From an uncultured Selenomonas sp. (GTDB lineage Bacteria; Bacillota; Negativicutes; Selenomonadales; Selenomonadaceae): 64,000 bases of DNA. The translations under genes were made by a program, and so were the position numbers. The notes below the pieces were generated by a model that did not search any database, was not told where the DNA came from, and saw only the letters and a list, made by a program, of their open reading frames with translations. Location: assembly GCA_934202005.1 (NCBI GenBank), contig CAKPXP010000001.1, positions 376,941-440,940 of the forward strand, given 5' to 3'. This document shows positions 1-64,000 of this stretch, piece after piece (the stretch's first letter is position 1; every line of letters starts with the position of its first letter).

Positions 1-1104
1 GAAGAAACGCCGCTGAAAGAAGCGGAGCGTGCGGCTGAGGAATTGCGAGGGCTGGGCATCTTGCGCCAGGTACTCATCCTCAATGCCGTAGCGCCTCCGG
101 GAGACGATGCGGTTTCGGCGGCGCTCTATGAGAAGCAGCGGCAGGCGCTCGCACAGATGCCGGAAGGCCTGCGCCGCATGGACTCGTATGAGATTCCACT
201 GCGGGCCTACAATATCACGGGCATCGCACATGTGCGGGATATGCTGCGGACGGATCATCTGGAGGACGCGCAGGCGGCCGTTCGGGCAAGAGAAGGCCAT
301 CGGCTGTCCGATCTTGTTGATGATTTGGCGAGACATCGGAGGAAGGTCATTTTCACGATGGGCAAAGGCGGTGTCGGCAAGACGACGATTGCCGCCGCCA
401 TCGCGCTGGCACTCGCAAAGAGAGGAGAGCGCGTACATCTCGCGACGACGGATCCGGCCGCACATCTGAAATTCGTCCTCGATGAGGGGAGCGGCATCCG
501 TACGAGCTATATCGACGAAAAGAAGGAACTGAAGAAATATCAGGAGGATGTCATCCGGGAAGCGATGGCAGGCGGCATCGCACCGGCAGATCTCGACTAT
601 ATCAAGGAAGATCTGCGGTCTCCCTGTACGCAGGAGATTGCCGTCTTTCGTGCGTTTGCGGAGATCGTCGCGCAGGCGGAGGACGAGATCGTCGTCATCG
701 ACACGGCGCCGACAGGTCATACGCTGCTGCTGCTGGAATCGACAGCAGCATACGACCGCGAACTGAAGCGCTCGCAGGGGAAGACGCCGGCATCGGTCAA
801 GAAACTGCTGCCGCGTCTGAAGAGCGAGGAGACGGAGACCGTGATCGTCACGCTGCCGGAGGCGACGCCCGTCTACGAGGCGGAGCGGCTGCGCGAGGAT
901 CTGCAGCGCGCGCAGCTGCAGGTGAGATGGTGGGTGGTCAACCACTCTTTCCTGGGACTGGAGACAAAAAATCCGCTTCTGCGCGCACGAGCTGCGCAGG
1001 AAGCGGCGTGGATTGATGAAGAGAACCGCAAAGCCAGCGGACGGGAAGTGCTCATCCCCTGGAAAGCGGAATCGCTGAAGGGTGCGGCGCTGCTGTCACT
1101 TTGA
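1..1104 (+). CDS. arsA: ArsA-type arsenical pump ATPase, 3' part
   Basis: The reading frame is open from base 1, so the gene starts upstream and only the last 367 codons are here. The first ~85 residues look like the end of the A1 half. A linker and the complete A2 half follow, with a deviant Walker A (GKGGVGKTT, in-window residues ~121-129), the TTDPAAH motif and the ArsA signature DTAPTGH (~233-239). ArsA hydrolyses ATP to drive arsenite/antimonite export, normally through ArsB or Acr3, with ArsD as metallochaperone; none of these is visible here, but they would lie upstream. A hairpin with a T run follows the stop codon. The internal ATG at base 43 is not a plausible start because the homology runs through it. 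Confidence 0.93.
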   Translation, partial: EETPLKEAERAAEELRGLGILRQVLILNAVAPPGDDAVSAALYEKQRQALAQMPEGLRRMDSYEIPLRAYNITGIAHVRDMLRTDHLEDAQAAVRAREGHRLSDLVDDLARHRRKVIFTMGKGGVGKTTIAAAIALALAKRGERVHLATTDPAAHLKFVLDEGSGIRTSYIDEKKELKKYQEDVIREAMAGGIAPADLDYIKEDLRSPCTQEIAVFRAFAEIVAQAEDEIVVIDTAPTGHTLLLLESTAAYDRELKRSQGKTPASVKKLLPRLKSEETETVIVTLPEATPVYEAERLREDLQRAQLQVRWWVVNHSFLGLETKNPLLRARAAQEAAWIDEENRKASGREVLIPWKAESLKGAALLSL

Positions 1105-1123
1105 GCGGCGGCAGATTGATAAA

Positions 1124-1160
1124 GGAGACTGCGTGCGTCAGGCAGCGGTCTCTGCTTTTT
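1124..1160 (+). terminator. Terminator of arsA
   Basis: Arms GAGACTGC (1125-1132) and GCGGTCTC (1145-1152) pair with one G-U and are followed by TGC and T5. The hairpin overlaps the 3' end of the convergent MFS gene, so the two genes share almost no intergenic space. Confidence 0.6.
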
Positions 1161-2337
1161 GCGTGCGCGCATTTTCTGGATAAGGCGTTGCGGCGGCAAC
1201 AAAGATGGAGAGGATGAGCGGCAGCGTCGTGAGGAGCAGGGCCGGGGCGAGGCCGATCTGGTCGGCGATGGCTGCCGTGAGGGCGGCGCCGAGGCTGCCG
1301 AAGCCGAAGGAGAGGCCCATCATCATGCCCGAGGCCATGCCGGCGCTGCCGGGCATCGCGCGCTGTGCCCAGACGATGGAGCTCGGCTGGGAGGCGATGA
1401 GGAAAGCGCCGGAGAGGAAGAGCGCGAGCAGCGAAAGCGGCGCTGTGCCCGCGTGCGTGAAGAAATAAGCGGTCGGCGCGACGGCGAGGATGAGTGCGCC
1501 GAGGATGATGCGCTTGTGGCCGAAGCGGTCGCCGAGCATGCCGCCCGTGATGCCGCCGCACGCGCAGCCGGTGAGGAAGAGCGTGAGGAGCGTGCCGGAG
1601 ATCATCGCGGAGTAGCCGGCGCTCACGAGCAGCAGCGGCAGGAAGGTCGAGACGGCGACATGCGTCCAGCAGCGCAGTCCCATCGCGATGTTGAGACGGA
1701 CGACGGAAGGATTCTGCAGCATCTTGCGGAGCGGCAGGCGGTCAGAGGGAGATGTCTCCTGTATCGTCGAGAAGCGGGCGAGCCCGGAATACGCGTAAAG
1801 CCCCATCATGCAGAGGCTCGGCAGGATGAGCCAGGGAAGTGCGGAGAGCGGCAGGGCCTGCGTATAGGCGACGATGACGACGGGCGCGAACGCGAAGCCG
1901 ATGTTGCCGCCTGCCACATAGAGCGACATGGACTGTCCTTGGTGGCCGGCAGGCGCGACCTTGGCGACGAGCGAGGAGCCGAGCGGGTGGAAGGCGGAGA
2001 CAGAGAGCCCCGTGAGCGCGATCAACAGGAAGAGCATCGCCTTCGTCGTGAGAAAACCGATCGTGCAGATGCAGATGGCGCCGAAGGGGATGACGGGGAT
2101 GAGCAGCCAGCTCATGCGGTGGCGATCCATGAGAAAGCCGAACACCGGCTGCATCATGTTGCTCGCGATGCTCATGACCATGACGAGTAGCCCGGAGAGT
2201 GTGAGCGAGAGGTCGAGCCGCGGCATGATGATGGGCAGCAGCACCGGCAGGAAGTTGCAGTAGAAATCGTTGAAGAGATGGCCAAGCGCCAGTAAGACAA
2301 CAGAAACACGGGCGGAAAACCGCATGAAATATCGCAT
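1138..2337 (-). CDS. MFS transporter, fosmidomycin-resistance (Fsr) family
   Basis: A 399-aa hydrophobic protein with about 12 predicted membrane helices. The N-terminal GHLFNDFYCNFLPVLLP segment is typical of the Fsr branch of the major facilitator superfamily, as are DRHRMSW in the loop between helices 2 and 3 and SAFHPLGSSLVAK. Fsr-like carriers export drugs or small metabolites by proton antiport; the substrate cannot be read from sequence. A second ATG 12 nt downstream (2325) is an alternative start. It is transcribed from a near-consensus promoter just upstream and converges on arsA, which suggests an independent unit. Confidence 0.88.
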   Translation of the reverse strand: MRYFMRFSARVSVVLLALGHLFNDFYCNFLPVLLPIIMPRLDLSLTLSGLLVMVMSIASNMMQPVFGFLMDRHRMSWLLIPVIPFGAICICTIGFLTTKAMLFLLIALTGLSVSAFHPLGSSLVAKVAPAGHQGQSMSLYVAGGNIGFAFAPVVIVAYTQALPLSALPWLILPSLCMMGLYAYSGLARFSTIQETSPSDRLPLRKMLQNPSVVRLNIAMGLRCWTHVAVSTFLPLLLVSAGYSAMISGTLLTLFLTGCACGGITGGMLGDRFGHKRIILGALILAVAPTAYFFTHAGTAPLSLLALFLSGAFLIASQPSSIVWAQRAMPGSAGMASGMMMGLSFGFGSLGAALTAAIADQIGLAPALLLTTLPLILSIFVAAATPYPENARTQKAETAA

Positions 2338-2373
2338 CCTTTCTTTTCGATCAATCGTTAAGATGGTTTTATC

Positions 2374-2402
2374 ATTATAGAAAGAATGCGAATTTCTGTC
2401 AA
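2374..2402 (-). promoter_or_regulatory. Sigma-70 promoter of the MFS gene
   Basis: Read on the minus strand: TTGACA (2402-2397), 17-nt spacer, TATAAT (2379-2374). Both hexamers match consensus, and the -10 lies 36 nt before the MFS start codon. Confidence 0.8.
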
Positions 2403-2439
2403 ATTCTCGGAAATCTTTCAGAAACGCGGGTGTGGGCTA

Positions 2440-2468
2440 TTGGTTTTTCCTGCTGGTCTTGCTATAAT
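2440..2468 (+). promoter_or_regulatory. Promoter of the ACT/UPF0210/nth operon
   Basis: TTGGTT (2440-2445), 17-nt spacer, TATAAT (2463-2468), about 83 nt before the first start codon. It is divergent from the MFS promoter. Confidence 0.65.
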
Positions 2469-2551
2469 AATAGATACATCTTTGTATCTGTGCATTGTCT
2501 CCATGACTTTTGGGAGTGCACAAAGTGTCGCTGTGAAGGAGAAATGTCTCA

Positions 2552-2824
2552 ATGAAATTAGTCGTTACCATCGTCGGCAAGGATCGCGTCGGCATCATCG
2601 CCACGGTGAGCTCCGTCCTTGCGGAGAACAATGTCAACATCCTCAATATCAACCAGAACATCATGGAAGGCTTCTTCAACATGGTCATGATCGCCGAGAT
2701 GAGCGAGGACAGCAAGCTGAAGCTCGGCGAGCTGCAGAAGGTCCTCAAGGACAAGGGCGAGGAAATGGGGCTTGACATCAAGGCCCAGCACATGGACATC
2801 TTCAATGTCACGCACAACGTCTGA
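2552..2824 (+). CDS. ACT domain protein (UPF0237)
   Basis: A 90-aa protein made of a single ACT fold. It opens with the [19 protein letters not shown] strand-helix typical of GcvR-like and UPF0237 proteins, followed by [12 protein letters not shown] domains bind small ligands, often amino acids, and commonly dimerise. SD AAGGAGA lies 9 nt before the ATG. It is 14 nt from the downstream UPF0210 gene; this ACT/UPF0210 pairing is conserved in many bacteria and suggests a shared, still uncharacterised role. Confidence 0.92.
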
Positions 2825-2838
2825 GGAGGCTTCTTCAT

Positions 2839-4200
2839 TTGATTACCATTGATGATATTTTTGAAACGAATCGGATGATTACGGAGAACAAGCTCGACGT
2901 GCGCACGATCACGATGGGCATTTCCCTGCGCGACTGCGCGCATCCGAACATCACGAAGTTCTGCCAGAATATCTACGATAAGATCACGAAGTCGGCGGAA
3001 TTCCTCGTGAAGACAGGCGAGGACATCGAGGCGGAGTACGGCATCCCCATCATCCACAAGCGCATCTCGGTCACGCCGATCGCCATTGCGGCGGATGCCT
3101 GCGAGACGGATACCTATGTGCCGGTGGCGGAGGCGCTCGACCGCGCGGGCAAGGAGGTTGGCGTCAATTTCATCGGCGGCTTTTCCGCGCTCGTGGAGAA
3201 AGGCTACACGAAGGGGGATCGCACGCTCATCCAGTCGATCCCCCAGGCGCTCGCGACGACGGATATCGTCTGCTCCTCTGTCAACCTCGGCTCGACAAAG
3301 GCCGGCATCAATATGGACTGCGTGCGCGAGATGGGCGAGGTCATCAAGCGTACGGCGGAGCTTACGCGGGAGCAGGAGGCGCTCGGCTGCGCGAAGCTCG
3401 TCGTGTTCTGCAATGCGCCGGGGGACAACCCGTTCATGGCGGGCGCGTTCCATGGCGTCAGCGAGGGCGACAAGGTCGTGAGCGTCGGCGTCAGCGGCCC
3501 GGGCGTCGTAAAGCACGCGCTCGAGGGCATGAAGGGCGCGGACTTCACCGAGGTCGCCGAGACCATCAAGAAGACGGCGTTCAAGATCACGCGCGTGGGC
3601 CAGATGGTCGCGCGCGAGGCGAGCAAGCGCCTCGGTGTGCCGTTCGGCATCATCGATCTCTCGCTCGCGCCGACGCCGGCCGTCGGCGACAGCGTCGCGC
3701 GCATTCTCGAGGAGATGGGGCTGGAGGCGTGTGGTGCGCCGGGCACGACGGCGGCGCTCGCGATGCTCAACGATGCCGTGAAGAAGGGCGGCCTCATGGC
3801 GTCGTCTCATGTCGGCGGCCTCTCAGGCGCGTTCATCCCCGTGAGCGAGGACGAGGGCATGATCAACGCCGTCTCGCAGGGCAGTCTCTCCATCGAGAAG
3901 CTCGAGGCCATGACCTGCGTCTGCTCCGTTGGTCTCGACATGATCGCCATCGAGGGCGATACGACGGCGGCGACGATCTCCGGCATCATCGCGGACGAGG
4001 CGGCCATCGGCATGATCAACAACAAGACGACGGCGGTGCGCGTCATCCCCGTGCCGGGCAAGAAGGTCGGCGATACGGTCGAGTTCGGCGGCCTGCTCGG
4101 CTACTGCCCGATCGTGCCCGTGCGCAACCAGTACAGCTCAGCGGCGTTCATCGCGCGCGGCGGACGCATCCCCGCGCCGGTGCGCAGCCTCACGAACTGA
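2839..4200 (+). CDS. UPF0210 (PFL-family, DUF711) protein
   Basis: A 453-aa protein of the UPF0210/DUF711 family, close to the usual 450 aa. It starts at TTG (2839), with SD GAGGAGG 10 nt before. The conserved opening [13 protein letters not shown] and the central [11 protein letters not shown] segment identify the family. Structures of relatives resemble glycyl-radical enzymes, but no glycyl-radical motif or activity is established, and I infer none. It is co-transcribed with the ACT gene upstream and is 1 nt from nth downstream. Confidence 0.92.
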
Positions 4201-4201
4201 T

Positions 4202-4840
4202 ATGCGCGTCACGAAGAAAATCAAGGAGGAGCAGATCCGCATCCTCGAGCAGACGTATCTCGGCGCCAAGCCGGCGCTCAAGTTCCGCAATCCGTTCGAG
4301 CTGCTCATCGCAGTCATCCTCTCGGCGCAATGCACGGATAAGCGCGTCAACGTCACGACTGCGCGGCTTTTCGCCAAGGCGCCGACGCCTGCGGCCATCG
4401 TCGCGCTCGGCCTGCCGCAGCTCGAGGAGGAGATCCGTGACTGCGGGCTCTTCCGCAACAAAGCGAAAAATATCATGGCGACCTGTGTGACGCTCTGCGA
4501 GCAGTACGGCGGCGAGGTGCCGGAGGACTACGACGCGCTCCTGAAGCTCCCGGGCGTCGGCCGCAAGACGGCGAACGTCGTGACTTCCATCGCGTTCCAC
4601 CGCCCGGCCATTGCCGTCGATACGCATGTCTTCCGCGTGGCGAACCGGCTGCATCTCGCGGTGGGGGAGACGCCGCTCGCGGTCGAGCGCGGCCTCCAGC
4701 GCGCCATTCCCAAGGAAAAGTGGTCGGACGCGCATCACTGGCTCATCTGGCATGGGCGGCGCGTCTGCAAGGCGCGTCGGCCGCTCTGCGAGACGTGTCC
4801 GCTCGCGCCCGTCTGCCCGAGCGCGGGCCATGCGGAATGA
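4202..4840 (+). CDS. nth: Endonuclease III
   Basis: A 212-aa DNA glycosylase/AP lyase that removes oxidised pyrimidines in base-excision repair. The helix-hairpin-helix LPGVGRKTANVV (~116-127) carries the catalytic Lys (~122), and the catalytic Asp is in AVDTHVFRV (~140). The C-terminal C-X6-C-X2-C-X5-C loop (CKARRPLCETCPLAPVC) binds a [4Fe-4S] cluster. Length matches the family. The start codon lies 1 nt after the UPF0210 stop, so the two genes are probably translationally coupled. Confidence 0.97.
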   Translation: MRVTKKIKEEQIRILEQTYLGAKPALKFRNPFELLIAVILSAQCTDKRVNVTTARLFAKAPTPAAIVALGLPQLEEEIRDCGLFRNKAKNIMATCVTLCEQYGGEVPEDYDALLKLPGVGRKTANVVTSIAFHRPAIAVDTHVFRVANRLHLAVGETPLAVERGLQRAIPKEKWSDAHHWLIWHGRRVCKARRPLCETCPLAPVCPSAGHAE

Positions 4841-4900
4841 GGCGGAGCGCGGTGGATCCCTGCCGCCGAGGCAGACTATCTTTTCTCAGAGGTGTTCAGT

Positions 4901-5383
4901 ATGAAATATCGCAAGGCGACATTTGCCGACATTGAGGTAATCTTTGCCCTGGTCAATGATTATGCGGGGGACGGCGTGATGCTCGCGCGTTCGCGCAATA
5001 CGCTCTATGAGACGCTGCGGGACATGATCGTTGCGGAGGACGACGCGGGGGAGATCGTTGGCGTGGGCGGGCTGCATATCCTCTGGGATAGACTGGCGGA
5101 GATCCGGACGATGGCTGTCTCGCCCCGGCTGACGCGTCATGGCATCGGCGGGGAGATCGTCCGCCGCCTCATGGCGGAGGGAAAGACGCTCGGCGTAGAA
5201 AAGTTCTTCACGCTCACATATAAGCCCGGATTCTTCCAGACGCTCGGCTTCCATACGGTGATGAAGGACGCCCTGCCGCAGAAGGTCTGGAAAGACTGCA
5301 TCGACTGCCCGAAGTTCCCGAACTGCGATGAGATCGCTATGGTGAAACTCGATGGTGCGGCAGAGAATACCAGCGGCCAGTAA
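4901..5383 (+). CDS. GNAT N-acetyltransferase (ArgA-like)
   Basis: A 160-aa GNAT-fold acetyltransferase. Acetyl-CoA binding is suggested by SPRLTRHGIGGEIVRRLM (~70-87). The C-terminal VWKDCIDCPKFPNCDEIAM segment is characteristic of the short N-acetylglutamate synthase-like acetyltransferases of Firmicutes, so a role in arginine biosynthesis is plausible but not proven. The ATG at 4901 is preferred over an in-frame GTG at 4892 because SD AGAGG lies 8 nt before the ATG. It is the last gene of the operon starting at 2552, with a strong hairpin after it. Confidence 0.8.
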   Translation: MKYRKATFADIEVIFALVNDYAGDGVMLARSRNTLYETLRDMIVAEDDAGEIVGVGGLHILWDRLAEIRTMAVSPRLTRHGIGGEIVRRLMAEGKTLGVEKFFTLTYKPGFFQTLGFHTVMKDALPQKVWKDCIDCPKFPNCDEIAMVKLDGAAENTSGQ

Positions 5384-5406
5384 CAAATGAAACAGCATTG
5401 ACGAAG

Positions 5407-5450
5407 AAAATTCCGTATCATATTCATCAGAGAATGTGATACGGAATTTT
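5407..5450. terminator. 18-bp hairpin terminator
   Basis: Arms 5407-5424 and 5433-5450 pair over 18 bp with one G-U around an 8-nt loop. The stem begins with A4 and ends with T4, so it can act in both directions. It closes the 2552-5383 operon; the next gene starts 33 nt later. Confidence 0.85.
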
Positions 5451-5483
5451 GTTTCAGATAAACATGGAGAAAGTGAGGAAAAC

Positions 5484-6695
5484 ATGATGAAGGAGACGAA
5501 AAAAGAAGTTTTGCGCGGCTATCTCGATCGCCTGCAGCAGGGAGAGGAACTCGCCTCCGTGCGCCGCGATTTCGTGCGGTCGTTCGTGGACGTCCAGCCG
5601 GAGGAGATCATGGAGGCGGAGCAGTCGCTGCTGCGTGACGGTGTCGCGCCCCAGAAGCTCCAGAAGCTCTGCGACCTGCATTCTGCGCTCTTCTGCGGGA
5701 GCAGTGAGGAGGAGATTGCCGCCCAGCGGGCGGCGACCGAGCGGGCGGCACAGGCGGCCCCGGAACTCGACGGCCTGCCGGATGGGCATCCTATCTCCAT
5801 CCTGCGGCGGGAGAACGAGGCGCTCGAACAGCAGTTGACGGCGCTCTTCCGTCTGCTGGGCAAGAAGGAGGACGGCACGGCCTTCGCTGCCACGTTCCCG
5901 CGGCTCAACGCTCTGCGCGCGCATTACGCGAAGAAGGAAGAGCTCCTCATGCCCATCCTCTATCGCTATGGCGTGACGGGGCCGTCGGAAGTCATGTGGG
6001 GCGTCGATGACGAGATCAAGAAGGAGCTCGGCGTCCTCACGAAGGTGCTGAAGGAGGACGCGGAGAATGTCGTGATTTATCGCGGCCGCCTGCATGATCT
6101 CATGACGCGCATCCGGGAGATGATGGTCAAGGAGGAGCGCATCCTCTTCCCGCTCACCGTGCGTTATTTCACGCAGGAAGAGTGGTATGCCGTCTATCGC
6201 GACGACAAGGAGTTCGCCGCCGTGCCGCCCGCAGACACCCAGCTAAAATGGGAAGAAGCGGAGGCCTGGTGCGCCGAGCAGCAGGCAGCGCTCGCGCGTG
6301 AGGAGATCTTTGGCGGCAAGGTCCAGCTCGAGACAGGGGAGCTCACCGTCCGCCAGCTGCGCGCGCTGCTTGCGCTTTTCCCTGTGGACATCACGTTCAT
6401 CGACGAAGACGATGTGCTGCGCTATTTCCTCAACGAGGGCAAGATCTTCGCGCGGCCGCGTTCGGCGCTTGGCCGCAAGGTCTATGAGTGCCATCCGCCG
6501 CAGATCATCCCGGTCGTGCGTCAGATGCTCGCCGATTTCAAGGCGAAGAAGCGCGATCACATGGTCGTCTGGCGCCGCATCATGGGCAAGCCCGTCGGCG
6601 TGCGCTACCAGGCGGTATACGGAGAAGATGGCACCTACCTTGGCACGGTGGAGTTCGTGCAGGACTTCACCGAGGCGCTAGCGCATTTCGCGTGA
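5484..6695 (+). CDS. DUF438 / hemerythrin / PAS protein
   Basis: A 403-aa three-module protein. Residues ~1-70 are a DUF438 domain. Residues ~95-230 are a hemerythrin-like HHE four-helix bundle, with HYAKKEELLMPIL and HDLMTRIREMMVKEERILFPL supplying metal-ligand His/Glu positions. Residues ~300-400 are a PAS domain (ITFIDEDDVLRYF through GTVEFVQDFTEAL). Relatives are proposed sensors of oxygen, NO or redox state; no output domain is present, so signalling would be by protein contact. ATG 5484 (or 5487) is chosen because SD GTGAGG lies just upstream; an in-frame GTG at 5436 falls inside the preceding terminator. Monocistronic. Confidence 0.9.
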   Translation: MMKETKKEVLRGYLDRLQQGEELASVRRDFVRSFVDVQPEEIMEAEQSLLRDGVAPQKLQKLCDLHSALFCGSSEEEIAAQRAATERAAQAAPELDGLPDGHPISILRRENEALEQQLTALFRLLGKKEDGTAFAATFPRLNALRAHYAKKEELLMPILYRYGVTGPSEVMWGVDDEIKKELGVLTKVLKEDAENVVIYRGRLHDLMTRIREMMVKEERILFPLTVRYFTQEEWYAVYRDDKEFAAVPPADTQLKWEEAEAWCAEQQAALAREEIFGGKVQLETGELTVRQLRALLALFPVDITFIDEDDVLRYFLNEGKIFARPRSALGRKVYECHPPQIIPVVRQMLADFKAKKRDHMVVWRRIMGKPVGVRYQAVYGEDGTYLGTVEFVQDFTEALAHFA

Positions 6696-6722
6696 CGGGA
6701 GCTTCAAAATAAGTGAAAATAC

Positions 6723-6762
6723 AAAAGCGCTGCAGGAACCAATCGGCTCCCGCAGCGCTTTT
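6723..6762. terminator. Bidirectional terminator
   Basis: AAAAGCGCTGC (6723-6733) pairs perfectly with GCAGCGCTTTT (6752-6762). It lies between the convergent DUF438 gene and the small gene at 6772 and can serve both. Confidence 0.85.
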
Positions 6763-6771
6763 TGCTGCCGC

Positions 6772-6978
6772 TTATTTCTTTACGACTTCCTTGAGGATGT
6801 CTGTCATGGCCTGCTGCATGACGCGCATCACATCCTGCAGGACCGCATTGTACAGATCGCCACCGTCCGTGACGCCACGACCGTTCGCAGTGATGAAGAA
6901 CTTGTGCGGATGCTCATTGGCCTTGTAGGCCTCATTGAGTTTGTCCTGGACGAGCTTTTCGAGTTCCTGTTCCGTCAT
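6772..6978 (-). CDS. Small hypothetical protein
   Basis: A 68-aa soluble, charged protein of unknown function, MTEQELEKLVQDKLNEAYK at the N terminus, predicted largely helical with one GRGVTDGGD turn. The start at 6978 has SD GAGGTGA upstream. The frame could extend to 7041, but that extension is read out of a repeat terminus (6997-7032), so the shorter start is preferred. Monocistronic; it shares a terminator with the DUF438 gene. Confidence 0.65.
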   Translation of the reverse strand: MTEQELEKLVQDKLNEAYKANEHPHKFFITANGRGVTDGGDLYNAVLQDVMRVMQQAMTDILKEVVKK

Positions 6979-6996
6979 TCGTGTCACCTCTTTTCG

Positions 6997-7032
6997 TTTA
7001 GGAACCGCTGAATGAACCAGTGATTCCTTTAG
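6997..7032. repeat. Short MITE-type palindrome (TIR-TIR form)
   Basis: TTTAGGAACCGCTG followed by AATGAACCAGTGATTCCTTTA reads as the two ends of the ~165-bp element found at 22644 and 33466, joined with almost nothing between them. It lies just upstream of the small gene at 6978. Confidence 0.6.
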
Positions 7033-7640
7033 CATACGCATCCATTATACAACATCTTTCGGAATATTTCCTTGTTTTTCTTTTCGCTGCTGAGAAAATT
7101 TCCTCCGGGTAACAGCTGGCAGTAGTGATTTTGACAGACGCATTGCTGCGCGAAAGAGCTGGCAGTATGAAAATAGAAGGAAATAGTGCTTATGTATGAT
7201 TTCATTTGAAGCTACTTCTAACAGCGAACTAAAAGGGGTCTAATTGCTTATCTTTATACTGTGAGCATAGAAATGTGTTATGGGAGAGGATATTCTTCAT
7301 GCATGCATTTCCAGTTGGCTGATTTTATGAAGCGTTTCGGCCCGGCGGGAAGCGATCCTGTTTCCTGCGTTGCGTGTTCCGCGTACGGATGTCTGTCATG
7401 GGGGCGTCCGCGCCGTCATTGTATGAGGATTTTCCATCGCCTGTCGCAAGGGATTTTGCGTTTGATGGTTCCTCATGAGGCTGCGCAGATGTTTGACAAC
7501 AAGGGGAAAGGCGGGGGCGCGAGGGCAGGAGACGGACGGGATCGGCAGCAGATCGGGCCGCATACAGGGGACTGCCGCGCAGGCGGCAGGTATCGGTTCA
7601 AGAGGATGGATGACCAATGGATGGAAAGGGACGGTGCAGT
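7033..7640. other. About 600-bp intergenic region
   Basis: AT-rich for the first ~220 nt, GC-rich afterwards. A 127-codon frame (7261-7644) has no recognisable homology and no well-placed SD at its first start codon. A perfect 6-bp hairpin (CTGCCG/CGGCAG, 7571-7588) has no T run. I recognise no known riboswitch or RNA gene here, though a long leader of the 7641 gene is possible. Confidence 0.4.
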
Positions 7641-8345
7641 ATGAGGAGCGAGAGGAAGAAAGTACTGATCGGCATGGCCGTTGGTGTGCTGCTGCTCGGC
7701 GGAGGGGTGTATGGCTACGTCCATGCCGTGGATCAGGTAAGGGCGGAAGCCGAAGCGTGGCAGGGACAGCCGCCGCCGATGATGCAGGTGGATCCAGAGA
7801 AAGCTGCGAAGCATATCGCCGAGGCATTCGGCATAGATGAGAGCGAGGTTCGTGCGGCCATCGAGGCCAAGCGGGATTTCCGCGACATCGGTCATGCGGC
7901 GATGCTGGCGAAGATCAGTGGCAAGTCGTTCAAGGATATTTTGGCGCTGAAGAAAGACGGTAAAGACTGGCGCGAAGTGGAAGAGGAACTCCAGGTCACG
8001 CAAGAGCAGATTCATGGCGTGATGATGGAGATGGAGGCGCGTCATCTTGCGGCGAAGGGCAGTATTTCCGAGGGGAGGGCATTGGCCTTGTTGCAGGATG
8101 GCTATCGCAGCTTTGACATCTTTGAAGCTGCAGAGATTGCCAATGCCTCGGGGATGGATATCCAGTCAGTACTCGACAGGAAGAAAATCAACAATCATTG
8201 GACAGACGTAGCAAGGGGGGGCGGTGTCGATCCTGCATTGCTGCGCGAGCATCGCGGTACAGCGTTGGAATTCCTGCCATGTGCCACTGCACAGAGGGAG
8301 TCGGATGCTATGGTGCCACCGCCATCGCCGGATGATCTGCCATGA
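7641..8345 (+). CDS. Membrane-anchored hypothetical protein
   Basis: A 234-aa protein of unknown function. A basic N terminus (RSERKK) precedes one membrane helix (~8-30, IGMAVGVLLLGGGVYGYV), so the rest is probably outside the membrane. The ectodomain is helical and charged. Two similar stretches, DESEVRAAIEAKRDFRDIGHAAMLAKISG and the later EAAEIANASGMDIQSVLDRK, hint at an internal repeat in which 'ISGKSFKDILALKKDGKDW' parallels 'ASGMDIQSVLDRKKINNHW'. Upstream in-frame ATGs at 7617 and 7621 are possible starts. A T8 terminator follows. Confidence 0.65.
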   Translation: MRSERKKVLIGMAVGVLLLGGGVYGYVHAVDQVRAEAEAWQGQPPPMMQVDPEKAAKHIAEAFGIDESEVRAAIEAKRDFRDIGHAAMLAKISGKSFKDILALKKDGKDWREVEEELQVTQEQIHGVMMEMEARHLAAKGSISEGRALALLQDGYRSFDIFEAAEIANASGMDIQSVLDRKKINNHWTDVARGGGVDPALLREHRGTALEFLPCATAQRESDAMVPPPSPDDLP

Positions 8346-8353
8346 AAGCTGAG

Positions 8354-8393
8354 GGAAATGCTAAGCCCATCGCGACGGTATTTCCTTTTTTTT
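8354..8393 (+). terminator. Terminator of the 7641 gene
   Basis: GGAAAT (8354-8359) pairs with ATTTCC (8380-8385) and is followed by T8 (8386-8393). Confidence 0.65.
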
Positions 8394-8404
8394 GAGGAAA
8401 AGGA

Positions 8405-8433
8405 TTGACAATATTACATGTGCGGTTTATGAT
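8405..8433 (+). promoter_or_regulatory. Promoter of the trp T-box operon
   Basis: TTGACA (8405-8410), 17-nt spacer, TATGAT (8428-8433). Transcription would start near 8440, just before the T-box leader. Confidence 0.85.
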
Positions 8434-8454
8434 AAGAGCCATCAAGTGAATAGC

Positions 8455-8745
8455 TCAGTAAATCAGAGAGCGGGAAATAGTAGCGCAGTCAACCACTGTC
8501 AAGCGAGCCGATGTCCGGGAATCCGGAGGTGAGATGATCGGTCAGGGGTACTATGTGAATGGTCCTGTGAGAGTCCACCGAAACGTTGCGTATCAGCGGA
8601 GTAGGCTGGAACGGCTGCCTCCGTTAGCAGGCTAGGGTATCGGATGTGTTCCCGTACCTGAAATGAGGTGTATTTTTCATACATGAACTGGGTGGCACCG
8701 CGAGTATATCGCCCCGGCAGGAGGAATCCTGTCGGGGCTTTTTCA
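8455..8745 (+). promoter_or_regulatory. T-box leader, tRNA-Trp specific
   Basis: The T-box core AACTGGGTGGCACCGCGAG is at 8686-8704. It is followed by an intrinsic terminator (12-bp stem 8711-8722/8727-8738, then T5). The stem I region contains an AGTA motif near 8479, and GAA-TGG at 8557-8562 fits a UGG (Trp) specifier codon. The TGGC bulge would pair with the GCCA end of tRNA-Trp, which has G as discriminator in bacteria. Uncharged tRNA-Trp should stabilise the antiterminator and switch on trpFCBA. The Trp specificity is supported independently by the downstream genes. Confidence 0.93.
8711..8743 (+). terminator. T-box attenuator terminator
   Basis: GCCCCGGCAGGA pairs with TCCTGTCGGGGC around GGAA and is followed by T5. 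It is mutually exclusive with the T-box antiterminator. Confidence 0.88.
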
Positions 8746-8890
8746 TGTGATGTTTTCGGAAGATATTCCAGAAAAAGGCTGTGGAAAAAGCAATGTAAGG
8801 CATCGCACGTTGCAACTGTTGCAAGTGTTCAAGATAAACATTTGTGCATTTGCACGAATGATAGAGCGTGGCAAGAAAGGAGTGCTGGCA

Positions 8891-9517
8891 ATGAAAGCAA
8901 AGCTGTGCGGAATGAAAACGCGTGAGGCGGCGGAAGCGGCCGAGGCGGCGGGGGCGGATCTCATCGGCTTCATCTTCTGGGCGAAGAGCCGCCGCGCGGT
9001 GACGCCGGAGCAGGCGGCGGCCATCGGTGCTGGCCTGCGGCGCGCGAAGAAGGTCGGCGTCTTCGTCGATGCGCCGGTCGCGCGCGTCAACGAGATCGCC
9101 GCCGCCTGCAAGCTGGATTTCGTCCAGCTGCACGGACGTGAGGACGCCGACTACGCGCGGCAGGTGCGGGCGTCGGTCATCAAGGCGTATCGCTTCGGCG
9201 ATGGTTTCGACGCGCGCGCGGCGGCGGCGTTCCCCGCGGGGCTCATCCTGCTCGACAGCGGGACGGCGGCGCTCCCCGGCGGCACGGGCCGGCGGTTCGC
9301 CTGGCGCGAGGCGGCGGAGGTCGTCCGCACAGCCGGGGTTCGCGAGCGCCTGCTCGTCGCGGGCGGCGTCACGGCGGAGAATTTGCCGGAGCTTTACGAG
9401 ACATTCCATCCCTACGGCGTGGATGTCTCGGGAAGCCTCGAGGTGCATGGGGAAAAATCCATCGGGAAGATCAAGGAATTCATGCAGGCCGTGCAGCGGC
9501 TCGAGGAGGAAGCATAG
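8891..9517 (+). CDS. trpF: Phosphoribosylanthranilate isomerase
   Basis: A 208-aa (beta/alpha)8 enzyme converting phosphoribosylanthranilate to CdRP, the third step of tryptophan synthesis. The opening AKLCGMKTREAAEAA carries the conserved catalytic Cys. GADLIGFIFWAKSRR, FVQLHGRED, ILLDSGTAALPGGTGRRF and VAGGVTAENL follow in family order. ATG 8891 has SD AAAGGAG 8 nt before it; the longer in-frame extension overlaps the T-box terminator and is not used. First gene after the T-box, 9 nt before trpC. Confidence 0.96.
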   Translation: MKAKLCGMKTREAAEAAEAAGADLIGFIFWAKSRRAVTPEQAAAIGAGLRRAKKVGVFVDAPVARVNEIAAACKLDFVQLHGREDADYARQVRASVIKAYRFGDGFDARAAAAFPAGLILLDSGTAALPGGTGRRFAWREAAEVVRTAGVRERLLVAGGVTAENLPELYETFHPYGVDVSGSLEVHGEKSIGKIKEFMQAVQRLEEEA

Positions 9518-9526
9518 GAGGATATA

Positions 9527-10321
9527 ATGAGGGATATACTTGCTGAGATCGTGGAGAAGAAAAAAGACATCGTGCGCGAGGCGAAAGAACGTCTGCCGCT
9601 CGCGGAGGTGAAGGCACGCCTGCGCCCCGGGACGTTCCGCATGGCAGAGCGGTTCCGCGCGGAGCCGTGGAGCCTCATCGCCGAGTGCAAGCTGCAGTCG
9701 CCCGCGAAGGGGCGGCTCAACCGCACGCATACGGTCGACCAGCTTGCGCGCATCTACGAGGCGAACGGCGCGAGCATGCTCTCGGTGCATACGGATCCGC
9801 ATTTCCTCGGCTGCAACGAGGATTTCGTGAAGATCCGCAAGGAGGTCGCGCTGCCGCTCTTGCGCAAGGACTTCGTCATTGACGAGTACCAGCTCTATGA
9901 GGCGCGGCTGCTCGGCGCGGATGCCGTGCTGCTCATCGCGCGCATCCTCACGCCGGCGCAGCTCAAGGAGTATCTCTATACGACCTGGAGCCTCGGCATG
10001 GACGCGCTCATCGAGGTGCATGACGAGCGCGACATGGCGGCGGCGCTCGTAACACCGGCGGAGTTCATCGGCATCAACAACCGGAATCTCGTGACATTCA
10101 CAACGAGCATCGAGAACACGCTTGCGCTGCTGCCGTCGGCTGACAGGAGTCGGACGCTCATCAGCGAGAGCGGCGTCTTCACGCGCGAGGATGCGGAGCG
10201 CCTATGCAGCGCTGGCTGCGACGGCATCCTCGTCGGCGAGGGGCTCGTGCGGGCGGAGGACATCGCGGCGCAGACGCGGGCATTTGCCAGCGTGGGGAAG
10301 GAACAGGAAGCAACCGCCTGA
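9527..10321 (+). CDS. trpC: Indole-3-glycerol phosphate synthase
   Basis: A 264-aa TIM-barrel enzyme that closes the indole ring from CdRP with loss of CO2. Family motifs are [11 protein letters not shown] (~47-57, substrate-binding Glu and Lys), [17 protein letters not shown] (~112-128, catalytic Lys in LLRKDF), [15 protein letters not shown] and [20 protein letters not shown] is 6 nt from the ATG. Second gene of the T-box operon. It is a stand-alone TrpC, not fused to TrpF as in enterics. Confidence 0.97.
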
Positions 10322-10353
10322 GGACAGGCAGGAATGATAAAGGAGAGGTTTTC

Positions 10354-11541
10354 ATGAATACCAAGGGAAGATTCGGCAAGTTCGGCGGGCAGTATGTACC
10401 GGAAATCGTCATGCCGGCACTCAACGAGCTTGAGGAAAATTACGCGAAATACAAGGACGATCCGGAGTTCCAGCAGGAGTTTCGCACGTATCTGCGCGAG
10501 TATGCGGGCCGTCCGACGAATCTCTACTACGCGAAGAAGCTCACGGAGCATTACGGCAGGGCGCGCATTTTCCTCAAGCGGGAGGATCTCCTGCATACGG
10601 GCGCGCATAAGATCAACAATGCGCTCGGGCAGGCGCTGCTCGCGAAGCGCATGGGCAAGAAGCGCATCGTCGCCGAGACAGGCGCGGGCCAGCACGGCGT
10701 CGCCTCGGCGACGGTCGCGGCGCTCTTCGGCATGGAATGCCATGTCTTCATGGGCGCCGTCGATGTCGAGCGTCAGAAGCTCAATGTATTCCGCATGAAG
10801 CTCCTCGGCGCGAAGGTCATCCCCGTATCCTCCGGCACGGGCACGCTCAAGGACGCGACGAGCGAGGCCATCCGCTACTGGGCGACGAACATCACGGATA
10901 CGCACTATATCATCGGCTCCGCCGTCGGGCCGCATCCCTATCCGACCATCGTGCGCGATTTCCAGAAGGTCATCAGCGAGGAGATCCGCGCGCAGGCGCA
11001 GGAGAAGATCGGCGGCCTGCCGGACTACGTCGTCGCCTGCGTCGGCGGCGGCAGTAACGCCATCGGCACGTTCTATGACTTCCGCGATGACAAAGAGGTC
11101 GTCAAGATCGGTGTTGAGGCGGGCGGCCGCGGCGCGGCGACGGGGGAGAACGCGCGCACGCTCTCGGGTGCTGGCGAGCCGGGCATCCTGCACGGGGCTT
11201 ACAGCTATCTGCTGCACACGCCGGACGGGCAGGTCGTCGAGGCGTACAGCATCTCGGCTGGTCTCGATTACCCGGGCGTCGGGCCGGAGCATTCCTTCTT
11301 CAAGGACACGGGCATCGCGAAATACGTCTCCGTGACGGATCGGGAGGCGCTCGACGCGTTCCAGCGCCTCTCGGAGATCGAGGGCATCATCCCCGCGATG
11401 GAGAGCTCGCACGCGCTCGCGTACCTTGAGAAACTCATGCCGCAGACGACGAAGGAGCAAAGTGTCGTCGTCTGCCTCTCCGGGCGCGGTGACAAGGATG
11501 TGGCGATGGTCGCGAAGGCACTGGGTCAGGAAATCGAATGA
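10354..11541 (+). CDS. trpB: Tryptophan synthase beta subunit
   Basis: A 395-aa PLP enzyme that condenses indole with serine. The pyridoxal-binding lysine lies in [13 protein letters not shown] (Lys ~86). The GAGQHG loop, the phosphate-binding [10 protein letters not shown] and the N-terminal [13 protein letters not shown] are the TrpB1 hallmarks, and the length fits. ATG 10354 is used because SD AGGAGAGG precedes it and homology begins here; the upstream frame overlaps trpC. TrpB pairs with TrpA, encoded 26 nt downstream. Confidence 0.98.
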
Positions 11542-11567
11542 TAGAGTAAAGAGTGGAGGCAGACAAT

Positions 11568-12368
11568 ATGCAGACGCGTTTCGATAAAAAAATGGCCGCG
11601 CTCAAGGCAGCGGGCCGCAAGGGAATCTTCATCTATATCACGGCGGGTGCGCCCGACATCCAGACGACGCTCCGGGCCGTCAAGGAAGCGGAAAAGGCCG
11701 GGGCGGACGTCATCGAGCTCGGCCTGCCGTTCTCCGATCCGATGGCGGACGGGCCGGTCATCCAGGACGCCTCGGTCTGCGCGCTGCGCGGCGGCATGAC
11801 GACGCAAAAGGAACTCGAGATCGTCCGGCAGATCCGCACATTCTCCGATATCCCGCTCATCGGCATGGGCTACATCAACACGATGCTGCACTACGGCTTC
11901 GAACGGTTCGTCAAGGACTTCAAGGCGGTGGGCATGGACGGCATCATCGTGCCGGATGTGCCGCACGAGGAGTCGGGCGAGATGCGCCGCATCTGCGCGG
12001 AGCAGTCGTTCCATCTCGCGGAGTTCATCACGCCGGGCACGACGCCAGCGCGCATGAAAGAGACCTGTGTCGGTGCGACGGGCTTCATCTACTGTGTCTC
12101 GAACAATGGCGTCACGGGCGTCAAGAAAATCGACTACTCGACCATCGGCAAGGTCTGCGCGCAGGCGCGCTCCTTCACGGACACGCCGCTGGCCGTTGGT
12201 TTCGGCATCGGTTCGCCGGAGGCGGCGGTCGACGCGGCGGCGCACGCGGACGCTGTCATCGTCGGCAGCGCTGTGGTTGGACGTCTCATGAAGGGGCAGT
12301 TCGACGACGCCATGGCGCTCATCCGCGCGATGCGAGAGGCGCTCGACGCGGCGTACCGCGCGAACTGA
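11568..12368 (+). CDS. trpA: Tryptophan synthase alpha subunit
   Basis: A 266-aa TIM-barrel that cleaves indole-3-glycerol phosphate to indole and GAP, passing indole to TrpB. The catalytic Glu and Asp are in VIELGLPFSDPMADGPVIQ (~47-65). IVPDVPHEE, ITPGTTPARM, GFIYCVSNNGVTG and VGFGIGSPE are conserved. ATG 11568 has SD GGAGG 8 nt upstream; an in-frame GTG at 11553 overlaps that SD. The 3' end overlaps the convergent glycosylase gene by 50 bp, and no terminator is visible. Confidence 0.97.
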   Translation: MQTRFDKKMAALKAAGRKGIFIYITAGAPDIQTTLRAVKEAEKAGADVIELGLPFSDPMADGPVIQDASVCALRGGMTTQKELEIVRQIRTFSDIPLIGMGYINTMLHYGFERFVKDFKAVGMDGIIVPDVPHEESGEMRRICAEQSFHLAEFITPGTTPARMKETCVGATGFIYCVSNNGVTGVKKIDYSTIGKVCAQARSFTDTPLAVGFGIGSPEAAVDAAAHADAVIVGSAVVGRLMKGQFDDAMALIRAMREALDAAYRAN

Positions 12369-12888
12369 GCTTGCCTGCGGGCGGCGCCTCGAGAATCGCT
12401 TCGCCCCAGGCCTCGACGAGCATTGGCAGGCGCCATTTCGCATTGGCGGGGCTGGTCGATGGCAGCTGATGGAATGTGAGGTCGGCGCGCGCGAGGAGCG
12501 GCCGGTTGTAGCGGCGGAAGCACTGATATGATTTCGCACCGTTGAAGCAGATGGTATGGATCGCTGGATGCGCCGCGAGGAACGAGGTGAAATCGTTGCC
12601 GCGTTCCTCGTGGATGGCAGTATCGAGGCTGCCGGCGCGCTCGCAGCTCGCGATCGCGTCCCAGAGCGCGATGTGATGCGAGAGCAGCAGATGGAGGCGC
12701 TCGCCGTAGTCAGCGGGCGGCTCGGCCGCTCCCGTCAGGAGCAGCGCCATGAGCGGCCAGAATCTGTTCTGCGGATGTGCGTAGTATTGCTGCGCCGCGA
12801 GCGACTTGACGCTCGGCATCGAGCCGAGCACCAGGATGCGGCAGCCGGCGTCGATGCTCGGCGGGAAACCAACGCAATGTGTTTCCAT
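12319..12888 (-). CDS. DNA-deoxyinosine glycosylase (UDG superfamily, family 6)
   Basis: A 189-aa uracil-DNA-glycosylase-fold protein of the hypoxanthine (HDG) group. The catalytic-site segment ILVLGSMPSVKSL is near the N terminus. QYYAHPQNRFWPLM and the C-terminal motif LPSTSPANA are typical of this group, which excises hypoxanthine from deaminated DNA. ATG 12888 is preferred to 12909 because AAGAGG is 8 nt upstream of it. It lies antisense between trpA and trpE, and its last 50 bp overlap the end of trpA. Confidence 0.85.
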   Translation of the reverse strand: METHCVGFPPSIDAGCRILVLGSMPSVKSLAAQQYYAHPQNRFWPLMALLLTGAAEPPADYGERLHLLLSHHIALWDAIASCERAGSLDTAIHEERGNDFTSFLAAHPAIHTICFNGAKSYQCFRRYNRPLLARADLTFHQLPSTSPANAKWRLPMLVEAWGEAILEAPPAGKLSSRGTPRRAPLASRG

Positions 12889-13046
12889 GAGGATACCTCT
12901 TTTCTTCATGAAATATGACTTCAGCCTACCACAGAGGAGAGAAAATTACCAGATGTTCCTGATTCCTGGGATAAGGGAACCGCGGGACAGCTCTGATGAG
13001 CGCAGGAATGCGGGCGGCAGGCCCCGCAGCCAGACAGGGAGTGAAT

Positions 13047-14549
13047 ATGATGAAATTGACACCGAATCTTGATGATTTCTGCCGCTTGGCGCAGGAGAAG
13101 AATCTCATTGCCGTCTCGACAGAAATCAATATGGATCTCGATACACCGGTATCGGTCTATTACAAGCTCGTCGATGAGGAGAAAGGCTTCATCCTCGAGT
13201 CCGTCGATACCACGCAGCAACAGTTCGGACGATTTTCCTTCATCGGCGCGGAGCCCTTTGCGCGGCTCCAGGTATTCAGGGACAAGCTGATGATCAAGGA
13301 GAACGATCTCATGAAAAGCATCGATGGCGCGCCTGTCGATACCATCAAACAGTATATGGCGCGGTTCCGCCCCGCGCTCGAGGACGCGCAGCTGCCGCTC
13401 GCGAACGGCGGTCTCGTCGGCTATTTCAACTATGAGGTCGTCGCGACGTTCGACCGCGTGCGCGGCATGGCGGTTGGCGATGAGGAGCTGCTCGGCCAGT
13501 TCATGCTCTGCCGTGTGCTCGTCGTCATCGACGCCCTCAAGAACAGCGCGCGGCTCATCTGCCTCGTTGATACCAAGGGCAAGCCTGCCGCTGAGGCCTA
13601 TGAAGAGGCGGCGGCGAAGATGGAGGCGCTCATAGGCCAGCTTTCAGCGCCGCTCGCCCCGCACGCGGCGCCGAAAACGCAGCGCAAGGCGCCGCTCGAC
13701 TTCCTCAAGAAATTCGGCAAGGTGCCAGCGGATTTCATCGCCGCCATCGAAAAGGCGAAGGAGCACATCTTCGCGGGCGATATCTTCCAGGTCGTGCCCT
13801 CCCGTCAGTTCCGCGCGAAAATCACGAAGCCAAGTTTCCATTTCTACCGCCGCCTGCGCCAGGTCAATCCGTCGCCGTATATGTTCTATATCAATTTCGG
13901 CAGCGTCAAGCTCGTCGGCGCCTCGCCGGAGATGCTCGTGAAAGTCGCGGGCAAGCAGATCTTCACCTATCCGATCGCCGGCACGCGCAAGCGCGGCAAA
14001 GACGCGGTGGAGGACGCGGCGCTCGCGGCAGATCTCACGGCAGACGCGAAGGAATGCGCGGAGCACTCCATGCTCGTCGACCTCGCACGCAACGACATCG
14101 GCCGCATCAGCGATGCCGGTACCGTGCGCGTCACGAAGCTGCGCAAGGTCGAATATTTCAGCCACGTCATGCACATGGTCTCTGAGGTCACGGGGCGGCT
14201 CAGACAGGGTTTCACGCCGATGGATGTCCTGCGGGCGACCTTCCCCGCGGGCACGGTCAGCGGCGCGCCAAAACTGCGCGCGATGGAGATCATCCACGAC
14301 CTCGAGCCCGTCAAGCGCGATACCTACTCGGGCACAGTCGGCTATATGGATTTCGCCGGCAATATGGACATGTGCATCACGCTCCGCACCATGCGCATTG
14401 AAAACGACGACACCGCCGTCATCCAGTCGGGCGCGGGCATCGTCGCGGACTCCGTACCCGAGCGGGAGTATCAGGAAATCCTGCAGAAATCGGAAGCACT
14501 CTTTGAAGTCGTCGAGGAGGTAGAGAACGATGCTGTTGCTTTTAGATAA
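13047..14549 (+). CDS. trpE: Anthranilate synthase component I
   Basis: A 500-aa chorismate-using enzyme that forms anthranilate with TrpG. The chorismate-binding core includes FQVVPSRQF, YPIAGTRKRG, LVDLARNDIGR, FPAGTVSGAPK and GAGIVADSVPE. The N-terminal LESVD segment corresponds to the LLES element of the tryptophan feedback site. ATG 13047 (or 13050) follows SD AGGGAGTGA; the frame could begin at 12996 but without homology. It overlaps trpG by 20 nt. It lies outside the T-box transcript unless transcription reads through the antisense gene. Confidence 0.97.
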   Translation: MMKLTPNLDDFCRLAQEKNLIAVSTEINMDLDTPVSVYYKLVDEEKGFILESVDTTQQQFGRFSFIGAEPFARLQVFRDKLMIKENDLMKSIDGAPVDTIKQYMARFRPALEDAQLPLANGGLVGYFNYEVVATFDRVRGMAVGDEELLGQFMLCRVLVVIDALKNSARLICLVDTKGKPAAEAYEEAAAKMEALIGQLSAPLAPHAAPKTQRKAPLDFLKKFGKVPADFIAAIEKAKEHIFAGDIFQVVPSRQFRAKITKPSFHFYRRLRQVNPSPYMFYINFGSVKLVGASPEMLVKVAGKQIFTYPIAGTRKRGKDAVEDAALAADLTADAKECAEHSMLVDLARNDIGRISDAGTVRVTKLRKVEYFSHVMHMVSEVTGRLRQGFTPMDVLRATFPAGTVSGAPKLRAMEIIHDLEPVKRDTYSGTVGYMDFAGNMDMCITLRTMRIENDDTAVIQSGAGIVADSVPEREYQEILQKSEALFEVVEEVENDAVAFR

Positions 14550-15099
14550 TTACGATTCCTTCACCTACAACGTCTATCAGCTGCTCTCCGAACTCGGCGC
14601 GGACGTCGAGGTCGTCCGCAATGATAAGACGACGGTAGAAGAGATCGAGAAGAAAGGCTATGCCGGTATCGTGCTCTCGCCCGGGCCCGGCGTGCCGGCG
14701 GACGCGGGCATCACGGAGAGTGTCATCCGCGCGTTCGCGGGGCGCGTCCCCATCCTCGGCATCTGTCTCGGCCATCAGGCCATTGGCGAGGTCTTCGGCG
14801 GCCGCGTCGTGCGCGCGGACGCCATCGTCCACGGCAAGACCTCGCCGCTGCGCCATAACGGCAAGGGTCTCTACGCAGGACTCCCGCAGGAAATCCCCGT
14901 GGGGCGCTATCATTCCCTCGTCATCGACCGCAAGACGCTGCCGGCCTCGCTCGAGGTGACGAGCGAGCTTGCTGACGGCACCATCATGGGTGTGCGCCAC
15001 AGGGAGTACGACGTTGAGGGTATTCAGTTCCACCCGGAGTCCATCCTCACGCCGGATGGCAAGAAGATGATGGAGAATTTCCTCGCGCACCTCAGTTGA
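14530..15099 (+). CDS. trpG: Anthranilate synthase glutamine amidotransferase
   Basis: A 189-aa class I glutamine amidotransferase supplying ammonia to TrpE. The nucleophilic Cys is in GICLGHQAIGE (~Cys79), and the His-Glu pair is in FHPESILT (~166). LLLDNYDSFTYN opens the protein, and LSPGPGVP and the HGKTS loop are conserved. It overlaps the end of trpE by 20 nt with an internal SD (GAGGAGG), so it is translationally coupled. It is not fused to TrpD, which is absent from the window. A terminator follows. Confidence 0.97.
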   Translation: MLLLLDNYDSFTYNVYQLLSELGADVEVVRNDKTTVEEIEKKGYAGIVLSPGPGVPADAGITESVIRAFAGRVPILGICLGHQAIGEVFGGRVVRADAIVHGKTSPLRHNGKGLYAGLPQEIPVGRYHSLVIDRKTLPASLEVTSELADGTIMGVRHREYDVEGIQFHPESILTPDGKKMMENFLAHLS

Positions 15100-15141
15100 G
15101 GAAATGATGGCAGATAAATCACGAAAGTATCTCATTGGCAT

Positions 15142-15178
15142 AAAACCAGTCTTTTTCTGAAAGAAGGGACTGGTTTTT
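15142..15178 (+). terminator. Terminator of trpEG
   Basis: AAAACCAGTC (15142-15151) pairs with GACTGGTTTT (15168-15177), followed by a further T. This marks the end of the trp region. Confidence 0.85.
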
Positions 15179-15447
15179 GATCGTGGAAAAGTATGTGATT
15201 ATGCCTATGAAAAGGAGACAGACATCCTTTGTATATTGACAGCCGATATTGTAGAATTTATAGTAAAATAGGGACACGATAGCTATCCAAGAAATGTTAC
15301 TATGTAAATCCCCAAGAGCGCAAGCCGCAGGCGCAGCGCGATTGGCTGGATTTACTGCAAGGGCGGGCGCACAATGTCCACGAAGTGGACGTTTGTGCAT
15401 ATAGCTTTGCGTTGAGGCTACGGATCAATCCAACAGGGGGTATGGCA
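15179..15447. other. Intergenic region with promoter, repeat and hairpin
   Basis: It contains a promoter-like TTGACA (15237-15242) with TATAGT 16 nt later. A 39-bp repeat follows (15301-15339). GTAAATCC (15304-15311) is complementary to GGATTTAC (15348-15355). A strong hairpin has arms 15369-15381 and 15385-15398. The long structured leader would precede the disrupted LysR gene. Confidence 0.5.
15301..15339. repeat. 39-bp dispersed repeat, copy 1
   Basis: It matches 63739-63777 with one mismatch and carries GCGC-rich palindromic material (GCAAGCCGCAGGCGCAGCGC). Confidence 0.75.
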
Positions 15448-16371
15448 ATGGAACTTCGCGTACTCAAATATTTCCTGGCGGTCGCGCGCCATCAGAACAT
15501 CACGCGGGCGGCGGAAGAGCTGCATCTGACGCAGCCGACGCTCTCGCGGTAGCTGCAGGAGCTCGAGGCAGAGCTCGGCGCGCCGCTCTTCACGCGGGAG
15601 AAGCGGCGCATGGAGCTCACGCAGGCGGGACTCTTCCTCAAGGCGCGCGCCGAGGAAATGACGACGCTTGAGGAAAAGACGCTCGACCAGTTCGCGCATC
15701 TTGAGGATTTCGTCGCGGGCGACGTCTATCTCGGCTGCGGCGAGACGCAGGCCATGCGGCTCGTTATCGACGCCCTGACGCCGCTCGGACGCGTGTATCC
15801 GCAGGTGCATTTTCATTTCACGAGCGGCAACTACGCGCAGACCTTCGACGCGTTGCAAAAGGGCGTGCTCGACTTCGGTCTCTTGTGCATGCAGACGCCG
15901 CCGGAGGGCTTCATCTACCGGCAAGTTCCCTTTGACGACGCGTGGGGCGTCTACCTGCGGGAGGATCATCCCCTCGCCGCGCGGCAGGCCATCCGCCCGC
16001 AGGATCTCCGCGGCGAGCAGATCATCCTCTCGCGCCAGCTCCTGCGCGACCACGTCTTCGCGCACTGGCTGGGCGAGGCCGCGACGGAGCTCAACATCCG
16101 CGCGACCTACAACCTCGTCTACAACGCCGCGTTCCTCGCGGAGCAGCGGCTCGGCCTCCTGATCTCTTTCGCGGGCCTCGTCCCGCTGGGCGCCCCCGCC
16201 CATCCCGGCCTGACCTTCCGCACGCTCGCCCCGGCGCTCTCCTCCCACAACTACCTCATCTGGAAAAGGGAGCAAGTCTTCTCCCGCGCCGCCGCCCTCG
16301 TGCGCGCCCGGCTGGAGAAAGTCTTCGGTAGCGACCGACAGGGATTCGCGGGGGCATCTGCAGAGCCATAA
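15448..16371 (+). pseudogene. LysR regulator interrupted by an amber codon
   Basis: ATG 15448 begins MELRVLKYFLAVARHQNI, a typical LysR HTH. After codon 34 (TLSR) a TAG at 15550-15552 replaces the Gln expected in 'TLSRQLQELE'. The same frame then continues without further lesions for 272 codons through a complete effector domain (GDVYLGCGETQAMRL onward). Without readthrough only a 34-aa peptide is made; a restart at an internal Met would lack the DNA-binding domain. It lies upstream of and co-oriented with an alpha/beta hydrolase. A second LysR of the same subfamily, also disrupted, is at 28635-29542. It could be a recent CAG-to-TAG mutation, a suppressed amber, or a sequencing error. Confidence 0.88.
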
Positions 16372-16420
16372 AAAAGCGACTGTTCTCAGTGAAATGCCTC
16401 GTGGGCATGAACAATGATTT

Positions 16421-16455
16421 TATATAAGCATTGGTAATAAAATACCTCTTGCCGT
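16421..16455 (+). promoter_or_regulatory. ATAAGC motif, site E
   Basis: ATATAAGCATT (16422-16432) with GTATAC at 16455 resembles the elements upstream of the cupin and flavodoxin genes (19700, 29751). It lies ~70 nt before the hydrolase start. Confidence 0.4.
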
Positions 16456-16515
16456 ATACTGAAACCAGCTCAGGGAATGAATCCCAACACGAAACTGGTT
16501 TGAAAGGCAAGAGGT
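16445..16515 (+). promoter_or_regulatory. Leader hairpin covering the hydrolase SD
   Basis: ACCTCTTGCC (16445-16454) is perfectly complementary to GGCAAGAGGT (16506-16515), and AAACCAG (16463-16469) to CTGGTTT (16496-16502). The 3' arm contains the AAGAGG SD of the gene starting at 16523, so folding should hide the ribosome-binding site. Confidence 0.65.
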
Positions 16516-16522
16516 GTTCTTT

Positions 16523-17664
16523 ATGAAAAGAAAAAACTTTGGCAGCGCATCGCGGCGCTCGCCGTGCTCGGCACGGCGTTCGCGCTCGGCGGCAACGGCC
16601 TGACGGCTGAGGCTGCGGCGCAGCAGGCAGCAGGGACGAACGCGGCGAAAAACGTCACGCAGCAAAAGGAGGCAGAGACATTGCATCTGACACAGGAGTG
16701 GGACAAGATGTTCCCGGAGGGCAAGGTAGTCAACCATCGGAAGGTCACCTTCCACAACCGCTACGGCATCGAGCTCGCGGCGGATCTCTACGAGCCGAAG
16801 AACGCCAAGAAGGGCAGCCTCGCGGCCATCGCCGTGAGCGGCCCGTTCGGCGCCGTCAAGGAGCAGGCCTCCGGCCTCTACGCGCAGGAGCTCGCGAAGC
16901 GCGGCTTCCTCACGATCGCCTTCGACCCGTCCTACACGGGGGAGAGCGGCGGCGTGAACGGCGTGCGCAATGTCGCGTCGCCTGACATCAACACGGAGGA
17001 CTTCTCGGCGGCTGTTGATTTCCTTTCGACGGAGTCTGACGTCAATCCGGAGCGCATCGGCATCCTCGGCATCTGCGGCTTTGGCGGTATGGCGCTCAAC
17101 GCGGCGGCCATCGATACGCGCATCAAAGCGACCGTCACCTCGAGGATGTACGACATGAGCCGCGTGATCGCCAACGGCTATTTCGACTATGAGAAAGACG
17201 CGGTCACGCTCGCCAAGGAGCGTATGGCAAACCGCAAGGCCATTAACGCCCAGCGTACGGAAGACTATCGCACAGGCACCTATCAGCGTGCGGGCGGCGT
17301 CGTCGATCCGCTGCCGGCCGATGCACCTTGGTTCGTCAAGGACTACTACGCCTACTACAAGACGAAGCGCGGCTATCATCCGCGTTCCGTGAACTCCAAC
17401 GAGGGCTGGAACACGACGAGCGCGCTCTCGTTCATGAACATGCCGCTGCTCTCCTACGCGGATGAGATCGAGAGCCCAGTGCTCGTCATCCACGGCGAGA
17501 AAGCGCATTCGCGTTACTTCAGTGAGGACGCGTTCAAGAAGCTCAAGGGCGATAACAAAGAGCTCCTGATCATCCCGGGCGCGAACCATACCGATCTCTA
17601 TGACAACATGGAGAAGATTCCTTTCGACAAGATCACGGCGTTCTTCCAGAAATACCTGAAGTAA
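16523..17664 (+). CDS. Secreted alpha/beta hydrolase, frameshifted in the signal peptide
   Basis: From 16564 on the frame encodes a complete alpha/beta hydrolase (COG1073/dienelactone-hydrolase-like). The nucleophile elbow is GICGFGG, with Cys instead of Ser. An acid candidate lies near PVLVIHGEKAHS and the His in GANHTDLYD. The natural start, ATG 16523 after SD AAGAGG, is out of frame by one base. Adding one A to the A6 tract at 16531-16536 gives MKRKKLWQRIAALAVLGTAF..., an ordinary Sec signal peptide ending near AEAAA. As written, only a weak internal GTG (16564) could start the main frame, giving 366 aa with a truncated signal. The lesion may be real, phase-variable or a homopolymer sequencing error. 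No terminator stronger than AAAGCC/GGCTTT (17715-17759) follows. Confidence 0.85.
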
Positions 17665-17859
17665 GCCGTTGACACCAATCCTGTACATCGCTCCCCCGCG
17701 ATGTGTCTGCTCCCAAAGCCCCGTCTGTTTCATCGTCTGATGCGAGCAGGTGAGGCTTTATTTTTCTTTGCGCAGCAGCAATACGCAAGTATTCCATACC
17801 TGGTAAATGAAAAAATCGTTCTTGTGTCTATCACATACTTCATATATCACATAAGTAGA

Positions 17860-17875
17860 TAACGAATATCCGTTA
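17860..17875. promoter_or_regulatory. Palindromic operator candidate upstream of doxX
   Basis: TAACGAATATCCGTTA is an inverted repeat (TAACG/CGTTA) 31 nt before the DoxX start codon. No matching regulator is adjacent. Confidence 0.35.
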
Positions 17876-17906
17876 GATATTGTAATAGATACAAGGAGAG
17901 ATTATC

Positions 17907-18365
17907 ATGAAATCATTGCAGTACATCAACAGCATCATCGCGTCGAAGAAGGACATGGGGCTGCTCGTCTTCCGCATCTTGATCGGCATTTCCTTCATCT
18001 GGCACGGCGTGCCGAAGCTCCTGAGCGGCCCTGAGGGCTGGACGGCACTCGGCTCGATGATGGGCGCATTCGGCATCCATCTCTTCCCGACGTTCTTCGG
18101 CCTGCTTTCTGGCCTGACGGAGACGTTCGGCGGGCTCTTCATCCTGCTCGGCCTGTTCTACCGCCCGATAGCGCTCTTCCTCGTCGGCAACCTCATGATG
18201 GCTACTTCCATCGAGCTTGCCTCCGGCGCACCGCTCCTGCAGGCCTCGCGTCCTTTCGAGGAAGGTGTATTCTTCCTCGGTGTCGTCTTCGCAGGCCCGG
18301 GCCGCTACAGCTTCGACTACCTGCTTCACAACGAGGTCCAGGAAGACGAGAGCGGGATGCTCTGA
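17907..18365 (+). CDS. DoxX family membrane protein
   Basis: A 152-aa protein with four predicted membrane helices. It has the DoxX-family segments GLLVFRILIGISFIWHGVPKL and GLTETFGGLFILLGL. DoxX/DoxD-like proteins are linked to quinone or thiol redox reactions and oxidative-stress complexes, but the activity of this branch is unproven. SD AAGGAGAG is 8 nt before the ATG. Single-gene unit with a palindrome upstream and a terminator downstream. Its neighbours are redox-related. Confidence 0.88.
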   Translation: MKSLQYINSIIASKKDMGLLVFRILIGISFIWHGVPKLLSGPEGWTALGSMMGAFGIHLFPTFFGLLSGLTETFGGLFILLGLFYRPIALFLVGNLMMATSIELASGAPLLQASRPFEEGVFFLGVVFAGPGRYSFDYLLHNEVQEDESGML

Positions 18366-18383
18366 TAGTCATTGGAGATAAGA

Positions 18384-18418
18384 AAACAGCTCTGTTGCTT
18401 TGTGCAGCAGAGCTGTTT
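18384..18418. terminator. Terminator between doxX and the TIGR04076 gene
   Basis: Arms 18384-18398 (AAACAGCTCTGTTGC) and 18404-18418 (GCAGCAGAGCTGTTT) pair over 15 bp with one G-U. It sits between convergent genes and is usable from both sides. Confidence 0.8.
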
Positions 18419-18435
18419 ATGCTTGTAAGGCCGCT

Positions 18436-18858
18436 TCAATCGCAGTCTATCCGTTCAATCTTGAAGATCACGGGACGTGTTCCGTCAGAACAGCAGGCAA
18501 TCATGGTGTTCTCTTCTTTCATCCAGCCCCGCATGATGGAACCACCTTGCAGGCCGGTGTAGATGTATCGGGCGATTGCGTCCCATGCTTCGGAGCAGAA
18601 GGGAACCCCTTCCGTCCCAGAATGTGCCGTGCCTGGTGATTGCAGGCAGCCTTCATCTGGCTGTCCGGATTTCACGAGCGTTCCTTCTCCGCAATGCCAG
18701 AAATCATCGCGCTCATCATTCCGAGAGAAGACGAATTCGTCCCCCACATAGAAGCACGGGCATTTGCCACTGCTCGGTACGGCGCAGTACTGCTGCTGCA
18801 GATCTGGATACAATTTCTTGTCCAGGACAGTGACTTTTACTTTGTGTTGCATTTGCAT
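18436..18858 (-). CDS. TIGR04076 family protein
   Basis: A 140-aa cytoplasmic protein of the TIGR04076 family. Conserved stretches are KVKVTVLDKKLYPDLQQQYC, CPCFYVGDEFVF and FCSEAWDAIARYIYTGLQGG, with CCSDGTRPVIFKIERID at the end. Many Cys residues (YC, CPC, CC) suggest metal or redox chemistry, but no function is established. It diverges from the CRP/FNR-type regulator at 18917, with only 58 bp between the start codons, so that regulator may control it. Confidence 0.85.
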   Translation of the reverse strand: MQMQHKVKVTVLDKKLYPDLQQQYCAVPSSGKCPCFYVGDEFVFSRNDERDDFWHCGEGTLVKSGQPDEGCLQSPGTAHSGTEGVPFCSEAWDAIARYIYTGLQGGSIMRGWMKEENTMIACCSDGTRPVIFKIERIDCD

Positions 18859-18916
18859 CTCTCCATTTCATGTTATAATCAAAATAATCAAATTATACGA
18901 GAGCGAGGGAACGTGT

Positions 18917-19588
18917 ATGCTGCTTCCAAGATATTATTTTGCGGATGACTTCCGCCATTTTTACGGATATTTTCTTTCACAGCCACATCATGAACGAATC
19001 TTCCAGAAGGGGGAGTATCTCTGGCGGCCGGGACAACCCCACGACCGTGTTCAGTATTACGTATCAGGTACATCGGTCCACTTCTCTGATCATGAAAGCG
19101 GCCATCGCAAAATCATCAGTTTCCATGGTCCAGGCACGGTCATGCCAGGGTATCATACGACGGACTTCCGCATTGAGCTGTCGTTGAGTACGATTGCGCT
19201 TTCTGCTGTCAAGGTTCTGGAGTTCACTATTTCGCAGTTCAAGGTCATGTTCGAGTCGAATGCAGAATTGGCCGAGAGCGTTGTCAATTGGTATGCGAAG
19301 TATGTGAATCGCTTTCTGTTTGAGACGATTCATCAGGAATACAACTCATCACAAGTGAAGCTTTGCAATTTGCTGTATCTGTTGATGATGAATCAACCCT
19401 CTGATTCTGGATTGACCATCGAGATGAGACAGGAAGATCTAGCAGATCTTCTCGGTATGAGCCGCGTACAGATTACGCGGGAGTTGGCAGAACTGCGCAA
19501 CAGAGGCGTCCTGTCTACAGCGCGTGGCAGCTTGACAATCACAGATCTTCCCGCATTGACTGCTATCTGTACAGAAGAAACAACCTGA
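18917..19588 (+). CDS. CRP/FNR family regulator
   Basis: A 223-aa protein. Residues ~20-125 are a cNMP-binding-like beta roll (IFQKGEYLWRPGQPHDRVQYYVSG, HRKIISFHGPGTVMPGY). Residues ~145-215 carry a winged HTH with recognition helix QEDLADLLGMSRVQITRELAEL. The FNR Cys set for an Fe-S cluster is missing and cAMP-contact residues are not conserved, so it likely senses another signal. ATG 18917 follows SD GCGAGGGA. It is divergent from the TIGR04076 gene. A role in controlling nearby redox genes is plausible from position only. Confidence 0.87.
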   Translation: MLLPRYYFADDFRHFYGYFLSQPHHERIFQKGEYLWRPGQPHDRVQYYVSGTSVHFSDHESGHRKIISFHGPGTVMPGYHTTDFRIELSLSTIALSAVKVLEFTISQFKVMFESNAELAESVVNWYAKYVNRFLFETIHQEYNSSQVKLCNLLYLLMMNQPSDSGLTIEMRQEDLADLLGMSRVQITRELAELRNRGVLSTARGSLTITDLPALTAICTEETT

Positions 19589-19699
19589 CTAGTATCGGTT
19601 ATCGTTCCACCGTACTTCTCATTGTAATCACGATGCATGACTCCTTCTGCTTCAGATGATGCATACATTATGATACGTTTTAGGAATGGCAGATAATTT

Positions 19700-19724
19700 T
19701 TGATAAGCATTTCATATAGTATGC
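19700..19724 (+). promoter_or_regulatory. ATAAGC motif, site A (upstream of the cupin gene)
   Basis: TTGATAAGCATTTCATA (19700-19716) followed by GTATGC (19719-19724). Over the 22 nt from ATAAGC it matches site D at 29753 with three mismatches. It is suited to be a -35 region or an activator site. Confidence 0.5.
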
Positions 19725-19778
19725 ATATCTTGCTATGATGATAGGGAACAATGAGGTTGTGAGTGGGGAGGAATCATC

Positions 19779-20516
19779 ATGGAAAAACAGACAGCAGGAC
19801 GTAAGGCATTAGGCGATTTCGCACCGCAGTTCGCGGCGTTCAACGATGATGTGCTTTTCGGCGAGGTATGGGCCAAGGAAACGGAGCTCTCGCTGAAGCT
19901 TCGCAGCATCGCGACGGTCTCGGCGCTTGTCGGCAAGGGAATCGCGGGGGATGCGCTGCGCTATCACTTGCAGACGGCGAGAAAGCACGGCGTCACGAAG
20001 GAGGAGATGGCCGCGCTGCTCACGCATCTCGCCTTTTACGCTGGCTGGCCGAACGCCTGGGCCGCATTCCCTGTGGCGAAGGAAGTCTACGCGGAGGCAG
20101 CGGATGCGGAGGGCCGCGGCGGTTTCTTCGGACTCGGCGAGCCTAATGATGCCTATGCCGAGTATTTCACAGGGAGGTCGTATTTGAACGTTCTGTCGAA
20201 GCCGGACGAGCCGCTCGTCATCTGCAACGTCACGTTCGAGCCGGGCTGCCGCAATTTCTGGCACATCCATCACGCGAAGCAAGGCGGCGGCCAGGTGCTC
20301 ATCTGCGTTGACGGCGCGGGCTGGTATCAGGAAGAGGGCAAGGCACCACAGAGCCTCGCGCCCGGCGACATTGTCGAGATTCCCGCGGGCGTCAAGCACT
20401 GGCACGGTGCCAAGCGGCGTAGTTGGTTCTCGCATCTCGCGTTCGAGATCCCGGGCACGGAGACGAGCAACGAATGGTGCGAGCCTGTTACGGATGAGGT
20501 GTATCCGCAGGACTGA
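19779..20516 (+). CDS. Carboxymuconolactone decarboxylase / cupin fusion
   Basis: A 245-aa two-domain protein. Residues ~1-110 are an AhpD/CMD-like helical domain (LSLKLRSIATVSALVGKG, HGVTKEEMAALLTHLAFYAGWPNAW). It lacks the CxxC of AhpD. Residues ~140-235 are a cupin with metal-type histidines in NFWHIHHAKQGGGQVLICV and GDIVEIPAGVKHWHG. Such fusions are common in LysR-linked redox gene sets with alcohol dehydrogenase and aldo/keto reductase; the substrate is unknown. The next gene downstream was an alcohol dehydrogenase, now a remnant separated by an IS. Confidence 0.9.
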   Translation: MEKQTAGRKALGDFAPQFAAFNDDVLFGEVWAKETELSLKLRSIATVSALVGKGIAGDALRYHLQTARKHGVTKEEMAALLTHLAFYAGWPNAWAAFPVAKEVYAEAADAEGRGGFFGLGEPNDAYAEYFTGRSYLNVLSKPDEPLVICNVTFEPGCRNFWHIHHAKQGGGQVLICVDGAGWYQEEGKAPQSLAPGDIVEIPAGVKHWHGAKRRSWFSHLAFEIPGTETSNEWCEPVTDEVYPQD

Positions 20517-20528
20517 CATGATATTTAG

Positions 20529-20535
20529 ATATTTA
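20529..20535. repeat. Target-site duplication (left)
   Basis: ATATTTA, repeated at 22123-22129 on the other side of the insertion sequence. Confidence 0.8.
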
Positions 20536-20602
20536 CTCAAACTTCCCACATCACCAACACTGTTCATATGAGACCAGCAAAAGGATTTCGGGGAAATAAA
20601 AG

Positions 20603-20666
20603 GCGTAAAGCCTATCCTTGTCGAAAATAGATATAGCAACAAACCATCCGAAAAGGAGCTTTACGC
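20603..20666 (+). promoter_or_regulatory. Inverted repeat over the transposase start region
   Basis: GCGTAAAGC (20603-20611) is complementary to GCTTTACGC (20658-20666), which abuts the AAGGAG SD and ends 1 nt before the ATG. A transcript entering from outside would fold and block initiation, as known for other IS families. Confidence 0.5.
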
Positions 20667-20667
20667 T

Positions 20668-22056
20668 ATGTCTATTCTATCATCAAATCATCCCGTTGAA
20701 AACCAAGTATCCAATTCTATCTCTCGCTTTCTTTCAGATTTTCAGGTCATCCGCTTATTCCGTGCCTGTGGCTGCGTCAAGACGAAAGGCATTTCCGTCG
20801 AATTCCTTTTCGCCTACATCCTCGGCAATGCCTTCCGCTCTTCTAGCTTCTACATGCAGCAACGCATGCAGGAGCTGCGGGGCTGCTTTTCCAAGAACAC
20901 GTATTACCGTTTCCTTGCCAATCCTCATGTGAACTGGCTGCATTTCACAACACGACTGGCCGTGAGGATTATCGAGCAGTTCCTGAAGCCACTGACTTCC
21001 GAGAATCGGAGGACGTGCTTCGTCATCGATGATTCTCTTTACGAGCGTGCCGGTTACAAGCGCACAGAGCTTGCGGCTCGTGTATTCGACCATGTATCCA
21101 TGCGATACAAGAAGGGATTCCGCCTCTTGACGCTTGGCTGGACAGATGGCGCTTCCTTCCTCCCTGTGAATTCCGTGCTGTTCTCCTCGACGAAGGACGA
21201 GAACATTCTCGGCAAGAGATGTTCCTTTGACCATCGGACGCTCTCACATAAACGCCAAGAGATGGCATGCGAGAAAGCCACGACTGTCATGATTCACTTG
21301 CTGAAAGAGGCGCTTGATGCAGGAGCTTCCGCTCGCTACGTCCTCTTTGACAGCTGGTTTTCCAGCCCGCGTCAGTTGCTCGATGTTCTTGCGCTCAAGC
21401 TGCATACCATCGCCATGATCAAGCGAAGCTCCAAGCGTTACTATGAGTTTGAGGGAAAACGTATGACCGTCAAGCAGATTTTTGCCGCTTGTAAGAAGCG
21501 GCGCGGGCGTTCCAGGTACCTCCTGTCCGTCCCAGTGAAAATTTCAGCAAAGGACACGGAGGGTCGCGAGGAAACAGCTGAGGCGAGAATTGTCTGCGTG
21601 CGTAATCGTCAGAATCGAAAGGATTGGATTGCCCTCATCAGCACGGATATGAGCCTCAGTGAGGAGGAAATCATCCGACTTTACGGGAGGCGCTGGGACA
21701 TCGAGATGTTCTTCAAGACATGCAAGAGCTATCTGCATCTGCGCAGCTATCACGGGCTGTCCTATGATGTGCTTACCGCACATGTGGCGTTTGTCTTTAC
21801 GCGTTACATGATACTATCTGTGACAAAGCGGAAGGATGAGGATGAGCGCGCCATCGGCGAACTGTTCTATCTGATGGTGAAGGAAATAGCCGACGTGACA
21901 TTTCAGCAGTCCATGATGATTTTGCAGGAGGCGATGTTGGCTAGTATCAAGACAGTGTTTCATGCGACCGATGAGCAGCTGCAAGTAATTGCACAGGATT
22001 TCGTCAACAGGCTACCGGAATATATGCGTAGTGCACTACAAAAGTCTGCGGCTTGA
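20668..22056 (+). CDS. IS4 family transposase
   Basis: A 462-aa DDE transposase. The first Asp lies in CFVIDDSLYERAGYKR (~120), the second in VLFDSWFSSPRQ (~228), and the Glu in the YREK-like RLYGRRWDIEMFFKTCKSYL (~345), the order expected for IS4-group enzymes with an inserted beta-strand domain between D2 and E. The frame is intact and full length, so the element is probably active. SD AAGGAG lies 8 nt before the ATG, inside a possible inhibitory hairpin. Confidence 0.95.
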   Translation: MSILSSNHPVENQVSNSISRFLSDFQVIRLFRACGCVKTKGISVEFLFAYILGNAFRSSSFYMQQRMQELRGCFSKNTYYRFLANPHVNWLHFTTRLAVRIIEQFLKPLTSENRRTCFVIDDSLYERAGYKRTELAARVFDHVSMRYKKGFRLLTLGWTDGASFLPVNSVLFSSTKDENILGKRCSFDHRTLSHKRQEMACEKATTVMIHLLKEALDAGASARYVLFDSWFSSPRQLLDVLALKLHTIAMIKRSSKRYYEFEGKRMTVKQIFAACKKRRGRSRYLLSVPVKISAKDTEGREETAEARIVCVRNRQNRKDWIALISTDMSLSEEEIIRLYGRRWDIEMFFKTCKSYLHLRSYHGLSYDVLTAHVAFVFTRYMILSVTKRKDEDERAIGELFYLMVKEIADVTFQQSMMILQEAMLASIKTVFHATDEQLQVIAQDFVNRLPEYMRSALQKSAA

Positions 22057-22122
22057 TAATGCTTGTTGCTGAGAGCCGTATGATTATGGGAAAAGCTCAT
22101 GTTTTCATGTGGGAAGTTTGAG

Positions 22123-22129
22123 ATATTTA
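22123..22129. repeat. Target-site duplication (right)
   Basis: ATATTTA, the partner of 20529-20535. Confidence 0.8.
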
Positions 22130-22146
22130 GAAGGAGAATGGATCGT

Positions 22147-22542
22147 ATGTTAGGAAATTTTTCGTATTGCAATCCGGCAAAGCTTTATTTCGGCGACAAG
22201 TCGCTGGCATATCTGAACAGCGACGCACGGCATGACGCTCGCGGCCGTCTCACTGCCCTACTACCGCCATATCCTGCCCTACGGCCTGCCGAAGTTCAAG
22301 CGCTTCGCCATCGAGGTCTGGAAGGTCAATCCGGAAGGCAAGACGGATGCGGAGATTGCCGAGGAAGGCCTCAAGGCCATGGAAGCTTGGATGAAGGAAC
22401 TCAGTTTGGCCATGAACATTTCCGAGCTCGGCGCGACAAAAGATATGATCGACGGTATCGCTGATGCTACATTCCTCCTCGAGGGCGGCTAGAAGGTTCT
22501 CGACCGCGAGGAAGTCGTCGCCATCCTGAAGGAAAGTCTGTG
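22147..22542 (+). pseudogene. Iron-containing alcohol dehydrogenase remnant
   Basis: The first ~26 codons (MLGNFSYCNPAKLYFGDKSL...) match the start of butanol-dehydrogenase/YqhD-type Fe-dependent alcohol dehydrogenases. The sequence then jumps in another frame to the C-terminal part (HGMTLAAVSLPYYRHILPYG, ELGATKDMIDGIADATF). At 22490-22492 a TAG replaces the residue before KVLDREEVVAILKESL. Around 230 central codons, including the NAD and Fe sites, are missing. The gene is therefore dead by internal deletion, frameshift and nonsense mutation. It probably once formed an operon with the cupin gene before the IS inserted. Confidence 0.85.
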
Positions 22543-22643
22543 ATGCCTCTTGGCTCTTTTGTTCTGCGCGTCGAGTCCTGTCCGGCCGATGATGCGCAGG
22601 GCTGAGAGTCTTGGCAGGCAGAGCGTTGCATCGAAAGGAGCAT

Positions 22644-22809
22644 TTAAGAAACCTCTGATTAAATGAGGTGCTCCGGATTTACGTGGATGCGCTGTACTCT
22701 TCGGAGACAAACCGCAGGCCTAGCCGAAGCTAGGCTGAGGATTGTCGACGACGAGAGGACAGTGCAGACGCGCGAAGACGGAGTGCCGAATGAATCAGTG
22801 GTTCCTTAA
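22644..22809. mobile_element. MITE-like element, copy 1 (~166 bp)
   Basis: Ends TTAAGAAACCTCTGATTAA and, reversed, TTAAGGAACCACTGATTCA form imperfect inverted repeats. The interior (GGATGCGCTGTACTCTTCGGAGACAAACCG, CTGAGGATTGT) matches the reverse complement of 33466-33630 and the start of the copy at 63881. No coding capacity. Confidence 0.82.
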
Positions 22810-22842
22810 AGGTAAAAATGTAGTGTAGGCTTGTTGATTCCC

Positions 22843-22892
22843 TACAAAAAATGTAAAATATAAGCATATATTCGCTACAAAAAATGTAAAAT
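22843..22892. promoter_or_regulatory. Two direct copies of a TACA-N5-TGTA operator
   Basis: CTACAAAAAATGTAAAAT occurs at about 22843-22860 and 22875-22892, 32 bp apart (three helical turns), just before the DUF4143 gene. Each copy contains the inverted half-sites TACA and TGTA. Confidence 0.55.
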
Positions 22893-22909
22893 TGGATGGA
22901 GGGAATCGG

Positions 22910-24202
22910 ATGGAACGCGCATTGATGAAGGAACTGCGCCGATGGAAGGCGTCTCCGCGGCGAAAGCCGCTTGTCTTGAAGGGGGCGCGTCAGGTCGGCA
23001 AGACGTGGCTCATGAAGGAATTCGGCAGGCAGTGCTACGCCAAGACCGCTTATGTCAACTTTGACAGGAATCCGCGGATGAAGCAGGTATTCGATCAGGA
23101 CTTAGACATCGAGCGGATACTGATGGCCATCAATTTGGAGACGGGCGTACGGGTGACGCCGCATGATACCCTGATCATCTTCGACGAAGTACAGGAAGCA
23201 CCGCGGGCAATCTCTGCGCTCAAATATTTCTGCGAAGATGCTCCGGATTATCACATCATAGCGGCAGGCTCTCAGCTCGGTGTGGCGATCCATGCGGGAA
23301 TCTCATTCCCTGTCGGGAAGGTCAATGTGATGCAGCTCTACCCGCTTTCCTTCTATGAATTCCTGCATGCCGTAGAAGAAGCGGGGCTTGCCCGCGTATT
23401 GGGCGATAAGAATACAGAGATGATGGCGCTGTTCCATGACCGCTTTACGACATGGCTCAAGAATTATTATTTCATCGGCGGCATGCCCGAAGCGGTGCAG
23501 GCCTTTGCTGAACATCGTGACTATGCAGAAGTGCGCACAATCCAACAGGATTTGCTGGCCATGTACGAGGCAGATTTCGGCAAGCATATCGAGCCGCGCG
23601 AACTGCCGCGCGTGCGGATGATCTGGAACGCTATCCCTGTGCAGTTGGCAAAAGAGAACAGGAAGTTCTTCTTCGGACAAGTCAAGAAAGGAGGGCGTGC
23701 CAAGGATTTCGAGATGGCAGTACAATGGCTGATTGATTGCGGTCTGATTGCCAGAGTCTATCGCGTGGCGAAGCCAGCCATCCCGCTCAAGGCATATCTG
23801 CAGGAAAGTGCCTATAAGTTGTTTTTCTTGGATATCGGGCTGCTCGGCGCAATTAGTGAGCTTGATGCTCGTTCACTTCTGGAAGGGAATCGCGTATTCA
23901 TCGAGTTCAAGGGGGCATTGACGGAACAATATGTCTGCCAGCAAATGTTCTCTGATTCATCCTGTGAGCCGTATTACTACACCTCCGAGAGCGGCAGATA
24001 TGAGATCGACTTCATGCTCCAGCAAAGCGGCAGTGTTGTGCCGGTTGAAGTAAAAGCAGAGCACAACGTCCGTGCCAAGAGCCTGCGTGCGTACTACGAC
24101 AAATATCATCCCGAGAAGACCATCCGGCTGTCCATGAACGATTACCGCAAAGAGGAGTGGGTCGAGAACATCCCGCTCTTTGCCATGCACGCATTCTTCT
24201 GA
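22910..24202 (+). CDS. DUF4143 AAA ATPase
   Basis: A 430-aa protein. Walker A is GARQVGKTW (~25-33) and Walker B is TLIIFDEVQEAPRA (~87-100), followed by the DUF4143 C-terminal domain ending in a nuclease-like YEIDFMLQQ...VPVEVKA core (~363-382). This large prokaryotic family resembles archaeal-type ATPases and often sits at variable loci, sometimes as toxin/antitoxin-like or defence-associated genes, but its function is unknown. ATG 22910 has SD GGAGGG 6 nt upstream; the TTG at 22892 lies in the upstream repeat. Monocistronic, flanked by a MITE. Confidence 0.9.
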   Translation: MERALMKELRRWKASPRRKPLVLKGARQVGKTWLMKEFGRQCYAKTAYVNFDRNPRMKQVFDQDLDIERILMAINLETGVRVTPHDTLIIFDEVQEAPRAISALKYFCEDAPDYHIIAAGSQLGVAIHAGISFPVGKVNVMQLYPLSFYEFLHAVEEAGLARVLGDKNTEMMALFHDRFTTWLKNYYFIGGMPEAVQAFAEHRDYAEVRTIQQDLLAMYEADFGKHIEPRELPRVRMIWNAIPVQLAKENRKFFFGQVKKGGRAKDFEMAVQWLIDCGLIARVYRVAKPAIPLKAYLQESAYKLFFLDIGLLGAISELDARSLLEGNRVFIEFKGALTEQYVCQQMFSDSSCEPYYYTSESGRYEIDFMLQQSGSVVPVEVKAEHNVRAKSLRAYYDKYHPEKTIRLSMNDYRKEEWVENIPLFAMHAFF

Positions 24203-24258
24203 GTATTGCACGGGAAATCGTCTTTTTTCTGGCTGGATTTCGTACCTATAAATATCAA

Positions 24259-24310
24259 AGCATCTGTCTCTATGTAGGGAGCGGATACTTTTTTGATAAG
24301 CGTTTGATAG
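24259..24310. repeat. 52-bp hairpin plus AAGCGTTTGATAG repeat, copy 1
   Basis: It starts AGCATCTGTCTCTAT and ends TTTTTTGATAAGCGTTTGATAG. It matches 29571-29623 with about six substitutions and one indel. The final 17 nt (24293-24309) are one of the AAGC(A/G)TT motifs. Confidence 0.7.
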
Positions 24311-24354
24311 GAAAAACGTATGGTAGATATTCGGTATAAAATTTTCAAAAAGCT

Positions 24355-24370
24355 CTTGACTTAAAGTAAG
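24355..24370 (+). promoter_or_regulatory. TTGACT with ACTTA-N3-TAAGT dyad
   Basis: TTGACT (24355-24360) overlaps ACTTAAAGTAAGT (24358-24370), a dyad of the type bound by MerR regulators between -35 and -10. It lies 122 nt before the aldo/keto reductase gene. No convincing -10 at 19-nt spacing is seen. Confidence 0.35.
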
Positions 24371-24491
24371 TATCATATCGGTAGCAGAAATCTATGAGAT
24401 GGCAGCCTCGTGCATGCAATGCGTCGGGCTGCTTTTGTAGTTGCCTACAGTGTACACTTGCTCTATCATACAGCTGAAAGGGGAGATTCCC

Positions 24492-25874
24492 ATGCGAAGT
24501 GAGTTCAACCGGCGGAATTTCTTGAAGGCGCTTGGCGGCCTGACGGGGATGGCGGCCGCTGGCGCGTTCCTCAACCGTGACGAGATCCTCTCATTCCTCG
24601 ACCGTGACAAGGCGGCGGAAGAAGCAGGCGAGGCCATGGGGCAGGTCACGCGCCGCTATTTCGCCCCGCTGGGACAGGAGCTGCCGCTGCTCGGCTTTGG
24701 CTGCATGCGGTTCCCTACGAAATTCTCGACTTCTGGACGGGAAATCGATGCGGAGCTCAGCGAGAAAATGATAGATTTTGCCTGTCGTCATGGCATCAAT
24801 TACTTCGATACCGCCTGGTTCTACCACGATGGCAAATCGGAGTCTTCCGTGGGTGAGATGCTGAAGAAATATCCACGCGAGAGCTTTTTTCTGGCAGATA
24901 AGATGCCGACCCCTATGCTTACAGACCTGCCGCAGGCCAAAGAGATCTTTCAAATGCAGCTTGACCGCTGCCAGGTCGCGTATTTCGATACCTACATGCT
25001 CCACTCGCTGAGCAGTCAGGAGGAGTTCGACCGGCTCTATATCAACGAGGGGATCCTCGACTATCTGCGCGAGGAGAAAGCGCAGGGGCGCATCCGCAGC
25101 CTGGGCTTCTCGTTCCACGGCGATGTGCCGTTCTTCTACGATTTGCTGGATCGGTATCCTTGGGATTTCTGCATGATTCAGCTCAATTACGCGGATTGGA
25201 ATGAGCCTGGCGAAGCGCCGTCTGGCAGCCGCCAGGCGGGCGATCTTTACCGCAAGTGCCGGGAGAAGGATGTACCGATCTTTGTCATGGAGCCGGTCAA
25301 AGGCGGCAATCTGGCCAGTCTTTCGGAGGCGGCGGAATCCATCCTGAAAACGCAGCGTCCGGAGGCAAGCATGGCTTCGTGGGCCCTGCGCTGGGTGGGC
25401 TCTCTCGACGGCGTCATCACGCTCAACTCTGGTATGAGCAGTCTCGAGCAAGTCCTCGACAACGTCCAGACGATGATGGATTTTGAGCCGCTTTCAACCG
25501 CGGAAGCGCGGGCCATCCAGCAGACGCTTGGCAAGGTCAGCGACAGCGGAACGCTCCCCTGCACGTACTGCCGCTATTGCGATCCCTGCCCGTACGGCGT
25601 CGATATCGCCTCGGTCTTTCGGATCTACAAGCGCTATGGCGAAGCGGCTGGCTTAGACCTTGCGCATCCCGAGCGGGCAACGGATCGTCAGAAAAAAGCG
25701 TTCTTCACGCATTACAAGAACAATCTGGAACGCTCGCAGCGAGCGTCGCATTGCACGGCCTGCGGTACCTGCCTGCCGCGCTGCCCGCAGCATATCGACA
25801 TCCCGAAGATGGTACGGGCTGTTGATGACCTTGTCCAGCGTCTGGGACGGGAAACGGGAGAGGAGGTGCTCTGA
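24492..25874 (+). CDS. Tat-exported aldo/keto reductase with two [4Fe-4S] sites
   Basis: A 460-aa protein. The N terminus NRRNFLKALGGLTGMAAAGAFL is a twin-arginine signal. The aldo/keto reductase domain follows with a complete catalytic tetrad: Asp and Tyr in NYFDTAWFYHDG (~103-114), Lys in LADKMP (~136), His in YMLHSLS (~170). The C terminus adds ferredoxin-type CTYCRYCDPCP (~357) and CTACGTCLPRCP (~422). Family members reduce carbonyls with NAD(P)H. A Tat signal on such an enzyme suggests folding with cofactor before export and electrons delivered through Fe-S clusters. ATG 24492 follows SD AAAGGGGAG. The next gene starts immediately after its stop codon. Confidence 0.9.
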   Translation: MRSEFNRRNFLKALGGLTGMAAAGAFLNRDEILSFLDRDKAAEEAGEAMGQVTRRYFAPLGQELPLLGFGCMRFPTKFSTSGREIDAELSEKMIDFACRHGINYFDTAWFYHDGKSESSVGEMLKKYPRESFFLADKMPTPMLTDLPQAKEIFQMQLDRCQVAYFDTYMLHSLSSQEEFDRLYINEGILDYLREEKAQGRIRSLGFSFHGDVPFFYDLLDRYPWDFCMIQLNYADWNEPGEAPSGSRQAGDLYRKCREKDVPIFVMEPVKGGNLASLSEAAESILKTQRPEASMASWALRWVGSLDGVITLNSGMSSLEQVLDNVQTMMDFEPLSTAEARAIQQTLGKVSDSGTLPCTYCRYCDPCPYGVDIASVFRIYKRYGEAAGLDLAHPERATDRQKKAFFTHYKNNLERSQRASHCTACGTCLPRCPQHIDIPKMVRAVDDLVQRLGRETGEEVL

Positions 25875-27347
25875 ATGCTTCGGAAAGGACGGATGATCTT
25901 ATCCTCGGGGATGCTGCTCGTGATGGTGCTGACCTTCGGCGGTCTGCTCGCACCAGTGCTGCCGCACTGGCAATTCCTGCCGGCGCTTCTCGCGGGGAAT
26001 GTCCTCGCCTTGGCACTGATCCTCGCGGTGACGTTCCTCTTTGGGCGCGTGTATTGCAGTGTGCTCTGTCCGCTCGGCATCGGCCAGGATCTCGTGATCT
26101 GGCTGTCAGGAAGGCGTAGGAAAAAGCGCCGTTCGTTCTCTTTTACACGCGAACGGCGCGGCCTGCGCTACGTTGTCTTGCTGCTGGCAGGATTGTCCCT
26201 GCTCTCTGGATATACGCTCTTGCTCGAGCTGACCGAGCCGTACAGCATCTTTGGGCGCATCCTCAATGATCTGCTTGCGGTACCGGTATCCTATGGATGG
26301 AACGGTTTCGTGGACATCAGTGAACGATACGATTGGCTGCCGATGGTGATGAAGGCAGAGGTGCAGCAGCCAACTGCATGGGCAGCGGTGCTGGCGGGTG
26401 TTTACTTGCTCGTGCTGGTCGCCTTGGCCTGGCGTCATGGCCGTGCTTACTGCCATACCATCTGTCCGGTGGGGACGCTGCTGGGCACGGTCAGCCGGTT
26501 CAGTGTGTTCCGCCCTATCATGGACGCGGATCGCTGCATCCACTGTGGCGCTTGCGAGAGGCGATGCCTTTCTTCCTGTATTGATGCCAAGCATGGTGTC
26601 ATAGACAGCAGCCGCTGTGTCGATTGCTTTGACTGCCTGACCGTCTGCCCAAAGGAGGCGCTGCATTTTTCTCATTCGCGACGAATGGCAGGAAAGGAGA
26701 CCGTTCCTGAGGATCGACCGTCGTCAGGTGCTATCATGACACGTCGGGAACTGCTCGGCACGGCGGCCCTTGCCGTCGGCACAGTGGCGGCAGGTCTGGT
26801 GCGCAGCAATCCTATCCTCTCAGCGGCTGCAAGTGCTGAGACTGCTGGTAGGGGCGCGGCCATCCTGCCGCCCGGCGCGCAGGATGCGAAGTCTTTTTTT
26901 ACGCGCTGTACCGCCTGTCATCTCTGTGTCAGTCGCTGTCCGAGCGGAGTCCTGTCGCCTGCGGGGATGGAGGACAGTGTCCTGCACCTTTCGCAGCCGC
27001 ATATGGATTTCTCTCTGGGCTACTGTGTTTACAACTGCAATCTCTGCTCCGCGGCCTGCCAGACTGGTGCAATCCGCCCGCTGCCCTTGGCGGAAAAGCA
27101 GCAAACCAAGATTGGCCTGGCCCGCTATGACAAGGAGCAATGCCTCATCACGCGTGATGGCATTGTCTGCGGCAACTGTGCGCGCCATTGTCCGGTGCAG
27201 GCCATCGCGATGACCGAGGAGCGCGACGGGCGCAGCTATCCGGTCGTCGATGACGCAGCCTGCATCGGCTGTGGCTCCTGTGAATATCATTGCCCTGCGG
27301 AACCGGCTGCGATACGCATTTTCCCCATGCGAGAATCGATGCAATAG
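25875..27347 (+). CDS. NapH-NapG-like polyferredoxin fusion
   Basis: A 490-aa membrane Fe-S protein. The N-terminal half is NapH/CcoG-like: about four membrane helices, two CX3CP motifs (YCSVLCPLG ~60, YCHTICPVG ~192) and cytoplasmic clusters CIHCGACERRC (~219) and CVDCFDCLTVCP (~247). A second twin-arginine segment, TRRELLGTAALAVGTVAAG (~290), leads into a NapG-like half with CTACHLCVSRCP, CVYNCNLCSAAC, CGNCARHCP and CIGCGSCEYHCP. In Nap systems NapH and NapG pass quinol electrons to the periplasm; here both are one chain. It probably feeds the co-transcribed aldo/keto reductase. It starts at the base after the reductase stop codon. Confidence 0.88.
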   Translation: MLRKGRMILSSGMLLVMVLTFGGLLAPVLPHWQFLPALLAGNVLALALILAVTFLFGRVYCSVLCPLGIGQDLVIWLSGRRRKKRRSFSFTRERRGLRYVVLLLAGLSLLSGYTLLLELTEPYSIFGRILNDLLAVPVSYGWNGFVDISERYDWLPMVMKAEVQQPTAWAAVLAGVYLLVLVALAWRHGRAYCHTICPVGTLLGTVSRFSVFRPIMDADRCIHCGACERRCLSSCIDAKHGVIDSSRCVDCFDCLTVCPKEALHFSHSRRMAGKETVPEDRPSSGAIMTRRELLGTAALAVGTVAAGLVRSNPILSAAASAETAGRGAAILPPGAQDAKSFFTRCTACHLCVSRCPSGVLSPAGMEDSVLHLSQPHMDFSLGYCVYNCNLCSAACQTGAIRPLPLAEKQQTKIGLARYDKEQCLITRDGIVCGNCARHCPVQAIAMTEERDGRSYPVVDDAACIGCGSCEYHCPAEPAAIRIFPMRESMQ

Positions 27348-27413
27348 GTGCTGTCATATAAGCCCTTTTGGTTAGTGATGATATGAGGCAAAAGGAGGAA
27401 TCCCAGAAGAATC

Positions 27414-28529
27414 ATGAATCGACGGACTTTTATCTTAGGCGGTCTCGGACTGTTAGGCGCAGCTGCGGCGGGCGGCGCTGGCTATCTGCAATCGCCGCGC
27501 TTCGGGCGGCCGTTTCGGCCCGAGCGGCTGGCGCGCGTGCAGGCATCGCCGCATTACATCAATGGCCGCTTTGAATGCCTTACACCTGTGCGCGTTATGG
27601 AGGGGAATGAAGAGAGCTTCCTGACGGGCTGGCTCAAGTATTTCCTCGAGGACAAGACGGGGCGCACGCCGGACGCGCCGCTGCCGAGCAAAAAGACGGA
27701 CTTATGGGCGCAGTGTCAGGACGAGGACTTCGCCGTCTGGATGGGGCATTCGAGCTTTTACCTGCAGATTGCCGGTCGGCGCATCCTCATCGATCCGGTC
27801 TTCAGCAGCTACGCCTCGCCCGTCTTTTTCGCCAACCGCGCCTTTCTGGGCAGCAATGTCTACACAGCGGCGGATATCCCGAAGGTCGATATCCTGATTA
27901 TGAGCCACGACCACTGGGATCATCTCGACTATCCGACCATTCTCTCGCTCAAGGATAAGATACGGGACATTGTCTGTCCCTTGGGCGTCGGCGAGTATTT
28001 TGAAGCCTGGGGCTTTGCTCCCGAGCAGCTACATGAGGAGGATTGGGATACGGACATCGAGGTGTATCCTGATTTTCATGTGCATGTGCTGCCGTCTCAG
28101 CATTTCTCAGGCCGTCTGCTCACGCAAAACGCGACGCAGTGGGCCTCGTTTGCCATCGTGACGGCGCAGCGCAAGGTGTATTACAGCGGCGACGGTGGGT
28201 ATGGCGCACATTTCCGCACCATCGGCGAACAGTTTGGCGGCTTCGACCTGGCCTTGCTGGAAAACGGTCAATACGACCGTCAGTGGCACCGCATCCACAT
28301 GCTGCCGGACGAAACGGCGCAGGCGGCCACGGATCTGCGGGCCCGCTATGTCCTGCCCGCACACAATTCCAAATTCGCGCTCGCCCGCCATACCTGGCAG
28401 GCGCCGATGCAGGATCTGGCGACAGCCAGCAAAGGCGCCGCTTGGCACCTGCTGACACCCGAGATAGGGGAAAAGATTCCTTTGTGGGCACCAGATGGAT
28501 TTCCCGAGTGGTGGAATCGCACGGAATGA
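27414..28529 (+). CDS. Tat-exported metallo-beta-lactamase-fold hydrolase
   Basis: A 371-aa protein. A Tat signal opens it (NRRTFILGGLGLLGAAAAGGAG). The UlaG/NAPE-PLD-like MBL domain has WMGHSSFYLQIAGRRILIDP (~105-124), the metal motif SHDHWDHLD (~164-172), a later His in LPSQHFSGR, Asp in YYSGDGGYG and a last His in VLPAHNSKF. Zn-dependent hydrolase of this branch; the substrate is unknown (phosphodiester or lactone-type in relatives). SD AGGAGGA is ~16 nt upstream, further than usual. It is third in the operon with the reductase and fusion gene, ending at a strong terminator. Confidence 0.9.
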   Translation: MNRRTFILGGLGLLGAAAAGGAGYLQSPRFGRPFRPERLARVQASPHYINGRFECLTPVRVMEGNEESFLTGWLKYFLEDKTGRTPDAPLPSKKTDLWAQCQDEDFAVWMGHSSFYLQIAGRRILIDPVFSSYASPVFFANRAFLGSNVYTAADIPKVDILIMSHDHWDHLDYPTILSLKDKIRDIVCPLGVGEYFEAWGFAPEQLHEEDWDTDIEVYPDFHVHVLPSQHFSGRLLTQNATQWASFAIVTAQRKVYYSGDGGYGAHFRTIGEQFGGFDLALLENGQYDRQWHRIHMLPDETAQAATDLRARYVLPAHNSKFALARHTWQAPMQDLATASKGAAWHLLTPEIGEKIPLWAPDGFPEWWNRTE

Positions 28530-28581
28530 TTGGGTGTGTAAAGACATCCATCACTTACCATCTTGCAGAATGATGGGAATA

Positions 28582-28614
28582 GAAAATCTCCCTCATAGTT
28601 TGAGGGAGATTTTC
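28582..28614. terminator. Bidirectional terminator
   Basis: GAAAATCTCCCTCA (28582-28595) pairs perfectly with TGAGGGAGATTTTC (28601-28614). It lies between the MBL hydrolase and the convergent LysR remnant. Confidence 0.85.
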
Positions 28615-28634
28615 GTATCCAATCGGCGCTTGCT

Positions 28635-29542
28635 TCATATTTTATCATTTGAGGATTCATGGTCCACGCGTTTCTTTAGTTCTTCGAGGAAGGTGCGGCA
28701 GGATTTCGAGAGCAGGCGGTATTTCTTCCAGACGACGACGGCGCGCAGTGTGAGGGCTGGCTGAAGCGGGACGAATTTCAGGTGACCGGTATCGAGCTGC
28801 AGCAGGCCGTCGATGCCGAACGCGTTCGCGATGCCGGTCCGGACGAAGTGTGAGGCGTTGCCGATGAGGTCGAAGCGGCCAACGGTGTGCATCGTTTCGG
28901 CGGTCACTTTGCCAGCGGACCATTGCGCGAGGCTGAAGGAGTTGGCAGTTTGGCGCGATGAGCCGAGCAGCGGCATCTCGCGCAGATCTTCCGGTGTGAT
29001 GCCGTCTTTTTGAGCCCACTCACTGTCGTCGCGCGTCACGATGCCGACGCGCATCTCCTCGGGCAGGCGGATGAAGTGGTAGTGCTCGACATTGAATGGT
29101 TCGATCATCAAGGCGAAGTCGATGAGGCCGTGCGCGAGTTTTTCCTCGACGATATCGGCATTGCCCGTGAAGAGCTCGACGGTCAGGCGTGGGTAGCGTC
29201 TGTGCAGCTCGGCGAAGAGGTCGGCGAGGATGTGCATGGCATGCGTCTCGCCCGCACCAATGCGGATGCAGCCCGAAAGATCGATCGTGTCATTTTTTAT
29301 TTCATCCTCGGTCTGATTGACGAGTGCGAGGATTTCCTCGGCCCTCTGGCGCAGGTGCATGCCGTCCTCCGTCAGCAGGGTGCTGCGGCTCGTGCGCGTG
29401 AATAGCTTTTTGCAAGCTCTTCCTCGAGGTTGGCAATCTGGCGCGAGAGCGTCGGCTGCGTCACATGCAGCACATTGGCCGCTTCGGTCATATTTTGCTC
29501 CCGGGCCACAGCCAGGAAGTACGATAACGTGCGGAGTTCCAT
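28635..29542 (-). pseudogene. LysR regulator with a frameshift
   Basis: From ATG 29542 the HTH reads MELRTLSYFLAVAREQNM...VTQPTLSRQIANLEEELAK and then runs out of frame to a stop within 13 codons. The other frame continues from KLFTRTSRSTLLTEDG through a full effector domain to 28635. Adding one A to the A5 tract at about 29409-29413 (minus strand GCAAAAAGC) restores ...EEELAKKLFTRTSRS and a ~302-aa LysR. It belongs to the same subfamily as the amber-interrupted LysR at 15448. Possible explanations are a real 1-nt loss, slippage-type phase variation, or a homopolymer read error. It lies divergent to the flavodoxin operon, the usual target arrangement. Confidence 0.88.
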
Positions 29543-29570
29543 CCCTAATCTACCCCCTTCGGACAACAAA

Positions 29571-29623
29571 AGCATCTGTTTCTATTTTAGGTAGCAGATG
29601 CTTTTTTGACAAGCGTTTGATAG
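29571..29623. repeat. 52-bp hairpin plus AAGCGTTTGATAG repeat, copy 2
   Basis: AGCATCTG (29571-29578) pairs with CAGATGCT (29595-29602), and the hairpin is flanked by A4 and T5. TTGACAAGCGTTTGATA (29606-29622) follows. It lies in the 5' leader of the LysR gene, where on the minus strand it could act as an attenuator. Confidence 0.7.
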
Positions 29624-29750
29624 TTACTATGTATGTTTCCTCAATATAAGTAGAAAACACTCGGTTTTGATTTTGCGCTGTAATAGAACTTTTCTGCCCA
29701 ATGCGGCACAGACAAGTTTGCCATAGAAGAAATGTATGACAAATTTTAAG

Positions 29751-29774
29751 ATATAAGCATTTCACATTGTATAC
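29751..29774 (+). promoter_or_regulatory. ATAAGC motif, site D (upstream of the flavodoxin operon)
   Basis: ATATAAGCATTTCACATTGTATAC resembles site A at 19702-19724 (three mismatches in 22). It is 55 nt before the first gene of the operon and suits binding by the divergent LysR. Confidence 0.5.
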
Positions 29775-29828
29775 GAAAGCGGTTAAGATAGGATCATCCA
29801 AAGAAAATCATATTCGGAGGATGGTGAA

Positions 29829-30047
29829 ATGACGAAGAAGTATCTTCAGGGCGTGTGCGAAGCCGATGCGTGTCGATGTGGGCTGGCGGCGCTGCCAGAT
29901 GATGCCGCGCGTATCTGCTCCCTCAAGCGTCATCGACGCAGGCTCATGACAGTCTTGCATGAGGTGCAGGAAAAGCTCTCCTGCATTGACTACATGATCT
30001 ATGAGCTGGAGTGGAAACAAAAGGAGTGTGGAGCGGATGAAGCGTAG
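29829..30047 (+). CDS. Small protein resembling a MerR dimerisation helix
   Basis: A 72-aa Cys-rich protein with a good SD (GGAGG, 8 nt). The N-terminal third has CEADACRCG. The rest, ICSLKRHRRRLMTVLHEVQ followed by EKLSCIDYMIYELEWKQKE, looks like the long antiparallel coiled-coil helix of MerR regulators (compare the common L..LD.KI..YE pattern). There is no HTH. It may be a truncated MerR effector/dimerisation piece kept as a separate gene, or an unrelated helical protein. It overlaps the next gene by 11 nt, so it is translated within the flavodoxin operon. Confidence 0.65.
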   Translation: MTKKYLQGVCEADACRCGLAALPDDAARICSLKRHRRRLMTVLHEVQEKLSCIDYMIYELEWKQKECGADEA

Positions 30048-30723
30048 GGAGTTCTTGAAACTGACAGGCATGGGCGCCATGACGATATTCCTCAGCGGCT
30101 GCGGCCTTTCAGCCCTGTTGGGACAGGAAAAGGATGCTTCTGGCATGGCAGCGCACGCGAAAGGCGAGATTTCGGGAGGGAAAGAAATGAAAATCGTTGT
30201 GGTCACGAGCAGTCCACATCCGCATAATGAGTCAACGTCGATTTATCTGGCTGACCGCTTTACGAAGGGCGCGGAGCAGGCTGGTCATGAGGTGTTCACC
30301 TTTGATGCGGCCAACAGCGATACGCATCCGTGCCGCGGCTGTGACCAGTGCCATATGGACGGCCCGTGCGTCTGGAAGGACGATATCGAGAACACTTTGA
30401 TGCCGAAGATGCTCGAGGCAGATCTGCTCGTTCTGACGACGCCGCTCTATTACTTCGGCATGTCGGCGCAGCTCAAGACCATCGTCGACCGCTTCTACTC
30501 GCGCATGGGGAAGCTCCACGGCAAGAAATCTATTCTCATCGCGACGGCCTACAACCGCGATGACTGGACGATGTCGGCACTCGTCGATCACTATGATACG
30601 CTCGTTCGTTACATGGAGTGGCAGGATGTTGGCAAGGTGCTCGGTATCGGCTGCGGTTCACGCTCGCTCGTTGAACATTCCAAGTTCGGCGACATGGCGG
30701 AGACGATGGGACGGAACTTGTGA
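30037..30723 (+). CDS. Tat/lipoprotein-type Fe-S flavoprotein (FMN reductase family)
   Basis: A 228-aa protein. MKRREFLKLTGMGAMTIFLSGCG combines a perfect twin-arginine motif with a lipobox Cys (~Cys20). The mature part is a flavodoxin-fold NADPH-dependent FMN reductase/Isf-like domain (MKIVVVTSSPHPHNEST). It has the compact cysteine motif CRGCDQCHMDGPC, which in iron-sulfur flavoproteins can hold a [4Fe-4S] cluster. TTPLYYFGMSAQLKTIVDR is the typical flavin loop. It is probably anchored at the outer face of the cytoplasmic membrane. It overlaps the upstream gene by 11 nt and shares its operon with the DUF4405 and flavodoxin genes. Confidence 0.9.
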   Translation: MKRREFLKLTGMGAMTIFLSGCGLSALLGQEKDASGMAAHAKGEISGGKEMKIVVVTSSPHPHNESTSIYLADRFTKGAEQAGHEVFTFDAANSDTHPCRGCDQCHMDGPCVWKDDIENTLMPKMLEADLLVLTTPLYYFGMSAQLKTIVDRFYSRMGKLHGKKSILIATAYNRDDWTMSALVDHYDTLVRYMEWQDVGKVLGIGCGSRSLVEHSKFGDMAETMGRNL

Positions 30724-30769
30724 TCTGACGGATAACGGTTTGCAATAGGAAGGGATGAGGGGTGAGGCG

Positions 30770-31423
30770 ATGCGATATGGTCTGGATGTGTTGATGATTG
30801 TTCTGCTCGTGGGAGAAATGACGTTTTTCTATTTGCCTCCGCTGTTGCATGAGGTTGTGGGCGTGGCGTTTCTCTTGCCGATGATCTGGCATATTGCGCT
30901 CAACCGCCGCTATGTATCTTCGTTGGGGCATGGACGCTGGAGCGGGCCGCGTGCGCTCAGGCTCCTGCTGAATCTCCTGCTTGCCGCCTCTTGTCTTGCG
31001 TCCATCGTCAGCGGCTGTCTGATTTCGAGTGAGTTGTTCTCGGGCATCGTACCGCTTTCTGTGCGCGGCAATCCGTTGCTCTATCAGCTGCACAGTACGG
31101 CCGCGCGATATTTTCTCGTGCTGGCTGGGGCACATCTCGGCTGGCATCTGCCTGCTTGGTGGCAGCGCGTATCGGGCATCACCTCGCGGCCGTTTTCCGC
31201 CCGTCTGGTCTTGAGAGGATTCTTCATCGTGCTGGGGATCGTTGCTCTTTACGCAGCGCAGCAGGATTGCCTGCTGCAGCGCCTGCAAGGAGCACATATT
31301 TTCATGACGCCGGCGCTTGCCTATCACGGCGCGGGCTATGCCCTGACTCAGGTCGGCATCTTGATTTTGTCCGCGGAGATCGGCTTATTGATATCGTTTT
31401 GGAAAGGAGTGCGTTCCAAATGA
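30770..31423 (+). CDS. DUF4405 membrane protein (cytochrome b-like)
   Basis: A 217-aa protein with about five membrane helices. Histidines in the helices (MIWHIALN, LLYQLHSTAARY, LAGAHLGWHLPAWW) fit the DUF4405 pattern, which resembles b-type cytochromes and may bind heme. That binding is inferred, not shown. It likely passes electrons across the membrane to the exported flavoproteins encoded on both sides. ATG 30770 is preferred because GAGGGG lies 7 nt before it; ATG 30755 is also possible. It overlaps the flavodoxin start in an ATGA junction. Confidence 0.8.
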   Translation: MRYGLDVLMIVLLVGEMTFFYLPPLLHEVVGVAFLLPMIWHIALNRRYVSSLGHGRWSGPRALRLLLNLLLAASCLASIVSGCLISSELFSGIVPLSVRGNPLLYQLHSTAARYFLVLAGAHLGWHLPAWWQRVSGITSRPFSARLVLRGFFIVLGIVALYAAQQDCLLQRLQGAHIFMTPALAYHGAGYALTQVGILILSAEIGLLISFWKGVRSK

Positions 31424-32064
31424 ATCGCAGAGAATTTTTAAAATTGGGCAGTATGGGGCTGATGACGCTGGCGTTTGCTGGCTGCGGCTTTTCCTCGCTG
31501 ACAGGGAATTCGTCCGGTCAGGGCGTTGGCAGTGCCAGCAGCGCGGTGGCTGCTTCAAGCGATGCGGCCAAGACTGGCAGCAAGACGCTTGTCGTTTACT
31601 ACTCGGCGACAGGACGTACCGAACGCGTGGCCAAGGTCATCGCCAAGGAACGTCAGGCAGATATCATGAAGCTCGTGCCTTCGCCGGACTACTCGGAGAC
31701 GGATCTCGACTATAATGATGAGGGCAGTCGTGTGAGCCGTGAGCACAACGATGCCTCGTTGCGCGAGAAGATCCAGCTCGAGAAGGCAGTGCCCGACAAC
31801 TGGTCATCCTACGATACGATTTTCGTCGGCTACCCGATCTGGTGGGGCATCGCGGCTTGGCCGGTCGATGCTTTCGTCAAGGCCAATGATTTTACAGGGA
31901 AACACGTCGTGACGTTCGCGACGGCATATAGTTCGCCGCTCGGCAACAGCGGCAAGATACTCGCTGAGATGGCCGGAGGCAAAGGCCAGTGGCAGGATGG
32001 CACTTGCTTTACTGGGAGCCTCAGTGATGATAAGGTCAGAGAATGGGTGAAATCACTCAAGTAA
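31420..32064 (+). CDS. Tat/lipoprotein-type flavodoxin
   Basis: A 214-aa protein. MNRREFLKLGSMGLMTLAFAGCG is a twin-arginine signal ending in a lipobox. After a Ser/Ala-rich linker (~25-50) comes a flavodoxin domain with the FMN phosphate loop YYSATGRTERVAK (~59-71) and the flavin-stacking FVGYPIWWGIAAWP. Flavodoxins are normally cytoplasmic; an exported, lipid-anchored one implies an extracytoplasmic electron carrier. SD AAGGAG lies upstream. The ATG overlaps the DUF4405 stop codon. Confidence 0.92.
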   Translation: MNRREFLKLGSMGLMTLAFAGCGFSSLTGNSSGQGVGSASSAVAASSDAAKTGSKTLVVYYSATGRTERVAKVIAKERQADIMKLVPSPDYSETDLDYNDEGSRVSREHNDASLREKIQLEKAVPDNWSSYDTIFVGYPIWWGIAAWPVDAFVKANDFTGKHVVTFATAYSSPLGNSGKILAEMAGGKGQWQDGTCFTGSLSDDKVREWVKSLK

Positions 32065-32199
32065 GTGTGGAGGATCGGCACGAGGACAAGCGATAGGTGC
32101 GAAAATGGGAAATCCATCCGTGCTGTTACGACGTGGGGTTGGTCTTGCGGATTTTTCTGGCTGCTGTTATGGGCTGCGATACAGAAGAGGTGAAAAGAA

Positions 32200-32412
32200 T
32201 TGTGGAAAGGAAACGGCGACTTGTTGGCGTATATGGCGGCTGCCAGCGTCGGTGTTGTCGTGGCAGGAGTCATTGGCGCTTGGCTGGTGTTGTATCAATT
32301 GGCAGCGCAGGATAGCAATATTTCGCGTGAAGAATATATTCGCCTTTCGCAGGAGATTGTGACGGAGAGTATTGCGGCTGGTCCATCTTGTACTACGGAC
32401 AATAATTCCTAA
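32200..32412 (+). CDS. Small single-helix membrane protein
   Basis: A 70-aa frame starting at TTG 32200, with SD GAGGTG 9 nt upstream. One membrane helix (AAASVGVVVAGVIGAWLVLYQL, ~13-34) is followed by a short charged tail (NISREEYIRLSQEIV). No family is recognised. It lies 135 nt after the flavodoxin and before a long terminator, so it may be the last gene of that operon. Existence is supported by SD, helix and position only. Confidence 0.5.
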   Translation: MWKGNGDLLAYMAAASVGVVVAGVIGAWLVLYQLAAQDSNISREEYIRLSQEIVTESIAAGPSCTTDNNS

Positions 32413-32448
32413 TACGTTTTTGCACATCGGATCCTTTTACGTCACCAG

Positions 32449-32490
32449 CAATCCATCGGTGTAGTTTCGTCTACGCTGATGGATTGTTTT
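32449..32490 (+). terminator. Terminator of the flavodoxin operon
   Basis: Arms 32449-32464 and 32471-32486 pair over 16 bp with one G-U around TTTCGT and are followed by TTTT. Confidence 0.88.
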
Positions 32491-32498
32491 GTAGGGCG

Positions 32499-32533
32499 CT
32501 ATAGGAATTACTGATTCATTCAGCGTCCCTATA
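32499..32533. repeat. Short MITE-type palindrome
   Basis: TATAGGAATTACTGATTCATTCAGCGTCCCTATA has mutually inverted outer arms. Its GGAATTACTGATTCATTCAG core matches the 33466 MITE terminus (AAGGAAGCACTGATTCATTCAG). Comparable to 6997-7032. Confidence 0.5.
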
Positions 32534-32635
32534 ACATATCCACATAAATTGACAGAGGTTTATTTTCGGTTTGTTTTCAACGATATCGTACGGAAATATG
32601 AATGTTTTTTTGCAATTTCGAAAAGAATATGTTAT

Positions 32636-32641
32636 TATAAT
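32636..32641 (+). promoter_or_regulatory. -10 element of sepF
   Basis: TATAAT preceded by GTTAT; the -35 is poorly defined (TTGCAA at 32610-32615, 20 nt away). The -10 is 48 nt before the sepF start. Confidence 0.45.
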
Positions 32642-32689
32642 GATTAGTTGAATGGGGAATCGTGCGCAATGATGTGGAGGACGATGGAT

Positions 32690-33202
32690 ATGGATCTGAA
32701 AGCATGGACGAAAAAAATCACAGATGTTCTTATGCCCCTGGAGCCTGTAGACGTGGCAGATGAGAACCGTCTCGGGGAAGAGACCGTTGTTTCTATGCCG
32801 CGACAGGCTAGCCGGACGGAGGCCGTAGATGAAGAGGAACTCAAGGTGGCGAATGGCGGGACGGTTCGCGTCTCCTCGTCTTATCGTGGTACTGCTTCTC
32901 AGAAGTCGGCACGTCGTCCGCAGCTTACGGTGCATTCGGCACCGCAGCTCAAGGTGCGCGTCTATGTACCGACGAATTTCGACGAGGTCACGGGGATTGC
33001 GGATGATCTCAAGGCCAGGATGGCGGTCATCGTGAACTACGAGAAGGTCGAGGCAGAGGAGCAACGCAGGATTTGTGATTTCGTCAATGGCGCTTGCTAT
33101 GTATCGGATGGCGGTGCGAAACGCATTTCGGATTACATTGTCCTTTATGTGCCGGAAGGCATTGACGTTTCCGAGGCGATGTCAGTCGCTGTGCTGGAGT
33201 GA
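32690..33202 (+). CDS. sepF: Cell division protein SepF
   Basis: A 170-aa protein. The N-terminal amphipathic membrane-anchor helix (MDLKAWTKKITDVLMP) is followed by a disordered linker. The C-terminal SepF domain (~90-168) has KVRVYVPTNFDEVTGIADDL, VIVNYEK, RRICDFVNGACYV and YIVLYVPEGIDV. SepF tethers FtsZ to the membrane and helps septum formation. ATG 32690 is favoured (SD TGGAGG 9 nt upstream) over ATG 32684 or the upstream GTG/ATG frame. It stands alone here, not in the usual ylm/div cluster. Confidence 0.92.
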   Translation: MDLKAWTKKITDVLMPLEPVDVADENRLGEETVVSMPRQASRTEAVDEEELKVANGGTVRVSSSYRGTASQKSARRPQLTVHSAPQLKVRVYVPTNFDEVTGIADDLKARMAVIVNYEKVEAEEQRRICDFVNGACYVSDGGAKRISDYIVLYVPEGIDVSEAMSVAVLE

Positions 33203-33465
33203 GATTTCTTCGAGTTTTTGTGACCGGTGATTTTTCCGGCAGCAGCTCATGGGCTTTTCTCCGTTCACTGGCGTTGGCTTTGATCCTTATGGCTTGCATT
33301 TTGCGCGAGAATGCGCGTGATTATGTAGACTGGCTATCCTTATGAGTTTTGGTATTATTTTAGGTATCTGAAGAAGCGGGGCAGTCGCTTGATTGCTTCG
33401 CTTTTTTGTTTCGCCGCGTCCTGTGCGGAGGTGGTATGTTGACAGGGGAAGAGCGGTCGGGCATC
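33203..33465. other. Intergenic region after sepF
   Basis: No supported gene. It ends with an intrinsic terminator (33374-33408), after which a MITE begins. Confidence 0.4.
33374..33408 (+). terminator. Terminator downstream of sepF
   Basis: AAGCGGGGCAG (33374-33384) and TTGCTTCGCTT (33393-33403) pair over 11 bp with three G-U, and a T6 run overlaps and extends past the 3' arm. Confidence 0.65.
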
Positions 33466-33630
33466 TAAGGAAGCACTGATTCATTCAGTACCCTGTCTTC
33501 ACGCGTCTACGCTGTTCTCTCGTCGCCCTACAATCCTCAGCGCAGCTCTGCTACGCTTCCGGTTTGTCTCCGAAGAGTACAGCGCATCCGCGCAAATCCA
33601 GGGCATTTCATTTCATCAGCGCTTCCTTAA
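33466..33630. mobile_element. MITE-like element, copy 2 (165 bp, inverted)
   Basis: Ends TAAGGAAGCACTGATTCATTCAG and CATTTCATCAGCGCTTCCTTAA are inverted repeats. The interior is the reverse complement of copy 1 at 22644-22809 with scattered substitutions. It ends 8 nt before the pepD SD. Confidence 0.85.
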
Positions 33631-33651
33631 TTATGTGTGGAGGTTATGGAT

Positions 33652-35088
33652 ATGACGATTGTAGATGGCGTACTCGATGAGTTCAAGAAATTAGCAGCGA
33701 TTCCGCGCAAGAGCGGAGAAGAGAAGGCGGTGAGCGATTTCCTGAAATCGTATCTGACGGAGCAGGGGTTCCATGTCGTTCAGGATGAGGTGAACAATAT
33801 CATCGCGGATGCACCGGCGACACCCGGTTGCGAGCAGGCGCCGCGCACGATTTTGCAGGGACACATGGATATGGTTTGCGTCGCGGAGGATGGCTATGCC
33901 TATGATCCGCTGCATGATCCCATCAAGCTCGTGCGCAGCGAGAACTATCTCGAAGCCGAGGGAACGAGTCTCGGCGCGGATGATGGCATCGGTGTGGCTG
34001 AGGGCATCTATCTGCTCAAAAATGCCAAGGAGCATGGCCCGCTGAGGCTGATCGTAACGGTAGATGAGGAACGCGGTATGACGGGAGCGATTCACCTTGC
34101 GCCGGAGCATCTGACGGATGCACAGTTCCTCATCAATTGCGATTCTGAGAATTACGATGAGCTCACGGTCGGCAGTGCGGGCAGCGTCGATATCACGTTC
34201 GAGCGGGGATTGCAGCACGAGCCGTCACCAGCAGGCACAGCCTATCGGCTCAGTGTCGGCGGCCTGCTCGGCGGTCATTCCGGCGAGCGCATCGGCGATG
34301 GCCGCGGCAATGCGCTGCGGACGCTGGCGTTCCTGCTACAGGCGCTGTCGCAGCAGGGAAACGTCGCTGTGGCGGATTTTCATGGCGGGAAGGCGCATAA
34401 TGCGATTCCGGATACGGCGGAGGCAGTATTCGTAACTGCCATCCCCAAGGAGGAGATGTCCCAGATCCTCACGGCGGAGAAAGAAAAGTTCCTCGCGATC
34501 TACGGTGCGGTAGATTCCAAGGTCGAGTTCGTCCTGCAGGAGATGGAAAAACCTGCCGAGGTGCTGCGAGACGATGCGGCACGGGCGTTGCTGCAGCTGC
34601 TCACGCTCGTGCATACGGGTGTCTTTGCGATGTCGACGGTTATCCCGACGCTGGTGGAGACGAGTGCGAATCTCGGTGTTGTGCGTATGACAGAGGGGAA
34701 AATTGTCGTGGAATATTTCCCGCGTTCCGCAGTGGATGGCAAGCTCGACGAATTCATCTATGCGGCGAAAACGCTCGGCGACCTCTTGGGCTTCCGCGCT
34801 GTCATCGGTACGAAGTCTCCCGGCTGGAAAGAGAACAAGCAGAGCGTCCTCGCCAAGATGATGGCCGATATTTTCCAAGAGCAGAACGGCAAGCCGATGA
34901 AGGTGGAGACCATCCATGCCGGGCTTGAGTGCGGCTGGCATTTCGGCAAGAATCCCCAACTGGACATGGTTTCCATCGGTGTGACCACACAGGATATCCA
35001 TAGCCCGAACGAGCGCTTGGTACTCGCTACGGTGGAGCCGCAGGTACGCCTCATCGAGGAGACGCTCCGGCGGATTGCCCAGCGCTGA
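33652..35088 (+). CDS. pepD: Aminoacyl-histidine dipeptidase (M20)
   Basis: A 478-aa zinc dipeptidase of the PepD/Xaa-His group. The M20 motifs are LQGHMDMVC (first His/Asp), GADDGIGVAEG (bridging Asp), VDEERGMTGA (catalytic Glu pair), CDSENYDELTVG and a C-terminal HAGLECGWHF, with the lid domain between. It hydrolyses dipeptides such as carnosine-like substrates in the cytoplasm. ATG 33652 has SD TGGAGG at 8 nt; GTG 33637 and ATG 33646 are too close to the SD. The region upstream is a MITE, so the promoter must lie in or beyond it. Confidence 0.95.
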   Translation: MTIVDGVLDEFKKLAAIPRKSGEEKAVSDFLKSYLTEQGFHVVQDEVNNIIADAPATPGCEQAPRTILQGHMDMVCVAEDGYAYDPLHDPIKLVRSENYLEAEGTSLGADDGIGVAEGIYLLKNAKEHGPLRLIVTVDEERGMTGAIHLAPEHLTDAQFLINCDSENYDELTVGSAGSVDITFERGLQHEPSPAGTAYRLSVGGLLGGHSGERIGDGRGNALRTLAFLLQALSQQGNVAVADFHGGKAHNAIPDTAEAVFVTAIPKEEMSQILTAEKEKFLAIYGAVDSKVEFVLQEMEKPAEVLRDDAARALLQLLTLVHTGVFAMSTVIPTLVETSANLGVVRMTEGKIVVEYFPRSAVDGKLDEFIYAAKTLGDLLGFRAVIGTKSPGWKENKQSVLAKMMADIFQEQNGKPMKVETIHAGLECGWHFGKNPQLDMVSIGVTTQDIHSPNERLVLATVEPQVRLIEETLRRIAQR

Positions 35089-35132
35089 GGTTTATCATCT
35101 TGCTTTCATGAGGGATTGTCCCATAAAGCAGA

Positions 35133-35172
35133 GGAGCCCCGCCTTCATGCAGATGCATGAAGGCGGGGCTCC
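35133..35172. terminator. Strong bidirectional terminator
   Basis: GGAGCCCCGCCTTCATGC (35133-35150) pairs perfectly over 18 bp with 35155-35172 around AGAT. It lies between pepD and the convergent acyltransferase. Confidence 0.8.
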
Positions 35173-35193
35173 TTCGTTCGCTACACGAACAAG

Positions 35194-36369
35194 TCAGCGC
35201 TTTGTTTTGGGATAGATGCCGATGGTTGCTTCGCTGAGGATGGGAAGCGCATTTCCAAGACGGCGGCAAAGTATGGCTGCCAGCAGCGAGAGGAGCAGGA
35301 CAGTAACGTAGAATGCGAGCGCGATGCCGCCCGTCATGATGATGCTGCGATGCTCCAGCGCGCGTGCGAGGTAGGTGATGAAAAGCGGATGCACGAGGTA
35401 GGCAAAGTAGGAGTGCTTGCCCAGCAAATGAAGGATGGGATTGAGCGCGGCAGGATAGCGTTGATAGGTGAAGATGGTGAAGAAGAACAACGAGGCCATC
35501 AGCGTGTAGAAGATGCCAGCGGGAGAGAGCTGATGCGCTGTGTTGATGCCGTCGAGGGGCGTCTGGCCCGCTGCGAGCAGGGAATAATAGTAGCCGAGCA
35601 GGCTTGCCATGCTCGCGTAGAAAAGAAGCGTGATGGCCGTGCGTTTCTGCTGCATGAAGCGCTTGAATGCCTCGATGTGCACGGCGAGATAGCCGCCGAG
35701 CAGGAAGATGAAGATGTAATGGAGCACCCAGTAGTTGAGGCGATACATGAGGAATGGCTTCAGCAGGGAATCATTCGGCAGTCCGTAGACATAGGTGTTG
35801 AAGGGGACAGAGAAGCTCGACCAGTAGTCAAAGAGCACCTGGAATACGAGCAGCGCGGTGAGCCCGCGCAGGCTCATGCGGCGCACGAGGGGAATCCAGA
35901 GCGGCATGAGCAGGTAGAACCAGAGCAGGATGACGAGGAAATAGAGCTGGTATTTCGCACAGCCGAAGAAGAGCAGCCCCCCGAAGTAGAGCGGTGAGGG
36001 CAGCCCGGTACCGTAGAGCAGTCCGTCATGGATGATGTAGAACAGCGACCAGACGAGATAGGGGATGAGCACGGTCTTGATGCGCCGCAGGTAGAAGTGG
36101 CGGGCAGCAAAAGGAGCGTGGATATCGAGATTGTAGAACAAGCCGAATGCGGAAATGAAGAAGAAGATCGGCACGCTGAAGCGTGTGAAAATCTCGAAAA
36201 GCGCAATGAGATGAGGATTGGCAGCGGGGTTGCTGAGATACTGCGACCCGACGTGGATGCCGATGACGCCCATCATGGAGATGCCGCGGATATATTCGAT
36301 GGCGGCGAGGCGGGGCTTGCGCTTTTTCTGAGATTCCTCGTGTCTTGGCTCCGCTGCGGATGCTTGCAT
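35194..36369 (-). CDS. Acyltransferase family 3 membrane protein
   Basis: A 391-aa integral membrane protein with about ten helices. The N-terminal IEYIRGISMMGVIGIHV carries the family's catalytic-type His. The SAFGLFYN segment and the YLRRIKTVLIPYLVWSLFY pattern are typical of AT-3 proteins, which acylate surface polysaccharides or lipids using cytoplasmic acyl-CoA. The target is unknown. SD AAGGAG is 7 nt before the ATG. It is 14 nt downstream of the SIMPL gene and probably co-transcribed with it. Confidence 0.9.
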   Translation of the reverse strand: MQASAAEPRHEESQKKRKPRLAAIEYIRGISMMGVIGIHVGSQYLSNPAANPHLIALFEIFTRFSVPIFFFISAFGLFYNLDIHAPFAARHFYLRRIKTVLIPYLVWSLFYIIHDGLLYGTGLPSPLYFGGLLFFGCAKYQLYFLVILLWFYLLMPLWIPLVRRMSLRGLTALLVFQVLFDYWSSFSVPFNTYVYGLPNDSLLKPFLMYRLNYWVLHYIFIFLLGGYLAVHIEAFKRFMQQKRTAITLLFYASMASLLGYYYSLLAAGQTPLDGINTAHQLSPAGIFYTLMASLFFFTIFTYQRYPAALNPILHLLGKHSYFAYLVHPLFITYLARALEHRSIIMTGGIALAFYVTVLLLSLLAAILCRRLGNALPILSEATIGIYPKTKR

Positions 36370-36383
36370 GGAGAAGGCTCCTT

Positions 36384-37100
36384 TCAGTCGCTGAGCAGGA
36401 AGTCGATGTGGACGTTTGCGGTGAGGGTGAGGCTGCCTGGCTGGATCGGCGTTGCGGCATCCTTAGCAGCCAGCATCATGTTGCCGACGTAGCGGCGCGT
36501 TTCCGGGTAGCTGGTATTTTCGCTGACGGTCTGGATGCCGACGATGCGCTTGCCGAGCCCCTGGGCGATGATGTCCGCTTTGTCGCGCGCGTCCGCAATG
36601 GCGTTTTTGAGCGCCTCCTTGCGCAGGGCACGTGCATCGGAGGCCGTGAAGCTCAGAGATGAGATTTCATTCGCCCCATGCGAGAGCGCAGCGTCAACGA
36701 CCTTGCCCGTGAGCTTGATGTCGCGGACGCAGACGAGCACCGTGTTGTCGACGGTGTAGCCGTTGATCTCGCCGCGGCGGTTTTCCTCCGTGCGATAGGT
36801 CGGGCGGAAGGAATAGTTCTGCGTCTGGATGTCTTTGGCGTCGATGCCGAGCGCGGCGATGGCCTTCTGGATCTGCGCGGCTGTCCAGGCGTTGTCATTC
36901 TGCGCCTTTGCCGCATCTGCCGCATGCGTGGTGATGCCGATGGCAACAGTCGCCTGGTCGGGGGCGGCATTCGCCTCACCGGTGCCTTCGACGGAGAGCG
37001 TCGGCCGCGGAGGCTGTTCCGCCGCCTGCGTTTCCTGCGGCAGAACGAGGAGGGAGAGAGCGAGAGCAAAAACAAAGAACAGGGAAGCATATCGTTTCAT
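36384..37100 (-). CDS. SIMPL (DUF541) domain exported protein
   Basis: A 238-aa protein with a Sec signal peptide (MKRYASLFFVFALALSLLV, cleavage near TQAAEQ). The SIMPL domain follows: PTLSVEGTGEANAAPDQATVAIG, ALGIDAKDIQTQNYSFRP and DARDKADIIAQGLG. Members (YggE/BP26) form oligomeric rings in the periplasm and are linked to oxidative stress, but the mechanism is unclear. ATG 37100 is chosen because SD AAAGGAG precedes it and the signal peptide begins here. First gene of a unit with the acyltransferase. Confidence 0.9.
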   Translation of the reverse strand: MKRYASLFFVFALALSLLVLPQETQAAEQPPRPTLSVEGTGEANAAPDQATVAIGITTHAADAAKAQNDNAWTAAQIQKAIAALGIDAKDIQTQNYSFRPTYRTEENRRGEINGYTVDNTVLVCVRDIKLTGKVVDAALSHGANEISSLSFTASDARALRKEALKNAIADARDKADIIAQGLGKRIVGIQTVSENTSYPETRRYVGNMMLAAKDAATPIQPGSLTLTANVHIDFLLSD

Positions 37101-37186
37101 GGAAGAACACTCCTTTGAAATACAGTCATACATGTCTGCAGTGTGGCATGGCCTGACACTGGGCGCGAAATGGATTCTGCGCGTTG

Positions 37187-38485
37187 TCAGAGCTTCTTTG
37201 CCGTGAGTACGCAGTCAAGTTCGTCGAGCACCTGGGTGAGATTTTCCTCTGTGATGACGAGGGGCGGCTGGAAAGCCATGACGTTGCGGCCAACACCGTT
37301 CTTGCCGATGATGTAGCCGCGGTCTTTCATCTCCTCGAGCACATCGTCGAGAAGCTCCGGTGCGGGACTGCCGTCGGCGTGAATGAACTCTGCACCGTCC
37401 ATGAGGCCCAGACCGCGCACGTCGCCGATCACAGGGTGCGTCTCCTGCAGGCGGCGCAGTCCTGCGCGCAACGTCTTGCCGAGGGACTCTGCGCGCGCTG
37501 CGAGGTCGTGTGTCTCGATGTAGTCGAGCACGGCGAGCCCTGCCGTCGAGGAGACGGGATTGCCGCCGAGCGTCGAGGCGCCGGGACGCGTGTAGGTATC
37601 TGCAATCTCCGGCTTGGCGATGAAGGCGGAGATGGGGAAGCCGTTGCCGAGCGCCTTGGCCATGCACATGATGTCAGGCGTGACGCCGTAGTGCTCGATG
37701 CCGAACATCTTGCCCGTGCGCGCGAAGCCCGTCTGTACCTCGTCGATGATGAGCAGCGTGCCGTACTGGTCGAGGATCTCCTTGACGCGCTGGAAATATC
37801 CCTTCGGCGGCACGACGATGCCGGCGTTGCCCTGGATCGTCTCGGCGATGTAGGCACCCGGATGGCCGGAGGTCGCCGTCTTGATGAGATCCTCGACGGC
37901 ATTCGCGCAGGCGAGGTCGCAGGTGTCCGGCTTCTTGCCGAGCGGACAGCGGTAGCAATAGGGATTCGGCGCGAAGTGGATGCCGCCGACCGGCGTCGGC
38001 GCCGTGCGCCACATCGTGAGTCCCGTGACGCTCATGCCGAGTTTTGTGCGGCCGTGGAGGCCTTGGCGCAGCGCGATGATCTCGCTGTTGCCGCGCGCGA
38101 CCTCCGCGAGCAGCAACGCGCCCTCCGTGGCCTCAGAGCCTGTGGAGCAGAAAAAGCTCTTCTGGAGCGTGCCCGGCGTGACGGCGGCAAGACGTTCCGC
38201 GAGGTTGACGAAATTCTCCGTGAGGTAGATGTTGCAGACATGCTGCAGCGTCTTTGCCTGCTCCGTCGCAGGGCCGACGATGTCCGGGTTCGCATGGCCG
38301 CAGTTCATGACGGAGACGCCGGCGTAGCAGTCGAGGTATTTTTTGCCGTTGCTGTCCCAGAGGTATTGCATGGAGCCCTTGACGAACTCCTGGGGATCCT
38401 TGTAGAAATGGGCAAGGCAGGGCATGATGTATTTCTTTTTCTTTTCGAGGATGGCGGCGGGGCCGATGTATGTTTTCGCGTTCAT
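37187..38485 (-). CDS. Class III aminotransferase
   Basis: A 432-aa PLP enzyme of the acetylornithine/4-aminobutyrate/alanine-glyoxylate group. The PLP-binding lysine lies in CMAKALGNGFPISAF, the cofactor Asp in LLIIDEVQTGFARTG, and STGSEATEGALLLAE binds the phosphate. An inserted Cys-rich stretch (YCYRCPLGKKPDTCDLAC) is seen in the AGXT2-like/aspartate aminotransferase-family branch. The exact amino donor cannot be assigned. SD AAAGGAG lies 8 nt upstream. It is 24 nt downstream of the U32 gene in one operon. Confidence 0.9.
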   Translation of the reverse strand: MNAKTYIGPAAILEKKKKYIMPCLAHFYKDPQEFVKGSMQYLWDSNGKKYLDCYAGVSVMNCGHANPDIVGPATEQAKTLQHVCNIYLTENFVNLAERLAAVTPGTLQKSFFCSTGSEATEGALLLAEVARGNSEIIALRQGLHGRTKLGMSVTGLTMWRTAPTPVGGIHFAPNPYCYRCPLGKKPDTCDLACANAVEDLIKTATSGHPGAYIAETIQGNAGIVVPPKGYFQRVKEILDQYGTLLIIDEVQTGFARTGKMFGIEHYGVTPDIMCMAKALGNGFPISAFIAKPEIADTYTRPGASTLGGNPVSSTAGLAVLDYIETHDLAARAESLGKTLRAGLRRLQETHPVIGDVRGLGLMDGAEFIHADGSPAPELLDDVLEEMKDRGYIIGKNGVGRNVMAFQPPLVITEENLTQVLDELDCVLTAKKL

Positions 38486-38509
38486 GCAGTTGCTCCTTTC
38501 CTGGTGGCG

Positions 38510-40465
38510 TCAGATGGAATTGCGGGATTCGCGGAACCGGTAGGTGCCGATGCCGAGGCTGCGCGGCGCGTTCTCCTGCAGCGTCTTGAACTCATGTTCG
38601 TCGAAGGAAGCATCGCCCGCTGCGAGGCGGTCGAGCGCCTTGCGGTAGATCTTCGTCAGCATTGCGGTAGCGGCAGGCGTCTCATCCTGTGCTTCGATGC
38701 GGTAGGAGGCGATGCCGTTGAATTTCGCAAGGTACGGATAGAGGCAGAGATCCTTGGCGAAATAGATATGGTTGCGTCCGAATTGGTCGATGCGGATGCG
38801 GTGGATCTCGCCCGCCTTGTCACGCAGGGCGTAGTGGCGGTCCATCAGCTCCGGCTCGTTGAGCTCGTTGTAATCCGGCAGGCTCATCGCCGGGAAATTA
38901 TGGTCGCAGATCATGGACTCGTAGCCGCCATGGATGACGACCTCGATGGGCAGCACGGCATTCTCGACGATCTCACGCAGCTGTTCGAAGGAAAGCTCGA
39001 GGGAGGCACAGGCCTGCGTGATGCCGTTATCCTTCATGAAGACGGTCGCGAGATGGTTGAAGAGGTTGAAGGAGAGGTCGGCCTGCACGGGGAGGTTCGT
39101 AAGCGACTGCGCGAGCTTGAGCGCGCCGAGGTTGCTGACCATGATGCCCGCGGGCTGCTGCTTCCAATCGCGGATCGAGGAGAAGAGCTGCTCGAGCTCG
39201 CCGCATTCACGGCGCATGGTCGTGCGCGGCGTGTTGAGCACGACACGTACGTTTCGTTCCTGCGCGTAGGCAAGGATCTCCGCGTAGTCCGTGAGGCGCC
39301 ACGGACGCTGCGGGCGGAAGGCCTCGCCGCCGACGTAGACGACGTCGGCTCCCGCGTCGACGGCGGCTTTTGCCGCTGCCGGCGTGCCGACGCGCACGGC
39401 GAGTGTGCGATGCGATGCGTTTTTCTTCTGGATGGGGCGTTCCTGTTTGAGGATATCGTCCTGGAAACCGGCTTCCTTCACTGCCTCAGAGAAGAAGCGC
39501 GGCTCGCGCGTGCCGTCGAATCCGATGTCCTTTGCCGTCGGCTGGCCGAAGGCAAAGGTCGTCGTGAAGTCGCGTGCGCGGTTCTCATAGAGCAGCTTCC
39601 AGCCCTCCTCATCCGTCGCATAGCCCGTAGGATCGGCGATGTAGGCGTCGATGGCCGCGCGGTAGGTCGAGACGATGCGGCGCAGGAAAGGGGCGGGGCG
39701 CATGCGGCCCTCGATCTTGAAGGAGAAGACGCCCGCCTGGATGAGTTCCGGAATCGCGCGGTACATGCACATATCCTTGAGCGCGAGCTTGTAGGGACCG
39801 GGGCCGCCTTCGTCGAGGCGCTTGCCGCTCTCCTCGTCGATGAGCTCATAGGCCCAGCGGCAGGGCTTGAGGCAGCGACCACGGTTGCCGCTCTGACCGA
39901 AGACGACGCCGGAGTGGATGCACTGGCCGCTCTCGGAGATGCACATGTCGCCGTGCATGAAGTATTCGACCTCGATGTCTGTGCGCGCACGGAAAAGTGC
40001 GAGCTCGGAAAGCGTCATCTCGCGGCCGACGACGATGCGCGTGATGCCGTACTCCTTGAGCTTCTCAATGGCGTGCTCGTTGTGCGTGTTCATCATGACG
40101 GAGGTGTGCAGCGGGATGGTGATGCCCATCTCATGTACGAGTTCGAGCACGGCGAAGTCCTGCACGAGCAAAGCGTCTGGCTGGATTTTTTCCAAATACT
40201 GGAGATATTCTTTCAGAGCGGGTAATTCCTCGTCGCTGATGAGGTTGTTGAGCGTGATGTAGAGACGCACGTCATGCGCGTGCGCGTAGTCGATGGCCTT
40301 CTTGAGCGCGGCATCATCAAAATTGAAATCGCCCTCGTGCATGCGCATGTTGAAATGCTTGCCGCCGAGGTAGACGGCATCGGCACCGGATTCCACGTCG
40401 GCGACGAGTGCGTCCCAGGTGCCGGCAGGCGCCAGAAGTTCTACGGATTTTCGCGTCAATATCAT
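38510..40465 (-). CDS. U32 family peptidase / RNA-hydroxylation-type protein
   Basis: A 651-aa protein with the U32 core ELLAPAGTWDALVADVESGADAVYLGG. The central signature EYFMHGDMCISESGQC...NRGRCLKPCRWAY contributes Cys ligands. An extended C-terminal collagenase-like domain (PVQADLSFNLFNHLA onward) follows. Long members of this family (RlhA/YdcP-like) act in 23S rRNA or tRNA hydroxylation from prephenate-linked chemistry; others are annotated as collagenases. I favour the RNA-modification role from family knowledge. SD AAAGAGG upstream. First gene of the operon with the aminotransferase. Confidence 0.9.
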   Translation of the reverse strand: MILTRKSVELLAPAGTWDALVADVESGADAVYLGGKHFNMRMHEGDFNFDDAALKKAIDYAHAHDVRLYITLNNLISDEELPALKEYLQYLEKIQPDALLVQDFAVLELVHEMGITIPLHTSVMMNTHNEHAIEKLKEYGITRIVVGREMTLSELALFRARTDIEVEYFMHGDMCISESGQCIHSGVVFGQSGNRGRCLKPCRWAYELIDEESGKRLDEGGPGPYKLALKDMCMYRAIPELIQAGVFSFKIEGRMRPAPFLRRIVSTYRAAIDAYIADPTGYATDEEGWKLLYENRARDFTTTFAFGQPTAKDIGFDGTREPRFFSEAVKEAGFQDDILKQERPIQKKNASHRTLAVRVGTPAAAKAAVDAGADVVYVGGEAFRPQRPWRLTDYAEILAYAQERNVRVVLNTPRTTMRRECGELEQLFSSIRDWKQQPAGIMVSNLGALKLAQSLTNLPVQADLSFNLFNHLATVFMKDNGITQACASLELSFEQLREIVENAVLPIEVVIHGGYESMICDHNFPAMSLPDYNELNEPELMDRHYALRDKAGEIHRIRIDQFGRNHIYFAKDLCLYPYLAKFNGIASYRIEAQDETPAATAMLTKIYRKALDRLAAGDASFDEHEFKTLQENAPRSLGIGTYRFRESRNSI

Positions 40466-40594
40466 AGAAAAAGGAACCTCTTTTCTTGTAGTGATTGCGG
40501 CGGCGTGCCTGATTTTCGTGACGACGCCCGCCTGGTTGCTCCCTCAAGTATATCAGGAATGGACGTTGCGGGCAATAGAATCCCACGGCATGTC

Positions 40595-40623
40595 TTGCTT
40601 AAAGCCAGTAAGTGTAGTATGAT
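40595..40623 (+). promoter_or_regulatory. Promoter of the 40690-42925 operon
   Basis: TTGCTT (40595-40600), 17-nt spacer, TATGAT (40618-40623). It places transcription near 40630, 60 nt before the first start codon. Confidence 0.6.
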
Positions 40624-40689
40624 GAAAATTATCTATGGGAACGGTGAGAGATACGAGTTTCCTGTACGCGGACATGAGGAGGGAGCAGA

Positions 40690-41547
40690 TTGCTGGAACG
40701 GTTGAATTTCGAGATGGAGGAGCAGGCGCTTGCCGCTGCCGTCGTGGTGCGTGGACGTCAGGTCTTTTTTGCCTGCTGGCATGGTGAGGCTCCCGCTGGC
40801 GGCCCCTCCTGGCGGCCTCTGGAAAATGGACGCCGCTTCCTGCGTCGTCTGGAGCGCGTGCATCTTTCTCAATGGAAGAAGTCGTATCGCGCAGAATCAC
40901 CTGAGGATGCGGTGAGCCCTTGGCAGCTTTCGCTTTCCGATGGCGGCGTGCGCCGCGTCATCAAGGGCAATGCCTATCCGGAAAATTGGGCAGCGTTCGT
41001 CGATGTGATGAATGAGCTGCCGGGACTCGCCCTGCCGAAGGTGAATCAGGTCGAGGTACTCCAGCTCCTTTATGAGGGGGCGCTTGCTCCCGTGCCAGGG
41101 AATGTTTACGCGCCACGTCAATCCGGCGGCACGCTGGTCGAGAAACTGGTCGTGAACCGCGGCAAGCATATCCTGATCCTCACGCGCCACAAGCAGGGAT
41201 TCGGTACGGAGCGTCATGCGTTTGACTCCGTGCGCAACGTGCCGCTGCTGCTGAAGCGCGTCGACGCTTCGCTCTCCGCGCTCTCCGCATTGCCGGAGCA
41301 GCCGGGCGGACGCTTTAGCGAGAGAGATGGAGAGCGTCTCGAACTCCGTCTCATGCGCCGTACGGGAGAGGCGCGCCGGCTGCTCTTCGGCGCGCGCAGC
41401 ACATGGCCGGAATGTCTGCGCGCGCTCCTGCGGGAGATTACGGTGCTCACTTATGATGTCAAGAGCGAGCTGCTGCAGAATACGCCACAGACGCCGTCTG
41501 CGGCGCAGCTCCAGGTAGAGAAAGAGGACGGGGAGGAAGCAAGATGA
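40690..41547 (+). CDS. Hypothetical protein
   Basis: A 285-aa soluble protein of unknown function, starting at TTG 40690 with SD GAGGAGGGA at the right distance. It is rich in Arg, Glu and Leu. Notable segments are AAAVVVRGRQVFFACWHGEAP, LSLSDGGVRRVIKGNAYPENW (a phrase like the DG..Y..P.NW seen in several uncharacterised proteins) and RLELRLMRRTGEARRLLFG. No signal peptide or membrane helix. It overlaps xth by 4 nt (ATGA), so it is translationally coupled to exonuclease III, which hints at a nucleic-acid or repair link without proof. Confidence 0.7.
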   Translation: MLERLNFEMEEQALAAAVVVRGRQVFFACWHGEAPAGGPSWRPLENGRRFLRRLERVHLSQWKKSYRAESPEDAVSPWQLSLSDGGVRRVIKGNAYPENWAAFVDVMNELPGLALPKVNQVEVLQLLYEGALAPVPGNVYAPRQSGGTLVEKLVVNRGKHILILTRHKQGFGTERHAFDSVRNVPLLLKRVDASLSALSALPEQPGGRFSERDGERLELRLMRRTGEARRLLFGARSTWPECLRALLREITVLTYDVKSELLQNTPQTPSAAQLQVEKEDGEEAR

Positions 41548-42299
41548 AACTGATCTCCTGGAATGTCAACGGCCTGCGCGCCTGCCTGAAAAAGGGGTTC
41601 ATGGAGTCTTTCCGCGTGCTCGATGCGGATATCTTCGCGCTGCAGGAGACGAAGATGCAGCCGGATCAGGCAATCCTCGACCTGCCGGGCTATCGGCAGT
41701 ATTGGAACAGTGCGGAGAAAAAGGGGTATTCCGGCACAGCGGTATTCTCGCGTCTCGAGCCGCTTGCCGTCACTTGCGGCATCGGCAGCGAGGAACATGA
41801 TTGTGAGGGACGTGTGATTACTCTGGAGTTCCCGTCTTTTTATTTTGTGACGGTCTACACGCCGAACTCCAAACGGCAGCTGGAGCGGCTCGCCTATCGC
41901 ATGACCTGGGAGGATGCGTTCCGCGCCTATCTGCTGATGCTTGACGCGAAGAAGCCGGTCATTGTCTGCGGAGACCTCAATGTCGCGCACGAGGAGATCG
42001 ACCTCAAGAATCCCAAGACGAATCATCATAACGCCGGTTTTACGGACGAGGAACGCGCGAAGTTTACGGAGCTCCTGGAGGCGGGCTTCCTCGATACTTT
42101 CCGCACGCTCTATCCGGAGCGCGCGGGCATCTATACCTGGTGGTCGTATCTGCGCAAGGCACGTTTCACGAATGCAGGTTGGCGCATCGATTATTTCGTG
42201 GCGTCAGAGAGACTGCGCGGTACCATTGTCGATGCAACCATCCACAATGAGATTTTTGGCAGCGATCACTGCCCCGTGGGATTGGAGATCCGGTTATGA
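41544..42299 (+). CDS. xth: Exodeoxyribonuclease III
   Basis: A 251-aa AP endonuclease/3'-5' exonuclease of the ExoA/Xth family. Catalytic motifs are ISWNVNGLRA, LQETKM (Mg-binding Glu), YTPNS, GDLNVAHEEIDLKNP (Asp-Asn pair), TWWSYLRKAR, WRIDYF and the terminal FGSDHCPVGL (Asp-His). It repairs abasic sites and 3' blocks. It overlaps the upstream hypothetical gene by 4 nt and the downstream C39-like gene by 4 nt, giving a tight three-gene operon. Confidence 0.97.
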   Translation: MKLISWNVNGLRACLKKGFMESFRVLDADIFALQETKMQPDQAILDLPGYRQYWNSAEKKGYSGTAVFSRLEPLAVTCGIGSEEHDCEGRVITLEFPSFYFVTVYTPNSKRQLERLAYRMTWEDAFRAYLLMLDAKKPVIVCGDLNVAHEEIDLKNPKTNHHNAGFTDEERAKFTELLEAGFLDTFRTLYPERAGIYTWWSYLRKARFTNAGWRIDYFVASERLRGTIVDATIHNEIFGSDHCPVGLEIRL

Positions 42300-42925
42300 A
42301 GAACCCGCTGCATTATCAGCTCTCTGCGTATGACTGCGGGCCGACGACGATGCTCAATGCCGTAAGCTATCTCTTTGAGCGAGAGGAGATCCCGCCTGAG
42401 CTCATTCGCAACATCATGCTCTACTCGCTCGACTGCTACGGCAAGGGCGGTGCGCCCTGCAAGGCGGGAACTTCGCGCATGGCGATGATGTTTCTCGCGA
42501 ACTGGCTCGACGGCTACGGTCAGGCGACGTCGCTGCCGCTCTCGAGCGTTTACCTTGCAGGGCAGGCTGTTTCCGTGCGGCCGGAAAGCCGTGTCTTGGA
42601 TGCATTGCACCGTGGCGGCGTGGCTGTGGTGCGGCTGTTTTACGAGGTGGAGCATTACACGCTTTTTACCGGCGTGACGGAGCATGGTATCGAGCTTTTC
42701 GATCCGTGGTACGTTCCCGCAGACAGTCAGGAGTTTGCCGGGACGGGGATCGAGCTCACGCTTGCCCATCCGTTCGCATATAATCGCGTCGTGCCGTTTT
42801 CCTGTTTTGAGTGTGAAAATTGCTCGAATTACGCGCTTGGCACCATCGAGGATCGGGAGGCTGTGCTGCTTTTCAATGGGCAGACGAAACGGACAGCGGC
42901 TGACACGATAGAATATTTCATCTAA
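42296..42925 (+). CDS. C39-like cysteine peptidase domain protein
   Basis: A 209-aa protein. YQLSAYDCGPTTMLNAVSYLF carries the papain-like catalytic Cys (~14) in the CGPT context. The His is in EVEHYTLFTGV (~119-129), with an Asp in IELFDPWYVP soon after: the C39 triad order. Bacteriocin ABC exporters use such domains to cleave double-glycine leaders, but no transporter, signal peptide or membrane helix is present, so this is a free-standing cytoplasmic peptidase-like protein. The substrate is unknown. Last gene of the xth operon, ending at a terminator. Confidence 0.75.
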   Translation: MKNPLHYQLSAYDCGPTTMLNAVSYLFEREEIPPELIRNIMLYSLDCYGKGGAPCKAGTSRMAMMFLANWLDGYGQATSLPLSSVYLAGQAVSVRPESRVLDALHRGGVAVVRLFYEVEHYTLFTGVTEHGIELFDPWYVPADSQEFAGTGIELTLAHPFAYNRVVPFSCFECENCSNYALGTIEDREAVLLFNGQTKRTAADTIEYFI

Positions 42926-42934
42926 CTAAAAAAA

Positions 42935-42958
42935 GCCGACCTCCGTGCGGAGGTCGGC
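42935..42958. terminator. Bidirectional terminator
   Basis: GCCGACCTCCG (42935-42945) pairs with CGGAGGTCGGC (42948-42958), and an A7 run precedes it. It is usable by the convergent nitroreductase on the minus strand. Confidence 0.75.
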
Positions 42959-42995
42959 AGGAGAGGAAGGAGCGTTCCTCAGATCCGACAGGATC

Positions 42996-43526
42996 TCATT
43001 GGAATTTTTCGCTGTGCACCTTGCTCCAGTCGAGTTTTTCGACATCGTGCGGATGCGCTTCTTTGAGCGGATGACCAAGGGAGAGGATGGCCTGCAGCTG
43101 GTATTTCTCAGGAAAACCGAGCAGGGAACGCACGAAGTCTTCGGTGGTGCGTCCGTCCTCCGCCTCGCGGCCGCGTCCTTGGATATAGCAGCTACCGAGC
43201 CCGAGCGAGCTCGCCTCGAGGTGCATGTTGATCGCGGCAATCGTGCAGTCTTCGATGACGGTGTCCGTGATGGTCTTGTCACCGATGACGATGATGGCGC
43301 AAGCGGCTTTCGCCAGCATTTTGGCGACGCCTACGCGGCAGCCGCTGAGCTTTTCGAGCATGGCGCGGTCGCGCACGACGATGAATTGCCAGGGGAATTT
43401 TGATTTTCCCGAGGCCGACATGAGACCGACGGCGAGAATGCGGCGGAGCAGGTCATCTGCGATGGGCTCCTCAGTATAGCGGCGGATGCTGCGGCGCTTG
43501 ACGAATTCCTGGAACAGATCGGACAT
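42996..43526 (-). CDS. Nitroreductase family protein
   Basis: A 176-aa FMN-dependent oxidoreductase. FVKRRSIRRYTEEPIADDLL is the flavin-phosphate-binding start of the family, and SASGKSKFPWQFIVV the second flavin loop. EDCTIAAINMHLEASSLGLGSCYI and the terminal SLGHPLKE are conserved. It dimerises and reduces nitro compounds, quinones or flavins with NAD(P)H. The physiological substrate is unknown. SD AGGAGG is ~6 nt from the ATG. Monocistronic, divergent from prfC. Confidence 0.92.
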   Translation of the reverse strand: MSDLFQEFVKRRSIRRYTEEPIADDLLRRILAVGLMSASGKSKFPWQFIVVRDRAMLEKLSGCRVGVAKMLAKAACAIIVIGDKTITDTVIEDCTIAAINMHLEASSLGLGSCYIQGRGREAEDGRTTEDFVRSLLGFPEKYQLQAILSLGHPLKEAHPHDVEKLDWSKVHSEKFQ

Positions 43527-43651
43527 GGTGATTCCTCCTTCTTGCTGCTGTGATGAACGTCTGTGTCCATTATATCGGAAGTAGAGGAAAAGCGCAAAAA
43601 TAGGCGTGGGAGGGACGCGCTTCCCTGGATTGTATTTTGGAGGAATGCATT

Positions 43652-45277
43652 TTGTCAGAATTACAAGAAGAACTTCGCCGGGAAATCGAGAAGCGACGTA
43701 CCTTCGCGATTATTTCTCATCCGGACGCCGGTAAGACGACGCTCACGGAGAAACTCCTGCTCTATGGCGGCGCAATCCATCTCGCGGGCTCCATCAAGTC
43801 GCGCAAGACGCAGCGTCATGCGGTGTCTGACTGGATGGAGATCGAGAAGCAGCGCGGTATCTCGGTCACGAGTTCGGTGCTCCAGTTTGATTATGACGGC
43901 TGTCGGATCAACATCCTCGATACGCCGGGCCATCAGGATTTCAGTGAGGATACGTATCGTACGCTCATGGCCGTTGACAGTGCGGTCATGGTCATCGACG
44001 TCGCGAAGGGCGTCGAGGCGCAGACGAAGAAGCTCTTCAAAGTCTGCAGTGAGCGCGGCATTCCGATTTTCACGTTCGTGAACAAGCTCGACCATTACGG
44101 CAAGGCGCCCATTGATATCATGGATGAGATCGAGAATGTGCTCGGTATCCGTTCCTATCCGATGAATTGGCCGATTGGCCAGGATGGCCAATATCTCGGT
44201 GTCTATGACCGCCGCAACAAAAAGGTGCTGCTTTTCGCGGCTGATACGAGCCACGGGCAGCAGGCGCGCATCGCTGATGTTTATGAACCGGATGACCCAG
44301 CGGTCGTCGCGCGCATCGGCGAGGAGAATTTCCAAGCGCTCAAGGATGATATCGATTTGCTCGACGAGGCCGGTGAGCCGTTCGATATGGAGAAGGTCAA
44401 TGCGGGTGAGCTCACGCCGATGTTCTTCGGCTCGGCTATGACGAATTTCGGCGTGCAGGACTTCCTCGAAGGGTATATCCGCATGGCACCGACGCCGCAG
44501 CCGCGTCCGTCGAGCGACGGGCTCATCGCGCCGGATGACGAGAAATTTTCCGGCTTCGTATTCAAGATCCAGGCGAACATGAACCCGGCGCACCGTGACC
44601 GCCTTGCGTTCATCCGCATCTGTTCCGGGAAATTCGAGCGAAACATGAGTGTCTGGCACGAGCGTTCGGATAAACTCATCAAGCTCGCGCAGCCGCAGCA
44701 GTTCCTCGCGCAGGATCGGCAGATCATCGATACGGCGTATCCGGGCGATATCGTCGGACTTTTCGATCCGGGCATCTTCGGCATCGGGGATACGATCTGC
44801 GATGAGCACCATAAGTTCAAGTATGCGGATTTCCCTGTGTTCCCGCCCGAAAAGTTCGCGCGCGTGCAGGCGAAGGATACGATGAAGCGCAAGCAGTTCG
44901 TCAAGGGAATGGAGCAGCTCACGCAGGAGGGCGCCATCCAGCTCTTCCAGCAGGCCGGCGCGGGCATGGAGTCGTATATCGTCGGTACGGTCGGCACGCT
45001 GCAGTTCGAGGTGCTCGAATACCGTCTGAAAAACGAATACAATGTCGATATCATCATGCAGATGCAGCCCTATGAGGTCGCGCGCTGGCTGGCCTTCGAG
45101 GATGGCCGCGAGGTAACGCCCGCGAGCCTCAAAGGCGCGGATCGCGGCATGTTCGTCTACGATCGGCACCAGAATCCCGTGCTGCTCGTAAACAATGAAT
45201 GGGCGCTCGGCTGGATTACGGATAATAATCCTGATCTTTTGCTGAACCACGTGCCGTTTGACAAAAAAGAGGCCTGA
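43652..45277 (+). CDS. prfC: Peptide chain release factor 3
   Basis: A 541-aa translational GTPase that recycles RF1/RF2 after termination. G motifs are SHPDAGKTTL (~22-31), the QRGISVTSS switch (~71-79), DTPGHQDF (~89-96) and NKLD (~144). RF3-specific stretches such as RKTQRHAVSDWMEIEKQRG and the C-terminal MQPYEVARWL confirm it is not EF-G. TTG 43652 is used because SD TTGGAGG sits 8 nt upstream; the frame could extend to 43637, over the SD itself. Confidence 0.97.
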   Translation: MSELQEELRREIEKRRTFAIISHPDAGKTTLTEKLLLYGGAIHLAGSIKSRKTQRHAVSDWMEIEKQRGISVTSSVLQFDYDGCRINILDTPGHQDFSEDTYRTLMAVDSAVMVIDVAKGVEAQTKKLFKVCSERGIPIFTFVNKLDHYGKAPIDIMDEIENVLGIRSYPMNWPIGQDGQYLGVYDRRNKKVLLFAADTSHGQQARIADVYEPDDPAVVARIGEENFQALKDDIDLLDEAGEPFDMEKVNAGELTPMFFGSAMTNFGVQDFLEGYIRMAPTPQPRPSSDGLIAPDDEKFSGFVFKIQANMNPAHRDRLAFIRICSGKFERNMSVWHERSDKLIKLAQPQQFLAQDRQIIDTAYPGDIVGLFDPGIFGIGDTICDEHHKFKYADFPVFPPEKFARVQAKDTMKRKQFVKGMEQLTQEGAIQLFQQAGAGMESYIVGTVGTLQFEVLEYRLKNEYNVDIIMQMQPYEVARWLAFEDGREVTPASLKGADRGMFVYDRHQNPVLLVNNEWALGWITDNNPDLLLNHVPFDKKEA

Positions 45278-45438
45278 TTGCTTGCCTTTTCGATGTTGTC
45301 ATGCGGGATGCAGTGCAGTTGAATAGATATAGGGGCATATTGCGATGAGTAATCTCTGACGCTTCTCCTCGAAGAAGGAAAGAGATAAGTGGACAGCGTA
45401 TTATTATAGTGATACATAAATTGTTCGGGGGTGTTTTT

Positions 45439-46314
45439 TTGATACGCAAGGGGATTATTTTAGCCGGCGGCTCCGGAACGCGGCTCTATCCGCTCACCAA
45501 GGTAGTTTCCAAGCAACTGATGCCGGTGTATGATAAGCCGATGATTTATTATCCACTTTCGACGCTCATGCTGGCGGGAATCCAGGAAATCCTCATCATC
45601 ACGACACCGAAGGATCAATCGCTTTTCTCCGCGTTGCTCGGTGATGGGAGCCAGCTCGGGATTTCTATCCAGTACGCCGTGCAGCCGAGTCCTGATGGTT
45701 TGGCGCAGGCATTCTTGATTGGCGAGGACTTTATCGGCGGCGAAGGTTGCGCGCTGGTGCTCGGCGATAATATTTTTTACGGTTCAGATTTGGCGCAGGC
45801 GATGCAGCGTGCGGCATCCCATGATGACGGTGCAACGGTTTTTGCCTATTATGTGAGCGATCCGGAGCGTTACGGCGTTGTGGAGTTTGATGCCTCGGGA
45901 CGGGCATTGAGCCTTGAGGAGAAGCCGTCTGTACCGAAGTCGAACTACGCGGTGACAGGACTCTATTTCTATGACAGCGATATCGTGGACATTGCGAAGT
46001 CCATCCGCCCCTCTGCGCGCGGCGAGCTTGAAATCACCGATGTCAACAAGCGCTATCTTGAGGCGAAAAAACTTCGTGTTGAGAAGATGCGGCGCGGCTA
46101 TGCGTGGCTCGATACGGGAACACATGAGTCGCTGCTGGCGGCGGCGAGCTTTGTCGGCACCATCCAGGCGCGTCAGGGCCTCAAGATCGCCTGCATCGAG
46201 GAGATCGCCTACCGCATGGGGCGTATCGACCGCGCACAGCTAGAGCGCCTGGCGGAGCCGCTCAAGAAAAATGAGTACGGCAAGTACCTGCTGCAGCTCG
46301 CAAATGAAAAATAA
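45439..46314 (+). CDS. rmlA: Glucose-1-phosphate thymidylyltransferase
   Basis: A 291-aa nucleotidyltransferase making dTDP-glucose for dTDP-rhamnose or related surface sugars. [16 protein letters not shown] is the nucleotide-binding start. [46 protein letters not shown] and [13 protein letters not shown] are RmlA hallmarks. TTG 45439 follows GGGGGTG; ATA-rich sequence upstream gives no better start. Followed after 20 nt by rmlB. rmlC and rmlD are not in the window. Confidence 0.96.
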
Positions 46315-46334
46315 CAGAGAAGGATGGTATCTAT

Positions 46335-47378
46335 ATGAATATTATCGTGACCGGCGGTGCCGGATTCATTGGCAGTAATTTCGTCTACTATGAGCTCAAG
46401 AAGCATCCGGAGGATCGGATCATCTGCATCGATAAGCTCACGTATGCAGGGAATCTCGAGACGCTTGAAGCGGCGCTCAAAAAGGATAAATTCAAGTTCA
46501 TCCGCGCCGATATTGCTGACCGCAGGGCCATCTACCGCATCTTCGAGACAGAGAGGCCGGATATTGTCGTCAATTTCGCCGCGGAAAGTCATGTCGATCG
46601 ATCCATCGAGAATCCGGAAGTTTTTCTCCAGACGAATATCATCGGCACGAGCGTCCTGCTCGATGCCTGCCGCAAGTACAGTATCGATCGGTTCCATCAG
46701 GTGTCGACGGACGAGGTTTACGGCGATTTGCCGCTCGACCGTCCAGACATCTTCTTTACGGAGGAGACGCCGCTCCATACGTCGAGCCCGTACTCCGCTT
46801 CCAAAGCGTCGGCGGATCTGCTCGTGCAGGCGTATCACCGCACCTACAAGGTGCCGGTGACGATTTCCCGCTGCTCGAACAACTACGGCCCGTTCCATTT
46901 CCCGGAGAAGCTCATTCCGCTCATGATCATCAACGCGCTCTCTGATAAGGAACTGCCGGTCTACGGGACAGGCGAGAATGTGCGCGACTGGCTCTACGTG
47001 AAGGATCACTGCGCTGCAATCGATCTGATCATCCGCAAGGGACGTGTCGGCGAGGTGTATAATATCGGCGGGCACAACGAGCGCCGCAATATCGATGTGG
47101 TGAAGACCATCCTCAAAGAGCTCGGCAAGCCGGAAAGCTTGATCGCACACGTTGCTGACCGCAAGGGGCATGACCGCCGCTATGCCATCGATCCGACGAA
47201 AATCCATGAGGAATTGGGCTGGGAGCCGACGACGAAGTTCGAGGACGGCATCAAGCTGACCATCAAGTGGTATCTTGAGCATCGCGACTGGTGGATGGGC
47301 ATCATTTCCGGCGATTACCAGACATACTATGAGCGCATGTATGACCAGCGCGCAAAGATGGAGTATGCAAAAATCTGA
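46335..47378 (+). CDS. rmlB: dTDP-glucose 4,6-dehydratase
   Basis: A 347-aa extended SDR enzyme converting dTDP-glucose to dTDP-4-keto-6-deoxyglucose. The NAD-binding GGAGFIGSNF is at the start. NFAAESHVDRSI, the catalytic STDEVYGD and YSASKASADLLV (Tyr and Lys), and SNNYGPFHFPEKLIP are conserved. It is in an operon with rmlA. The 3' end is followed closely by a small unknown gene (47389). Confidence 0.97.
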   Translation: MNIIVTGGAGFIGSNFVYYELKKHPEDRIICIDKLTYAGNLETLEAALKKDKFKFIRADIADRRAIYRIFETERPDIVVNFAAESHVDRSIENPEVFLQTNIIGTSVLLDACRKYSIDRFHQVSTDEVYGDLPLDRPDIFFTEETPLHTSSPYSASKASADLLVQAYHRTYKVPVTISRCSNNYGPFHFPEKLIPLMIINALSDKELPVYGTGENVRDWLYVKDHCAAIDLIIRKGRVGEVYNIGGHNERRNIDVVKTILKELGKPESLIAHVADRKGHDRRYAIDPTKIHEELGWEPTTKFEDGIKLTIKWYLEHRDWWMGIISGDYQTYYERMYDQRAKMEYAKI

Positions 47379-47388
47379 GGTGGAAGAA

Positions 47389-47733
47389 ATGGAAGAAAAG
47401 CAAATCCCTGCAGAGCGGTTGCGTGATGATGTGACGTGCAGGAAAGTTGCGGTCTGGCTCTGCGATCATTCATTGAAGAATGTCTCATATTATGTGCAGG
47501 AATGCTATGAGGAGCTCAAGGAATATGCAGCCGGTGCCCTGCCAGTGCGCATGCTCCAGGGCATACAAGAGGGGCGGCAGAATGCGTCTATCGGCAAGGA
47601 ACAGGCGAGGGAATTGCTCGATGGCGAAATCGCCGAGGCGTGCCGCCAGATCGACCTCTGGGAAGCGCAGCCTGGGGATACGAATGCCAGGTTCTTCCGC
47701 ATGAAATATCAGCAGGTGAATTGGGACGCATGA
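47389..47733 (+). CDS. Hypothetical protein
   Basis: A 114-aa soluble, mainly helical protein (KVAVWLCDHSLKNVSYYVQE, ARELLDGEIAEACRQIDLW) with no recognised family. SD GAGGTGGAAG lies upstream. It is 10 nt after rmlB, and its stop overlaps the start of the GH84 gene (ATGA), so it belongs to the rmlAB-GH84 operon. Confidence 0.7.
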   Translation: MEEKQIPAERLRDDVTCRKVAVWLCDHSLKNVSYYVQECYEELKEYAAGALPVRMLQGIQEGRQNASIGKEQARELLDGEIAEACRQIDLWEAQPGDTNARFFRMKYQQVNWDA

Positions 47734-49214
47734 AAGATCGCAGGAGAAATAAGAAGAGGATTGCTCTCTTTCATTTGTTGTTCGTTTTTGCGTTATTGCT
47801 CGGCAGTTGTCTGCCGGGCATTTTCGCGTGTGCCGCTGCGCATGCAAAGCAGGCAGCGCCGGATGCCGTGCCGCTGCGCGGTGTGGTCGAGGGCTTTTAC
47901 GGTACGCCCTGGACACAGCAGGAACGGCTTGATATGCTCTCGTTTTGCGGTCGTGTGGGATTCAACGCTTATATCTATGCACCGAAGGACGATGCCTATC
48001 ATCGGAGTCAGTGGCGCCTGCCGTATCCGCCGCAAAAGCTCACCGAGCTTGCAGCGCTCGTAAAGGCGGCGAAGGCGGCACGGGTGCGTTTCATTTTCGC
48101 TGTTTCGCCAGGCATGGATCTCTTCTATCGCGGGCATGCCGGGGAGGAAGACCAAGCGGCTATGTTGGCGAAGTGTGAGGCGCTTTACGGCGTGGGTGTG
48201 CGTGATTTCGCCATTTTCTTCGATGATATCGAGCAGAAGGATGGGCCGGGGCAGGCGGCATTCCTCAACGCAGTCGCTGCGCGGCTGCGGGCGCGCCATC
48301 ATGATATCGGTGCGGTCCTCACGGTGCCGACGGAGTACTTCCGCGCGGATATGGTTGATGCAGCGGGGGTGGTCAAACCGTATACCGCCTCGTTTTCCAA
48401 GTTGCTGTCACCGGATATCCTCGTGCTTTATACAGGAGAAGGCGTCGTGAAGGGAAACCTTACGGCGGAGGAGTACCAGGCGGCAGAGGGGATTTACGGC
48501 AGGCCGCTCGGCATCTGGTGGAATTATCCTGTCACGGATTACAAGGAAACGAATCTGGCGCTCGGTCCCGTGGAGAATCTGCCGCTCAGGGGGGTGCCAG
48601 CCGTTTTTTTCAATCCCATGAGGCATGAGCAGATGTCGCGCATTTCGCTGGCGACAGCGGCGTCCTTGGCGAATCATCCATCCCATTACGAGCCGCAGAC
48701 GGCGTGGCAGGAGGCCATAGAGCGTCAGTACGGCAGTCTTGCGCCCGCGATGATGACGGTTGCGGAACACGCGCAGCATTTGGAGACGAGCTGGGCTGAC
48801 ATTGGACGCAGCGATGCGCCGGCTCTGCGACAGGAGATGGATGCGCTTTGGCAGAGTTATCCGCGCGGTGTCTTGCTTCGCCTTCGCGTACAGCGCCTCG
48901 ATGACAGGCTGGCACAGATAGAGATGGCCACAGAGAAGCTGCTGCTGGAACTTCCCGGCACGCAGCTCGCAGAATGTCGGCCGCAGCTTTTGCAGCTGCA
49001 GCGTATTGTGCGGGCTGATCGCTTGGGCCTTACCCTTTTGGCTGCACGCAGGAACGGTAAGATGACCGCCGCGCAGCAAACGTCGTTCCTCGCCGCGCGG
49101 CAGGCAGTCATTGCGCATGATGGGGAAGCGCGCATCTCGGAAAAGACGGCGCGCGCTTTCCTCGATGAATTGACGGATCATCTCGGTCTCGTGAATGAGA
49201 CGGTGGGAAATTGA
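47730..49214 (+). CDS. GH84 beta-N-acetylglucosaminidase (O-GlcNAcase-like)
   Basis: A 494-aa protein with a basic N terminus and one hydrophobic segment (IALFHLLFVFALLLGSCLPG, ~11-30) consistent with export. A lipobox-like LGSC is present. The catalytic domain has the GH84 landmarks VVEGFYGTPWTQQERLDML (~51-69), NAYIYAPKDDAYHR and the catalytic Asp-Asp in FAIFFDDIEQKDG (~158-170). The WWNYPVTD segment follows, then a helical C-terminal domain. Such enzymes remove terminal N-acetylglucosamine from glycans, for example host mucin. It is translationally coupled to the preceding small gene. Confidence 0.9.
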   Translation: MKDRRRNKKRIALFHLLFVFALLLGSCLPGIFACAAAHAKQAAPDAVPLRGVVEGFYGTPWTQQERLDMLSFCGRVGFNAYIYAPKDDAYHRSQWRLPYPPQKLTELAALVKAAKAARVRFIFAVSPGMDLFYRGHAGEEDQAAMLAKCEALYGVGVRDFAIFFDDIEQKDGPGQAAFLNAVAARLRARHHDIGAVLTVPTEYFRADMVDAAGVVKPYTASFSKLLSPDILVLYTGEGVVKGNLTAEEYQAAEGIYGRPLGIWWNYPVTDYKETNLALGPVENLPLRGVPAVFFNPMRHEQMSRISLATAASLANHPSHYEPQTAWQEAIERQYGSLAPAMMTVAEHAQHLETSWADIGRSDAPALRQEMDALWQSYPRGVLLRLRVQRLDDRLAQIEMATEKLLLELPGTQLAECRPQLLQLQRIVRADRLGLTLLAARRNGKMTAAQQTSFLAARQAVIAHDGEARISEKTARAFLDELTDHLGLVNETVGN

Positions 49215-49244
49215 CGTTCGCGTCATGTTCTAGAGGAGATCTTT

Positions 49245-50687
49245 ATGCTGACGTATTCGTTTGACAAGCTTGGCAAGATGCCGCTCTATGAATATCTCTA
49301 TCGCTGCATTCGCAAGGATATAGAGGAGGGACGCCTGCAGGTCGGTGAAAAACTGCCCTCGAAGCGGGCACTGGCCCGTCAGTTAGGCATCAGTACCATC
49401 ACGGTGGAAGGAGCGTACGGGCAGCTGACGGCAGAGGGGTATTGCAAATCTCAGCCGAAGCGCGGGTTCTATGTGACGGAGGCTGCGCGCGTCATACAGA
49501 AGGAGCAGGCGGCAGCGGCTAGGTCTGCGCCGTCAGAGAAACTTGTCGCCGCGCTGGCCGATACTGCGCCGCCTGCCTATTTCGTCGACTTTGCCGAGGG
49601 CGGCATCAATGCCGAGAACTTCCCCTTTACGACGTGGACGAAACTCCTGCGCCAGGTTGTTGCAGAGGATGCGGCCGCACTGATCGAGCGCTCCCCGGGT
49701 TTTGGTGTCTATCGCCTGCGAGCAGCGATTGCCTCGCACCTTGCGCATTTCCGCGGGCTCAAGGTAGCGCCGGATCAGATCGTCATAGGCGCAGGGACGG
49801 AGTATCTATACGGCCTGCTCGTGCAGTTCTTTGGGAGAGAGAAATGTTTCTGCGTGGAGAATCCTGGGTACGGGCGCATCCGCAGGATTTATGAGAGCTG
49901 CGGTGCTCGCTGCGTATTGACGGGGCTTGATGATGCGGGCGTCAGACCGGACGAGCTTTGCGCGAAAGAGGCGCAGATTCTCCATATCAGCCCGTCTCAT
50001 CATTTTCCTACCGGCATCATCATGCCGGTTAGTCGCCGCTATGAGCTGCTCGGTTGGGCGGCGGCTTCCTCGGACCGCTATATCATCGAGGATGATTATG
50101 ATAGCGAGTTTCGTCTCACAGGACGCCCGATTCCCACATTGATGGGAATTGATGTCGAGGGTCGCGTCATTTATATGAATACCTTTTCCAAGAGCCTGAC
50201 GCCTACCATCCGTATCAGCTACCTTGTCCTGCCGCAACGTCTGGTAGCGCCTTTCGCGGCGCGGCTGAATTTTTACAGTTGCACGGTTTCCAATTTTGAG
50301 CAGTATACGCTCGCACGCTTCATCGAGAGCGGGGCGTTTGAGAAGCATATCAACCGCATGCGGACGCTCTACCGCAAGCGGCGGGAGCGACTGCTTTCCC
50401 TGCTGCGCAGGAGCCGTTTTGCACAGCGTATGGAAATCATCGAGCACGGCTCGGGCCTGCATTTCCTCGTGAGATTCCATCATGCGGGCAGTGACGAAAC
50501 GATTGCAAAACGCCTCGCTGCGCAGGGCATCCATATGCGGTCGCTTTCGAGTTACTATACGATGCCGGAGCTGGCCGCAAAAGAAAAAATCTCCGACCTG
50601 CAGCACCTCTTCGTGCTCGATTACTCGAGCGTTGAAGAAGCGCGCATGCCGGAGGCCGTGCGCCGCATAGAGCGTCTTTTCACTTGA
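49245..50687 (+). CDS. MocR-type regulator (GntR HTH plus aminotransferase)
   Basis: A 480-aa protein. Residues ~1-75 are a GntR winged HTH (LPSKRALARQLGISTITVEGAYGQL). The rest is a fold-type I aminotransferase domain with PLP lysine in MNTFSKSLTPTIRISY (~314) and the aromatic/Asp site in IIEDDYDSEFR. MocR proteins (PdxR, GabR, EhuR) bind PLP and regulate vitamin B6 or amino-acid genes; no pdx gene is adjacent. The 3' end overlaps the convergent LptA-like gene by 8 bp. Confidence 0.92.
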   Translation: MLTYSFDKLGKMPLYEYLYRCIRKDIEEGRLQVGEKLPSKRALARQLGISTITVEGAYGQLTAEGYCKSQPKRGFYVTEAARVIQKEQAAAARSAPSEKLVAALADTAPPAYFVDFAEGGINAENFPFTTWTKLLRQVVAEDAAALIERSPGFGVYRLRAAIASHLAHFRGLKVAPDQIVIGAGTEYLYGLLVQFFGREKCFCVENPGYGRIRRIYESCGARCVLTGLDDAGVRPDELCAKEAQILHISPSHHFPTGIIMPVSRRYELLGWAAASSDRYIIEDDYDSEFRLTGRPIPTLMGIDVEGRVIYMNTFSKSLTPTIRISYLVLPQRLVAPFAARLNFYSCTVSNFEQYTLARFIESGAFEKHINRMRTLYRKRRERLLSLLRRSRFAQRMEIIEHGSGLHFLVRFHHAGSDETIAKRLAAQGIHMRSLSSYYTMPELAAKEKISDLQHLFVLDYSSVEEARMPEAVRRIERLFT

Positions 50688-51177
50688 TTCTGTTTTCTTC
50701 CATGTCGTAGGTTAATGTTTCCGCAACTGATTCTTTCCCTTTTTCGATACAGACGACGTGTCCATAGAACGTCACCGTGTGCTCGTTCCAGTTGCAGCTC
50801 GCGCTTTCCGCGCGGATGATGAGGCCGGGGTGTTGCAACGCGACACGGCCAAAGAGCACGGCGGCTGGCGTGAAGCCTTCGAGGCAGACGGCATCCGCTG
50901 TGAAATAGATGTCATCGCCGACATGCATTTGCACGTTGCCTTGGCCCCAGATCTCAAGTTCCGTTGCGCTGACCTGCGCGTCATCCATCTGTGTGATGCG
51001 GTTGTCGAAGATGACTGTGACATGGCCCGTGAGATGGTATCGGCCAGTATTTTCGTCAAATGTGGTGGTATCGGCGCTGACCGTTGGCTTTTGCGGCGCC
51101 GATATGGCTGCGGCAGGAGGAATGAGCAGGAAAAGCAGAGACAGGAACATCAATAAGAAGTGGCGCGAGTGTTGCAT
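50680..51177 (-). CDS. LptA/OstA-like periplasmic protein
   Basis: A 165-aa protein with a Sec signal peptide (HFLLMFLSLLFLLIPPAAA, cleavage near AISA). The OstA-like beta-jellyroll repeats follow: VSADTTTFDENTGRYHLTGHVTV, DNRITQMDDAQVSATELEIWG, and GKESVAETLTYDMEENRI. LptA bridges lipopolysaccharide across the periplasm; short stand-alone OstA proteins occur in Negativicutes. It supports a diderm host. No other lpt gene is nearby. SD AGGAGG upstream. Confidence 0.82.
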   Translation of the reverse strand: MQHSRHFLLMFLSLLFLLIPPAAAISAPQKPTVSADTTTFDENTGRYHLTGHVTVIFDNRITQMDDAQVSATELEIWGQGNVQMHVGDDIYFTADAVCLEGFTPAAVLFGRVALQHPGLIIRAESASCNWNEHTVTFYGHVVCIEKGKESVAETLTYDMEENRIK

Positions 51178-51461
51178 AAGCGGTCATCCTCCTTTGTGAA
51201 GTATCATACATTCGAGTTGCATGGTTCTTTCAAGGTCAATGTATATTATATCACGTTTGATTTAGGAAAGGCTTTAGGGCTTTTGCAGTCATGCGGGAAC
51301 TTTTACTGGAAACCTGATAGCTTGCATGATATAATTCAAAGGTCGGGGACTGGGAGGACAGGGGTTATGGAGTTCATTCATCCTATGATTGCTCAGTGAT
51401 CTTATATAAGGTTCTCGTTATTTTGCAAATTTCAGGCTAGGAGCCTGCGCGATACAGGGCG
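51178..51461 (+). promoter_or_regulatory. Leader region of the flippase gene
   Basis: A -10 element TATAAT (51330-51335) is followed by a 10-codon frame MEFIHPMIAQ (51366-51398) with SD GGGAGG. The palindrome CAGGCT-AGG-AGCCTG (51433-51447) buries an AGGAG. The GTG start of the flippase (51462) has no well-spaced SD of its own. Confidence 0.4.
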
Positions 51462-53162
51462 GTGTTTTTCATCAATACACAAGAGTCACTTGAACAGAAA
51501 TCGAGCAAGGGCGAATCGTTCCTGAAGGGAACGTTCATCCTCACGATTGCCGGTTTTGTCGTCAAGGTTATCGGTTCCTTGAATTGGATTTTTGTTTCGC
51601 GTATTCTGGGCGGCGAAGGCATCGGCCTTTACCAGATGGCGTTTCCTATTTATTTTCTCGCGATGACGGTTTCCCAGGCCGGCGTGCCGGTAGCGATTTC
51701 CATCATTACAGCGGAGCGTGTGGCGCTTAAGGATATCTGGGGGGCTAAGCGGGTCTTCCGCATTTCGATGACCTTCATGTTGCTTACGGGTATCATTTTT
51801 TCCGTGCTGACCTTTTTTGCGGCAGATTGGCTGATTGATTTCCATTTCATCCGCGATGCGCGCGCGAAGATGGCAGTACAGGTGCTGGCGCCGACGGTCT
51901 TCTTCGTGACGCTGCTGGCGAGTTCCCGCGGCTATCTGCAGGGGTGGCAGCGGATGACGCCGACGGCTGTTTCCCAGATTGTCGAGCAGATTTTCCGCGT
52001 GGTCACGATGATCCTGCTCGCCGATCTCCTGCTGCCGTGGGGACTTGATTACGCGGCAGCGGGCGCATCGCTCGGTGCGCTCGCGGGAGCGGTGACGGGA
52101 CTCATCGTCCTCGTTTACTTCCATTGGAAGCTCGATCGCGATATCGAGCGTGACTACGGAAAGGAGCTTGCGCCGCCGCCTGGGCAGGGGCAGGAGTCGG
52201 CCGCGAAGATCATGAAACGCATCTTCATGCTCTCTCTGCCGGTTTCCGCCTCCAGCCTCATGTTGCCAGTCGTCTCGAACCTCGACCTCATGATTGTGCC
52301 ACAGCGCTTGGAGGTCGCCGGGTACAGCGTTAATGAGGCGACGGAGCTGTTCGGCTATCTCACGGGCATGGCGGTGCCGCTGGTTAATCTCTCGACCATC
52401 CTCACGGCCTCCATGGCCATGAGCATCGTGCCGATCATCTCTGAGGCGCGTGCGCTCAAGCAGATGGGACGTGTCTACACGCAGACGGCAGCGTCTGTCC
52501 GCATTTCCAATTTCGTCTGCTTCCCTGCCTTTGTGGTCGTCTTTGTCCTCGCGACACCGATTGCTTCTTTGATATATAATGCACCCGGCGCGGGACCGGC
52601 GGTGATGATTTCAGCGTTTTCGATTGTCCTGCTCGGCTTGCATCAGGTATCGACAGCTATTCTCCAGGGACTTGGTCATCCGACGATTCCGATGGTGAAT
52701 ATGATCTTGGCTGCAGCGGCGAAGGTTTTCCTGAATTGGAACCTCACGGCGATTCCCTGGCTGGGCATCATGGGTTCCGCCTGGGCTACAGCGGCTGATA
52801 TGGGCGTCGCGGCAATCATCAACCTCTTTTTTATTTACAAGTTTATCGGGTACCGTATGGAGGTGCCGCAGCTGATCAAGACAATCGCCTCGTCTGCGGT
52901 AATGGCCGTGGCGGTCAAGGGGTTCTATGATTTCACCTTGAGCTGGTGGGGCATTGGCGCTGTTTCGACGTTCGGGGCTGTATTCTTCGGCTGCTTTGTC
53001 TATATTTTCGTGATGATTCTCATCGGCGGCATTCTGGAGGAGGATATGCAGCGGATTCCTATGATCGGTCGCTACAGCATCCGTTTTTTGCGCGCCATCG
53101 GCGTGTTCAAGGTGAAAAAAGATACAGCAGCGGATGCGGCACAGGAGGATGTAAAAAAATGA
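51462..53162 (+). CDS. SpoVB/MurJ-like polysaccharide flippase
   Basis: A 566-aa MOP-superfamily membrane protein with about 14 helices. FLKGTFILTIAGFVVKVIGSLNWIFVSRILGGEGIGLYQMAFP is the conserved start (shown in part), with later SRGYLQGWQRMTPTAVSQI and LPVSASSLMLPVVSNLDLM. The SpoVB branch includes lipid II flippases and polysaccharide exporters; I cannot separate the two. The only in-frame start after the upstream stop codon is GTG 51462. It overlaps the lipid kinase gene by 4 nt (ATGA). Confidence 0.9.
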   Translation: MFFINTQESLEQKSSKGESFLKGTFILTIAGFVVKVIGSLNWIFVSRILGGEGIGLYQMAFPIYFLAMTVSQAGVPVAISIITAERVALKDIWGAKRVFRISMTFMLLTGIIFSVLTFFAADWLIDFHFIRDARAKMAVQVLAPTVFFVTLLASSRGYLQGWQRMTPTAVSQIVEQIFRVVTMILLADLLLPWGLDYAAAGASLGALAGAVTGLIVLVYFHWKLDRDIERDYGKELAPPPGQGQESAAKIMKRIFMLSLPVSASSLMLPVVSNLDLMIVPQRLEVAGYSVNEATELFGYLTGMAVPLVNLSTILTASMAMSIVPIISEARALKQMGRVYTQTAASVRISNFVCFPAFVVVFVLATPIASLIYNAPGAGPAVMISAFSIVLLGLHQVSTAILQGLGHPTIPMVNMILAAAAKVFLNWNLTAIPWLGIMGSAWATAADMGVAAIINLFFIYKFIGYRMEVPQLIKTIASSAVMAVAVKGFYDFTLSWWGIGAVSTFGAVFFGCFVYIFVMILIGGILEEDMQRIPMIGRYSIRFLRAIGVFKVKKDTAADAAQEDVKK

Positions 53163-54040
53163 AACGTCTTGTTCTCGCTTATAATCCTGTGTCTGGGCAT
53201 GCGGCGTTCAAGCGGAAACTAGACTGGATCATCAAGGAATTTCAGAAGCGCAACTGCATGGTGATTCCATATCGCACGCTTAGGCATAACCACCATTTTC
53301 ATGAGTTTGTCCGTGAGGCCGCGCCGGATGGCATTATCGCGGCCGGCGGTGATGGCACGGTGCATGAGATTGTGAATCTCGTGATGCAACACGGGATTTC
53401 TCTGCCTATCGGCATCATTGGCAGCGGCACGTCGAATGACTTCGCGACGTATCTGCACATCAATGACGATTTCGATGCGTATTTCGATGCCATCGCCGCA
53501 GGCAGCACGCGCGCGGTCGACCTCGGGCGCGTGGGGGAGGAATATTTTATCAATGTTGCAAGTGCTGGGATGATGACGGGCATTGCGCATGAGGTGCCCT
53601 CACGTCTCAAGAATGCGTTGGGAAAATTCGCGTATTATTTGCGCGGCATCGGCGAGCTGCCCAAGATGCGTGCCATGCAGTTCCATGTGAAAGCAGATGG
53701 CAGGGAATATGTCTTCGACGGCTATCTTTTCGTCATCGTCAACAGTGCGACAGTAGCGAGCCTGCATGATGTTGCCCCCTGCGCTGCTATTGATGATGGA
53801 AAGCTGGATTTTCTGGCCATCCGCAAAGGGAATGTACCACAGCTTATGCGCGTGGGTACCGAGTTGCTATCCGGTCATTCTGTGCTGGAGAATCCGCACA
53901 TACTGCATATCCAGGCGAGCAGCTTCGAGGTGACATCGGATGCGCCGCTGGTAAGCGATCTCGACGGTGAGGCAGGGCCGGCACTGCCGCTCAAAGTAGA
54001 GACAGTGCCGCGGGCTGTGCAGGTTTTCTGCTTTACCTAA
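53159..54040 (+). CDS. YegS/DgkB-type lipid kinase
   Basis: A 293-aa diacylglycerol/lipid kinase. The nucleotide site is IIAAGGDGTVHEIVNLV (~59-75) with PIGIIGSGTSNDFA (~84-97). The C-terminal half has the beta-sandwich ending DLDGEAGPALPLKVE. It phosphorylates diacylglycerol or a similar lipid at the membrane surface, recycling it into phospholipid. It is coupled to the flippase, suggesting a shared envelope role. The last 8 bp overlap the convergent tmcAL gene. Confidence 0.92.
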   Translation: MKRLVLAYNPVSGHAAFKRKLDWIIKEFQKRNCMVIPYRTLRHNHHFHEFVREAAPDGIIAAGGDGTVHEIVNLVMQHGISLPIGIIGSGTSNDFATYLHINDDFDAYFDAIAAGSTRAVDLGRVGEEYFINVASAGMMTGIAHEVPSRLKNALGKFAYYLRGIGELPKMRAMQFHVKADGREYVFDGYLFVIVNSATVASLHDVAPCAAIDDGKLDFLAIRKGNVPQLMRVGTELLSGHSVLENPHILHIQASSFEVTSDAPLVSDLDGEAGPALPLKVETVPRAVQVFCFT

Positions 54041-55346
54041 TCGGCAGTTCAGATGTTTTTTCTATGTGATGCGTGCAGATGCGGGGAGATTCGAGATAGT
54101 CGCGGCTAGAGAGATCGGGCTGTGGCAGTGTGAGTTCGCGCAGTTCGGTGGCGCGCAGATCCAAACATAACATGCGTTGGAGCGGCGATAAGTCTTTCAG
54201 AGGCTTTCGCCGCTCCTTGTCATTCAGGTACTTACCGATTTTCGTGAGGATGGGCAGGTGCGCAGTGCGCTTGGCAGCATGCAGCAAGGAGGTGCCGGAG
54301 CCTGCTTTCACGGCAAGCAACCGCAGATAGGCTGGACCGCAGGCGGCGCAATGTTCGGCTTCTTCTTTTGTGAAGCCCATGAGGATATGGAGTAGTATGC
54401 GCGAGAGGCTGCTGAAAGGATAGCGCCGCGTACCTAGGTGATAAAGACATTCCTGCCAGCTGGCGGCGATGCGGACAGCGCGGAGCAAGCGATGCTCCAG
54501 TCCTTCGCGCATGTCAGCGGTATCTTGCAAATCGCACTCCGCCATCACGTGCAATCTGGCGAGCAATGCGCGATACAGAAACTCTTGCTGTGGGTAGCGC
54601 GATGGGAAAATACTTTTCAGCATATCGAGCGTGTTTTGCGGCATGACATCGGCAAGCGCTTTCCAATCCGGGGCGGTTGTGGCACGAGATGTTGACGGAT
54701 TCGCATGTGCGAGCTCTGAACGGATTCCTGAGGCGCTGGCATAGCGACAGGAGAGTGCCTGTTCATGATAGCCAGCGCCGCAGCGCGGAATGAGGAGGGG
54801 CTGCAGGCCGGGGGCGAACTGGCGGATTGTGCGCAGGTATTCGATGGCGAGGATGTTGTTTGGCTGGCGCATGAGGTTGCCACAGTCTGGGAAAGATGCG
54901 GCGAGTGCTGAAGTGAGTGCCGCGGCATACGGGAGGCCGTCCGTAATTCCCATATGGAGCGCCGCCTGGATCTCAGGCGAATCGATGGCGCGCGCAATGG
55001 CTGAGAGTGTGGCGAGATGGTCTGTTTCTGCACCGAAGGCGAGATGTGTTGCACAGCCGAGAGCAGAGAGCATCCTGACGCCGCCTGTGGCGAAGTGTTG
55101 GGCGCTGCGGCAGGCGAAGGCGTAGGGGAGTTCTAGCACGAGGTCGCTGCCGTTCTCGACGGCGAGCTCGGCGCGCTGCCATTTGTCGAGGACGGCAGGT
55201 TCTCCGCGTTGCGTGAAACTGCCGCTCATGATGGTGACGATCTGTGCCTTGGGAAATTGTGCTTTGACGTGTCTGATCTGATAGGCGTGGCCGTTATGGA
55301 AGGGATTGTACTCGGCAATGATGCCGATGACAGGGGATGTAAACAT
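54033..55346 (-). CDS. tmcAL: tRNA(Met) cytidine acetate ligase (TmcAL)
   Basis: A 437-aa nucleotidyltransferase-fold enzyme (formerly YlbM). It forms N4-acetylcytidine at the elongator tRNA-Met wobble base using acetate and ATP. GIIAEYNPFHNGHAYQI contains the HxGH nucleotide-binding motif. MSGSFTQRGEPAVLDKWQRA and ELPYAFACRSAQHFATGGV are family signatures. ATG 55346 has SD GGAGG 5 nt upstream; the frame extending to 55565 overlaps a terminator and nadE. Confidence 0.93.
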   Translation of the reverse strand: MFTSPVIGIIAEYNPFHNGHAYQIRHVKAQFPKAQIVTIMSGSFTQRGEPAVLDKWQRAELAVENGSDLVLELPYAFACRSAQHFATGGVRMLSALGCATHLAFGAETDHLATLSAIARAIDSPEIQAALHMGITDGLPYAAALTSALAASFPDCGNLMRQPNNILAIEYLRTIRQFAPGLQPLLIPRCGAGYHEQALSCRYASASGIRSELAHANPSTSRATTAPDWKALADVMPQNTLDMLKSIFPSRYPQQEFLYRALLARLHVMAECDLQDTADMREGLEHRLLRAVRIAASWQECLYHLGTRRYPFSSLSRILLHILMGFTKEEAEHCAACGPAYLRLLAVKAGSGTSLLHAAKRTAHLPILTKIGKYLNDKERRKPLKDLSPLQRMLCLDLRATELRELTLPQPDLSSRDYLESPRICTHHIEKTSELPIR

Positions 55347-55399
55347 AAAGACCTCCGAAGGGGATGCATGATGAGAGAGGTAGAAACGTCTCATAACGT

Positions 55400-55440
55400 A
55401 AGAAAGCTGTGCAAAAGCATTGCTTTTGCACAGCTTTCTT
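55400..55440. terminator. 20-bp palindrome terminator of nadE
   Basis: AAGAAAGCTGTGCAAAAGCA (55400-55419) is the exact complement of 55421-55440. Read on the minus strand it follows the nadE stop codon at once and ends in a T-rich arm. Confidence 0.75.
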
Positions 55441-55443
55441 TGC

Positions 55444-57372
55444 CTAGAAGGATGGGGATGCACTTGTTGGCAGGGTGTCGCTGTGATACAGCAGTTTCGC
55501 TTTGAGTTCGCGGTATTTCCGCGTGTAGTACGGGCCGTCCTGCGCCTCCCTGTGATCGAAGCCATAGGCGCGGCGGCTCACAGCGAGGATAGGGGGCGCC
55601 TGGATGCGTTTGGCGATGGCCATGCCAGAGAAGAGGTTCCACCAGCGTTCGAGATCCTCGATGAACGCCTGGGCAGTAGGAAAATATTCCTGCACGAGAC
55701 CAGGGGCACAGCCGAGGCTTTCCTCGACCGTTCCCTGTGTATACCAGGTCAGCAGATCCTCCGGCGTGGCCTTCTGCCAGCGCTCGATGAAGGAACGGAA
55801 GAGATAATCGTGATACGGATAACGGATAGGATCGCCCTTTCCCTCATCTACATTCTGCGCGCTGGAGAGCTCTGCGCTCGGAACGATATCGATGATGCCT
55901 TGCGGGATGACTTCCCGGCCGTAGACGGTATCGTTCAGGTAGTGTGCGAGCTCGTAAACCTGGTGTTTCCAAAGATCAGCAAGCGCCGCGAGGAATCCCG
56001 ACTGATCGCCGTAGAGCGTGGAGTAGCCTACCGTCGTCTCCGCTTTGTTGGCATTGCAGGTGAAGCCGCCCCCGAAGGCGGCCGCGGCGCCTGCAAGCAC
56101 GCGCGCGCTGCGGTCGCGCGCCTGGATGTTCTCCATGACAAAGGATGAAACGTGCAGGTGATGTGTTGACTTGTCTGCGAGATTGGTGACGGGGAGCGTT
56201 TCCAGTTGCTCTTTTGTAAGTTCGACAGATTCCTGGATAGGGACAATCATATACTGACAGCCGAGATTCTCCGCCAGTTGTTCGGAGAGGCTGCGCGTTG
56301 TCTTAGAGTTGAAGACGCTCGGCATATTGACGAGCAATAGATTTTCCGGAGAGATGATCTTGGCATAGAGCGCAGCGGCCACCGCGGAATCGATGCCGCC
56401 CGAGATACCGATCACGACTTTCTTCATGTGGATGCCAGCGAGAAATTCGCGGATGCCATAGGTGAGTGCCCGGTAGATATGCGCGATGGCAGGCGCGTGT
56501 TCCTGCGTGACCTCCGGCAGTGCGTCAATATGCGCAAGCTCTGTGCAGCATAGTGTTTCCTCGTAAGCAGGGCAGACGCTGATGACGCGTCCGTTCGCGT
56601 TATAGACAGTGCTGGAACCATCGAAGGAGTAGATGGTCTTGCCGTTGTTCTGCAGGCCGATGTTGTTGACGTAGAAAAGCGGCGTATGCGCAGCCTTCGC
56701 TTCCGCGCCGAAGACGCGGTTGCGTTTCTCGTTCTTGCCCAGCGTATAGGGGGAGGCGGAGATGTTGACGAAGAAGTCGATATCGTGGTGGCGATTGAGC
56801 TCAGTGAGCGGCGTCAGGCTGTAGTCATCGCTCCAGCCGTCCTCGCAGAGCAGACCGCCGATACGATACCGCTCTGCGTGGATGTCGAGCGTCAGCGGGG
56901 AGAGGAGACGCTCCGCCGTCGTGCCGATCTCCCGCGCGAGCTTCTGGAGGCTGAAAAAATGACGGGTATCATCGAACTCACGATAGTTTGGCAGCAGCGT
57001 CTTGATGATAAAGGGGTACGGCATGTTGTCCGGTGCGATGAGACGACCATTCTGGGCGCAGAAGAGCGCATTGTATTTGCGCACGCGGCCGTCATTGTTC
57101 TTCTTTTCCCAGTCGATGGCAACGTTGCCGAACAGGATGACAATGCCCTCGGCAGCGCGGATGATGTCGGCGCCGTAGCTCTCGCAGTCGCGCAGGAAAG
57201 CGGGTTGCTCCCATGTATCGCCGAGCAGGTATCCCGGGATGCACATCTCCGGGAAGATGATGACATCGGCCTTCTTTTGTTTGGCTTCAGCGATCATCTG
57301 CAGCATACGTTCCGCATTTTTATCCGGGTGACCGGGCGAAACCTTCATCTGTGCCATCGCGATGTTCAACAT
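55444..57372 (-). CDS. nadE: Glutamine-dependent NAD+ synthase
   Basis: A 642-aa two-domain enzyme making NAD from deamido-NAD. The N-terminal nitrilase-type amidase has Glu in IIFPEMCIPGYLLG, Lys in FIIKTLLPNYREFDD and Cys in IGGLLCEDGWSDDY. The C-terminal synthetase has the PP-loop IGISGGIDSAVAAALY (~322-337) and the STLYGDQSG segment. Glutaminase-derived ammonia is channelled between the domains. It is monocistronic and divergent from thrC. Confidence 0.97.
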   Translation of the reverse strand: MLNIAMAQMKVSPGHPDKNAERMLQMIAEAKQKKADVIIFPEMCIPGYLLGDTWEQPAFLRDCESYGADIIRAAEGIVILFGNVAIDWEKKNNDGRVRKYNALFCAQNGRLIAPDNMPYPFIIKTLLPNYREFDDTRHFFSLQKLAREIGTTAERLLSPLTLDIHAERYRIGGLLCEDGWSDDYSLTPLTELNRHHDIDFFVNISASPYTLGKNEKRNRVFGAEAKAAHTPLFYVNNIGLQNNGKTIYSFDGSSTVYNANGRVISVCPAYEETLCCTELAHIDALPEVTQEHAPAIAHIYRALTYGIREFLAGIHMKKVVIGISGGIDSAVAAALYAKIISPENLLLVNMPSVFNSKTTRSLSEQLAENLGCQYMIVPIQESVELTKEQLETLPVTNLADKSTHHLHVSSFVMENIQARDRSARVLAGAAAAFGGGFTCNANKAETTVGYSTLYGDQSGFLAALADLWKHQVYELAHYLNDTVYGREVIPQGIIDIVPSAELSSAQNVDEGKGDPIRYPYHDYLFRSFIERWQKATPEDLLTWYTQGTVEESLGCAPGLVQEYFPTAQAFIEDLERWWNLFSGMAIAKRIQAPPILAVSRRAYGFDHREAQDGPYYTRKYRELKAKLLYHSDTLPTSASPSF

Positions 57373-57385
57373 AGAAATACACCTC

Positions 57386-57414
57386 TTGAGTTACATTTTT
57401 ACAGATGCTATAAT
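57386..57414 (+). promoter_or_regulatory. Promoter of thrC
   Basis: TTGAGT (57386-57391), 17-nt spacer, TATAAT (57409-57414). The leader to the thrC start would be about 210 nt; I see no T-box core or recognised riboswitch in it. Confidence 0.7.
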
Positions 57415-57629
57415 AGTAGCTGTCTATCCCCTGGGAGACGCCATTTGTGCGGGATCATCAGCGTGAAGGATCGTACGCACTGCGTTTGACATTGTGCGTC
57501 ACTAAGATGCGATGCCATTTTGTACGGACAGCGTCGGGCTGCACCTGTGCCAGAAACTGTGGGCTGGGACGCAGGATGATGAAATCATTCTACCATATTT
57601 CCTATCATTATAAAAGAGAGGCGATTTTT

Positions 57630-59117
57630 TTGAAGTATATCAGTACGCGCGGCGGCGGGGAGAGGCTTTCCTCTGCCGAGGCAATCATTCAGGGGCTGTC
57701 GGCCAATGGTGGTCTTTTCGTTCCAGAGGAACTTCCTGCTGTGGACGCGGCATTCATCCAAGGGCTGGTTTCCCTTTCTTATGAGGAGCGTGCGGTGGCT
57801 GTCCTGCAGCAATTCCTCACGGACTACACCGAAGAAGAGTTGTGCGGCTGTGTGACGCGTGCCTATGGCAAGGGAAAATTCGATACGGAGCGCAAGGCGC
57901 CTACGAAAGTGTTTGATGACTGCAGCGTGCTGGAACTTTGGCACGGTCCGACGAGCGCTTTCAAGGATATGGCGCTGCAGCTCCTGCCGCAGTTGCTGCA
58001 GACGGCTCTCGCGAAGACGGGAGAAACGGCGGATGTACTGATTCTCGTGGCGACGTCGGGCGACACAGGAAAAGCGGCGCTCGAAGGCTTCCGCGATGTC
58101 GCGCAGACGAAGATCATGGTGTTCTACCCACAGGGCGGTGTCAGTCGGATCCAGGGCCTGCAGATGTTGACGCAGGAAGGCGGCAATGTGAATGTCACGG
58201 CCGTGCGTGGCAACTTCGATGACGCGCAGAGCGGCGTGAAGCGTATCTTCAGTGATGCGGCGTTTGGCGAAGAGCTCGCGTCGCATGGCGTGAAGCTTTC
58301 CTCTGCAAATTCCATCAACTGGGGTCGTCTCGTGCCGCAGATCGTCTATTACTTCAGTGCGTATGTGGATTTGCTCGCGGCGGGACGCATCGCGTATGGC
58401 GACGAGGTGAATTTCTGCGTGCCGACAGGGAACTTCGGCGATATCCTTGCGGGATATTACGCGAAGCGCATGGGCTTGCCGGTCGGCCGCCTGATCTGTG
58501 CCTCCAACCGAAATAATGTCCTGACGGAGTTCCTGCGCACAGGGACGTATAATCGCAAGCGCGAGTTCTTCAAGACCATCACGCCTTCCATGGATATCCT
58601 GATCTCGAGTAATCTGGAGCGCTTGCTCTATCATGTAGCGGGGAACGCGGAACAGGTCGCAGCCTGGATGCGGCAGCTGGCGGAGCAAGGGAGCTACACC
58701 ATCAGCAAAGAGCTGCTGGCGGATGTCCAGAAGACCTTCTGGGCTGATTGGGCGGATGATGAAGCAACGAAAGCGACCATCAGGAAGGCCTATGAGACGA
58801 AGCACTACATCCCGGATACCCACACAGCTGTCGCGTGGCGCGTCGCAGAGAATTATCAGAAGCAGACCGGAGATCGGCGGGAGATGGTCGTTGTCTCGAC
58901 AGCGAGCCCGTATAAATTCAACGGGAGCGTCCTGACAGCACTCGGCTTCTCGACCGATGGCATGGATGAGTTCTCCATGCTCGACAAGCTGCAGGAGCTC
59001 AATGACAATCCGATTCCCCGTGGCCTGGCTTCTCTGCGGGGCAAGGCGGTGCGCCATCACGATGCATGCGCCCGCGACGAGATGAAAAATTTTGTCGCGG
59101 CGTTTGCGAAACAATAA
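57630..59117 (+). CDS. thrC: Threonine synthase
   Basis: A 495-aa PLP enzyme converting O-phosphohomoserine to threonine. The N-terminal KYISTRGGGERLSSAEAIIQG and LWHGPTSAFKDMALQLLP (PLP Lys ~112) mark the long, fungal/enteric-type class. VATSGDTGKAALEGF, SSANSINWGRLVPQIVYY and VPTGNFGDILAGYYAKRMG are conserved. TTG 57630 has SD AGAGAGG 8 nt upstream; the frame could reach 57447 but without homology. Confidence 0.96.
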   Translation: MKYISTRGGGERLSSAEAIIQGLSANGGLFVPEELPAVDAAFIQGLVSLSYEERAVAVLQQFLTDYTEEELCGCVTRAYGKGKFDTERKAPTKVFDDCSVLELWHGPTSAFKDMALQLLPQLLQTALAKTGETADVLILVATSGDTGKAALEGFRDVAQTKIMVFYPQGGVSRIQGLQMLTQEGGNVNVTAVRGNFDDAQSGVKRIFSDAAFGEELASHGVKLSSANSINWGRLVPQIVYYFSAYVDLLAAGRIAYGDEVNFCVPTGNFGDILAGYYAKRMGLPVGRLICASNRNNVLTEFLRTGTYNRKREFFKTITPSMDILISSNLERLLYHVAGNAEQVAAWMRQLAEQGSYTISKELLADVQKTFWADWADDEATKATIRKAYETKHYIPDTHTAVAWRVAENYQKQTGDRREMVVVSTASPYKFNGSVLTALGFSTDGMDEFSMLDKLQELNDNPIPRGLASLRGKAVRHHDACARDEMKNFVAAFAKQ

Positions 59118-59279
59118 GGAATGAATAAGACCACAGTCGAAACAACTATAACGCTTCCGAACCATAACAACATAATCGAGCAGAATAGAACTTGAGTTAG
59201 TGTTATATAATGTGCATTTTCGCACGGACGTGAATGAAATCTGCATTATATGAGCGAATCAAGCGAGCTTGTGAAATCC

Positions 59280-59308
59280 TTGACATTTATGACACGATAA
59301 GTTAAGAT
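59280..59308 (+). promoter_or_regulatory. Promoter of pckA
   Basis: TTGACA (59280-59285), 17-nt spacer, TAAGAT (59303-59308), 85 nt before the start codon. GATAAT at 59306 is an alternative -10 with longer spacing. Confidence 0.6.
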
Positions 59309-59392
59309 AATACCGGTGTGGGGAGAAAACCACAAGAAGGCAGACTCCCGCGAGGGCACTAGTTGATTTTCAATGAAAGAGGTTGAAAGCAA

Positions 59393-61042
59393 ATGGCAAA
59401 TGTCGATCTTAGCCAGTACGGAATCACTGGCGTAACGGAAATCCTCCACAATCCTTCTTACAAGGTTCTCTTCGAGGAAGAGACGAAGGATGGCCTGACG
59501 GGCTACGAGAAGGGGCAGGTCTCTGAGCTGGGTGCCGTTGATGTTAAGACCGGTATCTTCACGGGCCGTTCCCCGAAGGACAAATTCATCGTTGATGATG
59601 AGACGTCCCATGACACGGTTTGGTGGGATAGCGACGCATACCATAACGATAACCACAAGGCCACGAAAGAGGCTTGGGCTGCTGTTAAGGATATCGCAAA
59701 GAAAGAGCTTTCCAATAAGCGCCTCTTCGTCGTTGATGGTTTCTGCGGCGCGAACAAGAACACGCGCATGGCAGTTCGTTTCATCGTTGAGGTTGCTTGG
59801 CAGGCTCATTTCGTGACGAACATGTTCATCAAGCCGACTGAGGAAGAGCTCGAGAACTTCAAGCCGGACTTCGTCGTGTTCAATGCCTCCAAGGCAAAGG
59901 TCGAGAACTACAAGGAACTCGGTCTGCATTCCGATACGGCTGTCGTCTTCAACCTTACGGAGCGCCAGCAGGTCATCATCAACACTTGGTACGGCGGCGA
60001 GATGAAGAAGGGCATGTTCTCCATGATGAACTACTTCCTCCCACTCAAGGGCATCGCTGCGATGCATTGCTCCGCCAACACGGATAAGCAGGGCAAGAAC
60101 ACGGCCATCTTCTTCGGCCTTTCCGGCACGGGCAAGACGACGCTCTCCACGGATCCGAAGCGCCTGCTCATCGGCGATGACGAGCACGGCTGGGATGATG
60201 ACGGCATCTTCAACTTCGAGGGCGGCTGCTATGCGAAGGTCATCAACCTCGATATGGAGTCCGAGCCGGATATCTACGGCGCCATCAAGCGCAACGCACT
60301 CCTCGAGAACGTCGTGCTCGACGAGAACGGCAAGATCGACTTTGCGGATAAATCCATCACGGAGAACACGCGTGTGTCTTATCCGATCGATCACATCAAG
60401 AGCACGGTCAAGGATTTCGTTAACGACCGCAGCGCTGCACCGGCCGCGAAGAGCGTCATCTTCCTCGCAGCAGATGCGTTCGGTGTGCTGCCGCCGGTTT
60501 CCATCCTGACGCCGGAGCAGATGCAGTACTACTTCCTTTCCGGCTTCACGTCCAAGCTCGCTGGTACGGAGCGCGGCATCACCGAGCCGACGCCGACGTT
60601 CTCCGCTTGCTTCGGCCAGGCATTCCTCGAGCTGCCGCCGACGAAGTATGCTGAGGAGCTCGTAAAGCGTGTCAAGGCGAACGGCACGAAGGCATATCTC
60701 GTCAACACGGGCTGGAACGGCTATGGCAAGCGCATCTCCATCAAGGATACGCGTGGTATCATCGATGCCATCCACAGCGGTGCCATCACGGAAGCTCCGA
60801 CGAAGAAGATTCCGTACTTCAACCTCGAGATTCCGACGAAGCTCGAAGGCGTTGCGACGGAGGTCCTCGATCCGAAGGATACGTACAAGGATCCTTCCAA
60901 GTCCAAGTGGGATTACAAGGATGCGTCCGAGTGGGATGCGCGCGCAAAGCACCTCGCGCAGATGTTCATCGACAACTTCGCCAAGAAGTACACGGATACG
61001 GCAGCAGGCAAGGCTCTCGTAGCAGCCGGCCCGCAGCTCTGA
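59393..61042 (+). CDS. pckA: Phosphoenolpyruvate carboxykinase (ATP)
   Basis: A 549-aa enzyme interconverting oxaloacetate and PEP with ATP/ADP. The kinase-1a P-loop is [11 protein letters not shown] (~242-252), with [22 protein letters not shown] after it, [12 protein letters not shown] at the substrate site and [14 protein letters not shown]. In succinate/propionate-producing anaerobes it often runs in the PEP-carboxylating direction, which is an inference for this host. Codon use is strongly biased, suggesting high expression. SD AAAGAGG is ~11 nt upstream. Monocistronic with a UUCG-loop terminator. Confidence 0.97.
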
Positions 61043-61067
61043 TTCTGCGCCATTTGCTCATTATAGC

Positions 61068-61094
61068 AAAGAGCCCCTTCGGGGGCTCTTTTTT
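61068..61094 (+). terminator. Terminator of pckA
   Basis: AAAGAGCCCC (61068-61077), TTCG tetraloop, GGGGCTCTTT (61082-61091), with a T6 run ending at 61094. Confidence 0.93.
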
Positions 61095-61166
61095 GTGCTG
61101 TGGATCATGCGTCTGGTTCTTCGCAAGACGTTGCATAGGTTTCAGGAAATCATCGCGTCGGTGCTG

Positions 61167-61195
61167 TTTTCATATCAGCGGTTCTCTGATATAAT
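61167..61195 (+). promoter_or_regulatory. Promoter with overlapping palindrome
   Basis: TTTTCA (61167-61172), 17-nt spacer, TATAAT (61190-61195). ATATCAG (61172-61178) and CTGATAT (61186-61192) form a 7-bp inverted repeat between and over the hexamers, a repressor-type operator position. Confidence 0.6.
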
Positions 61196-61242
61196 ATTCT
61201 CCGTATGCAGGGGAGGAACCCGCATAAGTGAGGAGCGAGGAT

Positions 61243-61929
61243 ATGCGGAGAATCATCGTCATCGCATTGTGCGTTTATCTGCTGATGATCGCGACAGGTG
61301 CAGGTGTTTATCTTTATCTGGGAGATACCACGAAAAAGGCGCCGCCGCCAGCACTGAAAGCGAGTGACACAGCGCCGGCGTCGGGGAAAGTCGCGGAGAA
61401 AAAAGCGGCAGGTGCTGCCAGGCAGCAGCGGGCGGACGCACTGCGCAGTGAAATGAAGTGTGTTGACCGCAAGGGGGTCACGCTTTATACGTTCGACTAT
61501 CCCAAAAAGCCGGAGCCGGGTGTGTACTTGCGACCGTTCGTTGTTTCAGATGGCATGGCGTATGAGCTGAAATTCGATGTGTACTATTTTTACGATATTG
61601 ATGATGCGCAGAAGACGGCATGGATTCACGGCGATGCCCTTGAGATCACAACGGACAGCGGTGTGCATACGCTTGTTTTTTCCGCGCGGGATCGCAGGGA
61701 TAAGATGGCGATGGATGCCCAGGACCTTGCCGAGAACTATGTTCATACGGCAACGAGGGAGGAAGAGTCGCTGCTGGAGGAGATTGGTGCCTCACAGCAT
61801 GTATCGCTGCGCTATTATCAGCAGGAGAGCGGCCTGGGGCGCTCGCAGCGGCTTTCGAGAGAAGAGATTCATAGAATACACGATATGGTGGAGTTTTATC
61901 ACCTGGAAAAACAGGAGGGAGAGCAGTGA
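61243..61929 (+). CDS. Membrane-anchored hypothetical protein
   Basis: A 228-aa protein. One N-terminal membrane helix (RRIIVIALCVYLLMIATGAGVYLYL) is followed by an Ala/Lys/Pro-rich linker (~30-65) and a folded outer domain with RPFVVSDGMAYELKFDVYYFYD and HGDALEITTDSGVHTLVF. No family is recognised. ATG 61243 has AGGAG at 7 nt; GTG 61228 is less likely. Its stop overlaps the start of the response-regulator gene, so it may be a membrane partner of that orphan regulator. Confidence 0.7.
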   Translation: MRRIIVIALCVYLLMIATGAGVYLYLGDTTKKAPPPALKASDTAPASGKVAEKKAAGAARQQRADALRSEMKCVDRKGVTLYTFDYPKKPEPGVYLRPFVVSDGMAYELKFDVYYFYDIDDAQKTAWIHGDALEITTDSGVHTLVFSARDRRDKMAMDAQDLAENYVHTATREEESLLEEIGASQHVSLRYYQQESGLGRSQRLSREEIHRIHDMVEFYHLEKQEGEQ

Positions 61930-62618
61930 AAATACTTGCTGTGGATGATGATGATTCCATTCGTGAGCTTCTGACGCTCCAGCTGACCCGGCATGGGTAT
62001 GAGGTATTGGCAGCGGCTGACGGCGCAGAGGCGATGGCGAAAGCGCCGCAGGCAGACTTCGTTCTTCTGGATCTCATGTTGCCGAAGCTTGACGGCTTTG
62101 AAGTCTGTCGGCGTTTGAAATCGGCTGAGAAGACAAAGGATATCCCCATCATCATGCTGACGGCAAAGGCTGAGGAGATCGACACGGTCTTGGGACTGGA
62201 GCTCGGTGCGGATGATTACCTTGCCAAGCCGTTTTCGATGCGCGAGCTTTTGGCCCGCATCAAGGCGGTGCAGAGACGCAGCCAGCCAAAGCAGCAGGAA
62301 CAACAGCTCGCGCTTCGTCTCGGCGATCTGATGATGGATTTTGCTGCGTACAGTGTCAAGCTGAAGGGGAAGGAACTGTCTCTGACGCCTAAGGAATATG
62401 AACTCTTGAAGCTCTTCCTGACACATATTGGTCGGGCGTACTCGCGCGATGAGCTGTTGACACGCATCTGGGGGTATGAGTATTATGGCGACACACGGAC
62501 GGTCGATGTGCATGTGCGCCATTTGCGCAGCAAGCTCGCGGCCGCTCCCGATATTGCTGATGCGATTGAGACGGTGCGCGGCGTTGGCTATCGCTTCCAA
62601 TATGATGATCCGTCGTGA
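61926..62618 (+). CDS. OmpR/PhoB family response regulator (orphan)
   Basis: A 230-aa protein. The receiver domain (~1-120) has the acidic cluster VDDDDS, phosphoacceptor Asp49 in VLLDLMLPKLDG, TAKAEE and Lys in YLAKPFSMREL. The OmpR winged helix (~128-228) has LSLTPKEYELLKLFL and TVDVHVRHLRSKL. It starts at GTG 61926, overlapping the upstream stop codon. No histidine kinase is adjacent; the next gene is serine acetyltransferase. Confidence 0.94.
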   Translation: MKILAVDDDDSIRELLTLQLTRHGYEVLAAADGAEAMAKAPQADFVLLDLMLPKLDGFEVCRRLKSAEKTKDIPIIMLTAKAEEIDTVLGLELGADDYLAKPFSMRELLARIKAVQRRSQPKQQEQQLALRLGDLMMDFAAYSVKLKGKELSLTPKEYELLKLFLTHIGRAYSRDELLTRIWGYEYYGDTRTVDVHVRHLRSKLAAAPDIADAIETVRGVGYRFQYDDPS

Positions 62619-62660
62619 ACGGATGTTTGGCTGTAATGATTGAAAAGCAGGTGCATGAAA

Positions 62661-63617
62661 ATGAAAGACTTGATTTCTCCCGCAATCCACGAAACGACGC
62701 AAGCGATTCTTGCTGATTACGATCAGGGCCGGTCGATTGATAAACTCGATGTATTCAACCAGCCCGATACGAAAGTGATCTATGAGTTGATCAATGAACT
62801 CGTGCGCATCGCCTATCCAGGGTTTTCTAAGGATAAGCACTATCGGATCTATGACATCCGCAACAATCTGTCCATGGTCATCGAGGATGTAGCGTTTCGG
62901 TTGAACAAGCAGATTTCCATCGCGCTGCGCTATGGGAAGGCCTCGGATGATAAGAAATTGGAAGAGACGAGGGAACAGTCTCAGCGGATTACGCTGAAGT
63001 TTCTGCAACAGATTCCCTCCATCCGAGAATACCTCGCGACGGATGTTGCCGCGGTATTCGATGGCGATCCCGCGGCGGAGAGTGCGGATGAGATCATATT
63101 TGCTTATCCTGGGCTTTATGCCATCACGATTTATCGTTTCGCTCATGTTCTCTATCAGCTGCAAGTACCGGTGATTCCCCGCATCATGACGGAGCTCGCA
63201 CACAGCAAGACGGGCATCGATATCAATCCGGGAGCGACCATCGGCAAATATTTCATGATCGACCATGGAACAGGTATCGTCATTGGCGAGACGACGGAGA
63301 TCGGCGAGCACGTCAAGATTTATCAGGGCGTGACGCTCGGCGCGTTATCGACGTCTGGCGGGCGCAAGCTGTTCAACAAGAAGCGCCATCCGACCATTGC
63401 TGATTATGTCACGATCTATTCTGGCGCCTCGATCCTTGGCGGCGATACCGTCATCGGGAAGGGGGCTGTCATCGGCGGCAATGTATTCCTGACGAAATCA
63501 ATTGCCGCTGGCACGAAGGTGAGCGTCAAGAACCAGGAACTGCGCTTCAACAAGGATCACAAGGAAATCCAGGAAGTTGAGGCCGATCCCGATGCTGCTT
63601 GGTTTTATATCATATAA
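62661..63617 (+). CDS. cysE: Serine O-acetyltransferase (EpsC type)
   Basis: A 318-aa enzyme of the long EpsC-type CysE group: a helical N-terminal domain (~1-180) followed by left-handed beta-helix hexapeptide repeats (GIDINPGATIGKYFMIDHG, VIGETTEIGEHVKIYQGVTLG, GASILGGDTVIGKGAVIGGN). It acetylates serine for cysteine synthesis. ATG 62661 gives 7-nt SD spacing from AGGTG; ATG 62655 is an alternative. It is 42 nt after the response regulator and probably in the same operon. Confidence 0.93.
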   Translation: MKDLISPAIHETTQAILADYDQGRSIDKLDVFNQPDTKVIYELINELVRIAYPGFSKDKHYRIYDIRNNLSMVIEDVAFRLNKQISIALRYGKASDDKKLEETREQSQRITLKFLQQIPSIREYLATDVAAVFDGDPAAESADEIIFAYPGLYAITIYRFAHVLYQLQVPVIPRIMTELAHSKTGIDINPGATIGKYFMIDHGTGIVIGETTEIGEHVKIYQGVTLGALSTSGGRKLFNKKRHPTIADYVTIYSGASILGGDTVIGKGAVIGGNVFLTKSIAAGTKVSVKNQELRFNKDHKEIQEVEADPDAAWFYII

Positions 63618-63699
63618 GTGCGGTGAGTGGCTGCAACGAAACGCGGATCTCATCTGCTTTGCAACGAAAATACATTCTGCAGTTTGACTACTAAATGGG

Positions 63700-63737
63700 A
63701 TGCATGGTTTCTTATGGAGAAGGAGCCATGCATTTTT
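63700..63737 (+). terminator. Terminator of the cysE operon
   Basis: ATGCATGG (63700-63707) pairs with CCATGCAT (63726-63733), followed by T4 (63734-63737 after the T at 63733). Confidence 0.7.
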
Positions 63738-63738
63738 C

Positions 63739-63777
63739 TTATGTAAATCCCCAAGAACGCAAGCCGCAGGCGCAGCG
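63739..63777. repeat. 39-bp dispersed repeat, copy 2
   Basis: It matches 15301-15339 with one mismatch (CCAAGAACGC instead of CCAAGAGCGC) and lies directly after the cysE terminator. Confidence 0.75.
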
Positions 63778-63880
63778 CATCCCTGAACGCATACGCTTTT
63801 TGTGGAAAGTTTTTTATATTTCCTGTATAATGGCTTGAAGAAAAGAGGCGCGGCTGTTGTGTTCGCGCAGAAATAGCTGA

Positions 63881-64000
63881 AAGGAACCGCTGATTCAATG
63901 AAGTGCTCCGGATTTACTCGGATGCGCTGTATCTCCCTAGGAGATAAACCGGAGGCGTAGCGGCAAAACGCTCCATTGCGTTTTGTGCTGAGGATTGTAG
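63881..64000. mobile_element. MITE-like element, copy 3 (cut by window end)
   Basis: It begins AAGGAACCGCTGATTCAATG and continues TGCTCCGGATTTACTCGGATGCGCTGTA...CTGAGGATTGT, in the same orientation as copy 1. The right end lies outside the window. Confidence 0.78.

Follow-up and report, generated by a model that had tools for sequence, protein, structure and literature searches.

The gene for an Isf-like flavoprotein of the FMN_red family (30037..30723, + strand; PF03358/PF02525) very probably has two translation starts, one giving a Tat lipoprotein form and the other a cytosolic form. It lies in the window, a stretch of 64,000 nucleotides, and the setting is gut bacteria related to Mitsuokella. 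The long form comprises 228 aa. Within it a Shine-Dalgarno-like GGAGG (30175..30179, +) stands 7 nt before an in-frame ATG, from which a signal-less short form of 178 aa (30187..30723, +) would start just before beta strand 1, placed at residues 52-57 in the predicted model, where residues 1-38 are below pLDDT 50. Sequence comparison shows the internal start to be conserved, and to be absent beside a close signal-less paralogue; it likewise shows the linkage of the genes and the conservation of cofactor ligands. Both forms of the protein are presumably produced.

An ATG is present at the domain boundary, where the core starts, in 89 of 94 distinct signal-bearing Isf ORFs, a set selected for a Tat-like signal. 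A Shine-Dalgarno-like block precedes this ATG in 87 of the 89, as an exact GGAGG in 68 (at a distance of 4-10 nt, with 59 at 7 nt and 8 at 8 nt) and as GGGGG, GAGGG or AGGAG in the remaining 19. The background was sampled from 3926 internal in-frame ATGs in 531 called genes of 46 loci, where GGAGG occurred 25 times (0.64%, two being Isf genes) and any of the four blocks 64 times (1.6%). The glycine column critical for the block (n=77) is encoded by GGA in 61 sequences, GGG in 15 and GGC in 1, with GGC accounting for 51% of Gly codons overall; among the 17 other Gly columns tested, 16 had a GGA share of 1-24% and the neighbouring one 45%. The single GGC belongs to locus L307, which has lost both ATG and Shine-Dalgarno block and has no adjacent paralogue. 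Where SGG has changed to SEG, GGAGG is retained one base out of register (8/8 sequences). L278 keeps the Met without a Shine-Dalgarno block. Exported flavodoxins, used as a control, had such an internal start in 0/89, five carrying an ATG there without the block. Initial gene calls began Isf at the internal start in many relatives, which revealed that start; it had gone unmentioned in an earlier note on this DNA. The literature searched did not describe an internal start in a flavoprotein of this kind, nor the whole gene set, of which the earlier note likewise knew no description (subscription papers lay outside the coverage).

Where a closely similar Isf gene without a signal lies next to the long copy, the latter keeps an intact start in 0/5 loci, against 87/89 (Fisher 3.8e-7, a value that overstates independence because the sequences are related; four of the five loci come from one family). 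The losses fall in two places of the tree; the ATG is also gone in four of these loci, and in L313 only the Shine-Dalgarno block is gone. At about 75 bits, the Isf pairs of L259, L271 and L294 are only distantly related FMN_red paralogues, and they were left out of the tandem count. Genome G142 counts against the pattern, since it combines an intact long Isf (L312) with a signal-less gene located on a different contig (L314). Comparison of these loci points, with moderate confidence, to one gene that may place a flavoprotein on both faces of the membrane through a conserved internal start, beside a haem cytochrome linking them, and to duplications that may have split the two forms in perhaps two lineages (subfunctionalisation).

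Isf is present in 124 of 189 family genomes. Its Cys 99, 102, 105 and 111 (a CX2CX2CX5C cluster, as in Isf-like FMN_red proteins) are invariant in 30/30 aligned rows. Fold searches gave quinone- and azoreductase-type flavoproteins as top matches, and the best sequence relative in the PDB is 7d38, named there a flavone reductase.

Several redox proteins of the locus are predicted Tat substrates. The gene positions and anatomy given in the earlier note were all recovered in the window, including the twin-arginine N-termini of the aldo/keto reductase (AKR; MRSEFNRRNFLKALGG), the metallo-beta-lactamase-fold (MBL) hydrolase (MNRRTFILGG), Isf (MKRREFLKLTGMGAMTIFLSGC) and the flavodoxin (MNRREFLKLGSMGLMTLAFAGC), the fifth signal inside the NapH-NapG fusion (MTRRELLGTAALAVG, from 26736), and the lipoboxes of two proteins, Isf and the flavodoxin. 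Export signals were judged by motif and alignment; the Pfam TAT_signal model matched only the AKR, at 22.6 bits, just below its cut-off of 22.7. In the AKR alignment (the window protein and 100 of the 120 homologues listed, 20 shorter than 430 aa being left out) the twin arginines are kept in 99/101 and 94/101 rows. Pattern matching recovered RR, lipobox and internal Met together in 108 of the 120 Isf homologues listed; the N-termini of two further rows, missed by the core pattern, show all three. The long forms of Isf have RR in 91/94, with RK or RG in 3, and keep the lipobox in 92/94. Since the arginines are conserved in AKR relatives, and the arginines with the lipobox in Isf relatives, the signals are more than chance. 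In relatives of the MBL and flavodoxin the signal type varies between Tat and Sec or anchor. TatC was matched in 137/150 class genomes, the nearest genome in the set included. A linkage of tatC to flavodoxin genes was considered, 10 of the 150 TatC matches listed lying within 5 kb of a listed flavodoxin (0.58 expected), but the genomes concerned, ten in number, belong to a single family (f15). Among them, the flavodoxin closest to tatC has a Tat-type signal only in G032, G064 and G091, a Sec- or anchor-type signal in G042, G074, G087, G115, G139 and G147, and no signal in G103; the linkage is retained solely as some support that some such clusters use Tat.

Downstream of Isf lies a DUF4405 membrane protein (30770..31423, +; PF14358, 33.3 bits, cut-off 26.7) with the pairs H27-x13-H41 and H108-x13-H122; each of these His is kept in 20-22 of 22 rows, and the other rows have gaps there. 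The predicted model has six long helices at low confidence (mean pLDDT 65), and fold searches gave no clear relative. Its description in the earlier note as cytochrome b-like is supported as a published family result, to which the PF14358 match and the four His correspond here; haem b binding has been shown for another DUF4405 member (PMC11334425). The flavodoxin gene (31420..32064, +; Flavodoxin_4, PF12682, 123.3 bits, cut-off 24; PDB relatives 4j8p, 4ici and 3klb) overlaps the DUF4405 gene by ATGA and encodes a putative Tat lipoprotein. DUF4405 occurs in 39/150 class genomes, and 24 of the 48 DUF4405 matches listed have a listed flavodoxin match no further than 500 bp away, against 0.08 expected. 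Around the 94 Isf loci, in stretches of which many reach only 1.5-2.5 kb each side, DUF4405 was found at 36, a flavodoxin at 44 and neither at 42; at four of the 36 with DUF4405 (L102, L123, L124, L248) it is flanked by two flavodoxins, one of cytosolic type and one exported. Genome G122 has DUF4405 and flavodoxin, yet no Isf match. The view that flavodoxins are normally cytoplasmic is not supported in this group: by a crude rule an export signal is present in 99 of the 150 Negativicutes matches listed (12 Tat-type, 87 Sec- or anchor-type), the flavodoxin of the window having served as the seed of that listing. Proteins of the Flavodoxin_4, FMN_red and DUF4405 families that act outside the cytosol are also already published (PMC11334425).

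The upstream half of the cluster begins with the AKR (24492..25874, +; PF00248, PF13746, PF13183), which has two C-terminal 4Fe-4S motifs. Its catalytic D/Y/K/H are kept in 101/101 aligned rows and its eight Cys in 100-101/101, and the C-terminal stretch aligns weakly with 1ynp. The NapH-NapG fusion, a polyferredoxin (25875..27347, +), contains Fer4_5 and other Fer4 domains and matches the NapG and NapH NCBIfam models below their cut-offs; its proposed role as a quinol dehydrogenase is plausible, NapGH being a known type of that enzyme (PMC5449189). Full-length Tat-AKR and NapHG (E <= 1e-60 and 1e-40, respectively) occur in the same 3/150 class genomes, adjacent in all three. The MBL hydrolase (27414..28529, +; PF12706) has NAPE-PLD, a hydrolase, as its closest solved structure (4qn9, E 2.5e-32). 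A LysR-type regulator gene (28635..29542, - strand), to which the earlier note did not refer, lies between the cluster halves and is split by a frameshift: the helix-turn-helix part and the ligand-binding part (PF03466 on the C-terminal portion) are in different frames, and open frames of 320-346 codons are found in loci L003, L006, L112 and L113.

On balance, the core locus is best read as a transmembrane flavin electron-transfer unit, Isf-DUF4405-flavodoxin, with Isf in two forms that DUF4405 would link; the relay through DUF4405 is held with less confidence than the dual start. Translation from 30037 would yield a Tat-exported, lipid-anchored Isf at the outer face of the cytoplasmic membrane, and the internal Shine-Dalgarno/ATG at 30175/30187 the same folded domain, signal-less, in the cytosol. 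DUF4405, taken as a six-helix protein with two b haems, would connect the flavoproteins of the cytosol with the exported ones by electron transfer, the acceptor outside being the flavodoxin as a Tat-exported lipoprotein. FMN would be held non-covalently, and Tat would allow folded, cofactor-loaded proteins to be exported without ApbE. Tat-AKR and NapHG would form a separate pair upstream, with electrons passing from quinol to NapH, NapG, the two AKR 4Fe-4S clusters, a tightly bound nicotinamide and finally a carbonyl compound. In the locus as a whole, the direction of electron flow, the bound nicotinamide and the substrates are all putative.

Other readings of the internal GGAGG are less probable. 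It might be a programmed ribosome pause that aids Tat targeting, with the long form alone being made, and its position about 50 codons in, where the signal would be just out of the ribosome, is consistent with this. A pause is nevertheless quite improbable, because the ATG is conserved together with the block, mostly at 7-8 nt and next to strand 1, and because the pair is missing both from the long copy in the five loci with a close signal-less copy and from the exported flavodoxins. Conversely, the short cytosolic Isf alone might be real and the upstream frame an untranslated leader or mis-annotation, as the strong Shine-Dalgarno block could suggest; entries of 178 aa make up 3 of the 120 homologues listed, one of them (P0248) named from M. 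multacida. This is the most improbable of the readings, given that a Tat-like signal lies upstream in frame in 97 of 108 Isf rows with a recognisable core, that the lipobox is so widely kept, with linkers to the Met of 15-33 residues in the 89 ORFs with Met, and that tandem copies separate a Tat-signalled from a signal-less copy.

At the level of the whole cluster, the earlier note had proposed a single quinol-driven periplasmic pathway of six genes, in which DUF4405 and NapHG feed the exported AKR and flavodoxin. Its Tat signals, lipoboxes, DUF4405 cytochrome and NapHG role have stood; the single conserved pathway has not, and is considered unlikely. In its favour, the six genes are neighbours in the window and, the MBL excepted, also in M. 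multacida (L006/L114), and quinol dehydrogenases of the NapGH type are known. In 3/3 genomes the AKR-NapHG pair has a flavodoxin or Isf match no more than about 3.1 kb away, which favours a link. Against the single pathway, the pair is rare (3/150), whereas Isf, DUF4405 and flavodoxin are widespread without it, and the M. multacida cluster lacks the MBL, which resembles NAPE-PLD; for DUF4405, moreover, a cytosolic flavoprotein would be at least as good a donor as quinol. It is also very unlikely that the locus belongs to the ApbE-flavinylated systems and differs from them only by loss of the motif and a neutral switch from Sec to Tat, although the flavinylation literature (PMC11334425) names all three of DUF4405, Flavodoxin_4 and FMN_red. 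The flavinylation motif [ST]GA[ST] is present in none of the seven window proteins scanned, flavodoxin included, and by pattern in 1 of the 150 flavodoxin matches listed; among the four genomes with the closest flavodoxins, ApbE was unmatched in G030, G053 and G122 and matched in G001. The idea of Tat as an either/or replacement for flavinylation was rejected, as most Sec-exported flavodoxins among the 150 matches listed also lack the motif. Because Sec-type exported flavodoxins without the motif are common and G001 has ApbE, Tat is not simply a flavinylation replacement.

If the two-start reading of Isf and its link to DUF4405 are correct, the locus would be a clean bacterial example of alternative translation starts sending one protein to two places, in which gene duplication has acted as a natural experiment that separates the forms. 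It would also offer a simple idea of how electrons might cross the membrane via DUF4405, namely with the same flavoprotein on both sides. Annotating a single start for such a gene would drop half of the biology, and Tat export of cofactor-loaded proteins would be one route to flavoproteins outside in ApbE-less genomes.

The iron-sulfur flavoprotein Isf of methanogens has the FMN_red fold and a clustered cysteine motif and is cytosolic. The protein described here has the same fold and cysteine cluster and is instead a predicted Tat lipoprotein with an internal start. The system of Huang et al. 2024 (PMC11334425) shares the DUF4405, Flavodoxin_4 and FMN_red families, including a DUF4405 member that binds haem b with four His, and exported flavoproteins; going by the relevant passages of that paper, the present locus differs in having no flavinylation motif, in its Tat signals, in ApbE being unmatched in three of four near relatives, and in the internal start of FMN_red. 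In archaea, a profile search placed PF14358 in the cytochrome b family (PMC5898192); the family assignment is the same here, and the passages concerned describe no flavoprotein partner such as the present one. DUF4405 also resembles MsrQ (PMC11334425), and MsrPQ (PMC11334425, PMC5449189), as here, joins a haem b membrane protein to a Tat-exported partner, which is a Mo enzyme there and a flavoprotein here. Meheust et al. 2021 (PMC8238504) proposed that a NapH-type membrane iron-sulfur protein passes on electrons received from a donor, which in some cases is probably quinol; compared with the NapH-like systems in the passages of that paper, NapH here is fused to NapG, paired with a Tat-AKR and without an FMN-binding domain. 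The dual Sec-Tat polyferredoxin of Tooke et al. 2017 (PMC5449189), a NapH-NapG fusion, has a NapH part, an internal Tat signal and a NapG part outside, as would the window protein, which differs in its pairing with an AKR. As far as the passages of these sources go (PMC11334425, PMC5449189), both the protein families and the NapH-NapG fusion have been published as components of electron transfer, and the element that the literature searched did not show is the conserved internal start of Isf.

The genes and export signals of the cluster are as the earlier note described them: twin-arginine starts are found on four proteins, an aldo/keto reductase (24492-25874), a metallo-beta-lactamase-fold hydrolase (27414-28529), an Isf-like FMN_red flavoprotein (30037-30723) and a Flavodoxin_4 protein (31420-32064), and an internal one lies in the NapH-NapG fusion (25875-27347). 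The Isf and flavodoxin signals end in lipoboxes, LSGC and FAGC respectively. Export signals were called by pattern throughout. By alignment and pattern, the twin arginines are kept among relatives of the reductase and of Isf, and aligned relatives of the reductase retain its four catalytic residues together with the eight cysteines of its iron-sulfur motifs. The DUF4405 membrane protein (30770-31423) has two H-x13-H pairs, present in 20-22 of 22 aligned rows, the remaining rows being gaps. The window flavodoxin is 82% identical to that of Selenomonas bovis DSM 23594, 84% to that of an uncultured Mitsuokella and 79% to that of M. multacida, which places the window in the Mitsuokella/Selenomonas group of the Selenomonadaceae. 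Among the genomes compared, the closest has 24% of the sampled 31-letter words in common with it.

Behind the Isf signal the linker sequence is TCG GGA GGG AAA GAA ATG AAA ATC, in which a Shine-Dalgarno-like GGAGG (30175-30179, forward strand) precedes an in-frame ATG (30187, Met51) by seven bases. In the predicted structure residues 1-38 have pLDDT < 50, and the first core strand (residues 52-57) directly follows Met51. Orthologues were taken from loci of earlier searches, a family search and 60 further regions, which cover part of the matches listed. Of the 108 sequences whose core could be recognised, 97 have an in-frame Tat-like signal upstream. The 94 distinct long forms among these, selected for having a signal, carry RR in 91 cases and RK or RG in three, with a lipobox in 92. 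An ATG stands at the core start in 89/94, preceded at 4-10 nt by GGAGG (68), by GGGGG, GAGGG or AGGAG (19) or by none of these (2); the five without the ATG have no Shine-Dalgarno-like sequence either. Linkers differ between orthologues in both sequence and length; in the 89 with ATG, 15-33 residues separate the lipobox Cys from the Met.

The internal start appears to be under selection at the nucleotide level, on the strength of codon choice, register, background frequency and a control family. The first glycine of Ser-Gly-Gly is encoded by GGA in 61, GGG in 15 and GGC in one of 77 sequences, and GGC makes up 51% of glycine codons in called genes. Seventeen other glycine columns of the same alignment were tested: GGA makes up 1-24% in 16 of them and 45% in the neighbouring one. 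The sole GGC belongs to the orthologue at locus L307, whose ATG is lost. Where the linker reads Ser-Glu-Gly, GGAGG is retained one base out of register (8/8 sequences). The 531 genes called in 46 loci contain 3926 internal in-frame ATGs, with GGAGG at a similar distance before 25 and any of the four blocks before 64. Of 89 exported flavodoxins, five show an ATG close to where the core begins, and none has a Shine-Dalgarno-like block in front of it. Isf may not be the only gene with two starts: at locus L096 (4241-5107) a carboxymuconolactone-decarboxylase-like protein has an N-terminal signal, and GGAGG precedes an internal ATG near residue 34.

Tandem copies provide a natural experiment. A close, signal-less second Isf gene adjoins the long one in five loci (L096, L097, L098, L100 and L313), and the internal start is absent from the long copy in all five; the ATG is gone in four, and L313 lacks just the Shine-Dalgarno sequence. 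It is intact in 87 of the 89 other long genes (Fisher 3.8e-7, a value that ignores relatedness). The five loci sit in two places of the tree, one joining branch being weak, so the two forms may have been split between genes twice. Against the rule, the long gene of genome G142 is intact and a separate signal-less gene lies on a different contig, and loci L278 and L307, without an intact start, show no adjoining close copy in the stretch covered.

The simplest reading is that one flavoprotein, Isf, would be made in two compartments in most of these bacteria. DUF4405, by family a transmembrane haem protein and a frequent neighbour of Isf, would connect the two pools. Flavodoxins suggest a similar arrangement: by a crude rule, DUF4405 stands between a cytosolic-type flavodoxin and an exported one in 4 of the 36 Isf loci showing it (L102, L123, L124, L248). 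On this reading, electrons would come from a cytosolic flavoprotein with no less likelihood than from quinol. Neither DUF4405 nor flavodoxin occurs within the stretch covered in 42/94 Isf loci, and genome G122 has the DUF4405-flavodoxin pair with no Isf match; the relay, if real, would thus often not be encoded in one place.

The earlier note had joined all six genes in one possible pathway from quinol to the periplasm. Co-occurrence speaks against this and indicates two units, the reductase with NapH-NapG and Isf/DUF4405/flavodoxin. Among 150 class genomes, which are akin to one another, 43 have a reductase match with E <= 1e-60, which spans the full length, signal included, only in G030, G068 and G081; elsewhere, judged by alignment extent, the match begins at residue 39 or later. 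The fusion (E <= 1e-40) is found in the same three genomes, beside the reductase in 3/3. DUF4405 is matched in 39/150 and flavodoxin in 88/150, and Isf (E <= 1e-20) in 124/189 Selenomonadaceae genomes. Among matches listed, DUF4405 lies <= 500 bp from flavodoxin in 24/48 (~0.08 expected). The hydrolase is missing between NapH-NapG and Isf in the M. multacida cluster. A link between the units is favoured by a flavodoxin or Isf match within ~3.1 kb of the reductase-NapH-NapG pair in all three genomes. In this pair electrons would pass from quinol through NapH and NapG to the reductase's clusters and a tightly bound nicotinamide; glucose-fructose oxidoreductase is a precedent for a Tat substrate that is exported with its NADP in place.

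Between the cluster halves lies a LysR gene split into two frames (28635-29542, reverse strand). It may be a pseudogene, or the split may stem from a sequencing error; in four relatives the frame is open over 320-346 codons. A small Cys-containing ORF (29829-30047, forward strand) overlaps the long Isf start; by eye it resembles the C-terminal helix of a MerR-type regulator, and a Pfam search gave no match. The region 20668-22492 holds an ORF judged by eye to be transposase-like and, after it, a short remnant. The beginning of the remnant agrees with an alcohol dehydrogenase-like gene (again by eye), which M. multacida has complete, at 389 aa, in locus L114. The latter locus has a second DUF4405-flavodoxin piece (17906-18593), both genes looking truncated at the junction.

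Flavodoxins had been taken to be normally cytoplasmic; by a crude rule, 99 of the 150 matches listed carry an export signal and 51 none, and exported flavodoxins thus appear ordinary in this class. The signal is of Tat type in 12 of the 99 among matches listed, one from each of twelve genomes. In loci L096 (genome G091), L098 (G064) and L099 (G032) the Tat-signalled flavodoxin gene lies 65-75 bp from tatC; in L096 and L099 the neighbourhood also encodes a NapH-like iron-sulfur protein along with a DUF362 protein, and L096 has a TatA-like ORF (by eye). Twin-arginine N-termini are also seen on DUF362 proteins that turn up repeatedly in the L091, L096, L110 and L118 clusters; some of these proteins have a lipobox Cys as well. 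The flavinylation motif occurs in one of the 150 flavodoxin matches listed and in none of seven window proteins scanned. ApbE is present in 89/150 genomes; of the four with the closest flavodoxins, G001 has a match and G030, G053 and G122 have none. Flavodoxin_4, FMN_red and DUF4405 have been described as extracytosolic electron carriers (2024, PMC11334425), DUF4405 was earlier assigned to the cytochrome b family (PMC5898192), and a 2017 paper (PMC5449189) describes a NapH-NapG fusion that carries a Tat signal internally. The individual parts of the locus are therefore of known kinds, and the new point is the internal start in Isf.
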